Source: Quercus robur
Lineage: Eukaryota; Streptophyta; Magnoliopsida; Fagales; Fagaceae
Reading direction: 5' to 3'
NCBI RefSeq assembly: GCF_932294415.1
Contig: NC_065539.1
Coordinates: 52,223,501 to 52,287,500 of the forward strand
Length of the DNA stretch: 64,000 nucleotides
Shown here: in pieces, positions 1-64,000 of the stretch
Layout: each line of letters begins with the position of its first letter
How positions within the stretch are numbered: position 1 is the first letter of the stretch
The notes under the pieces: generated by a model
Databases searched by the model: none
What the model was told of the DNA's origin: nothing
What the model saw: only the letters and a program-made list of their open reading frames with translations
Translations under genes and position numbers: made by a program

Positions 1-636
1 AGGCAGAGGTGTTCTTGCTGGACTTTCAATCGGCCCAGGGGCCAGAGCACCGGTTGCCAACTGCTTGCACTAGTGCAGTTAGGTGGAGGCCCCCCAATTC
101 CCCTCTCTTCAAAATTAATTTTGATGGAGCGCTCTTCAGTGATCTCCGGGCTGCTGGCCTAGGCGTGGTGATTCGTGACTCACGCGGGTTGGTGGTGGGA
201 GCTTTGGCTGAACGCATCCCAATTCCAATGTCTGCTGCTACGGTGGAAGCTCTTGCGTGTCGCCGTGCCCTTCACTTTGCAAAAGAGTTCGGTATTAGTG
301 AGTTCGTTTGTGAAGGTGATGCGGAAGTTATCATTAGAGCTTTACTGGCTAAGGAGGTGTTTCATCCTGAATTCGGACATGTGTTGCAAGACGCCCTTGT
401 ATTAGCAGATAGTTTTCGAGCTTGTAATTTTGCTCACATTAAACGTGTAGGTAACTCGGTTGCCCATTTTCTTGCTAGACATGCTAAGTTTGGCATTGAG
501 CTACAGGTTTGGCGTGAGGCCATTCCTGAGGACATAGCTCCCCTTGTAACGAGGGACTCTTTGTAACTCCTTGTTTTTTCCTTCTTTCTTTCTTAATATA
601 TTTTGACCTTCGGGTCTGGTTTCTCAAAAAAAAAAA
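1..636 (+). mobile_element. LINE (L1-type) 3' end with RNase H domain ORF
   Basis: The open frame 9-566 encodes about 185 residues of the RNase H-like domain (RVT_3 type) found at the C-terminus of plant L1-type LINE ORF2. Visible family features are the NFDGA strand with the first acidic residue, VIRDSRG, the ATVEALACRRAL helix, CEGDAEVI, and the closing HIKRVGNSVAHFLARHA motif. The stop is followed by a short 3' UTR ending in TTTCTC plus an A run at about 627-636, the normal LINE 3' tail. The 5' part (endonuclease, reverse transcriptase) lies outside the window. The 9-566 frame is intact, so this copy may be fairly young; whether the full element is intact cannot be seen. Confidence 0.85.
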
Positions 637-1000
637 TATCTAATAATATTTTAATAAACTCTTAATTTAGTTGGATTTATATATGAATATTAGAATTGAT
701 TGAGTATAGTTGAATAAGTATGTGATAAAATGATGTGTCATGTTGGATTATAGGAATAAAACATAGAATTTACATAACATCTTTACTGAATTTAATCTAT
801 ATTCTAAAGAAGACTTATACGAAGGTTGAGGTTTTTTTTTTTTGTTTTTTTTTAGTATTAGATTCTTTGTACAAAAAAAAAAGAAAAAGAAAAAAAAATC
901 TTATATTATATGCTCATTGATGAGTGATAATGCTGAGATGATGAGTAAAAATTCTTATATTATGCTCGCTGATGAGTGATGATATTGACCAAAACATCTT

Positions 1001-1035
<35 letters not shown>

Positions 1036-3452
1036 GGAAAGATCGAGAACTTTTATTATAACGAGAAAAAATTCAGTTCATCTTGAGTCACACCCGACTC
1101 AATTAATGAAGGATTTTCTACTATCTAAATTACAAAATTATCCAAAACATTTACGTTCTTGGCATATTGTGCCAGGATACCTCTTTGATATTTAAGTTAA
1201 TAAACATAGAATTTTGTGATAACAAATACAAATTTTTTTGGCAAGGTCTTCCAAGTTCTTAAGTTTTCGAGAATGGTCATATATGTAATTATGTATTGGT
1301 TAACTTTGTGCCAATGCATTGGACACAAACTGTGTCCTAAGGCTTTCAAAGATTTAACTTCGTGGTGTTCCGAGATTTACACCTTTTTTTGGCTTAGAAA
1401 ATTAGCCTAATAACATATGTAATCAATATCTGATAACATATGATGAGATTTTTCCAACGAACTTAATCAACTATATTTTTTTCGTGAGTTCTAATTAACT
1501 CAACTAATAAAGTCTTTTATAATTGAATAAAAGATATAAGATTCAATTCATGTCTACACCAAAAAATTGATTGGTGTCTTAGTTTAATAATAAAGTAAAA
1601 ATCTCTTAAAAAAATAAAACTACGTTTTTTTTCAAAACAAACCAAAGAAAAGAAAAAGAAAAAGCAAAATGTACATGATTTATACCATTTCAAAACTTTT
1701 ATTTAAGTACATACCTTTGGTGACAATGACGGATATGCTTTTTGGAGGAATTATGAGGTGGCATGATTTGTGCAACATAAAATGACACAATTTATATCAT
1801 AACTCGTTCACATAATAAGTTATAAGTGGTATGAGATGATGATGAGTTTATATGGAGACATTTTTCTACCATTTACAACTCACGACATGAATGAATTATA
1901 ACACAAATTAGTCACTTTATGTGGCACAAATTATATCACTTTATGTGATACTGGCATAACTTTTTTTGGAAATTGCAATACACAGTACACGCATGCATGA
2001 TTCGTGTTGCAGGGCATATACCATGTCCTGATTGGCATCTCGTCCGGAATATTAATGGCACTTTATGCAGTTTTGCCGACACACGCGCTCTTTGCCTAGG
2101 AGAAAGTGCTAAGAATTTCATTCTTGGGCTAGTGGTGCTGGTTTTTCGCTTGTGGGCTAAATAGGGTCCATTAATCAAACAAGTAACAAACAAGACACGG
2201 GCTGGGCTAGTTCTGGTTTATATATGGAGAATTACTTGATATAGTTGGGCCCATATGTGAGTCTGAATATTCCTACAAGCTGTACCTTGAGCTTTTGGGT
2301 TCATATTCTCACTCAAAAAGGGCCCAAAAAAGAAAGGAGCTTGGACTCGGCTGCTCAAAAATCAGGGCTACACTCACTCCTCCTCATATTGTGTCCCTGC
2401 CTTTTGTTAACTTTTTTTTTTTTTGGCATATTATAAGCTGTATTTTTTCTTTCAACACAAAACTTAACTACAATTCTTTATGGGTTATATCTTTCGTTTA
2501 TCAATTAAATTCAACCATTTGATTACATTGGTCAAAGAGTCATGTGATTGAATTTGAAGATAACATTGTCTATGTTATATTACTAATGCTATCACGTGGT
2601 TGAATTTGTTGAGAAACTTAAATATACATAAGAACAAAAAGTATTTCAGTTTAGATCAAGAGAAAGAATTCATTAAGATTTAAATAGACTAGCTTTTGGT
2701 ATATCAACATTTAAATACTCAGACATTGGTGTTTGACTGTTTGGATTGCACTCAAAATTAAAATTCTAATTAATTTCACTTGAGTGAGAGTCAAGTGAGT
2801 GACTTGCAAAGTCTCTGACTATTTTATTGTTTTGCTCAAGCGGTCTTGAACTTTGCTTGAGCAAACATGGTACTCTTCAAACTCTTTCAATAACATTTTG
2901 ACAGAATTTCTTACTCATAACCCTAGCCTGAAATTGGTTGAAATTCTTCTTCTTCTTTTTTATAAATAATTCCAGCTTTTATTAAGAAAAAAAGATCTGG
3001 CCTACAAGCCTCTTGGATAGGAGAAGGCAAAACATGCATATCACAACAAAAATGAAATGTAACAATAGTATAGCTAATTTGGATAGTAGTCTAAACCCAA
3101 CAGAAATCACTTAACAAAGGAAATACTAAGTTCAACAATATTACTAAAAATGATGTTTACAAAGACTAAGTTTAACCTACTAATACGTTGAAATGCAACC
3201 CTTGATTTTTTGTCACATGAAATATGCATTCCAACCTGAGAGTTAACAAATTGGGAATGCAAAATGTTAATGAAGTATTTTATCTCTGAACACTTCAGTA
3301 AAGATATGTCGAGATTCCAGATGCACCGACAAGGCGACAACCTTGACCGTTGTTGATAAACTAAACTGATAATATATATATATATATATATATATATTTG
3401 ATATTCTTTTATTCACGTAAACCTTTAACTCTTAACTTAGTCTAGGTGCTGC

Positions 3453-3487
<35 letters not shown>

Positions 3488-4191
3488 AATTATTTTAGTC
3501 AAGTTTGTCTGTTATTTATTTTGAGATTTCCTAGGTTGATGATTGTCATTACTCATTATTATAATATAGCCTTGAAGATATATATTGGATGTCACGTGGA
3601 ACTTATCCCTATCATCCTCTCAAATCTTCCATTTTTTTCTAGATTTTAAGGACTTTTGTGTTGCATTCACAAAAAAGAAAAGGGCTTCTGTGTGTTCGTC
3701 TTTTGATAGATCTTCTTGATTGTGATGGTCTTGAGATAATGGAAACTGTTCATGTCTTCATGATCAAGACTGCAATCCTATGAAGCAGAGCAGTAGGTGG
3801 AATTGTGTAAAAAACACAATAAAATAAAATTTATATAAGGCCATTTATTTTTAAATTAGAATTTGAGTGAAAGATGATACAAAATCATCCCCTCCTATTA
3901 AATTCTTTAATTCATTTATATTTTTAATTAAATATAAAACATATGACATTTTGTTTTTATGTGGTTTAAATATAAAGCAATTAGATTTAAGGATTTAAAT
4001 GATAGGAGATTATTTTCCAAAAAAATAGAACATGAAGGAAAGGTGTTACTTATCTTTTAATGAATTATTTTTCTCTATAAATAGGGTGAAGTGGGAGGTA
4101 GGGTTCCAAGTTCCAACCTCTAATACCACCTAACAATACCATGGGTATCGCTATCACTGACACAATAACTTGAACACAAAGAACTGTAAAG

Positions 4192-4234
<43 letters not shown>

Positions 4235-4332
4235 TCATTATTATTAGTAATATTTATCTTCGTCAACAAATATAACAATATTATATTATTACAATCCAAA
4301 TCCTATCCATTACTTGCAAAGTCGCCCAAAAA

Positions 4333-4382
<50 letters not shown>

Positions 4383-6566
4383 GGGGGGTGAATCTTTAAC
4401 ATAGAAACTACCTCTAGGCTTTTAGATATTTTCAAGAGTTTTATGTGCAACTTTTTACTTTCAAAAGTTCAGAGTTCAAATTTCCAAGTAAATTAAAATA
4501 AGGTTAGGTTTATGTCAAAAATTAAGTATGCTAAATCAATATGAATTTTTATGCACATACAAGCAGATTGTCACATTTTCAACTAGAGTAGTTGCAAGAA
4601 AAAAGTGAGGGATCAAAAAAATTCAACATTGCTTCATGACAGAATCATTACAAAATGTCTAAAACAGTACTGAAAAGCTTTGAATGAGTGGAAAGATATT
4701 ACGTGCAATAAAAGTTTGAATGGCACCAAATTCTACGAGTCATATGAGTTTGATATGATGAGATAAACAGTTCCAGAATTCATTTTTCGTGCGTGTTATA
4801 ATTGGATTTTGGTTCATGTCTTAGTCTTCAACACCAAAGAGACCGACCATATATGTGTGGATCCAGCTAGACTAAAAAAAGCACTCCTCAACCAAACCAT
4901 ATAGATTTATGTGAATCAGAAGCATATACCAAACGAAAGGTAGTCCTTGATGAATAGCCTGTTGGAAGATATTCTTATAAAGAAACATTATCTGATGAGC
5001 AAAATTTGGGACCTCAAAGAGATAGGCCAACAGTTTTTGAGTGGATGTCCTCAATTAATGGGTGGACATGTGTTCTTTATTTGTTTCGTTTTACAGCTTG
5101 CCTTGCACCAAGTTTGATTGTGTTTTTATTTTATTTTTATTTTTTTTGGGAAAGTGACTATGTTATATATATTTGTTAGAATAATTAACATTTCCTAAGA
5201 TTATCAACGACAACAAAAATTAACATTTGGTGTCACTTAAACATTGTCAACGTCAAGAACTTTATAACTAGATTGACATTTTCGAATGTTTTTAATGTCA
5301 GTGTCCAATGTTAAAATCTCATCCTCTAATCTAAATATCAAATTGAGTGGTGGTAGCTATAATGTTATACAACGTGTGTATGAAATGAGAAGGTATTTGG
5401 TATTAAATGATACCATATCAGCAGTACCAAAATTCAATAAATATGAGACGTGTCAGCCAAAAATAACTACCTTACTAACAAATGAAAGACAAAATAACAT
5501 AGTATTATTTGATACAAAATACTTTTTCATATGAAACACATAATGCCAAGTCATTTGAAATCATGTTTTAAAAACATGGTTTCAACGTTTTATAACTATA
5601 ATTGAGATAGTATTTTTAAAATACGATATCATAAAAAGTGCGTACAAAAGAGTGCAATTAGAAATATATAACAACATAAACTAACACACTGACATAGTCA
5701 CACATAAGTGGAGTAATTTTTAGATAGACCCAAAGTATTGCTTTGAGCTCTCACAAAATAAATGAACCTCACACATGGGTACCACCATAGAGCCCACACC
5801 ATTTGTAAGAGTCCGGAGCACTGGTACGCGTCTACCTAAGTATTTTTCTAGTGTCCACCACCTAACAACAACCAGCATTTGACATGGGAGTACGGCTAGA
5901 AGTAATTTCCATTCATGTAACCTAACTTCCGTACATGCTGATGCGGCCAAGCGCTATGTTGGAGTCAACTAATGTTCAACATACTATCGATCCCTTGGTC
6001 GACATTTAAAGAAGATCAATAATTCAACGTAATAGGCACGTCGGTCTTTGTTTGGCTATCATTTTTTTGTTGACTGAACCTTTTTTTCTTTTTTCTTTTT
6101 TGATTAGTGATTTAGGCAACGACAACGTATTAGTTATTATTAATTTATTATATGAATGTATAAGATCGTTCATTTTGAACTGTTATTAGCCCCCATCAGT
6201 CGTGTATAATACTATAATTATTTTAAATATGATAATATGATGTTCGGTGTATGGGGTTCGTAACATAGGTGTAATCTGATTTTTAGTTTTTACACGCATA
6301 AATAGTTTTTTTTAATAATTTTTTTTTTTTTTTTTTGTAAAATAAAAAGAGACAGAGATGATGCAAATTAATTAGGTCAATGCTAATTATCAAGATGTCG
6401 AAACTACAAGAAACGTACTACCTTATTTATAGGCCTCCTTAAAAATGGTTTTATTTTATTTTATTTTTATAGTCATAATGGGGATGGAAAATTTGAACAA
6501 ACAGTTGAAAATAATAAAAAGTGTCATACTATCAATAGGCTTGACTCTTTAAAAATACTTAGTTTA
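637..6566. other. AT-rich intergenic DNA, no supported gene
   Basis: No reading frame here resembles a known protein or shows splice-linked coding structure. It holds several AT dinucleotide microsatellites (about 1003-1032, 3371-3397, 3455-3484, 4191-4228) and homopolymer runs. Short open frames such as 5286-5534 (+) and 5720-5950 (-) are AT-rich or show no family motif. Around 2945-3000 a short stretch resembles a LINE 3' end on the minus strand, but it is too short to call. Confidence 0.6.
4191..4386. repeat. Compound microsatellites (AT)n and (AT)n(AG)n
   Basis: Two AT-dinucleotide arrays occur at about 4191-4228 and 4341-4367. The second is preceded by an A run and followed directly by an AG array and a short G run up to about 4386. 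Confidence 0.85.
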
Positions 6567-6571
6567 GAGGT

Positions 6572-7327
6572 TGTGGGAGGGTCGAGGACCAAGGTACCCT
6601 ATCCAAAGATAAACCTGCCAATCCAAGCAAATAAACGCAATCAAACCTTGAAGATCACACTTACCCGAGGAGGACTAAGAGACCAAATGGCAGCTGGCAC
6701 CTTGAAAAGCCGAGGATAAGAGAATAGATGACAAACAAAAGAGTACAAGACATACAGAGGTGGAGGAAGGAAGTTTCCTAAAAGAGACACCTCCCACATC
6801 TACATTCAATACTCTGCACCAACTTAGTTGACTGCATTAATGGGGAAATGACATATAAACAGTGACTTCACAGCTCACAGCTCTTTCTCCCACCTCTAGA
6901 AGGATCCTAATGGGACAAGCATCCAAATTGTTCCCCTGAGACATATAGATAGAGGCCTAAGATGCAATGGAATGGATTATATAAGGAAAAAAAAAAAAAA
7001 AAAACCCTTAGAAAGAAGGGATGAACATTTTCCAAGAAAAAAGACATAAAGAGAGAAAGCAAAGGATCACTCTGAAAAATATATCACCCTTGCTTATTAA
7101 TGAGAGATCTATCCTTGAACTTGCCCAAGGAAGAGTTTATAATGAATTGTCGTTCTTTTCATTCATATTAGCCATTTTGGTTCTATTGGTCCTCGGCTTG
7201 TAAATTTCTTAGCATTGCAATTGACTCGGAAGCTCACTTTTTTAAAAATTCCTTGTATTGGGCTTGGCTTAAAGGACTGAGAACCATTATTTTAAGTGGA
7301 TTGGGCTTTTCTTTTTGAGTCCTTACA
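6572..7327. mobile_element. Solo LTR of an LTR retrotransposon (TSD GAGGT)
   Basis: A 756-bp unit starts with TG (TGTGGGAGG) and ends with CA (CCTTACA). It is flanked by identical 5-bp direct repeats GAGGT at 6567-6571 and 7328-7332, the hallmark of LTR retrotransposon integration. There is no internal gag-pol region and no second LTR, so it is best read as a solo LTR left by recombination between two LTRs. A TATA-like stretch near 6977-6983 could be its promoter. The open frame 7021-7203 lies inside the LTR and is not credited as a gene. Confidence 0.8.
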
Positions 7328-7559
7328 GAGGTAATAATCAGTGTCTATCAATATTGAAAGATGCCTAGATAAGACTCAAATTTTATCAAAGTATTGAATA
7401 TTTAAGTTTGACTTAATAATAAAAATAAAATGTTCAAGCTCAACCCACCGCTATTTATGAACACAGCCCTCTGCCAAGAGTTAACTACTTGTTTAGAGAG
7501 AGAAAGTACTGTAGGCCCACGGACAAGCCGAGGGGCTAAGCCTGGACCCAACTAGGTCT

Positions 7560-7612
7560 AAACCAAGATTACATTTTTTTTTTTTTTTTTTTTTTGAGAA
7601 ACCAAGATTACA
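7560..7612 (-). mobile_element. Ultra-short LINE-tail insertion with 14-bp TSD
   Basis: The 14-mer AAACCAAGATTACA occurs at 7560-7573 and again at 7599-7612. Between the copies is only a 22-T run plus GAG. Read on the minus strand the insert is CTC followed by an A tail, the same end as the LINE at 620-636. This is what a LINE insertion truncated almost completely at its 5' side would look like. Confidence 0.7.
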
Positions 7613-7929
7613 ATTTACAACTATTAGACTGACAACTTTGCGAGTTGTGACACCTAACTATACTCAAGGCCTTTAGCCCCCCTCTGTTGGATTTTTCCCA
7701 CAACGTTATTTTTCAATTTAGAATAATTAAAATAATAAGTAAAAATTCGTACAGCCTACTGTAAGCTTGTTATATTATATATTGTGAATTGTTGAAATAT
7801 TTTATCATTTTTAAACCACAAAACAAGCTAATTTTTTTATTGATGATCGAAAGAAAAAAAGGGGTGGGAAACTAAACCAAAAATGCTTAAGCTAATTAGA
7901 GTTTTCTTTAGTTTTTTCCATACTAAAAG

Positions 7930-8324
7930 ATGAGGTAATTTTGTTACTTATAATTTAGTAGACATGCTAGAGGATATTCTATCTCATCTTAATACTGTAA
8001 TCTTATTTGATTTGACTATATTTTCTTAATAATATTTATGGTGTTCTAAAAAAAAAAAAAGTTAATTTTGTAACTTATAATCTAATAGACATGTTAGATG
8101 ATATTCTGTCTCATCTTAATGTTGTAATCTTATTTGATTTGACTATTTTTTTCTTAATAATATTTACGGTGTTCTAAAAAAAAAAAAAAAAGTAATTTTG
8201 TAACTTATAATCGAGTAAACATGCCAGAGGATATTCTATCTCATCTTAATGGTGTAATCTTATCCAACTTAACTATCTTTTCTTAATAATATTTACGGTG
8301 TTCTCAAAAAAAAAAAAAAAAAAA
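7930..8324. repeat. Three direct repeats of about 120 bp, each ending in an A run
   Basis: A unit starting near TAATTTTGT-ACTTATAAT and ending in TATTTACGGTGTTCT plus an A run occurs three times, at roughly 7935-8061, 8062-8189 and 8190-8324. The copies differ by scattered substitutions and by A-run length. The TTAATAATATTT...TTCT-A(n) ending resembles LINE 3' UTR tails. It may be a tandemly repeated LINE 3' end or repeated insertions at one site; the sequence does not decide. Confidence 0.75.
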
Positions 8325-8699
8325 GTGTGTTTTTAAGGTGAACTTGGGAACAACTGAAGGAAAACCATAATTCCCATTTATGTCACAAACCACATATAAT
8401 ATTGTAAAAGATATTATTAAGTATTGGATGGTCCATGTCATGCTGCATGCTTTGTAGGCCACGAGATAGAGAGAGACTATGTTTGGTTTTACATACAGCT
8501 CGTGAATACTGATGAGATAGAAAGTAAGAGGGAAAAAGAGTGAAAGGATGAGGGTGTTTTGTCAGGTTTTGTCTTTGGGGTCACTTTCTAGTCCCTAACC
8601 CTTGTGAAAATCTTTGCCGAGTTGTCTCTGAGTAGTTGGCAATTAAGAACGTCTAGACCTTGTCCTATTGATGGACTCTCCAAGGTCCTCTACTCTTGG

Positions 8700-8915
8700 T
8701 CTTACATATTACTATTCTTCAATCTCCCTTCACACATAAAAATAAAAATAAAAATATAAAAATTTATTTTTATTTAATACTGTATGATTCATCTCTCATA
8801 ATTTCTCTCTGACTCACGCGTACAAAGTACAAACACCAGGAAAAAGAAAACATTGTATAGAGTAAAAGAAGAAGCTTGTTAACAAAAGAGAATAGCTAAG
8901 AATAGAAACTTAGGA
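8700..8915 (+). promoter_or_regulatory. Probable promoter-proximal region and 5' UTR of the WNK gene
   Basis: This stretch lies directly upstream of the WNK start codon at 8916. It holds a pyrimidine-rich segment (about 8788-8812) and a purine-rich leader before AAGAATAGAAACTTAGGAATG. No transcription start site can be fixed by eye. Confidence 0.35.
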
Positions 8916-11900
8916 ATGAATGGTGTTACAGCTATTGAACCAGATTACACTGAGTTTGTTGAAGTTGATCCCACTGGAAGATATGGAAGAGTATGTTAAT
9001 ATAACCTTTGTTGCTCACTTTTGGTTCTTGCTTTCTCTCTGTGTTTTTCATTGCCTGTTGGTGTTTTATGCTCTTAGTAACATGGTGTGATTTTTGAGCT
9101 CCCCATATTTGCTATTTTTTGCAGTACAATGAAATTCTTGGCAAAGGAGCTTCAAAGACAGTGTATGAGGCTCTCTTCTCTCCATATTTTGCATACCCTT
9201 TTCAAATTTCTGCAAGTTACCTACTCTTTTGGCATTCTATATGTTATTCTATTAATATAATGGTTTTGCAAATGAATGGGTGGTTGGGTTGTATTAGAAT
9301 TGTTGCAGTTATAGAGCCTTTGATAAACATACAAATTCTGCAAGTTAACTACTTTTTTTGGCATTCTATATGTTATTCTGTTAATTGGACTTGTTGCAGT
9401 TATAGAGCTTTTGATGAACATATCCTTTTCAAATTCTGCAAGTTATCTACTTTTTTTTTTGGCATTCTATCTGTTAATATACTGGTTTTTGCAAATGAAT
9501 GGACCTATTGCAGCTATAGAGCCTTTGATGAGTATGAAGGAATTGAAGTGGCATGGAATCAGGTAAAGCTCTATAACTTCCTGAAAAGTCCTGAAGATCT
9601 TGAGAGGCTGTACTGTGAAATTCATTTGCTCAAGACCTTGAAACACAACAACATCATGAAGTTCTACACTTCCTGGGTTGATATTGCTAACAGGAACATT
9701 AACTTTGTCACTGAGATGTTCACCTCTGGTACTCTCAGACAGTAAGCATCATAAAGTTCAAAACTTTATTGTTTCTCACCAATTTTTTTCTTATTTTTCT
9801 GATCTGGGATTTTGAAATTTATTGGATTTTCAATGCTGGAATTGTTTTGTAGGTATAGGCTAAAGCACCGGAGAGTCAACATTAGAGCAGTGAAGCATTG
9901 GTGTAGACAGATTTTGAAAGGCCTTCTATATCTCCACAGCCATGACCCTCCTGTTATCCATAGGGACCTCAAGTGTGACAACATTTTTATCAATGGGAAC
10001 CAAGGGGAAGTCAAGATTGGTGATCTTGGCCTTGCTGCAATCCTGCGTAAATCTCATGCTGCTCGCTGTGTTGGTAAGCTTTAGTGTTTTAAGTTTCCCT
10101 CAAAGCTAGAAACTTGCTTACAATTTCAGAATAGTTCACTTAGAATACAAGTATTTCTGTATATGTAACCACCATCAGTTTGGCATGCTATTCTTAGACA
10201 ATGAATCAATCTGGGAAGAGTTTTAGTAGTTTGTGATTATATCCATTGGTTTTCTTTTCTTTATCAGGAACGCCAGAGTTCATGGCACCAGAGGTTTATG
10301 AAGAGGAATACAATGAATTAGTAGACATATATGCTTTTGGAATGTGCATCTTGGAGATGGTAACCTTTGAATATCCATACAGTGAATGCACCCACCCTGC
10401 TCAGATATACAAGAAAGTTATCTCTGTAGGAACTCAAAACTTTAAATTTTCTTTCCAGATTGAATTTTGTCTCCACCAACTAATTACTTATTGCATCTTG
10501 TATGTAGGGGAAAAAACCAGAGGCTCTTTATAAAGTAGAAGATCCTGAGGTGCGACTGTTTGTTGAAAAATGCTTAGCAACTGTGTCCCGTAGGCTCACT
10601 GCTAGGGAGCTTTTGAAGGACTCTTTTCTCCAAATTGATGATTATGGATATAATTTAAGTCCAATAGGGTACCGAGGAGATTTTGATGAATTAGGCCCTC
10701 TCTTAAGAGAACCCCACTACGGAATTTATCATAGTAACTGCTCTTTGATCAACGATTATGGCAATTATCTTGGTTATATACCTGAAAATGATTTTGAAGC
10801 AAGTGAACTTGATCTCTTCACTTGTCAAGAGGATGAGCATTTGGCAGATGTTGACATCGCAATCAAAGGGAAAAGAAGAGAAGATGATGGCCTCTTTTTA
10901 AGGCTCAGAATTGTAGATAAAGAAGGTTAGAGTTATGACATAATTTGTTTTATTATACCAAAATGCCACTTTTCTTCTTTCCTTAAATGATATAAGTAAG
11001 CACTGAGACCAAATTGAGCATTACTTTCCTCTGTGCAGGCCGTATTCGAAACATCTACTTCCCATTTGACATTGAGACTGACACAGCATTGAGCGTTGCG
11101 GCAGAAATGGTGGCAGAGCTTGATATCACTGACCAAGATGTGACAAAAATAGCAGATATGATTGATGGTGAAATTTCTACCTTGGTGCCTGAGTGGAAGA
11201 GGGGGCTTGGCATAGAGGGAAGTCCACATAACACAAGTGCAAGTTTCTGTCACAATTATGTTTCAAATGGTTCTCTATTGGATTATGTGTCATCAAATAA
11301 TCCAGGTGCCAAGAATCTGCAAGTTCTTCAGTGTTCTAAGCAAGGAGGTGCTGCTGTCCATGGCCGTTTCGAAGAAATTACTTATCAGGTAGAAGAGTCT
11401 GAACAATGTGTCACTGAAGGTGCACCAAAAACATCAAGCCAGTCCGGTGTTGGCATCCATTTTGCTGACATCTGGGCTCAGCTAGACGGGCCGGAATTGA
11501 GTTCACAGAGGTCAAGAGAGATCCACTGGGATGAAGGAAGTAAAACATTGGACCAAACACCCTTTGGATCAGATGAGAGAATTATAAATGTGGATGATCA
11601 ATGTATATCCAATGCAAGAAACTCTCTCTCCACAACCACTTCAGCTGACTATGCCCTCTTGGATGATTCTGAGAATGAAATTAGGCAAGAATTAAGATGG
11701 CTCAAAGCAAAGTATCAAATGCAGTTGAGGGGGCTTAGAGACCAACAATTAGGAGCAAAATGGAAATCTTCAAGCATGTCTCCAAAATCGCCACCATTGG
11801 ATTCTCCCCCACTAAAGAGAGAGAGCAATGAAACTATCCTGGAATCTTTGTCCCCTGGGAAGCATTTCACTTCAGATTTTCCCGTTGCTGCTGATAAGAA

Positions 11901-12060
11901 ATGCTCCAGTGTGGCAAACCAAAGTGAAAATTCTGAGGGAATCAATGAGTCTTTTTGTCCTGAGAAGATGTTTACTGCCAAGAATTTCTATTCAGGAGTT
12001 TTGCTTCCACACTCTCTTCACAGGGCAACTTCTCTTCCAGTTGATGCTGTAGATGTTTAA
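8916..12060 (+). CDS. WNK: WNK (With-No-Lysine) serine/threonine protein kinase
   Basis: Seven coding exons with GT-AG junctions: 8916-8990, 9125-9162, 9514-9741, 9853-10073, 10268-10425, 10508-10925, 11039-12060. They join in phase to 719 aa. The protein opens with [20 protein letters not shown], then [20 protein letters not shown]. As in all WNK kinases the usual beta-3 lysine is missing (Asn about 53 in VAWN) and a lysine in the glycine-rich loop (about K36) takes its place. HRDLKCDN (about 150-157), DLGLA (about 171) and GTPEFMAPE follow. An OSR1-C-like (PF2-type) domain spans about 367-430, and the plant-WNK motif [16 protein letters not shown] lies near 590. Family knowledge: plant WNKs are soluble kinases linked to osmotic/ABA responses, flowering time and the clock. 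The sequence looks closest to the Arabidopsis WNK1/2/3/9 group; the exact orthologue is not resolved. No disabling change was found. Confidence 0.93.
9198..9535 (+). repeat. Triplicated intron-end/exon-start repeat inside the WNK gene
   Basis: Three diverged copies of a 100-130 bp block carry an AAATTCTGCAAGTTA-like start, a T run, GGCATTCTAT, a splice acceptor TTGCAG and the first bases of exon 3 (TATAGAGC-TTTGAT). Acceptor-like CAGs end at 9308, 9399 and 9513; the last gives the family-consensus protein YRAFDEYEG. Intron 2 (9163-9513) is 351 bp, divisible by three, and has no stop in the exon frame. Confidence 0.85.
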
Positions 12061-15000
12061 AGCCTGCCAAATATTCAGTTTCTTCCAATGCTGACACCAC
12101 AACCTCCAAGTTTTTCCATCAGAGATGTAACTTCCAAAGATTGTAGGTCTGTTCCCAGGTGAGATCGTTTCACTTGGTTTTTTTGGAATTAATGTACATT
12201 ACTCACTAACTTTGAAGTAAACAAGGTTTCCAAAATTTTATGTTCACCTCACAAAAGAAGGGAGATCCATTGATGACACTCTGATACTTACATTGAATCC
12301 CTTGACATAATGATTTAATGTAATTTGAAAGAATGGCCTATTGCCTGTGATGAGGTTACTTGTTTATCACTTAAAGAAGGTGAGAATCTGGTTTGTCTTG
12401 GCCAAAATGAGAGATTATATCAGTCTTTTTGCATTTGCTTGTTTGATGATTTAGTTAATAATTGACACATGTCAGCTCTGCTTGGCTTACAGAATGATTT
12501 TGGAGAAGCACATATATGGATTATGGACCTCTACACGACTTTTCCTATATATGGACTTATTGGGAAATTAGACGTATCTCATTGTAGATGGAACCCATGG
12601 GACATCCCAACATCATGTCCAAACACCACCACAGGCACCCCTCTCAAGGCCATGTTCCACTTTTGTCTTCTGTATTGGCTGCACACCTTCTTGATGTGTG
12701 ACCATAATGCCAACCTCCCAACCTCCCAATCCTAGGGATAGAAAAATCTGAACTTTTTTCACAATCCTAAAGACCTCTATCAATGTTACACGCAGTATCA
12801 TTTTCAATTTTATACTGACCACTTTTATTATTATACCAATTACAAAATGTTGCAAAACTTTTTTTGTCACTCTACTTATTGTATCAATGGACAATGGACA
12901 ATGGACAAACGGCACCACATAGTTCCAGCCTTATCAATGACCTCTACCTCTTTTCTTTTTCATCTTTTTCCTTTGTTTTTTTCTTCTGTGGGGACTAGGG
13001 TGGGGGGTTTAAGTCTTCTATTTTATACTTTTCAATGGTAAATCCTAAGAAAAGCATCACCTCAGGACTATTATATGGCGGTTTTAGCTGGATAGTATAA
13101 GTAGAATGGTCCAATGGTTTCGGTATTTGGATAACTACATATCATGTACCTAACTGCTGGACCCATGTGATTCTGCTTGCCCAAGTTGCCAACTTGGGTT
13201 AGATATTCTGAAGGGTTTTGTTTTTTTTTTTTTTTTTTTTTTTTTTTGTTTTTTTTTTTTTTTTTTTTGTGGTAAAATATAAAATAAAATAAAAAGTGAA
13301 GGGGGCGACTTAAGTAGGCATTTTTCACCTGAGTGTGACCATAGTGACACTTTACCTACTAAACCTGAGCCTGCGGGAGCAAAAAAGAGAGGTGTTGGAG
13401 CATAGAATATAGAAAAACCATATGCCTACCATTCTTGATGACTCTTCCTAGTAGATGCCGCATATTATGTTTTTCCTAGTAATGTCACTGGCCAATGATC
13501 AATCCCATTAATGAGGCAAAAGGCGTGGAGAAATTTCCATGCAATGCAAGTAGATGTAGATGAAGTATGGCAATTGATTTAGTCAAGTACCACGTAAAAG
13601 AGCTAGTCTCAAATTTTAATTAATGTATTATAATGTTAATGGTGGATATAAAAAGGAGGATATGATTGATTACTAGCTCTAAATTATTAGATTCCCATAT
13701 TCAGTCTTATGCTTTTTCTTATCTCCTACTCTATTAATATTGTTGTTGAAGTGGAACTTTCACTTTTAACAACTAATTAGGTTTGCTTCCATGACTGTCT
13801 ATGAAACTTTATAAAGTTGGGTCACGGAAAAGTGATTAATATCACGTAGACAGATTCCATTATGACTCTCTTTTAAATAGGTCTTTACTAACCAGGCTTC
13901 CCATGTTGAATTTTTTTTTTTTTTTTTTTTCATAAGAAATCCCATGTTGAATTTGGTAGTAGAAAAGCACAAGAATAAAGATACCGTACAACTATAACAA
14001 GTGCATTATCACCTGGACTCAATTATTATTGTTGTTTATAATGTCTAGTTCCTGTCATCCTCGGCCCCCCAACCTCCACTTTGTGACTCAAACCCCCCAA
14101 CTTTTTTTCTTGTCATTTTAGGTGTGTTTTTGTCCTATGAAAATTGAATAGTCTCTATGTGTTGTAACATCATTCAAAGGTTAGAAACTATAATCTACAA
14201 TCACCTAAACAGAAATTTAACAAGGTATCGTGAGCATTTTAATATATGCTATGATGATATGGTGTTGTACGTTAAATGATTAAGCCATTTTGAAGGAATT
14301 TAACGATTAATCCATTTTGAAGGAATTGATCATCGTGCTATAAGAAATAAATAGTCAAAAGTGTTTGATTCTCATTAGAAGCCTAAACTTGCATGCACTA
14401 CTTTTTTTTTAGGGTCTTGAATTTCTTTTCAATTAGTTTCAAATAAGTCTACAAGTTAAAATCTCTCTCCATGATGGTGTTGGGTTCTTTTTCTTGTTAG
14501 CACATGCATCACATTTTGATAAATAAATTATTGGACTAAAAATTTTCGACATAGTTGAGCCTGAAATTCATGCTAATGGGTCATCTATGAACCGTTATCG
14601 ATATATTTTCCTTTATACAATAAAATAATGTAATGAGTGAGGAGAGTAGAAAATAGTGAAGAAAAAAAAAATATTTCAAGAAAATAAGTAGGTTTTAAAA
14701 CATAGAAGAGATGGGAATTAATACATGAGCTTATTGTTAGCAATGTCAAACAAATATATCTAAGAAGGTTAAATAAATATATTGGAAGATGAGTGGAATG
14801 ATAATATATCACCTAGGAAAGAATTAACGACATGGAAGCTTTTAGCCATTCCAAATAGCTTTAGCCGAAGCATGGCAAAAAAAGTGATGAAAATCCACTA
14901 ACCCGTAATCAACTTCATAGGTAGCCTTGGACTAGACCAAGGCCACGATCAACTTCATTGTCATTGGAAAATGTCCAAAAAAGCACGTTCATCAGTTAAT

Positions 15001-15496
15001 CCAAGTCATATTGGGAAGTGGACTTTTTGAGTTTAGGATGTTGTTGCCTTCCATGCTAAACAAGAAAAGTTTGTCATTTTTTTTTTTTTTTTTTTTTAAT
15101 ACAAGAAAGAAATTTTGTTCTAAAAACTTAAACCTTGACCCTTGTCTCCTACACCCTACAAACATTTATACTTGTAGAGTCACTACTATACTAAAGATGC
15201 ACAATAGAGTTGAATGCTAAGTGTGATTGCATTGTAGAATTTAGGACAAAGGTAATTTAATGGTTGATTAGGCTAGCATTAATTATGATTTGAGACAGTT
15301 TGCACTGTTTTATTAGAGGGATTTCCCACGTGCTTAGCTATGCAGCAAATGCTAGTTATGGGCTTCTCATGGGTTACAAATATTCTAAGATTATTTGCAA
15401 GCCCATTTGTGGGGCCGAGATGGTTTTATTTGCAAGCCCATTTGCAAATATACCGGGCAGGTTTCATGTCAATGATGCTCATTATTTTTATTTTTT
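12061..15496. other. WNK 3' flank and intergenic DNA, no supported gene
   Basis: The first few hundred bases after the WNK stop are probably 3' UTR; a possible GT donor after CCCAG near 12160 hints at a UTR intron. Beyond that no gene is seen. Notable content: a pure T tract broken by single Gs at about 13218-13268, a tiny poly(T) insertion with TSD at 13900-13954, a 28-bp tandem repeat containing CCATTTTGAAGGAATT at about 14284-14330, and a 48-bp duplication containing TTATTTGCAAGCCCATTTG at about 15393-15446. Confidence 0.55.
13900..13954 (-). mobile_element. Ultra-short retro-insertion with 14-bp TSD
   Basis: CCCATGTTGAATTT occurs at 13900-13913 and 13941-13954. The insert between is a T run plus CATAAGAAAT, i.e. 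ATTTCTTATG followed by an A tail on the minus strand. It matches the pattern at 7560-7612 with about ten more bases of element sequence. Confidence 0.65.
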
Positions 15497-15835
15497 GGGT
15501 AAATTGCATATTTGGTCCATATCCTATATACTATATTTCAATTTGGTCCCTAATCTTTTAATTGTGTCAATTTGGTCCTTAACATTTCAGTACTGTGTCA
15601 ATTTAGTCTTTACTATTAATTTTTGAATGAAAATTGATGACACATCTAAAGGCCAAAATAAAAAATTAGCTTTTATTGATGTGATAATACAATAAAATTT
15701 TATTTTGATCATTTGACATGTCATTAATTTACATCCAAAATATAACAACAGGGACTTAATTAACACGACACTGAAAGGTTAGGGACCAAATTGAAATATG
15801 TTGTAAAAAATAGGGACCAAATATGTAATTTACCC
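15497..15835. mobile_element. Mutator-like MITE, 339 bp, 9-bp TSD
   Basis: Terminal inverted repeats begin GGGTAAATTGCATATTTGGTCC on the left and are mirrored by GGACCAAATATGTAATTTACCC on the right. Exact 9-bp direct repeats TTATTTTTT flank the unit at 15488-15496 and 15836-15844. A 9-bp TSD is typical of Mutator-like elements. There is no coding capacity. Confidence 0.85.
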
Positions 15836-16439
15836 TTATTTTTTTAATTTTTGATGAACTCAATGATGCCCATTATTTGGCAAATATATATAGTGTAAAC
15901 TTATAGAATTTATAGCTGGTTTAATGGTTATAAATGCCTGTTATTTGGCGAACATAGATGTAAAAGTGGCTAAAAGTTTGTTAAAAAATTTATTCTATCA
16001 AGTAATTATGCTGCAAGTAGCTCAACACCATGATGATGCCATAGAGAAATAAGAAAATTACTGAATACTTTGGAAGTATCATAAATGCGTACTCCCCCTC
16101 TTACATAACTGTAGGTCCCACTAATTAAATTTATGGTGAGATCCACAATTCATGTGAGAAGAGAGAGTATACATTTATGGTATTCCGAGAGTACTCAATA
16201 ATTACACAGAGAAATATCACACTATCAAGCAAATAAGCTATTGACATAAGTGCCTAATATGGCATTTCAGCTAAGTTAACATATTAATACATTTAGGTGG
16301 AAATGTAAAATAGGTTAATTTTGCACTTGAAAATATGTTATAAGGACACAGACAATTTCATTCCTCTTAATGGCCTTTGCGAGTCAAAAAATAACGTGTG
16401 CATCCCATACGACCTCCAAACAGATTGCAATTATCATGA
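15836..16439. other. 3' flank of the first FLAP1-like gene, shared with its tandem copy
   Basis: No gene is seen. From about 15870 to 16439 scattered blocks (for example GTGGCTAAAA-TTTGTTAAAAAA and ATGCTGCAAGTAGCT) match about 24945-25475 below the second gene copy. This places the lower boundary of the tandem duplication in this stretch. Confidence 0.6.
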
Positions 16440-19400
16440 TCATATTGGCCTCAAAATCGGGTATTTTTCAAGCAATTCATCTTCTGACAATGTATCATGT
16501 TCTACCTGCGGGGTCCAAAGCACCTCAACAGCCTGCAAAATTATTAAACATAGAATTAGAGTCACAACTTTCCTAACAAATTCTTAATGTTGAATTGTTA
16601 GAGTAGTGTTAGTGGTGGATCTATATATTCCCACTTTACCAATGTTTCTCTGGAAGTGATGGAATTCAAGTGATACAAGGCCTTTCTTAAGTCCTCTGTA
16701 CTTCTAATTGGAGGAAGATTTGGTGTACCTTTAACAGCGACCACGAGTGTGACCTGTGAATCAATTTACATTAAAGGAATAAAGACTACCAGACCTGAAA
16801 AAGACATAGAAGTGAGAACAAACTACTACTACAGATCAACTCTACATGACCCAAATCATTGATTCTTGGTTTAGTTCTAGTAAGGATATTCCATAACTCA
16901 AAAAGATAAATTTCATTATTTAACAGCTTATGCTTGAAGTAAAGACCCAAATTGAACTATCAAGCTCTAAGACACGCTAACTCAAATGCTAACATTAGTA
17001 TTTAAAAGGAAGCATATGCAGTATGTGCCATAAGAAATTATGGCAATCAAGTAGCTTGAGGCACAATAGGTATGCATGATATCTAGAATCCATAAAAGAT
17101 GATATACCACTATGTAATCTTTTCTAAGTTTGTTGTCCTTTGGGATAAGGGTTCTTTGAACTTTTATATTGTCAACATTGACAAGCGACTCGATTTCAAA
17201 TTTCTCTCTCTCTTCAGCTAAAAGTTGTCTGAATTCCTTTTCCACAGCTTCAACACCTCGCTTTTGTTTCACCTACAAGAAAATTTTAGTATGTGAAAGT
17301 GCTCTGTGGTTATATAATCTTTAAAAAGAAAACTTCTTTTATATAAGCCTATGGAGTTTAGTTGGAGTGAACGGCTGGAAGCAACACAAAACTTGAGCAT
17401 CTTTTTCTCAGGATTTTCATTTCTCTAAAAAAATATTTTAGGCATTCGTTGTTTTTTGCAAATCCATTCACTTAAGATGCTTTTACATAACATCGAAGAG
17501 AATGAATTTCTCATAGGGCAACAATAGCCAGACTGATGGAGTAGAATTAAAATAACGTAACTCTTCCAGCACAAGTTGTGGAATTAACCTGAAGGACCAA
17601 AATACAAGAGCAACTTAACTTAATCACTTAACCCTGCTGTTCTTTTCTTTCAACCTCACTCCCTAATACAATGTCATCATCACTGCTGTTCAAGCATAAT
17701 CGGAATTATCAGATGCCGATTATACAGTTTTTTTTTTTTTTTTTTTTTTTGGTTTCTTCTATCAAAACCAATGTTTTGTGCAAATGATATTGTCATCATA
17801 TTAAATTCTAAAAAATCCATATAGCTGACCCAGCTTCAACATGTCCATCAAATCACCATCTACACAGAAACTAAAAGAAGTAATTGGCTATTTCACCATA
17901 AAATGATACCAAAGGACTAACGCAATTCACTTAACAGGGAGAAAAATGTTTTTCAATTTATTTAAATATCACAAATTAAGTTATAAATTATGGATAAGAA
18001 ATTAGGTGAAAACAAAAAAACAGCATTAATCATTTTCCTCTCTGTCAACATTGGGAAACCTGAATAACAGATATTAATTATGCACAAAAATGACAACATA
18101 GAAACCAATGAGAAGTCTTTGTAACAGAATATAAATCACAAGTATAATGAGTTTTAAGCGTTCTGAAATACTGTTATCCAACAAAAGTTAGAAAACTCAA
18201 AAGATCAGCTTAGTTCAGATACTGCAGAATTGAATCAACTAACAATCCTTTCATCAACTTGTGTCACGTGTGCCATAGTAAAAATCTAATGCAATGAGAG
18301 GATGCAAGCCATGGAAGATGTATATGAAAGGTTAAAGAAGCTCAACATGATGAGGGAAATTCTAAAAAGTATAGTTTGTGAAGATAAAAATAGGCCCAAA
18401 AACTTAGATAAAGAAGACTAGAGTACTCTTTCTAGTCCAGAAAAGGCAGATAAACAATCATGTTTCTTATGATCACATATTTGCATTTACAGATCAATAA
18501 GAAAGTATAACCCCATCATACTAAAGTTAAAGTACACAACTTGAAAACAAAAGAATAGTTAGAGAAATTAAACAGGAATACTTCTTTAACATTTAATATC
18601 AAGGTGTATTAGCTACCCTATGCACAACAAGAAGCTTAACACTATGGTTTAAATTACAGGATTTTCAAAATATAAGAACAGAATTGAAGAAATATCTAAC
18701 TAATATCACTTTCAAGCTCAACCTTCTCATGTATATATTGATTAAGAAGAACAATGACTTTCCGGGCTACTAAGCACCATCTAAACCTTTACAAGATTAT
18801 GTGACTTACAGATGAATAACCAGAGATCCAATAATTTTGATGCCGAAGCAGGGCTACTATGGACTCTGCAACCATAATAAAAAGGAGGAGAATGTTACAT
18901 AAGATAACATGTAAAACTAGCTAAAGTTAAAGCCTTTAATATGTAATGCAGTGATAAGCATGACTAGCAGACAAACTAGTGATGGCTATAATAATTAACT
19001 TCATTTCAATATTAGCGGCATCAAACTATGCATTTTTGCCTGTCAACAAGGAAATAATTTTATATTTATTCAAAGAACATCAGAATTTATCTCTCACACA
19101 AAGAACCAACCGTAAACCATTCACGGGAAAATTGAGGGGAAAACATATTTTGACGTTAACAAAGAGGAATTTGTTGCCACCACCCACAAACTAAAAATTT
19201 CATTAAACCATATAATCATGCTATGCTGTATTGTACATGGACTAGTTTAAGTTTAAAAAATTTCAAAGCCATATTTACAAAAAGGGAATAGCTCTTCAGT
19301 ACAATTAACTTTTAATTTATTCTCATCTCCACCTTGTGTGAAATATGGTACAATGCTGCATAACTTTTCAGAAAAAAAAAAAATTTTTAAAAAATTCCCT

Positions 19401-20929
19401 CATAGGGTTTTGATTTTCACACATCCACTATTTCACATCCACTTTTGTGTGATAAAATGAGGACATTCCCGCATCAATTGTGAATATGTATGTGAAATAG
19501 TGGATGTAAACGTCCATGAAAGAATATTTAACCTTCCCTCATCAATAGCTTCATCAATCACTGAAGGTACAATTCTTTTTTCTTTTTCTTTTCTTTCTTT
19601 TTTCTTTTTTTTTTTAATTTTGTGCTCTCATTTATTATAAGCTGTAAATATAGAAGTGATTAAGAATTCTTAGAAAACTTCTTGGGCACAGGAATTCCTG
19701 TGTACCAACCTTTCTGATACACTCCTTTTCCTAGCTCCATTTAAAAAATAAAAAAAAAATCCTTTTGAGAAAATATCCACAAGTAGTAATGTAAATATAC
19801 TGCATATCTATACCCATGTCAGGATCACATCCAACACAGGTATTGTACTCATTCTAAAGTGTCCATGTAGTAATGTATTATAGGCTTACTCATCCTTGAA
19901 ACAAATTTTACCCTATTGGGGATAAAGTACTGGAGTGGAGCAAATGAACATGAGGATACTGGATTATATGGCCAGTTATAAAGAAATTGGATATATAAAT
20001 TCATTTATAATGGTTGGTTCCTAATCCTTATGGTTCCTAAAGGAATGAAAAACATAGTCTAGTATAAATTTACAATATCATCAATGAAAAATATGCCATT
20101 AATTCCATATGAACCTGTTAATATGATGTGGAAACCCTTCTTTTCAGATGTGTCTCCAGCTCCAGCAAGATTATTAAGATCTCTTTGAAGTGAATGAGCC
20201 TTGCCTGATAGCCCAACCTGCAAGTGAAAAAAGAAAATATCAGGAGTTTTAGGATTCTGGGAATGAGAAGGTCACAAAGATGAGGATGCAATACACACAC
20301 ACACGACCCACAGGAAAAGGATCTCAATTTGAAGTGAATCCATTTCATTGTTTTGATTAAATAGAACAAATCCAAATGGCGTATCTAGTCTCGTGTCATG
20401 TTTGCCAAGAGCCTTGTAGTTTAGCTGGTTGGCATCTCCCAGTGTAGCTATCAAATTATAAGGGGGAAAAGTCTAGAAATAAAATATGAACCATGAAACA
20501 CACTCTTCATTTCAATTGAGGATCCTATCTCTTAGGGTCCACATGGAGACCTGATTTATCAAGTGGACTTGAATTTAAAAACAAAGAAATAGAAATTATG
20601 AGAGAGGGGGGGGGGGGGGGGGGGGGGGGGGGCTAATAGTGCAGAGGTCTCTCTTATTGGGATAAAAATCAACCACAGACTGCATACTGGAAAAATAACA
20701 AATAATGTTTTCAATATTACTTAACCCTTCATTTGGTATTTCAAAGAAGAGGATGATTGAAAGGGAATACAGATCCCAAGATTTTCAAACTTTATTTTCA
20801 TATTCAATTCACAATTAGAAGTACTAATATCACTATGTTCCCCTTTCTATTTCTGTGGCCATGATTGAAAACACAAATTATGCACTTTTGTGTGTGTGTG
20901 TGTGTTTATATACATATATATGTGTATAT

Positions 20930-20976
<47 letters not shown>

Positions 20977-21281
20977 ACTCTAACTACTTAAATTGTTACT
21001 CCATACCAGAGTCTAAGTTCTATTTGAAATTCCTAAACAATAAGTCTAGGCACACAACATTTGTAATGATTGCTGACGTGATGATGAATAACAAAAGTGA
21101 TGTTAATGATCTATCTGGGTGAGGAAAAACAAATTTTGATGAACATCTAGTATACATCCTGTTCGATCATAACAGGCCATATCAATACTTATGAAAAATG
21201 TTTACGGCAGCTCAAGGCCAAAGGCACATTAATAAGGAAAGACCTTAAACTGTGAATGAATAATTGGTTTATAAAATTTTT

Positions 21282-21322
<41 letters not shown>

Positions 21323-22440
21323 CACAATCATAGGTGGGTTGTACACTCTTCCTTATCCTCAAGAAGGTCATCAAAATTGTTATCCAATAGAAATCGAACC
21401 CAATTGAAAGTCAAAGTTGTTTAAATAAAAAATGGTTATGAGTATGCCGAATCATAAATTGATGATGAATTTCCCCTAACATCTTGAGGCTTCAATTTTT
21501 GTAAGTCAGTATCCCCTACCATATATTGTCAACATTATCCACTCAATCTCCCACACGACAACACATTAAAAAAATCTTTTCCCCTTTCTCAACACCAAAA
21601 GTAAAATTGGAAATTATATTTCATTTTTCCTTCACCATGCATCACCTTACCTCGTTTCTTAATAAGATAATAAATTTTCATCTCTTTAGTTAAATTTGAT
21701 GCCTAAACCATGATATTTGGTACTCTATATGAAATTAATTTTGGTTTGGTTCACTGAATCTTTACATGTTGAATCCATCTTTGTTTGAATAGGTTAAGGC
21801 TATTGGGTGATTCTAATGTGAAGTTAAGTTGATATAATGCATTTCATGAACTAGATTCCTACTCTATTGAAATGTAAAATTACTAATTTAAATATATATG
21901 AATAGCTAGTATACATCTTGTGTGTACTTTGTGATTTCTAGTTTTTCTAATAAAACTTATTATGCATTAAAAATAAAAAATAAAAAAATAAAAAAAACTC
22001 CACACATATTTGATGAATTAGGAACAAGCAGAAGTAAACAATACCTGAATCTTGACAACGCTCGTTGCTGTATCATAAGTACAAACCATCCAAAGTAAAA
22101 ACCCACCAAAAATTCCAAATGGCAATAGAGCAAGCCATGAAAAAAAACCCTTGCCACTCTTATTCATATCGTTCTCTCTCCTTGGCTCTGCATTGACCCT
22201 TCGGCTATTATCATCATAGGATCCATAGCCACGACTATACCCTGGTTGACCATAATGATAATGATATACATCGTAAGAATTAGACGAGGAATATGACGAT
22301 TTTTCTTCCTCTGAAGAGAAGGAAGAACCACCCATTCTGCCACCAGAGGCAGCAAAGGCTGTGTACAAAATTTCATGGGTGAATAACAAAGCTAGAATGA
22401 AAGCAAGAATTGGATGGTTTTGGAGAAACTTGAAGGCCAT
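16440..22440 (-). CDS. DUF1517 / FLAP1-like membrane protein, copy A
   Basis: Six exons on the minus strand: 22440-22045, 20217-20115, 18865-18810, 17272-17108, 16753-16640, 16532-16440. All junctions are GT-AG and in phase, giving 308 aa. The N-terminus has a hydrophobic segment (about 9-32) like a signal or membrane anchor, then the family motif ASGGRMGGSSF, a Ser/Tyr/Gly-rich stretch, and a second hydrophobic segment (about 104-123). The C-terminal DUF1517 domain shows LLRHQNYWISGYSS, VEAVEKEFRQL, IESLVNVDNIKVQR and AVEVLWTPQ, ending LLEKYPILRPI. Arabidopsis FLUCTUATING-LIGHT-ACCLIMATION PROTEIN 1 (At1g54520) has this domain and acts in thylakoids in non-photochemical quenching. This copy is shorter than FLAP1 at the N-terminus, so plastid targeting is uncertain. 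A tandem paralogue lies at 25475-30336. Confidence 0.85.
19404..19533. mobile_element. 130-bp hairpin MITE with 9-bp TSD in intron 2 of copy A
   Basis: TTCCCTCAT occurs at 19395-19403 and 19534-19542 around a 130-bp insert. The insert contains an inverted pair, CATCCACTATTTCACAT near 19423 and ATGTGAAATAGTGGATG near 19490, that can form a hairpin. The corresponding intron of copy B (about 28480-28510) runs straight from an ATTCCCT-like sequence into TCAATAACTTC without the insert and serves as an empty site. Confidence 0.75.
20606..20632 (+). repeat. Uninterrupted G27 tract in intron 1 of copy A
   Basis: A run of 27 G follows AGAGA. On the gene's own (minus) strand it is C27. The matching intron of copy B has no such tract at about 29455-29480. 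Confidence 0.9.
20881..20973. repeat. (GT)n and (AT)n microsatellites in intron 1 of copy A
   Basis: A GT array at about 20888-20905 is followed by TATA-rich DNA and an AT array at about 20940-20973. A separate pure A tract of about 37 bases lies at 21284-21320. Confidence 0.85.
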
Positions 22441-22736
22441 GTTTGTTGGGCTCTGTTAGGAATTTTTATCCCATAAAAGATACTATCTGGGATTTGGATG
22501 AGAAAGGCCGAGATTCATAGGATTGATATATAACATGTACAAGAAAACTTAGAACAGAAGGTATCATTCCGTTCTGAAAAGTAAATGAGGTTCCATTTTT
22601 AATTGGGATTTGAAATTACTTGGAACTTGTCTGGAATTTGGATGGTAATCACTAGGAAGCTCGGTGGGAGTGTTCTTCTTTGCTTTCTTTCTATGGGTGT
22701 TCTTTGTTTTGTTTTGATTCAGGGTGAGGGCCCTTA
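22441..22736. promoter_or_regulatory. Upstream region of FLAP1-like copy A
   Basis: This is the minus-strand upstream flank of the start codon at 22440. Part of it (for example AAGAAAACTTAG near 22540) is shared with the upstream flank of copy B near 30440, so the proximal promoter was included in the tandem duplication. No defined cis element was recognised. Confidence 0.35.
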
Positions 22737-23101
22737 GGGTATGTTTGGTATGATGTAGCTCCCGGAATAGTTATTCATGTGTAATACCAATTCGGTCATT
22801 TGGTTGCATCTTTATTACATGGATTAGTTATTACATTGAAATGACTATTCTTTAAATTAAAGAATAGCTATTCCTCTTTAAAATGGATGTAATAACTATT
22901 CCTTAGTATATATAATAGGTTTTAAAATTAATATATTTCCAAAAATATAAAGTTTCCTTATACACCATCTTTTACAAGCTTTCCATATGTAACAACCAAA
23001 CTTATGAATAGTAATAGTTATTCTATTACAATGTCTTCTATTCCCAGTAATAAAGATTACTATTCCTAATGTAATCTACATTCAGTGTACCAAACGTACC
23101 C
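22737..23101. mobile_element. Tourist-like (PIF/Harbinger) MITE, TSD TTA
   Basis: A 365-bp unit has terminal inverted repeats GGGTATGTTTGGTA and TACCAAACGTACCC, flanked on both sides by TTA (22734-22736, 23102-23104). The 3-bp TTA/TAA duplication and GTTTGG-type ends fit PIF/Harbinger-derived Tourist elements. It is non-coding. Confidence 0.8.
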
Positions 23102-23329
23102 TTAATTGTTTTTTTTTTTTTCTTTTTTTGTTAATTCCGAATTTTTTTTTTTTTTTTTTAAATTCCAAAACCGCGCCGTTTCAGAAGTTCTAATGACAGT
23201 CACTAATTGGGTTGTAACAGAGCCTTGCATTGACAAAAATTGAAAATTAGAAAATTGAAATGACAAAACTGAAAGATTGATAACTAAAATAAAAAAATGT
23301 GAAAGTTAGAACGTCAATTTTGCATTTTT

Positions 23330-23540
23330 GCTATAAAAAAAGTACCAAATAAGACCAAAGTAGATAGAATGTACCAAATAGGACCAAAGTAGAGTGAATG
23401 GACCATATAGAACAACAGTGGATCGAATAGAACCAACTTGGACCGAAGTAGACAAATTGGACCGAATAGGACCAAAGTTGACTAAATAGAACCAAAGTGA
23501 AATGAATAAGACCGAAGTAGACCAAATGGACTGAAGTATA
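23330..23540. repeat. Degenerate minisatellite with GGACCAAAGTAGA-type unit
   Basis: About a dozen short units of the type (A/G)GACC(A/G)AA(A/G)T(A/G)GA, alternating with GAATGGACC-type units, are arranged head to tail. The unit spacing keeps minus-strand frames open, producing repetitive pseudo-proteins that should not be called genes. Confidence 0.75.
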
Positions 23541-23553
23541 AAACAAAATATAA

Positions 23554-24093
23554 GGTCTCGTTTGGGAGGAGGAAATGGAAAAGAATGAAAAAAAATAATT
23601 TTAGAATATTCTTCCCTTCCCTTCTTTGGGAATTTTAATGGAATAAATAGAAAGTTCATTCCTTTGTTTGGGAGTTTAAATGGGAGAAAATGGAATAGGT
23701 AGGAGAGAACATTCATTTCTCTCTATTTCCTTAAAACCTCAAATTTTCATTTCCCTTAAATTGGGAGGAATGGAAGGGAATGTAATTAGATTTAATGAAT
23801 TTTTTACTAAAACTTCCAAAATACCCCTACCTATTCAACCATTTATTTTAAAATAGGGATCTAATAGTAATATTGTCATAAAATGATTTCATTTCATTCC
23901 CTTCATGTAACTCCTAAACAAGATTACTTACATTTCATTCATTTTCATTCCTTCATTCTAAATCATCCAATGAAGATTACTTAATTCCATTCCATTCTTT
24001 TCTATTCTTTTTCCTTACTTAAATACATTCCATTCCTTTCTATTCCCTTATGATCATTCTATTTCATTCTCTTATGAACTCCCAAACGAAACC
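23554..24093. mobile_element. Tourist-like (PIF/Harbinger) MITE, TSD TAA
   Basis: A 540-bp unit begins GGTCTCGTTTGGGAG and ends CTCCCAAACGAAACC. TAA flanks both ends (23551-23553, 24094-24096). The interior is rich in GGAATG/CATTCC motifs that extend the inverted repeat far inward. There is no coding capacity. Confidence 0.85.
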
Positions 24094-24096
24094 TAA

Positions 24097-24944
24097 GAGA
24101 AACATGCTTGTAGTGGTAAAATTTAGTTTAAAAATCAAATCAAATAAATAAGATGTTATGAAGCCTTAAAAGTGAGGTAGCAAATATAGATATAGAATAC
24201 ATATGATATTAAGTTTTATTTATTAATTCTTATTTAAACATGCAAGTCATGCATCATCATAAATAATAAGACATACAATGTTTGACACCTTGTTGTCAAT
24301 CTAGGTTTCAACGAATTTGGCATCATAAAAAAAGGGTGCACATAGTTGTTATTTTTGTTGAATTTATGGTTTGAAAGCATGGGCTCTACGCATATTTGAC
24401 ATGTGAAAATTGGATGAGCTTCCTATACTTGGTCATGGGGTGTTTCTTCTTCTATTTATCTCACTGATGTTTCCACGGCGGGTTTCCCATGCCTTGAAAG
24501 TTGAAACTACAACTACAATGTTGTTTAATTTTTCTATGAGAGTTCTTGCTTCTTATATAGATGTATAAGTCTTTTAATCCTATATGATTTTTAGGAGAGT
24601 AAGTCAGCCACACATCCTTTACCATGAAGGAATTTGCATTGCATACAAACATGCTTTGGAAGCAAATCAAAGACTTGCACGCCACTTTAAGGAATGGTTG
24701 ACATTTGATAAGTTTGTCAAATAAATAAGAAATAAAAAATAAATAAATAAAGAAATAAAAAAATAAAAATTATGTGAAAAATTGTGAGACTACCAAAGCT
24801 TATGTGGCATAATATAAAAGAGTCCAAAAAAAAGACAAACGCATTTGTCTATATATAATAGATGATTGAACCACTACACCTTAGGAAATATAATTTGAAA
24901 ATTTTGCATATTGCAGAAGAACTTACAATTCTACTCATCAGTCG
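24097..24944. other. Spacer between the tandem FLAP1-like copies
   Basis: No gene is seen. It is AT-rich with an AAATA/AATAAATA-rich stretch near 24722-24770. The short minus-strand frame 24461-24685 has no family resemblance. Confidence 0.55.
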
Positions 24945-25260
24945 TTATTTGGCAATGTCAGTGATTTTCAAATTTTGGTTTTAAACATTAAACCAGCTAT
25001 ATATATAATATATTACATGCGTAAATAAATCAGAAGGTGGCTAAAAATTTGTTAAAAAAATTATTCTTATGCACTTAATGCTGCAAGTAGCTTAGAAACA
25101 TGGGGTAATTATAGAGAAATAATACTATATAGCAAATAAGATATTGAAATAAGTTTCTGATATGGCATTTCAACTAAAGTAAAAGTTTTTAATACAACTA
25201 GGCGGAAATATAAAACAAGTTAATTCTGTACTTGAAAATATGTTACAAAGACATAGATAA

Positions 25261-25524
25261 TTTATTTTCTTCTTCAAGTGCCTTTACGAGCCGAATATGG
25301 TATATGCCATACAGACTTCCGAACAGATTGCAATTATCATTATCATATCGGCCTCAAAAGATGGTAGTTTTCAAGCAATTCATCCTCTGAAATTTATTTT
25401 CTTCTTCAAGTGCCTTTACGAGCCAAAAATGGTATATGCCATACAGACTTCCGAACAGATTGCAATTATCATTATCATATCGGCCTCAAAAGAGGGTAGT
25501 TTTCAAGCAATTCATCCTCTGACA
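25261..25524. repeat. 132-bp tandem duplication of the last exon/3' UTR of FLAP1-like copy B
   Basis: TTTATTTTCTTCTTCAAG starts at 25261 and again at 25393, and the following 130 bases are nearly identical. Each copy contains the end of the coding sequence (GGCCGATATGA on the minus strand). The upper copy holds the stop codon used (25477-25475); the lower repeats the terminal LRPI-stop sequence as untranslated DNA. Confidence 0.85.
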
Positions 25525-28500
25525 ATGTATCATGTTCTGCCTGCGGGCTCCAAAGCACCTCTACTGCCTGCAAAATTGTTAAACATACATTTAGAGATAA
25601 CTTTTCTAAGAAATTTTTTCACAACTGCTGTATCGACAAATTGTTAAATGGTTAAGCTCAATTGACAAAGTTGTGTCAATGGTGGATCTATATATATATA
25701 TATATATATATATATTCTGACGTACCAGTGTATTACTGGAACTGATGGTATTCAAGTAATTCAAGGCTGTCCTCAAGTCTTCAGTACTTTTAATTTCAGG
25801 TAGATTTAATGCACCTTTAACAGCTACCAGGATTGTTACCTGAGAATGAATTTAAATTAAAGGAATAGACTTACAGACCTGAAAAAGACATAGAAGTGGG
25901 AACAAACTAGTGCTATAAATCGACTCTCCATGATCCAAGTTATTGATTCTTGGTTGAGTTCTAGTAAAGATAATTCATTTTATAACACCTTAAGCTTAAA
26001 AGAAAGACCCAAATTGTAATATCAAGCTCTAAGACACACTAACTCTTAACAGTAATGAGTAAGTATTTACAAGGAAGCATATCTGTATGTGCAATTAATA
26101 ATTATAGCAACTAATTAGCACAATAGGTGTGCCTGATATTTATATTTAGAACCCATAAAAGATGAAATACCACTATGAAATTTTTTTCAACTTTGTTGTT
26201 CCTTGGGATAAAGGTTCTTTGTACTTTCATGTTGTCAACATTGACAAGCGACTCAATGTCATATTTCAACCTCTCATCAGTTGAAAGTTGTCTGAATTCC
26301 TTTTCCACAGCTTCAAGATTCCACCTCCGTTCCACCTGCAAGAATATTTTGAGTGCATCAAAAGTGCTGTGTTGTTAAATAATCATTAAAAAGAAAAATT
26401 CTTTTAAATTGGAGTGATCAGTTGGAAGCAACCAAAAAATACAAGCGTCTTTTTCTCAAAATTTTCAACCAAAAAAAAACAACAAATTATTGGTATTTTT
26501 TTTTGGCACATACATTCAATTTCTACTGTGACATTACAACACTAAGATTCTTCTATATAACAATCTAAAGATTGAATTTCTAATAGTGCAACAATAGCCT
26601 GACTGAAGTAGTGGAACTAAAACAACATAACTCTTCCAGCACAGGTTGTGGAATTAAACTGAAGGACCAAAATACCGCAGCAGCTTAACTTAATCACTTG
26701 ACCCTGCTCACTCCCTAATACAATGTCATCATCACTTCTGTCCGAGCATAGTCTGAATTATCATACGTCAATTATACAGAGCTTTTTTCTTTTTTATAAC
26801 CATCAAAACAAAATTTTGTGCAAAGGATTTGTCATTGTATTAATTAAAAAAATCCTGGAGTTTATTGTTAGGGACACAAATGGATAGGAAGGAGAGCCTA
26901 ATGCACACCACCATATATTTACATCATCATTGATGAACCCATATAACCAACCCAGCTTCAACATGGGCCATTAATTGGCATCTCCACAGGAACTAGAATA
27001 TGCCATGTGCTATTTTACCTTAAAATTATACCGAAGGACTAAACTAAACCACTTAACCGGGTGAACAATGTCCGAATTATTTAAATTATGCACGACAACA
27101 ACTACAAAGAGACCAAAGAGATGTTGTAACAGAATATAAGCCACAAGTAATTTCATAATGGAGGACAGATGGTGACCTAGTGATGATTATCAAGAATTCT
27201 GGTACACTGTAATCTGATGAGAATTAAGAAACTCAAAAAGATCAGCTTAGTTCAGATATGGTCCAATTGAATTGACTAACAATCCTTCCATCAACTTCTG
27301 TTATATGTGCCATAGTACAAATCTAATGCAATAAGTGGATGCATGCCATAGAAGATGTACTTGACACATTAAAGAAACTCAACATGAATAGGGAAGCTCT
27401 GGAAAGTCCAGTTTGATAAGGTAAAAGTAGACCCAAAAACTTTGATAAAGAAGACTAGCGCACTCTTTCTAGTACAGACAAGGTAGAGAAACAACCATGT
27501 TTCATATGATCACGTATTTGCATTTAGAGATTGACATACAGTTATAACCCCATCATACTAAAGTTAAAGTACACAACTTGAAAACAGAAGAATAGTTTCT
27601 GCATTTATAATAGGAACATCAGCAGATTTTTCTAGATGAGAGGAAAAAGAAATTAAACAGAAGAAAAGTAACGTTTAATATCAAGGCTGTATTAGCTATT
27701 GTATGCACAACAAGAAGAAGCTTAAAACTATGGTTTAGAGTACTGGCTTTAATTTTAATAACAGCATTGAAGCAATATCTTACTAAGATCACTTTGAAGA
27801 TTATACTTCTCAATTATGTAATGATGAAGAAAAATCGTGAACTTTAAAGGCTACTAAAGCACCATCAAAACCCCTTTAGAATATTAGACTCACAGATGAA
27901 TAACCAGAAATCCAGTAATTTCGATGCCGAAGCAGAGCTACTGCAGACTCTGCAACCAAAATAAAAAGGACAAGTATGTCACATGAGATAATATGTAAAA
28001 CTAGCCAAAGTTTTGAGGCATTTAATATGCAAGTGATGAGCATGAAGACAAACTAGTGATGCTGTAATGGCTATAATAATTAACTTCATTTCAATATCAG
28101 CTATATCAATGCATTTTTTCCTGAAAAAACATAATACTATTTTTTCCACCAATGAAATAATTGTAAAAGTATGCAAAGTTCATGAGAATTTATAGTGCAC
28201 ACATAGAGAACCAATCATGCATGTGGAAAAAAATAAAAATAAAACAGTTGGACAATAACAAAAAGGATTTTGTTGTTGCCATTCACAAAATAGAAATTTC
28301 ATTAAACTATATAATCATGTTATCCTGTATTGTAAATGGACTAGTTTGAGTTCCAAAAATTTCCACGCCAGATTTAGAACAGGGGCATGGAACTTCATTA
28401 GAAAAAACATTTAACTTATCCTCATCTACACCTTGGATGAAATATGGTACAATACTGCATATCTAGTCAAAAAATGGTAATTCCCTTGTCAATAACTTCG

Positions 28501-30336
28501 TCAATAACTCAAACTACAATTCTTTTGTTAGAATTCTGTATTCTCTCATTGATAATGTCCATGTTAACAAAATATGGATCAAGTATTCTTAGAAAACTTC
28601 TTGATTACAGGGATTCCTATGTACCTACTTTCATAATACACTCCTTTTGAGCACATATCCAGGAGTAGTAATGTAAATAGACTGCAATTCTATACCCACG
28701 TCGTGTCATGTCCAACACAAGTGTCTCACTCATTCTAAAGCATCCATGTAGGAATGTAAAATATGCCATGCTCATCCTTGAAACAAATTTTACCCTACTG
28801 GGGATTAAAAGACTGGAGTGGAGAAAAAAATCTTAACTGAAGCTTCCTTGATCAAATAAGGGGTACTGGATTATATGGCCGGTTGAAATGTAATTAGATA
28901 TTTAAATTCAATGATAGTGGTTGGCTCCTAATCCTTAAAGGAATGAAGAACATAGTCTAGAATATATATAAATTTACAATATCATCAACGAAAAATATGC
29001 CATAAATTCCATATGAACCTGTTAAGAAGAAGTGGAAGCTCTTGTTTTTAGATGTGTCTACAGCTGTAGCAAGTGTACTAAGTTCTCTTTGAATTGAATG
29101 AGCAATGCCTGAGAACCCAACCTGCAAGAGAATATAGAATTTAGAATTCTGGGAATAAGAAGGTTACAGATATGGGGTTGTAAAATATATAAACGACCCC
29201 AGGGAAAAGAATGTTCTCAGTTTGAAATGGACCCATTTCATGGTTCATATTAAACAGTACACATCTAAATGGTGTATCTAGTGTCATGCATGTATATATA
29301 TTGTTAGATACAAAACATAAAATCTGAACCGTGAAATGCACTCTTTCCATTTCATTCGAGTCTCCATATCATTTGAGGATCCTATCCTGCAGTACCCACA
29401 ATGGGACCTGATTTATTATTGGACTTGATTTAAACAAAGAAATATAAATTAAGGGAACCATAAAAATAAATAAATAAGCAATAGACCATAGGTTTCTCTT
29501 CTTGGAAAAATAATCAATCACAGACTGCATAGTGGGATTTTAACAAATAATGTTTTCTAGGTTACTTAATTCTTTATTTGGTCTTCCAAGGAAAAGGGAT
29601 TAAAGGGAAATTTTCAAGATTGCAAACGTAAATTTATGCACTTCTATATAACTCTCACTCTAAATAATCTTAAAATGTTACTCCAACCCAGTGTAATTCT
29701 CTTTGAATTTCCTTAACAATAAACATTCTTCACAATTTTTTTTTTTCACAATTATTGACGCGACTTGTGATTGAAGCATAATAAAAATGATGTCAGAGAC
29801 GGACCAAGTAAAAGTGACATAATTCCTATCACAACCGGCCATGTCAGCAATGATGAAAATTATTGTGTAGCTCTATTCTAAACTATACAGCTATCAGGCT
29901 AACTAAGAAAGTAATTCAAAAAAAAAAAAAAAAAAATTCCACACAAATGTAAAGAAATATGAACAAAGAAGTGATATACCTGAACCCTGAGAACACTTGC
30001 TCTATTAAGATAAGCGATCAAAAGAAAAATCCCCACAAAAGACCCAAATGGTAAAATAAAAAACCACACACTCGTACCCTCATGTTTCTCATTGACCCTT
30101 AGGCTATCAATATCATCATCAACATATCCACTACTAAATCTTGGGTAATTGTCATAATGATATATATTGTAAGACTTAGAAGACAAATATGAAGACGATT
30201 CTTTATCTGAAGCGAAGGAAGAACCGCCCATTCTGCCACCAGAGGCAGCAAAGGCTGTGCACAAAATTTCATGGGCGAATAACAAAGCTAGAATGAGAGC
30301 AAGAATTGGATGGTTTTGGAGAAACTTAAAGGCCAT
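25475..30336 (-). CDS. DUF1517 / FLAP1-like membrane protein, copy B
   Basis: Six exons on the minus strand: 30336-29980, 29121-29019, 27949-27894, 26335-26171, 25839-25726, 25567-25475. Exons 2-6 have exactly the lengths of those in copy A (103, 56, 165, 114, 93 nt); only exon 1 is shorter (357 versus 396), giving 295 aa. The first 40 residues are almost identical to copy A. The Ser/Tyr-rich linker and second hydrophobic segment (FFILPFGSFVGIFLLIAYL) have diverged most. DUF1517 motifs are kept: LLRHRNYWISGYSS, LEAVEKEFRQLSTDER, IESLVNVDNMKVQR, AVEVLWSPQ, LLENYPLLRPI. No stop or frameshift was found, so both paralogues look potentially functional. Introns also align between copies, so this was a genomic tandem duplication, not retrocopying. 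Confidence 0.85.
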
Positions 30337-30555
30337 GTTGGGTTTGAAGAATTTAATCCCAAGAAGAAAAGAAAAAAAAGTATTTGAAAGTTTTGGAGGA
30401 GAGAAAAATTTATATATGGTCGACCATTTGTACGAGAAAAAGAAAACTTAGTATAGATGTTTTGAGTGTTTCTTAGTTCTTACTTCTTACGATGAAATTA
30501 CTTGGAAAGGGCCGATCGGAATGTGACGCGTAAAATGTGGGACCCATCTGCTCAG
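30337..30555. promoter_or_regulatory. Upstream region of FLAP1-like copy B
   Basis: Minus-strand upstream flank of the start codon at 30336. It shares short blocks with the flank of copy A and includes a palindromic GGTCGACC near 30419. No defined promoter element was recognised. Confidence 0.3.
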
Positions 30556-30625
30556 TTAGGATATGTACTCTTTTTTTTTCTTTTTTTTTTTTTTTTTTTT
30601 TTGAGAAACGATTAGGATTTGTACT
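30556..30625 (-). mobile_element. Ultra-short LINE-tail insertion with 14-bp TSD
   Basis: TTAGGATATGTACT (30556-30569) and TTAGGATTTGTACT (30612-30625) differ at one base and flank a T-rich run ending TTTGAGAAACGA. On the minus strand the insert reads TCGTTTCTC then an A-rich tail, the same pattern as at 7560-7612. Confidence 0.65.
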
Positions 30626-30662
30626 TGGTAATGGTCCACATATGGAGAAGGTGGGCTCATTC

Positions 30663-32201
30663 CAGGGGCGAAGCCACGTCGGCCCTTGCGGGGCCGTGGC
30701 CCCGGCAAAAAAGAAAAAAATTCATTAGCGTAGGTAAGAAAATTTATTGGGCCCCCCAATGTTGGAAATCCGGCCCCCATATCTCTTCTATTCTCTCAGC
30801 CTTAGTTTTAGGCCTCTTATACTCCAAATAAAACAAAAAACTGGCCCACTTACATTTAAATACTCAAAATCCATACACAAAAAAAACAAAATTGCACTTT
30901 TTTTCATCTCAAAAACCCACCCACGGTCCCACGGATACACTTTCACCTCCTACTGGTACCGCCTACCAGCCCCCAAAACTCAACATCAATCCTCCGGTTC
31001 GAAAAAATAAATAAATAAATAAATCCTGACCAATTTTTTCTCTCTTCTTGCTTTATAAAACAAATCACTCAACATATTTTATTATCGAATTTCAGGTTTT
31101 GGAACTTGGTGACTGCCTGGTGAGTTTTCTTCTCTTATTTAAGCACTAGATCTTCATCTCTTTAGACTATTTTTACTGCTCAGCTCAGCCCTCCTCTCAA
31201 ACTCAGTCCTCACAATCCCAAAAAAAAAAAAAAAAAACTAACCATTATTTTCTTTCTTCTTGCTTTCTGAAAATAAATCATTTAAAGCATGGGCGTAGCC
31301 AGAGGGCGAGTTTTCAATTTTCACTTCATCTCTTTTTAGTGTTTTTTTTTTCTCAACTATCTACACTTAAATATTCACATGCTCTTTAATTTTTCATAGA
31401 TTTTTAGAGAAATATATGGTTGAAGACATGGGCATGGGGAGGTTGTTTGTGATGAGTCTTGAAGGGAAGATAAAGTTTGGCAGTTTGCACTTTGTGAAAA
31501 TAAAGTTTCTAAGGTAAATTTCTTTTTTTGATTTATAAACTATTTTTGATTAGTTAGATATCATGTGGCAGTGGGTGTTGTTAAATTGTTTGGTTTGTGT
31601 TGTGTACTTATGTGTTTAATTTTTGCTTTTGTTTGAGGGGTTATTCTTAATTAAAAATAAATAAAATACAATAAAATTTGAATAATAGGAATGATGATAG
31701 GTTGACTGTTTAAATTATAGTGGAAATTTTATTTTTTTCTTGAGTATGAATAACATCCATATAATTAAGTAAAATTTTCTAATTAAGATTTTATTTTTTA
31801 AGTTCTTTTCAGGTTAATTTTTGAGTCATATTCTTAAAGCTAAAAGAATTATAAGCAAACGAAAAACAATTGATGCATTCTTAAAGAAAAAAGATGTTAG
31901 CAATTCAAAATTTAGGAGACCTGTGGCTGTCGAAACAAATGTGGCTGTAGAAATAAATATTGATACTTCAATGCCTGATGAACACCCCTCCAAATGTTCA
32001 AGAATTCAATCTAAAGAGATAGATCGTGATCCAGGATCACGTAAACAAATATGTGAATTCCTATCAACAAACAATATGAAATTCGGTGAGTTTATCTCAA
32101 AGAAGGTCCATATCAACCTAAATATATAGATTATCCATACAACGATGATAATCATCGTCGTTGAAATTAGCTCCCCCATGTAAAAAATCATGACTACGCC
32201 C
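30663..32201 (+). mobile_element. hAT-like DNA transposon remnant(s)
   Basis: The left boundary CAGGGGCGAAGCCAC at 30663 and a second similar end CATGGGCGTAGCCAG at about 31286 look like hAT termini. The right boundary at about 32190-32204 (GACTACGCCCTTA) is their inverse. Between them, 31821-32129 encodes about 100 residues with RKTIDAFLKKK and IDRDPGSRKQICEF, resembling the N-terminus of plant TTF-type hAT transposases (DPGxRxxI). The dimerisation domain and most of the transposase are absent. Clear 8-bp TSDs were not found, and the two left ends suggest two overlapping or nested elements. Confidence 0.55.
31821..32129 (+). pseudogene. Truncated hAT transposase N-terminal (TTF-like) fragment
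   Basis: A 102-aa frame with a basic RKTIDAFLKKKD start and SKEIDRDPGSRKQICEF, the signature region just before the TTF zinc finger in plant hAT transposases. The frame ends before any zinc ligands or catalytic residues. It is probably a relic of the surrounding element and not a host gene. Confidence 0.5.
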
Positions 32202-32204
32202 TTA

Positions 32205-33371
32205 GGCCTCATTTGGAGACTAGATAATAAGAGACTGTTTGGATCATCAATTTCCATAACTCATAACTCTATTTCCATAACTCATAACTTAAAAATTGTG
32301 AGACCCATAACGAAAAGTCCGTTTGGGAGTATCATAACTCTGTTTCCAGTTTTTTGTTTTCATCACTCAATTCTCTGATTTTTGAGCTATGAGTTATGAA
32401 AACTGAAAACACATTTTAGCTGTTTTCAGTTTCCATAACTCATAACTCAATGGCATTTCCGTAATTATATTCACATGGTGGGACCCATTACATTGTATTG
32501 TCAACTTAACTCCTGGCACCAACGTCTCCTTCTTTTTCTCTTTCTTTCTTTTGCCTTTGTTTTCTTTCTTCCTCACTTCTGCTTTCTCTCCATAGCTTTC
32601 TTCTCTCTTTCTTTTTTTCTTTCTAACTCCTCACACTGGTGCTTCTTCCTTTCTTCTTCATGAGGAACACAACGCACTCCACCAGATCTGCCAAGCATCT
32701 CAGGTGATTCTCATTGCACCTCTCTACCCTCCACAGGATCTGCTTTATTTTTCTCTTTCTTTTTTCCTTCACCCATTTATTTTCTCATCTTCATCTCTGG
32801 CTGAACGGTTAGGCAAGACGACGGCGATTGGGTTGGTATGGCATTTTCATGGTGATTTCAAGTTTTTGATCTGATTTGTGGGCGTGGAGTTCGGACTTGA
32901 GATGTGGTTGTGAGGTTTGGATTTTTGAGATGTGGTTATGGGTGTGGGGTTTGGATTTGTGATGTGGCTGTGGTGGGTTTGGATCTGAGATGTAGGGGAA
33001 GAAAAAGGTGAGAAAAGTTTGCTGGGCTACTCTGTTCTTCACGCATCTGGGTCTGGGTTTTTTTTTTTTTTTTTTTTTTTTCTTTACTGAATCTGGTATG
33101 GTATTTTATAAGAGGCGGAGTGAGGGGAAATGAGAAAAGAGGAGGTTGATGGGGATGAAAACTAGTGGCGGGTAACAAAACAGCTTTGCTCATACCAAGT
33201 GACAGGAATAGGGCCCACAAAGAGTGTGAAAAATATTGAGTGATGGCAAGTGAGTGATGGTGCCAAAGGGGGTGTGGTATTTTAAGTAATGAGTGATGAG
33301 TGATAAGTGATGAGTGATGAGTGATGAGTGACGAAAATTGAGTGATGAAAAAAAGCCATCCAAATAAGCCC
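32205..33371. mobile_element. PIF/Harbinger-like non-autonomous element, about 1.17 kb
   Basis: The ends GGCCTCATTTGGA and TCCAAATAAGCCC are inverted, flanked by TTA (32202-32204) and TAA (33372-33374), i.e. a nearly intact 3-bp TSD. The sub-terminal zones are built from repeated CATAACTCATAACT (left) and GTGATGAGTGATGAGT (right) units. The middle has a CT-rich block and repeated GATGTGGTTGTG-like G/T-rich units. No transposase was recognised. Confidence 0.65.
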
Positions 33372-33374
33372 TAA

Positions 33375-33790
33375 GCTTTACTATAAGTTTGGGCTTCACC
33401 AACAACTTCATTGTAGAACTATGGGTTTTAAGAGATGGACTCACCCTAGCCAGGGAACACAATCTTAATAGCCTTATTGTTGAGATGGATGCTATGAGTG
33501 TAGTCTAACTGATGAATAGTGATTCTGTTAACATGCTAATGGAGCCTCTTTTGACTAACTACATGACCCTTTGAGAGCCATCCTCAACTAATGGATTGAG
33601 CACACCTTCCGTGAGGCAAATCAATGCGCAGATGCATTGGCAAGAATGGGTCTAGGTGTAGTTTTCCTTTTGCTGTTTTTGTTGACCCACCGCCTGTGGT
33701 AGATGCTATTTTAGCTTTTGATAAAACTAATATTTTTTGTAACAGACTTGTTTCTAATATATAAGTAGCCTGTTCTAACCCAAAAAAAAA
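33375..33790 (+). mobile_element. Decayed LINE 3' end with RNase H domain remnant
   Basis: Conceptual translation across stops gives ELWVLRDGLTLAREHN, LIVEMDAMSVV and, at about 33595-33650, HTFREANQCADALARMG, the end of the LINE RNase H-like domain. Several stops and shifts break the frame. The sequence continues to an A run at about 33781-33790, the expected LINE tail. The PIF/Harbinger-like element abuts its left side. Confidence 0.75.
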
Positions 33791-33840
33791 ATATATATAT
33801 ATATATGGTCCATATGGAAACAACAATTTTTAAAGTTTGC

Positions 33841-34100
33841 AGTATATTTTATTTACTTATATTTAGTAAATATATATATATATTTTTTTGCCACATGGAA
33901 GATTTTAATAATTCTGTGTTTGGTACAGCTTATTTTAATGAGGGAAAATAAAGTGTGTGTTTGTTTCTCCAAAAAAAAAATTGTAGTGTGCTTTATTTAC
34001 TTATATTTAGTAAAAAATAAAAAATAATTTGCCACATGGAAGATTTTACTAATTCTGTGTTTGGTATAGCTTATTTTAATGAGGGAAAAATAAACTATTC
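33841..34100. repeat. Direct duplication of about 110 bp separated by a TTTCTCC-A(n) joint
   Basis: Copies at about 33841-33952 and 33983-34093 share TTTATTTACTTATATTTAGTAAA, GCCACATGGAAGATTTTA, TAATTCTGTGTTTGGTA and TTATTTTAATGAGGGAAAA. The junction contains GTTTCTCC followed by an A run, again similar to a LINE tail. Confidence 0.75.
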
Positions 34101-34109
34101 TTTTTGACT

Positions 34110-34157
34110 AAATTGTACCTAAAAGTTTCTCAAAAAAAAAAAAAATTGTAGCTAAAA
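34110..34157 (+). mobile_element. Ultra-short LINE-tail insertion with 15-bp TSD
   Basis: AAATTGTACCTAAAA (34110-34124) and AAATTGTAGCTAAAA (34143-34157) flank an 18-bp insert GTTTCTC plus 11 A. It is the plus-orientation version of the insertions at 7560, 30556 and 59747. Confidence 0.7.
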
Positions 34158-34304
34158 ATAAATGAGATTTCACAAGATGTAATTGAGAAAATAGAATGGC
34201 TTAAATACTCTCTTTTTTTCTCATTTTTTCTTTTTTCTTTTTTGAGAATCAGCTAATACTAATATACTTTATAAATAATTTGACTTCTATTTTTCAATTG
34301 ATTT

Positions 34305-34431
34305 AAGGTGATTTGTAAGTAAACCACTGCCCATGTAGGCGGGTTAGTACCCAAGTTTCCTTATGACCTGTTGCTTGAGGGTTCAATCCCCCGCACTTAC
34401 CTAGCAAAAAAAAAAGGTGATTTGCAAGTAA
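34305..34431 (+). mobile_element. tRNA-derived SINE with 18-bp TSD
   Basis: AAGGTGATTTGTAAGTAA (34305-34322) and AAGGTGATTTGCAAGTAA (34414-34431) flank a 91-bp insert ending in an A tail. The insert has a perfect Pol III B-box GTTCAATCC at 34381-34389, in a tRNA-like TGAGGGTTCAATCCCCCGCA stem-loop context, and a degenerate A-box near 34344-34354. It is too divergent to be a functional tRNA. Confidence 0.8.
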
Positions 34432-35234
34432 GCTTTAGATGAAAAGATTGACTTTTCCAAAAAAGGGATTCCTGGCGTAGGTTAGTTATTAAGCATGGGT
34501 ACAAAGAATGATGAATACAATATTTTTAAAAAATTAATGATACGGCACATCAAGGATATCATAATTAATTAATATATTTAGGTATATTTTATGTATTATT
34601 TGACATAATTAAGATAAAATAATTGAAAACAAATATTGTCCACAATAACATATTTGTATCTTATATGATTACCAAGTATCAAATAATGAATAATAACATA
34701 CAAAAACAACATCTGAAACCTTATATATGAAAATTTTATTATTAGTAATAACTAACTACCTTAATTTTGAAGTTGTAAATAAATCAAGTCATTTATAAAC
34801 ATCTCAAGTTTGCTCAATAAATAATATATTCATGTTTGTTTATTTGTAAACAAGTTAAACTGGAATTTTAATTAGTTTTAAACTTGTTTGGTAAACAAAC
34901 CAAACCCAAGCGAAAAAAGGGTTTATAAATAGGCTCATAAATATTAAGGCTCTATACAAAACAAGTTAGATCTAGGCTCATTTATAGGTTTAGTAATAAG
35001 TTTGATGTGAGCTTGACAAATAAATTCATATCTTGCTAAGACTATAATTAATTTAGAGTTTGTTCCTCGTCCTAACTAAATAGGTTTGATAATAAACTTG
35101 ATATGAGTTTAATAATGTATTTATGTTGGAACTCAAGCTCAAAAGTTTGACATTGAGCTTGAGTTTGGCTAAACTCAAGATTTTAGACGTTTTGATGAGC
35201 TCAACCTCGAATATTATTTATAGGCTTGGTTTGA
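34432..35234. other. AT-rich intergenic DNA
   Basis: No gene is seen. The stretch has many diffuse AAGTTTGA/TGAGCTT-type words (for example GGCTCATAAATATT and TTGAGCTTGAGTTTGGCT) that recur with the same flavour at 43290-43440, probably from an old, unclassified repeat. Confidence 0.5.
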
Positions 35235-36130
35235 GCATGACCTTTCAATATAATCTCTCTTAACCATTAAAGTTATCCCACTGTGGTGACCAACTCAATG
35301 AGATTGAGCTTTTTGGGCTTAGGCCTCAAATTTACTTGTATGCTAGGTTGGAATTATCCTGTAATGGGGCCCAAAAGATGGCCTTGTTCACTATAGATGG
35401 AGTTTTGGACGTTGCTCGAGGCCTAAACTCTCTTATCCCTAACTTCACCGAGGAAGTACAAACTTTGCCGAGGAAGTACAAACTTTGTTGAGCTCCCTCT
35501 CCCCTGAAATCGAAGCAGATTCCTAGGTCCCTGAGATCTATTTCCCCTCCCTCCTCTCATGTCTCACTCTTCCCGCATTTTTTCCAACCCCTAATTCCTA
35601 TCTTCCTTCTCCTATTTATAGCCTCTCTTTAGTGGAGTTGTCATGATGAAGGGGGTCTTTCCCAAGTTAGTGGCCCTCTTTGTGGTATATTCCTAACCAA
35701 ATGGGACCCTCTGTGTATTGTTGATATGACCCCCTAGGAACTTGCACTAAACGTCGTTTAATGCTTGGTGGGCGAATTCCCAAGGCATTATTCCATGTTC
35801 ACGCGTGTCAAGGGGGTGGGGTACACCGTCCAAATTTTTGGCTAGGCTTGGCTTAGTATCGAAATAGACTAAGGCCACCTAGTGAATGGGCCACCAGATT
35901 GGTAAAGGGCCGATACTCTCAGTCTGTATACCTACAATTAAATCCCACACAATACACCTCACGTTCTTATATTTTTTTCACTTTTCTTTTCCCAAGATGC
36001 AACTTATGCTTATATTTTAATCTAATAAATTCATCTTACTTATTGTTCCTTATATCTGAATTTGTGTGTAAGATATTATGCCAAAAGAAGTTTAATATAA
36101 AGAAGCAAAACAATAAACATTCATTTAAGT
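35235..36130. repeat. Left copy of a 245-bp direct repeat, split by an LTR-like insertion
   Basis: 35235-35281 plus 35936-36130 aligns with the uninterrupted stretch 41023-41270. Shared words are ATGACCTTTC, TATAATCTCTCTTAACCA, AATTAAATC-CACA, TTTTAATCTAATAAATTCAT and GAAGCAAAACAAT. The two copies lie outside both ends of the 4.66-kb Mutator-like element. Confidence 0.75.
35282..35930. mobile_element. Solo-LTR-like insertion
   Basis: This 649-bp block is present in the left direct repeat but absent from the right one at about 41071. It starts TGTGGTGACC and ends CTGTATA, flanked by CCCAC (35277-35281) and CCTAC (35931-35935), a possible 5-bp TSD with one mismatch. The terminal CA expected of an LTR is TA here. 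No internal coding region exists. A 20-bp tandem repeat (AACTT-GCCGAGGAAGTACA) lies near 35441-35486. Confidence 0.55.
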
Positions 36131-36764
36131 AAAACCTCAAACTCTAAACAATCAGAACTTAAAGCAATTTTTTTTATTAAAACTATTAACTTATTTTATA
36201 ATTTATTATTACTGTTTATTTAATAAATATATATATGTATATATATATTTTTTTTAAATAGCTTTTACATATGAATATTCATCAATCCGTGCATCGCATG
36301 AGAATAGTATTAGCATATATATATAAGGAAAAATACTCAAACACCCCCTAAATTTTAAAGTAATGGCCATAACACTTCTTGAACTATTATTTTGGCCAAT
36401 TTGATCCTTAAACTTCACATAACTGCTAAATTAATACTTTCGTTGGTGGTCTCCAGTGGAAACACTAACAGAAGCTCACGTGGTACCTCACTTGAACTTC
36501 AAAAATACCAAATACAATGGCTAAATCGGTTGAGAAACTCAAAAACCTTTGGCTCAATTGAGAGAGAGGGAGTGAGTGAGACGACTAGACCAAAACTATT
36601 GTCGCTGGAGTTCTTATTCCTGTCATGGTCTCGCCTTTATGTCCTGACAGCACCCTATGGTCCCGCGAAGCAGTTGAGAGCCACCATTGTTACTACCATT
36701 ATCTATTTGTCTTGCTGTTGGTTTTTTTTTCCTGCTATCTTTTTCAAATCCTCCAGTGAACGTG

Positions 36765-36841
36765 TATGCAAAAATTCATTACTTTTTAAGTATGCTATAC
36801 AGCTATTTGATGAAATGCCTGAGAGGGATATGACCAATTGA
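36765..36841 (+). pseudogene. PPR-motif fragment inside the left inverted repeat
   Basis: The reading YAIQLFDEMPERDMT matches the core of plant pentatricopeptide-repeat motifs (YAxxLFDEMPERDxxSW). The mirrored right terminus (about 40425-40490, minus strand) encodes the related VIQLFDEMSERDMA in a shifted context. The fragment is too short to function and most likely derives from a captured host PPR gene. The longer open frame 36392-36841 is mostly inverted-repeat sequence. Confidence 0.55.
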
Positions 36842-37199
36842 TGCCACCACAATTGCTCTTTGGGAGTTGAATGATAAAAATGGGGATTTGCAATATAATG
36901 GGTGATGTATGCATGAATAGTATGATCTCAAATGCAAATGTTTCCCATCCCTTCAAAAGGAAGGTGTTGTTTTTAATGTACATGTAATCTCATTTTTCAT
37001 GCATTCTTTAATGACTTAAATAGCCCCATCCCCCTTTTTTTTTTTTCAAAATGGTAGAATGATATTAAAATTGTGAAAAAAAATTTATGTTCATGAATAT
37101 ATATTTGGTGATACAAGGAGGAATATTCTCTATCTAAGCTCCTATTGTTTTTGATATTGTTTCATCTTTAGCCAATTCTCTTGTAGCTTTGTTGTAGTT

Positions 37200-37570
37200 C
37201 TTTGATACACAGAATATTGTCCTATTGAGCTGCCTTGCCAAAGCCTTAGATTCTTGTATTAGGTACCCAAAGTTTGCAAAGGACTTGTCAAGTGTGTTGC
37301 TATCAAGATCAATAGGATTGGTTCAACATGTGGTGGCATCAATAAGAATTTGCAACAAACCAGCACAATGGCTTGAAGAATGTGCAACTAACACATGGCC
37401 TCAAATTTGCATCACATGTGGTCTTCAAGGAGGCACTAAAGGATCGCAAGAATAGTAAGATTTCTTCAAGATGGCTGGCCGAGAAATATTTGGCATTTTT
37501 TAGGGATGATCATATTTGGATAGAAAATACATTAAGGATAGTGATGGGCCAATATACTTTTGTTTTTTAA
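37200..37570 (+). pseudogene. Decayed Mutator-type transposase-like fragment
   Basis: The frame 37373-37570 contains FASHVVFKEAL, like the F..K..FK.AL region of plant MULE transposases, and ISSRWLAEKYLAFFRDDHIW, like the SxWLAxKYxxxFRxxPxW region that follows the zinc-binding stretch. The intervening segment and the catalytic DDE domain are missing. Assignment rests on short motif resemblance. Confidence 0.5.
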
Positions 37571-38061
37571 TATTGTTGGAAAAATTAAAAAAATGTAATG
37601 ATTGATTTATTGGGTGTTATTTTTTGTGAAACAATATACTACTTGTAAACAATTATTGATATTTCAATTTATTGTACATTGGGAAACATTCATTTTTTGG
37701 TTAAGACTTTCTTCCCTTATTTGGAGACACATGTTTAGTGCCTACTACTTTTTTAAGCTCAATGTATGAACCCAAGCAGTTGAATCAAGTATGTGTACAA
37801 ATGCTATTGAACTTGATGAGAGAGGTATGTGTACAAATGCTTTACTGATCAAAATGATTGTTATAGAAAGGATAATAATGAAGGATCTTTTGTATAGGAA
37901 GCCAGTAGCAATTAAAGTAAAACTAAAGGCATAACAATTGGTAGCAAAGGTTATTAAATAGATAGCAACAAATTTATACTACCTATCTGAATTTTTTTTC
38001 TTCCAATTAACCCTACTTTGCTAACAATTTCGTTAGTTGCTCAGTTTTGAAACAATGTGGG

Positions 38062-40078
38062 AAACTAGCATCTCGAGATTAATGTAAAAATCGAGCTTCT
38101 AATACTTGAGTTAGGGATTTTTCATACAATGATGTGGACAAATTTTTCCACGTGGATATCAAGTTTATAAAACTCGCTTTTAAACTCGAGTTATAGAAAC
38201 TCATTTTTTGACCACTTAAAACCTAAAATCCAGACCTCACTCATTACTCCCTTTCAAACACTCACTCTCAGGCTTTCATCAATCACTCAACTTTCAAACA
38301 CTCACTCTCAAGCTTTCAAACCCAAACTCCCTCTTAGACAACCAAATCAGATACTCTGACACTTACTCTCACACACCCAAATCTATCCTCCTTTAAACAC
38401 TGAAACCCACCCAAATTACTCACTCTCACCCTCAAACACTCCTTCTTCAAACACTCTCGTCTTTCAAACACCGACGACCACACATTCAGACATTGTTTCA
38501 CCTGAGACGCTCACTCACTCTAACGGAGACGCTCCTCTCATCGGCGACCCAAAGATCCTCAGTCAAAATCCTCCTTTAAGGTATGTGTAGGTCAATGATC
38601 TTCGTTCAAGTTCATCTTCAAGTTCACTCATCTTATATAAAACACAAACAAAAGATTTTGAATGAAATGCCCATACTGAAATGAACGATCATGAACATCA
38701 TCATCCTTTACACGTGTAAAATACTCATATTGAGCATCCGAAACTGTAACTTGTAAACTTGTGGTTGTTTGTTGGATTTCCTCGATATCAACTTCTGCAC
38801 GTGACTCCAACTGTATGTACAACTCAATACCATTTACTTCAGGTATTCTCTCCAACTTGTCAAACATGATCTTTACATGTTTGTTTGCTTCTATCACCAT
38901 ATACTTGTAATTAATTCGGCACTTTAGGACTTCATGTGGCATACGATAAGTAATTTGTATGTTGTGCATGGTATGATTCACACACAATTCTTCCATAACT
39001 ATCATCTTCAATTCATCAAGGGCCTTCAACCTACGATCAATTTGGGTATAATAGCACTTTATACCCTTTAAATGGCAATTCCTTGTTCAAATTGGTATTT
39101 TTAAGCGAACCACCATGGTATAAGATTATATCAATTACAGTCATTGTGAACCTATTAGAGTTAAATTACTATGTTAGTTAAAAAATATTTTATCTAGTCA
39201 AACTACACAAAATACAAATTCCAATTCATTCAAAGGGCATGAATTTCATTACACATTTCATACCCAAATTCTTTTTCCGTCATGCTAAGATTACCCATTT
39301 CATACCCAATACCAAAAAAAAAAAAAAAACCAAAATCCTTGAAAAGTATACAACATTTAATTTAATTACATACCCATTTCACACCCAATAAATAAAAAAT
39401 TAAAAAAAAAATTTCATTACACATTCAAAGGGCATGAATCACATATCCATTTCATTACAATTTATTTGAAGGGCATGGAGTTCATTACCCATTTTGTACC
39501 CAATAAATGATGAATAAAGTCAAGATCCTTGTAAGATCATGATAAAGATAAGAGCCTAGAAATGATGAATAAATTTTGATAACAAAAACCATGCAAATAA
39601 ATACTCAAAAAATTTACACTAACAAAACAAAGTTCTATAATTCAAAATATTGGTATCTTAACTAAGTTATGTTAACTATCTACCAAATAAATAGTCAAAC
39701 TCTTTAATCCATACCCAACAACAAATAAAACCCAACTACAATGACAATCAAATCAAAACCCTTACATGAGATATAAATTTGTTGAGAGGGAGGAGCAGTG
39801 ACAAAGAGAGGCAATGTGGTGTGAGAAGTGTGAGAGTTATGGGTGAGTGAGGTAGTGAGTTTCTAAGGAGCATGAGGCTGAGTGTTATGGGTGAGAGAGT
39901 GTTGAGTGACTTACTGATGCATATCTGTGTTTTATAAAATTTTGCCCAACAAAAATCGAGTTTATAAGACTCAAGATCCATGTGACATAATAATGTCCAA
40001 CTCATCAAGTATGAAGCGAGTCTTTAAGTCTCGAGTTTTATATAGAACTTGAGTTTCTAAAACTCGAGATCCTAGTTT
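38062..40078 (-). mobile_element. Second Mutator-like element nested inside the first
   Basis: Inverted termini AAACTAGCATCTCGAG (left) and CTCGAGATCCTAGTTT (right), followed by several CTCGAGTT/AACTCGAG words, define a 2.0-kb unit. It contains a minus-strand transposase-like frame (38628-39029) and a region rich in CACTCTCAAGC/TCAAACACTCA motifs (38230-38520). No clear TSD was found (flanks CAATGTGGG and ACTAAAACC). Confidence 0.6.
38628..39029 (-). pseudogene. MULE transposase N-terminal-domain-like fragment
   Basis: A 133-aa minus-strand frame reads LKALDELKMIVMEEL, IQITYRMP, YMVIEANKHVKIMFDKLERIP and IELYIQLES. This is the order seen in the N-terminal region of many plant MULE transposases (LDELK ... 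ITYR.P ... I..D..V..MF ... ELYV). Just upstream (minus strand, about 39145-39030) another frame gives IILYHGGSL, also typical of that N-terminus, separated by a stop and frameshift. The catalytic region is absent. Confidence 0.6.
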
Positions 40079-40982
40079 ACTAAAACCTTTCAAACGTGTG
40101 TTAACTTACTATATTCTCTGCTTTTACTATGCTAGTCCCCAAATATCCCCTACCTATCTATGCACATGGTTTGATTACATTCGCTTTGTATCTTGTAGAT
40201 GATGACCCAGCCATTTATTATGCCTAGAGTGAGATTGTTGGGAGGCGTACAGTACACAAGTATTCATAAATGGAAAGCACCATTGGAGGCATTGAAAATC
40301 AAAATGAAGGTTTTTGCCCACAAAAGTTAGTAAAAATGCATCAAAATAAACTTAAATTATTGTCAAGAAATTGAAAACCCATCTAAAATCCTGCCAAACA
40401 TCCAAACCCCATTAGAGCACTAGCCATATCTCTCTCAGACATTTCATCAAATAGTTGTATGACACATTTAAAAGCAATTTATTTTTGCATACATGCTCAC
40501 AAGAGCACTAGCCATAACAATGTGATAAATTGCAAACCCATGACATTCCAATCACATAGAGGATTGGAAAAATAGATCAAAGGGTAAAAAAAAAACTAGC
40601 AGCACAATGACAATGGTAACAATGGTGGCTCTTAATTGCTTGGTAGGACCACAATGGGCGTCATAGGGACATAAAGGGTGAGACCATGGCGGGAAAAGAA
40701 CTTTGGCGACGGTAGTTCTGGTTCGATCATCTCTCTCTTTCTCAATTGAGCTGAAGGTTTCTTATAGTTCTTCTTTTCTTCTCAATCATTTCAGCCTCTC
40801 TATTTCGTATTTTTTAAGTTCACATGAGATACCATGTGAGCTTTCTGTCAATGTTTTAACTGAGACCAAGGGAAGGATTGATTTGGTAGTTATATGAAGT
40901 TTAAGGAATAGATTGGCCAAAATGAAAGTTTAGGAGAGTGTCTTGGCCACTACTTCAAAGTTTAGGGATGGATAGGCATTTT

Positions 40983-40985
<3 letters not shown>

Positions 40986-41022
<37 letters not shown>
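40986..41022. repeat. (AT)n microsatellite at the right end of the Mutator-like element
   Basis: A pure AT array of about 33 bases joins the element end to the right direct repeat. Confidence 0.9.
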
Positions 41023-41025
<3 letters not shown>

Positions 41026-41270
41026 ATGACCTTTCTATATAATCTCTCTTAACCAATAAAGTCATCCCTATAATTAAATCTCACATAATATACCCCATGT
41101 TGTTGTATTTTTTATTTTTTCATTTTTTTCCCATGATGAAAGTTAAGCTTATTTTTTAATCTAATAAATTCATCTTACTCACTATTCTTTGCTTTTGAAT
41201 TTGTGTGCGGGATATTATATTAAGGGAAGTTTACCATAAAGAAGCAAAACAATTGACACTCATTTAAGTT
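41023..41270. repeat. Right copy of the 245-bp direct repeat (empty site)
   Basis: It aligns with the split copy at 35235-36130 without the 649-bp LTR-like insertion; the junction reads CATCCCTATAATTAAATC. Confidence 0.75.
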
Positions 41271-41289
41271 CTTGGTTCTCTCTTATGTA

Positions 41290-41324
<35 letters not shown>

Positions 41325-41768
41325 TCTAAATTTTTGAACTCTTTTGTGTATGTTTTAATTTTGGGTTTTGGTTATTATATTTAATTTGTGAGTATATTGA
41401 TTTTTTAAATTAGACTATCACTAGGAAAAAATATTTGTATTAAGGAGTTATTTTGTTTATTATTGTTTGTGCAAGTTAGAGCATAGATTAAATATAACTC
41501 AAATAGGAATGATCAAACTCACACTGCATCTTGTATTAAAAAATCAGCACACCGCACACATGTAGCTTTAAAATATAGAAATAGATAAACACTTCTAAAA
41601 AATTGAAAAAGCATCTCTTCAACATAATCCACACAGTGGACACATAAAGATTCAGTTTAGAGGTATGCCAACCCATTAATTTGATGACTCAACCTAATCT
41701 TTTCTGGGTTGATTTTTTTGTGTATTAACAAGTAAGGTTAGGCCTTCTTCTTCTTCTTCTTCTTCTTC

Positions 41769-41803
<35 letters not shown>

Positions 41804-42360
41804 GTTTTTTCTAAAGTTTGGGTTGACAATATTTGGAAGTTTGGGTTGACAATATTTTCAACTTAGGTAACCTAATCCAACTCACATTATTGATAATTTA
41901 ATAAATGTGTGTTCTTTAGATTTTAAATCTTATGTCAAATTTGTTAGTCTAATTTGTTTCGATGTTTTAATAAAGTTGGAATGTTTGTATTAGTCCTAAG
42001 TCCTAACAAATGGCCTCAAACCAATTCCTACAGGCTAGGATTTGTAGGAGGGTTTCTCAACTTAAGTTAATTGAATTAAGTTGAAAAAATAACTTAAGTT
42101 CAACCCAATCCAACCTGACTTATGTATAAACTCAATCATAATTTACTGCCTTTGAAAATTGAAATAGAATAATTTTGTCATTCTTGAAGAAGAAACATTA
42201 ACCCGTCCCCTACCTCACTTATCCATAAAGTGCCTAAGAAGAATAAAATCACTTTTCAAGACCTTAGGGAAATTGCAGAAAAATTAAACAAACCTAACCC
42301 CAAGAAATTAATACATATACTAGTATAATTTTCATGTAATGCATGACTTGATAAAAATTC
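41271..42360. other. AT-rich intergenic DNA with TTC/TTA trinucleotide arrays
   Basis: No gene is seen. A long T tract lies at about 41290-41322, a compound (CTT)n(ATT)n array at about 41742-41803, and a 22-bp tandem repeat (AGTTTGGGTTGACAATATTT) at about 41815-41862. Confidence 0.6.
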
Positions 42361-42365
42361 ATATG

Positions 42366-43137
42366 TGTAAGGACCTGATTTGAACTCCTAGCCCAAAAGT
42401 TATATGGACTTAGGTCTAAAAAGCTCAAAACAATAATTTTGTAGAAAATGGGTTAGAAAACTGGGTTTTAATGAATTAAGCAGCGAGTAAACAGATCTAG
42501 ATGACAAAGAAAGGAAAATAACAAATTAACACTAAGGAAAGATATTCTCGACAACATCCGAGGAGACTAGTTCCAATAAATTGCTCTTGAAGCTTTATTA
42601 CAAGTTTGATTCCTAATTGTGACAATGTTTCTCTTCTTTTTCTGATCTCTTGCTCATGGAGGGTCTCTTACATTATATAGCTCCCTTTGGACTATCTTGA
42701 TCTTACACTTGTTAGTTATCTAAGCCTTTATTTGAGTACCTGTCCCATTAGACACCCTCTTTGGCTTTCTGTGAGTTGTGATAGTCAAGGCAGCACTGTT
42801 CAGAGGTCTTCTCCACATAAATGCGGCCAGAAAAGTAGCTGTAGTGCATTCAATGCTGTTGTAGCAGCTTTCCCTTATATATTTTTGGGTTCCCCTCCTT
42901 CTCGTATGTTCATGATGCACGTCCCTATCATTGAAGTTTCATGAAAGGTCATTCTGATCATTGGAATACATATTTGAGCTGTACTTATCGTATCCGATGA
43001 GATATTCCTCCTTGGACAACCTTCCTATTTATATCTTACTCATTAAATCCTTTTAAACCATTCATTCATTCTCGAACTACTCATGCTCTTGACCAAGGCC
43101 CAAGGCCCAATATATAATTTGGACCCTTAATCCTACA
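42366..43137. mobile_element. Solo LTR of an LTR retrotransposon (TSD ATATG)
   Basis: A 772-bp unit starts TGTAAGGACC and ends AATCCTACA, flanked by identical ATATG at 42361-42365 and 43138-43142. No internal region or partner LTR is present. The open frame 42687-42944 lies within the LTR and has no protein resemblance. Confidence 0.8.
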
Positions 43138-43142
43138 ATATG

Positions 43143-44340
43143 TAATCTGAAAAATGTTAAATAATTAAAACTAAATTATTAAATAAATAGTAATAATAAA
43201 TTATAAAATATGTAAATAATTTAAATAATATTACTTTAAGAATTCCTTTGTTTCTAAAAAAAAAAAAAAAAAAAATTTAATGAAGGTAAGCTTGTAAATG
43301 TGCCAAGTTGATCCTAAAATTAAAATTTCAGGCTTGTTAATTGAATTTAATTTGAATATAAGTAGAGTTTAAGCTCATTATGAAACAATATTACATATTC
43401 AAGTTTAGACTGTTTAGTTCATTTTATTTTCAAACAAGGTTGACATTTTTTCCGATCTACTTGATTAACTTATTCTTTTCTCATATTTAGTAAAACTATG
43501 ACTAAACTTTTTATCCCTTAAAAAATCTATGAATTTTTATTATGAATGGACGATTTATATTATCAATAAAGTACAAATTAGAATTTGATATCATATACAT
43601 CTATCTACAAACTTATATAATCCAATTCTAAGTATATATAAATATATTTTTAGATAAATATGCGTATAAAAATATAATATTTATATATAGTTAACTAAAG
43701 CTTCATGTTCACAAACTTGTTTTAAAACTTTTTGTTTTCTTTCTATTTGAGCTTGACTTGTCAATTAAACAAACGAACATAAAACAAACTTCTTTTTCAA
43801 CTCTAAATGGAAGGCTAAAGTAAAAGAAGAATAAACACAAAAAAGATAACCTTTCAAACTCCACCCATATCTTTTTTTTTAGTGTAAATTTTGAGAATTT
43901 AATCGTGAGATTGCATAATTTTACTATACCTTTTATACTTGCAAAATTTTAAGAAAATTAAAAGTCAATAACTATATCAAAATTTCAAGAAAAAATATAT
44001 TTATTAATCGAATAATAAATAACATTCGATTTTGAACGAAATTTTACATCTGTTAAAAACATAAAAAAACATACAATTCAACTGTTAGATTTTCAAAATT
44101 CACATTCAATTAAAAGATATTGTTAGGTTTTCAAAATTCGCATTCAATTAAAAGATATACAAAGAATTTGAAGGAATTCCCTCCAAACTCCAACAAACAC
44201 AACTTTTGTTTTATTTTATTTTTTTATTATTTATTTTTATTATAAAATTTGTTTGGTACTAAACTGGATTTAGATAACCCCAGACCCAAAATGGATTGTA
44301 ACTCCACCAGCAACCAAACAGACTGAAAAGGTGTATCATT
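43143..44340. other. AT-rich intergenic DNA upstream of eS24
   Basis: No gene is seen. A 38-bp tandem repeat (two copies at about 44083-44158, containing TTTTCAAAATTC-CATTCAATTAAAAG) is the only clear structure. Confidence 0.55.
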
Positions 44341-44347
44341 CACTCTT

Positions 44348-44356
44348 AAACCCTAA
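44348..44356 (+). promoter_or_regulatory. Telo-box AAACCCTAA of the eS24 promoter/leader
   Basis: AAACCCTAA about 250 bp before the start codon, followed by a pyrimidine-rich stretch (ATCACCCTCTCTCGC). Telo-boxes near the start site are a known feature of plant ribosomal-protein and translation genes. Confidence 0.6.
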
Positions 44357-44605
44357 TATCACCCTCTCTCGCGCACACAGCCAATTTGCTCCGTCTCAGA
44401 CTCGAAACGCATCGGCGCCAAAGAGAGACCAAAGTGAAAACCTGAAACACAACCTCTCTCACAATCACAGTACGTTTGTTTCTCAATCTCTTCCTTAACC
44501 AATACTATGTAAGATCTAGACACACACACACACAGATATATGAAACATGTGTGAATGCTTATATGTGAATTATCGGATTTTGTTTTGTTTGTGTTTTGCA
44601 GAACA

Positions 44606-47858
<3,253 letters not shown>

Positions 47859-49019
47859 GATTACTAAGATTGTGTGCCATTTCGTCAGTAATACCATAGA
47901 GCTGGATCGCCAGAGGATGTGTCTTCTATTTCTTTTATTAGCTATAATCTTAAGCTTTTGACTTTATTTTTGAGGTGTAATGTGCTCTGATTGTGGGACT
48001 GCTAAACCTGTTTATTTAGCACGTGAGAGATCGTTAAATCAATTGGAATGAAGTTTACATTTTGTTAACATCTGCATTTATTTTTTTCAGCTAGAAAAAA
48101 AATGAAGAAAAAGAAACTTCTGCCGTGACACATGAGCATGAATTGCCTTGATTCACCAGAAGTTCATTCTAAGAGAAAAAACTCTAAAGAGAAAAAAATC
48201 CAAAAAGTTGAGTGGTGAACCTTGGCTTGATATTAGTAGCTTAGAAATATACCTTCATCGCTCCGAGAGTCGAATTTTCCCACATTCTCTCTATCCTTGA
48301 GGATGAAACAAGTACTTTTCTCTCTATCCTTGAGGATGAAACAAGTACTTTCAAAGATTCTGAAATAATAAATTCAAAGATTCTGAAATAGTAAATTTTT
48401 ATGGCAGGATATTTTTCTTTACAAAGTTTTCCTCTTAATTTGGGAGGATGTGTTTTTGTGGAGGTAGGTGGAAAATCTCTAGCCATCCCTCTTTGCACAC
48501 GCCAAACAAAGGAAAACCGGAAACTTCAACTTCTTTTTTGGGGGTTTTTTTATTATTCTTTTTCCATCGTTCAAGTTTTCCTTCCAACCAAACATATCAC
48601 TAATGACACAATAAATTTGACTATTTGTTTTTCACAACTAATTGATATGACAAGTTATAATTATTGAATCATTATTTTCACATACACCTACTATTAACAT
48701 GATTTTTATTATATATTAATTAAGAAAAATATTAAATCGTAAGGTTTTTGTTGCAGGGGCTGGGATTCCTGCTTCGGACCTGTCATTCCATTTAGACCCT
48801 ACTTGTCTACCTTTTTTCTTTCCTCAAAAAAATTACACCATCCTCCCTTGAAATATAAGGAAATGACAATAAACCTCAAAGTTTTGAAAATATGACAGTC
48901 CCCTCCTTGAGGTTTGTGATAAACATATCAAATACAATGAAATACTTATTATACGTCTTTGAGTTACCGAATTAAGCGTTCATAATTTCTGGTAAATTGA
49001 GTGTTTAGGTAAGGGCAAA
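47859..49019. other. eS24 3' UTR and intergenic DNA
   Basis: The first 150-250 bp are probably eS24 3' UTR. Beyond this no gene is seen. Two short tandem duplications abut each other at 48285-48396: a 33-bp unit (TCTCTATCCTTGAGGATGAA) and a 23-bp unit (TCAAAGATTCTGAAATA), two copies each. Confidence 0.55.
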
Positions 49020-50418
49020 ATATAGACTTCATAGGAACTAGATGGAGTTTGGGTCGGAACAGTAACATCAGCTTCTGGTTTGACAGGTGGACCTCAGAAG
49101 GTCCGATAAGGAGTCTTATCCATGGTCCTCTCACTAGGGAAGAGGAGGAGTTGAGAGTTGGAGATATAGCGTCGGAATTTGGATGGAATTGGTGCAAAAT
49201 TTCTATGGAGCTTCCTGCAAAGACCTATATGGAAATCAAGGCCATGCCTCATTCTCGTGTATCAGAAGAGAAGGATAAACTCATATGGGCTGCTACCTCT
49301 AATGGGGAATTTAACCTTGCCAGTGCTTACAAGATTGCTTCAAATCAGGTGGATTTTGTCCCTGCTTTTAATGGTTGTTGGATTTGGAAATTAAAAATTA
49401 TGCCAAAAATCCAGTCTTTCATCTAGATGTGCTTACACAGAAGTATTGCAACTCGGGAATGTCTTGCCAAAAGGGGTATTCCGATTAACTCTTCTTGCCC
49501 CTTTTGCCACCAATCTTCGGAATCAATCCTTCATCTTCTTCGAGATTGCCTTGCGATTTCTACTGTTTGGCATAATCTAAATCCTCTTGGCCTTGCTTCT
49601 ACCTTATTCTCTCAAGACTTACACACTTGGCTTGAATCCAACTGCAGAACCGGGAATAAGGTCTGCTCCTTCTCTGTTCTGTGGCATATCCTTTTCTCTT
49701 TCGGAATTTGGTCTATTTGGAATCACCGAAACAAGGTTGTCTTCCAAAACCGTACTCCCTCTTCTTCTCTTCATCAGGAAATCATCCAAAGGGCAATGGA
49801 AATTTTCTTTTGTGCCTAAGGCAGCAGCCTTCATAAGCCGAAGTTGATCAAGATGATTAGATGGGAAAGACCCTGTAGGTGTTGGTATAAGTTGAACAAG
49901 GACGATTCTGCAGCTGGGAATCCTGGGGTTGCTGGGGGAGGCGGCGTGCTTAAGGATGATGCAGGTGTGTGGGTTAAAGGCTTTGCTAGACAAATTGGTC
50001 ATACTACCAACTTCTTAGCAGAGCTTTGGGCTCTTAGGAATGGCCTTATTATGTGTTCAGAGCTACATATTAATGCTCTAGAAATAGACTTGGATGCCAA
50101 AGTCATCGCTGATTTGATGAATAACTCAGGGTCTTCCATTGCTTCTAATTCCTCTATATTGGCTGATTGCAGGCTCTTGATTTCCCGTTTTCCTCAAGTT
50201 AAAGTGAAGCACTGCTATCAAGAATCAAACTCCTGTGCAGATGCTCTTGCCCGTCAAGGATCCAAGCTTCCCTCTGATTTTTTGTATTTCTCTTCCCCTC
50301 CCCCTTGGTTGTTTAACGTTTATGTTTCGGACCTCTATGGCCTCTATCATTCCAGGCTTTGTCCTGGCCCAGTTGTATCTTCGCCTCTTTTTTAGTTTAA
50401 TGCAATCTCCAGTTTACC

Positions 50419-50449
<31 letters not shown>

Positions 50450-50461
50450 TATAGACTTCAT
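49020..50461 (+). mobile_element. 5'-truncated L1-type LINE with 13-bp TSD
   Basis: ATATAGACTTCAT occurs at 49020-49032 and 50449-50461, bracketing a 3'-end LINE fragment with an A-rich tail (about 50419-50448). One reading frame runs nearly the whole length: the ISFWFDRW region, a zf-RVT zinc-binding segment (CPFCHQSSESILHLLRDC), and a C-terminal RNase H-like domain (AGGGGVLKDDAGVW, LAELWALRNGL, EIDLDAKVIADL, NSCADALARQG). It is interrupted in frame by TAG at 49424-49426 (where a Trp is usual) and TAA at 49817-49819. The reverse transcriptase is lost by 5' truncation, so this is a dead insertion. Confidence 0.88.
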
Positions 50462-50784
50462 TTATAAGCCAAGCACAAAATAGGAATATTATCACTTAAC
50501 CAAGGGCAAGTTAGTCCACAAAATTAGGGTAACTCCAGCGCAAAATAGGGATTTCATCATATTTCTTTAGGGAGGTGATTGTCTATATAGATAAATGTCA
50601 AGATATTTATTAAAAAAAAGTTTAAGAATAATAGATTTTCTCATATCACAATGGCACAAGAAAGAGCTCTACAAGACACAAATACGACAAACATGGCCTC
50701 GCCCATAAATTTTTATCAAAAAGAAAAAAAAAAATTCAGAAACGTTTTTATAACAGTTTCTTGAGACCACTCAGAAGCTCTTTT
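50462..50784. other. Spacer between LINE and PMEI-like gene
   Basis: No gene is seen. It probably contains the 3' UTR of the minus-strand PMEI-like reading frame. Confidence 0.5.
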
Positions 50785-51263
50785 TCATTTAATTAAATTT
50801 GCTAGATACGCACCGACGACAGCAATGTCCTCTAAGTGCTTAGTAGATTTGGCAATGGGATTGGTCTTGCCATAGTCCTGGAACAGGGAATCGCAATGCT
50901 TGTAGTTTATCTGGGTGGCATTGATCAAGCTCGTCAGGAGAGGGTATTTACGGGCCTCGAGGCTAGCCAAGGCCTCTTTGGTGTAGGTAATGGCATCGTC
51001 AAAATCTTTAATGCAATAATCAATTTCAAGGGACTTGGCTTGCCTTTGAGCCACCACCTTTGCAACTTTGGTCTCGGAAATCATTTGTGACAGGCTGCAA
51101 CCGAGGCATCACGAGGGTCAGTCCGAGTATAAACAATTGAATAACAGACTTGCTTATTAGGAGAATTGTCGCATAGGCCAGCGCCATGAGCGTGGCCAGT
51201 GAAGAGGATGACGACTGTCGCTAAAAAGACATAAGAGAAAAAGGTGTAGTCCTTGAAAACCAT
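50785..51263 (-). pseudogene. Invertase/pectin methylesterase inhibitor-like gene, frameshifted
   Basis: Frame one (51263-51081) starts MVFKDYTFFSYVFLATVVIL, a clear signal peptide ending near GHAHG, then LCDNSPNKQVC with the first cysteine pair, and stops after AACHK. Frame two (51084-50785) continues with MISETKVAKVVAQRQAK, YCIKDFDDAITYTKEAL and HCDSLF, to LANLIK-stop. Together they make a PMEI-domain protein (PF04043) of about 159 residues with four cysteines in the family order. The stop of the first frame overlaps the ATG of the second, so a single-base loss in the A run at about 51083-51088 would explain the break. Members are secreted and inhibit cell-wall or vacuolar invertase or pectin methylesterase. 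A base-calling error is possible; otherwise a recent pseudogene. Confidence 0.75.
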
Positions 51264-54100
51264 GGTTTTTGTTAGATTTAATAACTACAAGGCTTTCTCC
51301 GTTGTTGGGGTCCTTATGATGGTTGAGAAGTGATTTATACAATTTTCAGAAGGCTATTTATAGAAGAGAAATGCTATATCAACATTTTCTACAGCGAAGT
51401 GTTTGGCTAAAAACCACCTTAACAATTTTATTTTTTATGAATTGAGAGGAAAAGAGGGGTTGGTTTGTGAGGTTTACCTTGATTAGAGCAATTTTTTTTT
51501 TTTTGGCTTTTTTAAGGAACAAATTGAAGTGACAAGTTGGACATATTTTGGTTCAAATAATTACTCAACATCAGTGTGGTTATCAATAAAGGTTAGCTAT
51601 CTATAGTGGAATTTAAAATTGGAGGGGATAAGGATTTTGAACTTTGAAGGGCCTTTTTAACATTTTACCATCACAAATCAATTTATTTATTTAATTTTTT
51701 TTTTGATGGAACATTGACAAATTTTGAACAAATGGGCAATTCCAATTTTCTGTCCCACTTTTTTTGGTTTCATTTTATACTCCATTAATCACTATTTGTT
51801 ATGTATTCATTTAACTTTCTCTATAAAATAACCAAATTTAAAAAAGAAAAAGAAAAAAGAAAAAAGAATAATCAACCACATGGCAAGTTCTGATTAGCGA
51901 AACACAAAAATTGCCACAGAGAATTTTTGTTCCACTTATCTATCATGCACCCAACTAGATTATATGAAGAAAATAACAAAAATTGAAAATATATAGGACA
52001 CTACAAAAATATTAAATTGTAACATCTACATCTTCTTGGTTTAGGAGTTTAAACCACTTTGAGGAAGCGTAAACTCCCTTGTCCCCGCATGAGCTCATTT
52101 CCTTCTCTTATTAGAAAGCTTATGATAATTGCTTAAGCTTTTTGTTGTTATTAGTTTTGATAGGTGATATTGCATCAATTTTATATTTAATTACACGTAA
52201 ATATGTGAGTTTAAAGACCTGACATTGCATATGCAGTAGGAGTGCTTAGCAGATTTACTAGCAAACCTAGTAAAGATTATTGGGTAGCTATTGAGTGAGT
52301 CATGGAATTCACAAAAAAAGAAAAAAGAAAAAAAAAGTATAAAGGCAATGCATTTTCAATGTCTCTCTTTAGAATTTTAATTCCATGTGAAGTTCTATTG
52401 CATACTTTATTGTCAATGAGTTCTGGAGAAAGTTGCCCTTGCTTGTGCTTGGAATAAGTTTGCTTTGGTTGACATTGCTGGTTACAGATAAGCAATTTTC
52501 ACTTTTTGTTTGCGTTGGTTTGGAAGCAATTCATAAGAGGCTACGCTGTCGATGTCAAGAGGTGCAACCGTGCAAGTGGTTGTTGGAACTTGGAATTTCG
52601 CAGAAATTGTTCATCTAATTACAGATCAGATTGTCAAAAAAGTCTTTATGGTTGGAAGTTTGAATTTCACATGATGTATTTCATTGACCTCCATCTCACA
52701 TAAGCACGTTTCTATTAAACCAGTTGCAGCTTCAAATGGTATTGATACTAACAACTATCCATTTTTTAAAAGAAAAAGAAAAAAGCACACCAACTATGCT
52801 ACATTTCTATCTCTTCTATTTCAATTGGATAACAGGTAACAAACTAATGTATAAGAATAAGATTAAGAATCAATCCTTTTACTGATGCCAAAGCTAATAC
52901 AAAATTCTCGTCCAGTAACCAACAAGGTGCACCAATTTAAAAACGATGCCATTGCCTTTTCTTCTTTTTCTCCTGTTTCTTTGTAATGTCAGGGGATAAA
53001 TTTCTGTTTACGTTTTGAGAGATTAAAAGAGTATTTTGCAATCACAATTTTTCTTAATTTTTTTTATAAACGTTCATTTTAAATTCAAAACATAATTTTC
53101 TAACGATTTTTACAAACAGACTATACAACTTTACAACTTGTTAAGACTGGGAAACTGTAATTAGAACAATATCATGGAATTCCGAGGGACCCACTTTGAT
53201 TTCAATCACAGTAAAAATCATTTAAAAAGTTGTGAAAATATTGGTGTTTTTTAAACTTATTGGTCAAATTTTTTAGCTCTAATAACTGAACCTAATCGAA
53301 GATGTATTAGCTCATGATATGATATCATATGTTTGATTGGATCATACGTCATATCATATTTTATATATGTGTTGTGTTTGTGTTTTTGGATGATCATAAA
53401 TACGCGCAGTTACACGACACGCTTTCATTCTCAAATTACAAATGTTCATTGTTCACATACAAGCCAACCAAAACGACGGTCGTCACATGAATGATGAAGC
53501 CACTAGATTAGTAATCCTCAGTCAAACCTCAAACGGTTAAAAACATGAAAAGAGTGAAAAAAAACAGCCAAAAAAACCTCCGTGTTGAACTGTGTGAAGG
53601 CGCCAAAAATAAATAAAACAACCTAGTTTTTACCAAAACAGTCAAAGGCCCAACCAAAAGAAGAACCTGAGCTTATTATGGGAAACAACACAAGCCCAGT
53701 CCAAAATCCAAGTCAGATACTATTGTCTGAACCTGATCTCTCTCTCTCTTCACGCGCCATTTTCCGCGCGTGAATTCCAATTATATTCCTCGTTATTACC
53801 TAACTATATAAAATCAAAAATCAATACGCAGATACATTCCAAACTGTTAAAACAAAAACAGCTACCTACCTCGTTTTCACCATCCAGGATCTTGCCACGT
53901 GGCAATCCAACACATCAAGACACTGTTTATCATACGTGGCACGATCACAACCGTTGATCAAAATCCAGCCCAGCATCGAATTCCCAGATTTGGAGGGAAA
54001 ACTGGGAAAAATTAGAAAAAAGAAAAAGAAAATTTGATCAAAACGTAAAGAGGAAAATATTGAAACTAAAAATTAAAAAAATTAAAAAAAATAAAGAAAA
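51264..54100. other. Intergenic DNA, no supported gene
   Basis: It includes the minus-strand upstream flank of the PMEI-like gene (51264-51400). AT-rich DNA follows, with A/T and AAAG tracts (51841-51868, 52312-52340). Frames at 52277-52703 overlap on both strands and show no family motif. The stretch 53700-54100 is probably the promoter of the PHD/GNAT gene. Confidence 0.5.
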
Positions 54101-54159
54101 TTATATAAACAAAGCACAAATAGTTTTAGTTTTCATAAAGTACCAAACCAAACCCGTAA

Positions 54160-54192
<33 letters not shown>

Positions 54193-54304
54193 TACACAGT
54201 CTCTCTCTCTCTCTCTCTTTGATCGATTTTTTTCGCCGGAAATTTGTGTCGCCGATCGGACCTACCGCATCGCCGGTGAAGGAATCGTGGAAACTTCCGG
54301 CGAG
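54100..54304 (+). promoter_or_regulatory. Probable non-coding first exon (5' UTR) with (CT)n, PHD/GNAT gene
   Basis: A CT-dinucleotide array at about 54160-54218 is followed by TCGCCGG/GTCGCCG-type 5' UTR sequence. It ends at a GT donor (GGCGAG then GTAAGA at 54305). An acceptor lies shortly before the ATG, either at 54515 (TGTGTAG) or at 54527 (GATGTAG). GAGA/CT arrays in leaders are common in plant regulatory genes. Confidence 0.5.
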
Positions 54305-54527
54305 GTAAGATTTCTTGAAAATTTGAAATCTTCCTTTGCCGTTTTCACAGTACGGTGACCTTTTTTTTTTTTTTTGATTTACGTGAAGCATTTTGGTTCA
54401 GATCTGGTTGTTTTTTGGTACTTGAGAGAGAATTAGGGTTTTCCTTTGTGTTTAATCGAGAGGTTTTGGATGGATTTGACCGTTAATTTGGGGATTTAGG
54501 GATTTTCTTGTGTAGATTTTGATGTAG

Positions 54528-57500
54528 ATGGAAGAGGGGTTGAGATCTGGTGGCCCTTCGGGGCTAGTGGTGAAGAATAGGAACTCTTCGGGTTGTTTAA
54601 TCGTTAGGAAAAAGAGTGGGGATGGGGTGGGAGGAGTGGCTGGTTCTTCGAGTTCTCGAAAGGTTTACGAGCGGAGAAAGGAGAAGAAGAGGTCTAGGTT
54701 GGTTTTGAGTGATTCGGGGTCGAGTGACGAGCTTTTGCCCACGCCTCGGAGAAGGGTTGCCCCTGAAACTATTAGGGTTTGCAATGGTTTATCTGCCTAT
54801 GATAAGGGTATTGGAGAGGGGAGTGGAGTTGTTCGAAAGAGGGATAGGTTGGATCATGTTAGGCATTATGAGGATGGTATGATTGGTAGGAATGGCTTTG
54901 ATGAGAGCGAAAGGAAGAGGAATAAGATGGATGTTTTTGAGTTTGATGAGTATGATGGGCTTGATGGGGAAAGGATGCGTAGGAAACGTTTCGATGGTAG
55001 TGGAATTGAAGTTGGAGGAAGGAGGTATTTTGGATCGATGGATAAGCCTCGAGGTGGGATGGAGAGGGAATATGAAACCGGGCCGAGTAGACATGGTTAT
55101 GACAAGAGAAAAAATTTATATTTTGACCGGACAGGTGGCTTGAATTTGGGAGATAATGTGGATAATGGTAGGTTTAAGATGAGTAGAGATGGAGCTCAGC
55201 TACCTCAATCATTTTTAAGGGAGAAGTTCGGGGGTCATTCAGATGAGCCGATTAGAGTTCAGGGCAAAAATGGTGTTTTGAAGGTGATGGTAAACAAGAA
55301 GAAGAAATTGGGTGGTGGGCCTTTGGAAAATTTTGATCCCCGCAAAGCTGAGGAAAGTAGAAAGAGTTTGAAAACTCCAGATGTTGCTAAAAGGAATATA
55401 GTAATTCATTCTTCATCATACCCACCTGAGACAAAACTTATAGAGAAACCAGGTTTATATGTCCGGCCAGAAAAAAGTCAGCTGGCTTTGCAGAAATCTC
55501 TATCAAGTAAGAATATCAAGGGTGTCAAATGGGATTCAGAGGACAGTGATACGTCATTAAAGCTAAGATTGAAGAATGTGGAGGCCCATGATTCTATGAA
55601 GAAGGTAAGTTGCAAAGAAGAAAATACTCCTATGAAAATAGTAAGTTCCAAAGAAGAAAAGACTCCTCCTTGTGAGAAGCTCCCACCAACTGCAATTAAA
55701 GAAGGAAAAGTTAGGCGTGGTAGTGGCACAGAAAAGCAAAAACTGCGTGAACGGATTAGAGGGATGCTTCTGGAAGCTGGCTGGACAATAGATTATAGGC
55801 CTAGGAGGAACAGAGACTATCTAGATGCTGTGTACATTAATCCCTCAGGAACAGCGTACTGGTCAATCATCAAGGCCTATGACGCACTTCAAAAGCAATT
55901 GAAAGACGAGGATGATGAGGCCAAAGTCAGTGGGGACATTGCTTCATTTGCTCCTATAGCAGATGATGTGCTCAGCCAATTAACCAGGAAAACTCGAAAG
56001 AAAATTGAGAAGGAACTGAAAAAGAAGCGAAGAGATTACAGTGATAGTGAGAATGAAGCAGAACCTGCTGTGAGAAGATCTGCAAGTACCAAGCATGATG
56101 TGGATAGCATGGACAGTGCTAGCCATGAAGAGAAACTAAGCTCCTTCATAAAGCAGGGTGGTAAGTCAATGAAGGGTAGAATGAATGAAAATGGTTCTGC
56201 CAGTGTAAACTCAAAAAGTCAAAATTCTACTCATGATAGCATTGAAAAAGTATCCTCTGGATCCAATTCCCGTATCCTACATGGAAGAAAGAGTAGAAAA
56301 CTTGGCAGATGTACTTTGTTGGTTCGTAGTTCTAAGAAGGGGCAAAATTCGGAAACTGATGGTTTCATTCCATATACTGGAAAACGGACACTACTTTCCT
56401 GGCTGATTGACTCTAAAACTGTGGAGTTAAGCCAAAAAGTGCAGTATATGAACCGTCGGCGGACTCGAGTAATGCTGGAGGGTTGGATTACACGAGATGG
56501 CATTCATTGTGGCTGCTGTAGTAAAATCCTCACTGTTTCGAAGTTTGAGATTCACGCAGGGAGCAAATTGCGTCAGCCATTTCAACACATATATCTGGAT
56601 TCTGGGATTTCTCTTCTGCAGTGCCAGATTGACGCATGGAATAGCCAGGAAGAGTCTGAACGCATTGGTTTCCACTCTATAGACATAGATGGAGATGATC
56701 CAAATGATGACACTTGTGGCATCTGTGCAGATGGTGGGGATTTGATCTGTTGTGATGGTTGTCCATCAACATTTCATCAGAGTTGCTTGGACATACAGGT
56801 GTGTACTTGATATCATTGCACTTGCACGATGCCTTATGCTTCTCTACATGGTAGTACTTGTATTAATAACAATGATGTCCTTTTAATTTTTTTTCTAGAT
56901 TTTCCATGATATTCTTCTGTTGGTCATTTGTAATGTTTTTAATTACATATTTATTAAATTAAGGTCTATATTGGAAGAAGAGGATTTAGAGACTTCAAAG
57001 ATTTCTTTTAATGTTTAGATTTGACAAGTGCAAAAGCTGTTGAATCAAATTATGGCATCTTTGTTGTGTGATGTGTTCGTCTGGGGTACATTGTTGAGGG
57101 AAGTGAGATTTATTTATTTATTTATTTATTTTAGAAGAAGAGAAGTGAGATATAGGTTGTGTTAGTTTTAGGATTTTGCAGATGGGGGGAAGGCATGGAG
57201 GGGGTTGGGAATATCATCTCATCTATTACTCTTTAGTGTTAATACTTGAGGGGCACTTGTTCGCTGAAGATATTGAATCACTGAATAGTGTGAGTCTTTG
57301 TTGTGGTGAACTGTTATGGCTAACACTTTTGCCTAAAGTGAGCTATGGCTTTTGGTACTTTTAGTTGTTTGTATGGATGGATGGATGGAGGGAGGGATGG
57401 AGAGTTGGTACTCTAATGCAAGACTCATGCTAAGTTTTGTCCTGGTAGTATTTTTTCTCTATGAAGGAAAATGCAGCTAATAGCTTAACCTGGCTTGCTT

Positions 57501-60500
57501 GTATGGTTGACTACTTGCAGTATAGTTGTATGATATAATGAAAAAAATAATTTTTTGATCAGTAATATAACGAAAAAATATAAAACCTAATATACAATGT
57601 TGGCTGTTTGATGATCTAAACAAAACCTCAGGACTTTTGGGATTAAGATTCTATGTTGGATTTGTTTTCCTCACAGCTTACCCATATAACCTCAAGTCTT
57701 TAAATTTTGGGATGATGGTGCATGTTTTGTGGGTTGTTGTTAGCTTTGGGCAGTCAAAGTATTGCTTTACCTTCATTGTTTCCTCCTTTGCTACTTGAGT
57801 CAGTCATATCTTTCTTCTTGTTACAGACACTTCCACCTGGTGATTGGCACTGTCCAAATTGTACATGCAAATTTTGTGGGTTAGTCAGTGTGGGTGTTGC
57901 TGAAGGAGATGATTCTACGGCCTCTGCACTACTCAAGTGTAGTTTGTGTGAGAAAAAATGTAAGCTAGTCATCTTTTGCTTCCTCTCTTTGAAGCCTTTT
58001 CAATGGATTATATGCTTTTGTTTTATCAAAATACAGATAATATTTTTGTTGAAATTTAAATTTCTCTTTTGCAGATCATGAATCATGCATGCCAGAGACG
58101 GATGCTATTCCTGTTGATTCCAATAATCTAGTCCCTTCCTTTTGTGGGCAAAAATGTAAAGAGGTATCTCTTTTTCATGCTAATTCATTTAAATATCTTA
58201 AGTTTTTTAATAGTAATACTTTTTAATAGGGGAAAAAAATAGTATAGTTTTAAAAGTATCTGTTAAATTGTTTAGTTGGTGGTGCAAAGAACTTTTGAGG
58301 CGATTTTGTACCTAATGAGTTATTAGGATATGGAAATTACTACTATTTCTTTTATTTTTGACAAAAGATTAGTTAATGCCATGGCTAGTTACCTTTCCCA
58401 TCCGAAATCTAGTGTCAATGACATATTACAACCTGCATACATTTATTGATACTTTTCCTTGTGATCTTATATAATACATGGGTGCATTTTTAATGGACCT
58501 TTTGCTGATCTTGTGTGCAAATCGCGTTACCCTATTCTTGACATAATGTGGCTTCACCCATCAATCTTTATTATTTTTGCATTATTTCTGAGGTTTTAGA
58601 TCTAATGACATCCGAATATGGTAATTTGTGTGTATTCTCAATTCTGTCCCTTCCAACATTCAAATATCTAGAATTTTCTCTGTAATTTTTTAGACTTTAG
58701 GCTACTTCATTTATTTTTTCATGAAGTACTTTCGATGCATTAAAATTATTCTTACCTATAAAAAAAAATCTAGAATTTTCTCTTTTTGATATTTCACAAA
58801 TATAGCAGTTTTTGTTTGGTTTCCTTGTATGTCTTGCTAGTTATAGTTTTATATATATCTCTCATTTTACTACATGTATGGCACTGTCTTGACTTGTATT
58901 CTGTTGCTTCTACAGATCTTTGAGCATTTGCAGAAGTATCTTGGAGTCAAACATGAACTGGAAGCAGGCTTTTCTTGGTCTCTTATTCATAGAATGGACG
59001 AAGACTCAGACACATCTCTTCGAGGGCTTCCTCAAAGGGTGGAAGGCAATTCTAAGCTAGCTGTTGCACTGACTGTTATGGATGAATGCTTTTTGCCAGT
59101 TGTTGACAGGAGGAGTGGGGTTAATTTGATACATAATGTTCTTTATAATTGTGGGTAAGTTCTAAATTTTATACTTAAGCTGAAACAATATTGCTTTGGC
59201 CAACAGTTGACAGACCATGTGATCCTCATGAATAGTTCTAACTGTGGCTTTCGTATTTCATGTCATAAGCTTTTTAGTTTTTGCTGAGCTGTGTGTTAAA
59301 TGACTGCTATTGTTGCTTAGATTGGTTTCTGAGATTTTCTTTCCTCCCTTACCCCCTTCTTTTACTGATTCTTAACTGGCTTAATGTATGTTTATTACGT
59401 TCATTTAAGCAGGTTCTATGTTTCTCTCATTGCTAATGAATTTTGACATTTTAATATTCTTTTATTTCTTTACCTATGATTCTAACTAGATTGTTTTGTA
59501 TATAGTGGCATGTACAGTTGTATGCATTTGTAGACATGGATAAATGATATATAATAATCTTCATTTTTGAATGAACAATCACTTTTATATGCATAAATAT
59601 GATTTTATTGAATTTGAATGAGCTTATAATAATTTTAGGCTGAAGGTATGTCTTTGGAGATCGGTCATCTGAATTTGGATTTTTTTAAACTTTACAAATT
59701 TTCTGTATTATCATGCTGAAATTTTTTTATCATTGAAAAGTTGACCTTTTATTCACTACTTTTTTTTGAGAAAGTTTTATTCACTACTTAGATGGGGTAT
59801 AATGTACATACTTTTAGTCAGAAATAGAATGAGTCACATTTGATGTGGACGTGGTGTTGGAAATCTGAACTTCTCTAATTGGAGATGTGGAATCCGGAAA
59901 TATGGTTTTGTGTTTGTGTAGAGCCATTATTTAAATATATGTTTGTTTAACCGTATACATATGATGAACAGTTAAAAGTAAAACAAGGAATCTCTATATT
60001 TTATGGTGATATAAAGTTGTACTGTTGTGTTTAGTGACATGAGTGGATATAGGTTTCATGTTAACATGCCTTTGTTGAACGAAATGTTGATAGGGGGAAG
60101 TGTCCTATATGTTAATTAGAGAAAAATCCTACAATAAATTAACCTGTCTTAAAAAATAATAATAAAAAATTATGGTAATGCACTCTGGCTCAATATATGC
60201 ATGTGTGTATTATACTGAATTTTTCCCCCTACATCTACATTTCCTCAAACTGAAAGCAGTAGTACATTTTCTTTTTTTGATAAGTAATTTCATTAAAAGC
60301 CAAAATAGAGTTGCCCAAGTACACGGGCAGTATACAGGAGGCAACTCAAAAACAAGAACAGAAATCAGCAGTACATTGTTTCTTGAAATGGATGTAGGAA
60401 AGGCACAACACAGATTAGAATGATCCTTTAGCATGCCCACCATCAGTCTGTTATGATGCTTAGACCTGATAATGCAGTATTTTGCAAACAAAGCGTACTC

Positions 60501-63500
60501 TGTCCAGGCTAGTAAAGAGGAATTGAGGAAAGACCGTGCCACTCAAAAGATGAAGCTTGAAGGTCAGGACTCATTTAGTGTCAAAATTGGGAAGATATAT
60601 TATAAATGTGTTAACTTATTGATTGGGATTGGTGTTAGCGTTGAAGTAGCTGAATAGCAAAATAAGCTTTAGTAAAGAAAGGAATCACCCTCAAATTGTG
60701 CCCACCTGAATTTTATGGGACTTTAATTTAAGGTTAAGTTGTAGCAAACTTATGTGTGATCGAAAGTTCAATTTGATTGGAAAAGATTGTTGTGATGACA
60801 CAATTATTTAATGCGATACTGTGCTTTAGCAAGCTCAATGGTATAAATATGCCATAGGATACTGGTTCACTTTTTAAGTTTTTGAGCTTTTTTGGTCCAC
60901 TGTCATTTTGTCTTAATTACTTTTTCTAAATCCTTTACTAAGCTGTTTGATGTGTAATTGGTTCTAAACACTGAACCTATTTGGTATATATAATGTGGTT
61001 TCTAAGTAAATATTTTATTGTGTGTGCACACATGACTGCTCAGTTTAATGGAATAAGTTATTCACTTTTCTAGAGTACTTAGGCATAATAAAAGCTGTTA
61101 CTTATTTTACTGACCATCTATATTATATTCTTTGTGAAACATATGTTGTACCATTTGTCTGAAGGTAATTAGTTTCCCATTTTTCTTTTCTTTTTCTACT
61201 CCAGATCAAACTTCAATCGAATAAACTATAGTGGCTTCTACACTGCTATTTTGGAGAGGGGTGATGAAATAATCTGTGCAGCATCTATCAGGTACCATAC
61301 CCCAAACTTTCATCAGTCACTATTATGTTTCTACTTTGCACTTTATTATTTTTTAGCGTGAACATAGGAAAATTAATAGAAAAGAGGAAGGTTTTGTAGT
61401 GGCAATGATGTGCTACAGAACATAATTTGTTCGCCCCTTGCCTTCTGGGTGCCTGGGCGAGGACAAGGATATGGTTTATTATTCCATGCATTTATACAGG
61501 ATCTAAGTTGAATTAGTAACAATATCCAAACTACTTGATGCTTGGACAAAGTCATTGTGTTTTGGAAAATCATGTGGGACGTGCTTAAGGGAAGCATGCT
61601 CTTCCTCCTCTTATCAGAAGGGAGCTCTTCAATTGTATTGGTCTTCTTGTGAATGCCTATGTCCAAGAGATTTTCTGTTATTCTGGTCCAGCTGAAGTAT
61701 TAGGTCCATCACTACTTTTCGTTCCTCTTTTTCTAAGTGAAGCTTTCTTGGGTCAGTGGTTTTACATGTTGGTGTTGTTACATGCATATTTTTAAAAACT
61801 AGACCAGATAAAGAACCGCTTCTGGTCCTGTTTCCAGCTGAGCAGGTTGGTCCAGTCCGGTTTTTATAACTAAGATTTTCCCCCTCAAAAGTTTCATAAA
61901 GCTAAAAATCAGTTCTGGTTCCTAGCTTTGACTGGCTCTTGAGCAGATTTCTCATGTTAATTATCCCAATTCCCTATGATGTATGTATAAGCCTTTTTAA
62001 TAGGGTCTCAAGCATGGCTATTAATTATGTACTGTACCAGCCGGAATATGTCTGACCGGTTACCAAACCAGTGTGCATAAACCCCATGAAATGTAATGCT
62101 ATAAATTTCAGGCTGTTAGTGTCTTCCTCTTCCAGCCATTGCAGATAATTTTGGATCTTTGGGCCAGTTCCTACCTTTCCGACCGATTTTAAAACTGGAC
62201 AATTGTTTTATTTTATTTTTTATTTTTAAATTTCTCGTAATCTCAGTGGCCATGGAGGACATGGGCTGAAGGTAGGCTTTGGCAACCTGCTTCATGATCA
62301 GTTGTACATTGAGCTCTTGTACTTAGCTTTGGTGGTGGAGGCGGCATTCAGAAAATACCCATCGTTTCTAACACTTAATTAGCCTTAAGGTCTCTATTAT
62401 TGGAAACACGGTTCTATTAGAATAATAATACAAAAAAAACAAGGCCCATCAAAATCAATTTGCAAAATAGGCTTCACATGCAATTAGATTCATATGCAAT
62501 CAAGATTTTTTTTCATCTTCCACAGTTCCACTGCCCAAATATGTAAACTGCAAACTGAAACAACACTTTCAATGAAATAACCTCTACCCAAGAAGAAAGA
62601 CTAAGATTGAAGAAGATTTCAAATCAAAGCAGCGAGGGAGGAGTGATATCAATTTAGCCCATTTGGAAGTGCTTTGTGATTGAGAGAGAGAGGAGAGAAG
62701 TGTGAGATATACAACAAATGGCTTTCATGTTTATCTCTTGGTCCTTATTTTCTTCTTTTTGCTGTCAGGTGTCTAGCGCCACCCCCCCCCCCCCCTTTCT
62801 CTCTCTTCATTTAGCTATTTTGAGATCAGTCCTGAAGTTCTTTAAAATTATAGAAAGCTTTTTGGTTAGATACACCAATGCTGACTGGTACTGAAATATT
62901 TTTTCTCTTGATTTAACCGAAATAGCCTTGTGCATGGTATTTATAACTTTTGTCTTGAGTATTTTGCCTAAATATTAAATCAAGGAATCCATTTTATGAT
63001 AATTCTAAAAAACTTGCTCTCTTCTTTTATGCCTTTAGTGGGCCTGTGTGTGTATATATCATTATGTTTTACTGCCGAGTTAAAGTTCTGGTGTGAGAGA
63101 GGAATTCCCGTTTGGTGGGTTTTGAGATCCATATGATTTCTGCTTGTGTATGTGGAATGCAATACTTACCATCTCAGTGTCTTCTGCCTGGTTAGGTTCC
63201 ATGGGACTAAGTTAGCAGAGATGCCATTTATTGGAACTCGCCACATATATAGGCGTCAAGGGATGTGCCGTCGGCTTTTTGGCGCTATTGAATCAGTAAG
63301 CTACAAGAACTACTATTTCATTGGGGATTTCACTAGCATGGAATAGAGATTCAAAATTTTGCATCTCTTTATTTATTTATTTTTTAATGTGCTTGCTTTT
63401 CGTTTATGTCATTTACTTCATCCTGCTTTTGTCCTATTTGAAGGCTCTGTGCTCTCTCAAGGTTGAGAAACTGATTATTCCTGCAATTGCTGAACTCATG

Positions 63501-64000
63501 CATACATGGACTATGGTTTTTGGCTTCACTCCTCTTGAGGAATCTCTCAGGAAAGAAATGAGATCGATGAATATGTTGGTATTCCCTGGTACAGATATGT
63601 TACAGAAGCTGCTACTTGAGCAAGATAACATGGAGGGGAACATGACAGGCAGCACAGGTACTGGTTGTGGTGTTTGTTTTCTATCTCTTTGCTATATAGT
63701 TATGGTGTGTCGGTTAAGTTTTTATATATATACATTTCTTTCCTATAGGCGCAAAGCAGATGGAGTGCAAAATCAAGCTTTCTACTAAGCCTGAGGCGGA
63801 AAATAAATCTGATGTGGATTCCTTAGCTGGGCATGATTCTAATGGGTGTAACAGCAATGGTTCGGATCTTGCTAAGGAGATAGCTGATGAAGTTGCAGCT
63901 GCAGATGATAAATCTGATAAGGACTCCTCTGTTGGGCATGATCCTCATGCGTGTGATGATACTGGTTTGCATGATGCTAATGAGTTAACTGATGAAGTTG
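54528..64000 (+). CDS. PHD-finger / GNAT-domain chromatin protein, IDM1-related (partial)
   Basis: Eight coding exons are visible: 54528-56798, 57827-57959, 58075-58163, 58916-59154, 61205-61291, 63196-63295, 63444-63657 and 63749 to beyond 64000; about 1128 residues so far, all junctions in phase. The long first exon encodes a basic low-complexity N-terminus, a conserved [19 protein letters not shown] block (about 404-455), and the [20 protein letters not shown] region (about 620-700). A PHD finger begins at about 727 ([20 protein letters not shown]) and ends after [23 protein letters not shown] follows. The C-terminal half is an acetyltransferase-like (GNAT) fold with [16 protein letters not shown], the acetyl-CoA-binding-type motif, and GFTPLEESL. 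Arabidopsis IDM1 of this superfamily acetylates histone H3 to guide active DNA demethylation; the N-terminus here looks more like the At1g05380/At4g14920 group. The last exon (acidic repeats of [13 protein letters not shown] type) is cut by the window edge. Confidence 0.9.
59747..59788 (-). mobile_element. Ultra-short LINE-tail insertion with 14-bp TSD, in an intron
   Basis: TTTTATTCACTACT occurs at 59747-59760 and 59775-59788 around a 14-bp insert of seven T plus GAGAAAG (CTTTCTC plus an A tail on the minus strand). It lies in intron 4 of the PHD/GNAT gene. Confidence 0.65.
60262..60370 (-). mobile_element. Possible retroelement 3' end in intron 4 of the PHD/GNAT gene
   Basis: Read on the minus strand, CTCCTGTATACTGCCCGTGTACTT-like sequence runs into AATGAAATTACTTATCAAAAAAAG. 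This resembles the 3' end with polyadenylation-like tail of a plant LINE/RTE-type family. No domain is visible, so the call is tentative. Confidence 0.35.
62780..62797 (+). repeat. C-homopolymer tract in intron 5 of the PHD/GNAT gene
   Basis: A run of about 15-16 C follows GCGCCA and precedes a CT-rich stretch. Confidence 0.85.

Follow-up and report, generated by a model that had tools for sequence, protein, structure and literature searches.

Two spare splice acceptors in intron 2 of a Quercus robur WNK kinase gene, probably left by small tandem duplications spanning its junction with exon 3

Introduction

A tandem duplication that spans an intron-exon boundary is reported to have made a new intron in the potato RdRp gene PGSC0003DMG402000361, for which RNA-seq support of 106 reads was given (PMC4974935). 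Like the unit described here, the duplicated unit in that gene took in the 3' part of an intron, including its putative branch site, pyrimidine tract and acceptor, and continued into the beginning of the exon that follows. In Drosophila, near intron pairs are described as arising by intron sliding or by tandem duplication (PMC2891723), and our locus shares with these pairs the displacement or multiplication of splice signals through small tandem duplications. A third system to be considered is that of exitrons, whose GC content is reported to be above that of introns (PMC4484396), and which share with the intron studied here a length that is a multiple of three and the absence of an in-frame stop.

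Here we describe intron 2 of a plant WNK kinase gene, in which three copies of such an intron-exon unit are found. The window, that is, the whole stretch of DNA analysed, is 64,000 nucleotides long and comes from Quercus robur (contig NC_065539.1, positions 52,223,501 to 52,287,500); all coordinates below are positions within it. Its gene content would be that of plant-like nuclear DNA.

Results

The coding span of the WNK gene lies on the forward strand at 8916-12060, with seven exons, the borders of which were set by eye, at 8916-8990, 9125-9162, 9514-9741 and 9853-10073 (exons 1 to 4), and 10268-10425, 10508-10925 and 11039-12060 (exons 5 to 7). Once joined, these exons translate into 719 amino acids with no inner stop, and the protein matches the Pfam Pkinase family (E 4.1e-49) and carries an OSR1_C-type domain C-terminal to the kinase domain (Pfam E 7.2e-06). 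Comparison of the kinase domain with the sequences of solved structures returned 177 distinct matches at E up to 1e-20. The best 15 of the 177 are all WNK3 (5) or WNK1 (10), with a best E of 9.6e-87, and the next match, among the best 60 that were examined, is PAK-2p34 (E 4.8e-31). With WNK3 and WNK1 as its closest solved structures, the kinase domain is, as judged by sequence, that of a WNK. The stretch GKGASKTVY aligns with GRGAFKTVY of WNK3, lysine on lysine; the WNK3 counterpart of the glycine-rich loop and lysine stretch is LGRGAFKTVYKG, and VAWNQ aligns with VAWCE. WNK1 is reported to replace the usual catalytic lysine by Lys233 from strand beta2 (PMC4718504), and the hallmark is found here as well, with a beta2 lysine beside the glycine-rich loop (GxGxxKTVY) and no lysine at the usual place in beta3.

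Intron 2 of this gene (9163-9513, forward strand) is 351 nt long and in phase 2. One unit occurs there in three direct copies, all imperfect, which fill approximately 9192-9532; this amounts to all of the intron minus its first 29 nt, plus about 19 nt of exon 3. An earlier note had described the end of the intron and the first bases of exon 3 as triplicated; the three copies are indeed there, and what needs correcting is the unit, which is larger. Copy 1 (9192-9327, 136 nt) contains a spare acceptor ending at 9308 and a copy of the exon head at 9309-9327, copy 2 (9328-9418, 91 nt) a spare acceptor ending at 9399 and an exon-head copy at 9400-9418, and copy 3 (9419-9532) the authentic exon 3 head, preceded by the end of intron 2 with the acceptor that ends at 9513. 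All three lie on the forward strand, and their junctions are uncertain by a few bases. In the alignment, copy 1 carries an extra stretch, and copy 2 lacks an internal block that copies 1 and 3 carry. The copied part of exon 3 is about 19 nt long (CTATAGAGCCTTTGATGAG), and every copy has kept TTGCAG(T/C)TATAGAGC(C/T)TTTGAT. At the junctions the exon head abuts the left end of the unit (GATGA-ACATATCC and GATAA-ACATACAA). In copies 1 and 2 the exon head is followed by ACATA, which would fit that left end better than it fits exon 3.

The same arrangement appears as direct-repeat families of 39 nt (at 9293, 9384 and 9498, with 90% and 74% identity to the first copy), 30 nt (9227, 9356 and 9457) and 28 nt (9204, 9332 and 9430). 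The best ungapped self-match (+1/-1) scored 31, with a maximum of 15 among 100 dinucleotide shuffles. When the three copies were aligned from the first shared TTCTGCAAG, gap columns excluded, copies 1 and 2 mismatched at 7 of 86 columns (92% identical), copies 1 and 3 at 17 of 99, and copies 2 and 3 at 15 of 87 (each about 83% identical). Among the 86 columns free of gaps in all copies, 67 agree in all three and one in none, and agreement confined to a pair is found in 12 columns for copies 1 and 2, 4 for copies 2 and 3, and 2 for copies 1 and 3. Direct copies that span the acceptor and hold intron and exon parts in one unit are what tandem duplication leaves. The hexamer TTGCAG as such is not enriched in the window (42 occurrences on both strands, 35.2 expected, with 42 reached by 11 of 100 shuffles), and the argument therefore rests on the context that the copies share. 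An assembly artefact was considered and rejected, as the copies differ at 8-17% of their aligned columns and have copy-specific insertions and deletions.

Elsewhere in the window no strong match to the repeat unit was found, the best outside intron 2 and the exon 3 head having an E of 0.049. Scans of collections of viral contigs (1 pattern stretch) and prokaryote genome contigs (20 pattern stretches) confirmed no plant relative, as would be expected of such collections. Two other tandem arrays were seen. At 7935-8321, with the WNK start codon about 600 nt further on, three units of some 130 nt lie in tandem, each with an A run at its end and all about 88% alike, and comparison of this array with the intron 2 repeat gave no match except one of 13 bases (E 0.63). 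The second array, at 25259-25530, comprises about two copies of a unit of 132 nt (44 codons), with 96% matches, and lies within one stop-to-stop frame of 128 codons, for which Pfam gave no match up to an E of 0.01. Retroelement remains, which we take to be of the non-LTR type, lie at 49427-50392, where adjacent frames match the Pfam families zf-RVT and RVT_3 (reverse transcriptase-like). Finally, at 54528-63785 on the forward strand, there is one long frame in which TDBD and DUF7028 are found together with part of a PHD finger, the latter below its cut-off, as well as a separate frame carrying the IDM1 C-terminal domain; the two frames, putatively of one gene, probably represent an IDM1-like gene.

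In agreement with the earlier note, no stop is found in the exon frame across the 351 nt of intron 2, whereas the two remaining frames of that strand contain 5 and 10, and a stop-to-stop frame of 215 codons (9098-9745) spans exon 2, intron 2 and exon 3. The intron interrupts the Val codon of K-T-V; the insertion point thus adjoins the WNK catalytic lysine, as had been claimed, but lies past Lys-Thr rather than directly after the lysine. In composition (GC 0.316, T 0.44) this is an ordinary intron, AT-rich and T-rich like the other five, as the GC of all six WNK introns is 0.27-0.36. The other five are 82-194 nt long. An in-frame stop is absent from two of the six (intron 2 and the 82-nt intron 5, whose length is not a multiple of three), and the length is a multiple of three in two (intron 2 and intron 3, which has 3 stops). 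Because stop-free introns whose length is a multiple of three are described as rare and counter-selected (PMC4484396, citing Jaillon 2008), intron 2 is in an uncommon state.

It could be argued that this state reflects translation of the retained intron as a 117-residue insert, in the manner of an exitron, and the 351 nt with no in-frame stop are what such a reading would call for. Its GC content, however, lies within the 0.27-0.358 of the other five introns and below every one of the seven exons (0.368-0.462), whereas exitrons are reported to be internal parts of coding exons with higher GC, a subset of them exon-derived (PMC4484396). Moreover, the conserved protein is the form without the segment, so intron 2 is not part of a known exon, and retention would probably disrupt the beta2 strand past KTVYEA. 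We therefore consider this reading very improbable. A coding domain within the retained segment was rejected, as no Pfam family matched it at E up to 0.01, and so was a structured RNA inside the intron, since no Rfam family was found in the window at gathering scores.

How much meaning the open frame carries was evaluated in several ways. The exon frame was free of stops in 4 of 5000 dinucleotide and 1 of 5000 mononucleotide shuffles of intron 2, and in 2 of 20000 repeat-aware simulations, which were crude in that indels and changes were placed at random; this rarity is a post hoc figure. Over both strands of the window, coding sequence included, 1482 of 127298 stretches of 351 nt (1.2%) are open. 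Of 1053 possible single substitutions in the frame, 52 would make a stop, and neutral change over half the observed distances would be expected to yield 0.75-1.7 new stops, with a probability of none between 0.47 and 0.18, a figure which presupposes that the frame was open at the time of duplication. A frame already open could hence have survived neutral divergence by chance, an outcome that, depending on the distance assumed, would range from rather unlikely to nearly even.

The TTGCAG acceptor-like sites reported in the earlier note are all present, at 9303-9308, 9394-9399 and 9508-9513 of the forward strand, and the products that it had foreseen were recovered upon translation: joining exon 2 to the first spare acceptor brings a stop as the 14th codon, joining it to the second adds 38 residues in frame, and retention of the intron adds 117 residues with no stop. 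Among the three joins, only that of 9162 to 9514 aligns with WNK3 without an insert, through KTVY and VAW, and restores the conserved kinase sequence. The 9399 product reads KTVYRAFDEH, then a hydrophobic stretch, then a second YRAFDEYEG. Because the exon head was copied, this product could keep a complete beta2 strand, with the insert effectively placed between beta2 and beta3. The 9399 extension has a mean hydropathy of +0.74 and the retained form one of +0.79, compared to -0.29 for the kinase domain, and the best 19-residue window reaches 1.85 in the 9399 insert versus 1.29 in the normal protein. Donor-like GTTAAC (9344, copy 2) and GTTATC (9442, copy 3) were also seen by eye, and would permit cassette exons at 9309-9343 (35 nt) and 9400-9441 (42 nt, in frame).

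Acceptor strength was ranked, roughly, with a position matrix trained on the five other introns of the WNK gene, which it favours by construction. The sites ending at 9308 and 9399 both scored 4.2, and 9513 scored 0.7, as did an AG at 9216; the five training acceptors scored 11.6-20.1, values inflated by the training. The T share of the tract is 38% before 9308, 51% before 9399 and 41% before 9513, and branch-like YTNAY motifs are found upstream of each site, at distances of 53 nt from 9308, 51 and 15 nt from 9399, and 36 nt from 9513. The spare acceptors have not decayed. Since 9513 scores below them and equals the AG at 9216, the local sequence gives it no advantage, and its role as the main acceptor would follow from the conserved protein. 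The spliceosome is described as scanning 5'-to-3' for an AG past the branch point (PMC10946897), and an upstream acceptor would accordingly be helped if an upstream branch site were chosen.

With the near sequence not favouring 9513, real room is left for minor use of 9399, and it is conceivable that this site serves a regulated in-frame isoform in some tissues. The higher matrix score, the branch-like TTAAC 51 nt upstream, the T-richer tract, a translation in which the beta2 strand with its catalytic lysine would be complete, and an open frame that is rare under shuffling would all agree with such use. On the other hand, the hydrophobicity of the insert is what a translated T-rich intron would resemble, the retained segment has no Pfam match at the cut-off given above, and 12% of 114-nt stretches in the window (15328 of 127772, both strands) are open anyway, and we hold the regulated isoform to be unlikely. 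In such an isoform, the 38 residues would form an enlarged beta2-beta3 loop that could tune activity or location, a change of kinase activity by in-frame isoforms being what the earlier note had envisaged. For the 9308 site, an alternative is that of a poison acceptor, where the early stop would lead to nonsense-mediated decay and the choice of acceptor would set the level of the kinase. The stop at the 14th codon and a score exceeding that of 9513 are compatible with this, yet a random out-of-frame acceptor would be expected to meet such a stop, a spacing of 91 nt simply is not divisible by three, and among the three tracts that of 9308 is the poorest in T, which makes a role of this kind highly improbable.

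Discussion

Taken as a whole, these data are probably best accounted for by two successive small tandem duplications across the intron-exon boundary, with 9513 as the main acceptor and the other two as spares. Subtracting the spacings of 91 and 114 nt from 351 would give an ancestral intron 2 of about 146 nt, a length within the 82-194 nt of its five neighbours. The first duplication would have run from a breakpoint close to the start of the intron (about 9192) to one some 19 nt into exon 3, and a second round would have produced the closer pair, copies 1 and 2, with an internal loss in copy 2. That these two copies are the most alike fits one duplication followed by another, in an order that we infer without an outgroup. 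The two events would have lengthened the intron and added two upstream acceptors, leaving copy 3, which is attached to the body of exon 3, as the sole source of the conserved kinase. As only this last copy yields that kinase, most mRNA would be expected to join 9162 to 9514, and the upstream sites would be spare or cryptic, with use of 9308 giving a premature stop and use of 9399 some 38 mostly hydrophobic extra residues. Such sites are expected by-products of tandem duplication and may have no selected function; the most likely state of the locus is, in fact, that of a by-product of small tandem duplications, a known kind of event.

There are also differences from the described systems. The donor of the new potato intron came from a small, formerly exonic segment, whereas in the WNK gene the edge of the copied part cuts the donor-like GTATG of exon 3. 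A new intron as in potato is unlikely, the copied part of the WNK exon being devoid of GT. The WNK gene, furthermore, has three copies, and 9162-9514 can be removed as one longer intron. The Drosophila pairs change intron positions, whereas intron 2 would keep its position in the WNK protein with 9513 as the acceptor. Exitrons differ as well, given that intron 2 has ordinary intron composition and that the form lacking it is the conserved protein. A search of titles and abstract openings found no published plant WNK isoform at intron 2, which does not prove that none exists.

In WNK1, the catalytic lysine is tied to chloride sensing. One could envision that the middle acceptor is "self-repairing", in that its use would give a complete beta2, a mostly hydrophobic insert of 38 residues and a second YRAFDEY leading into beta3, and hence a splice-controlled loop beside the catalytic lysine, with 9308 as an out-of-frame off position; this we regard as quite improbable, and a functional reading of the spare acceptors is, in general, unlikely. 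In this one short intron, the spliceosome has three near-identical acceptors to choose from, of which only the last yields the normal protein, and the locus nonetheless offers a clean natural test of that choice. Should the middle site be used, this would illustrate how small duplications can place an insert under splice control next to a catalytic residue; should it never be used, the last acceptor would be firmly chosen even though its near context is no better.
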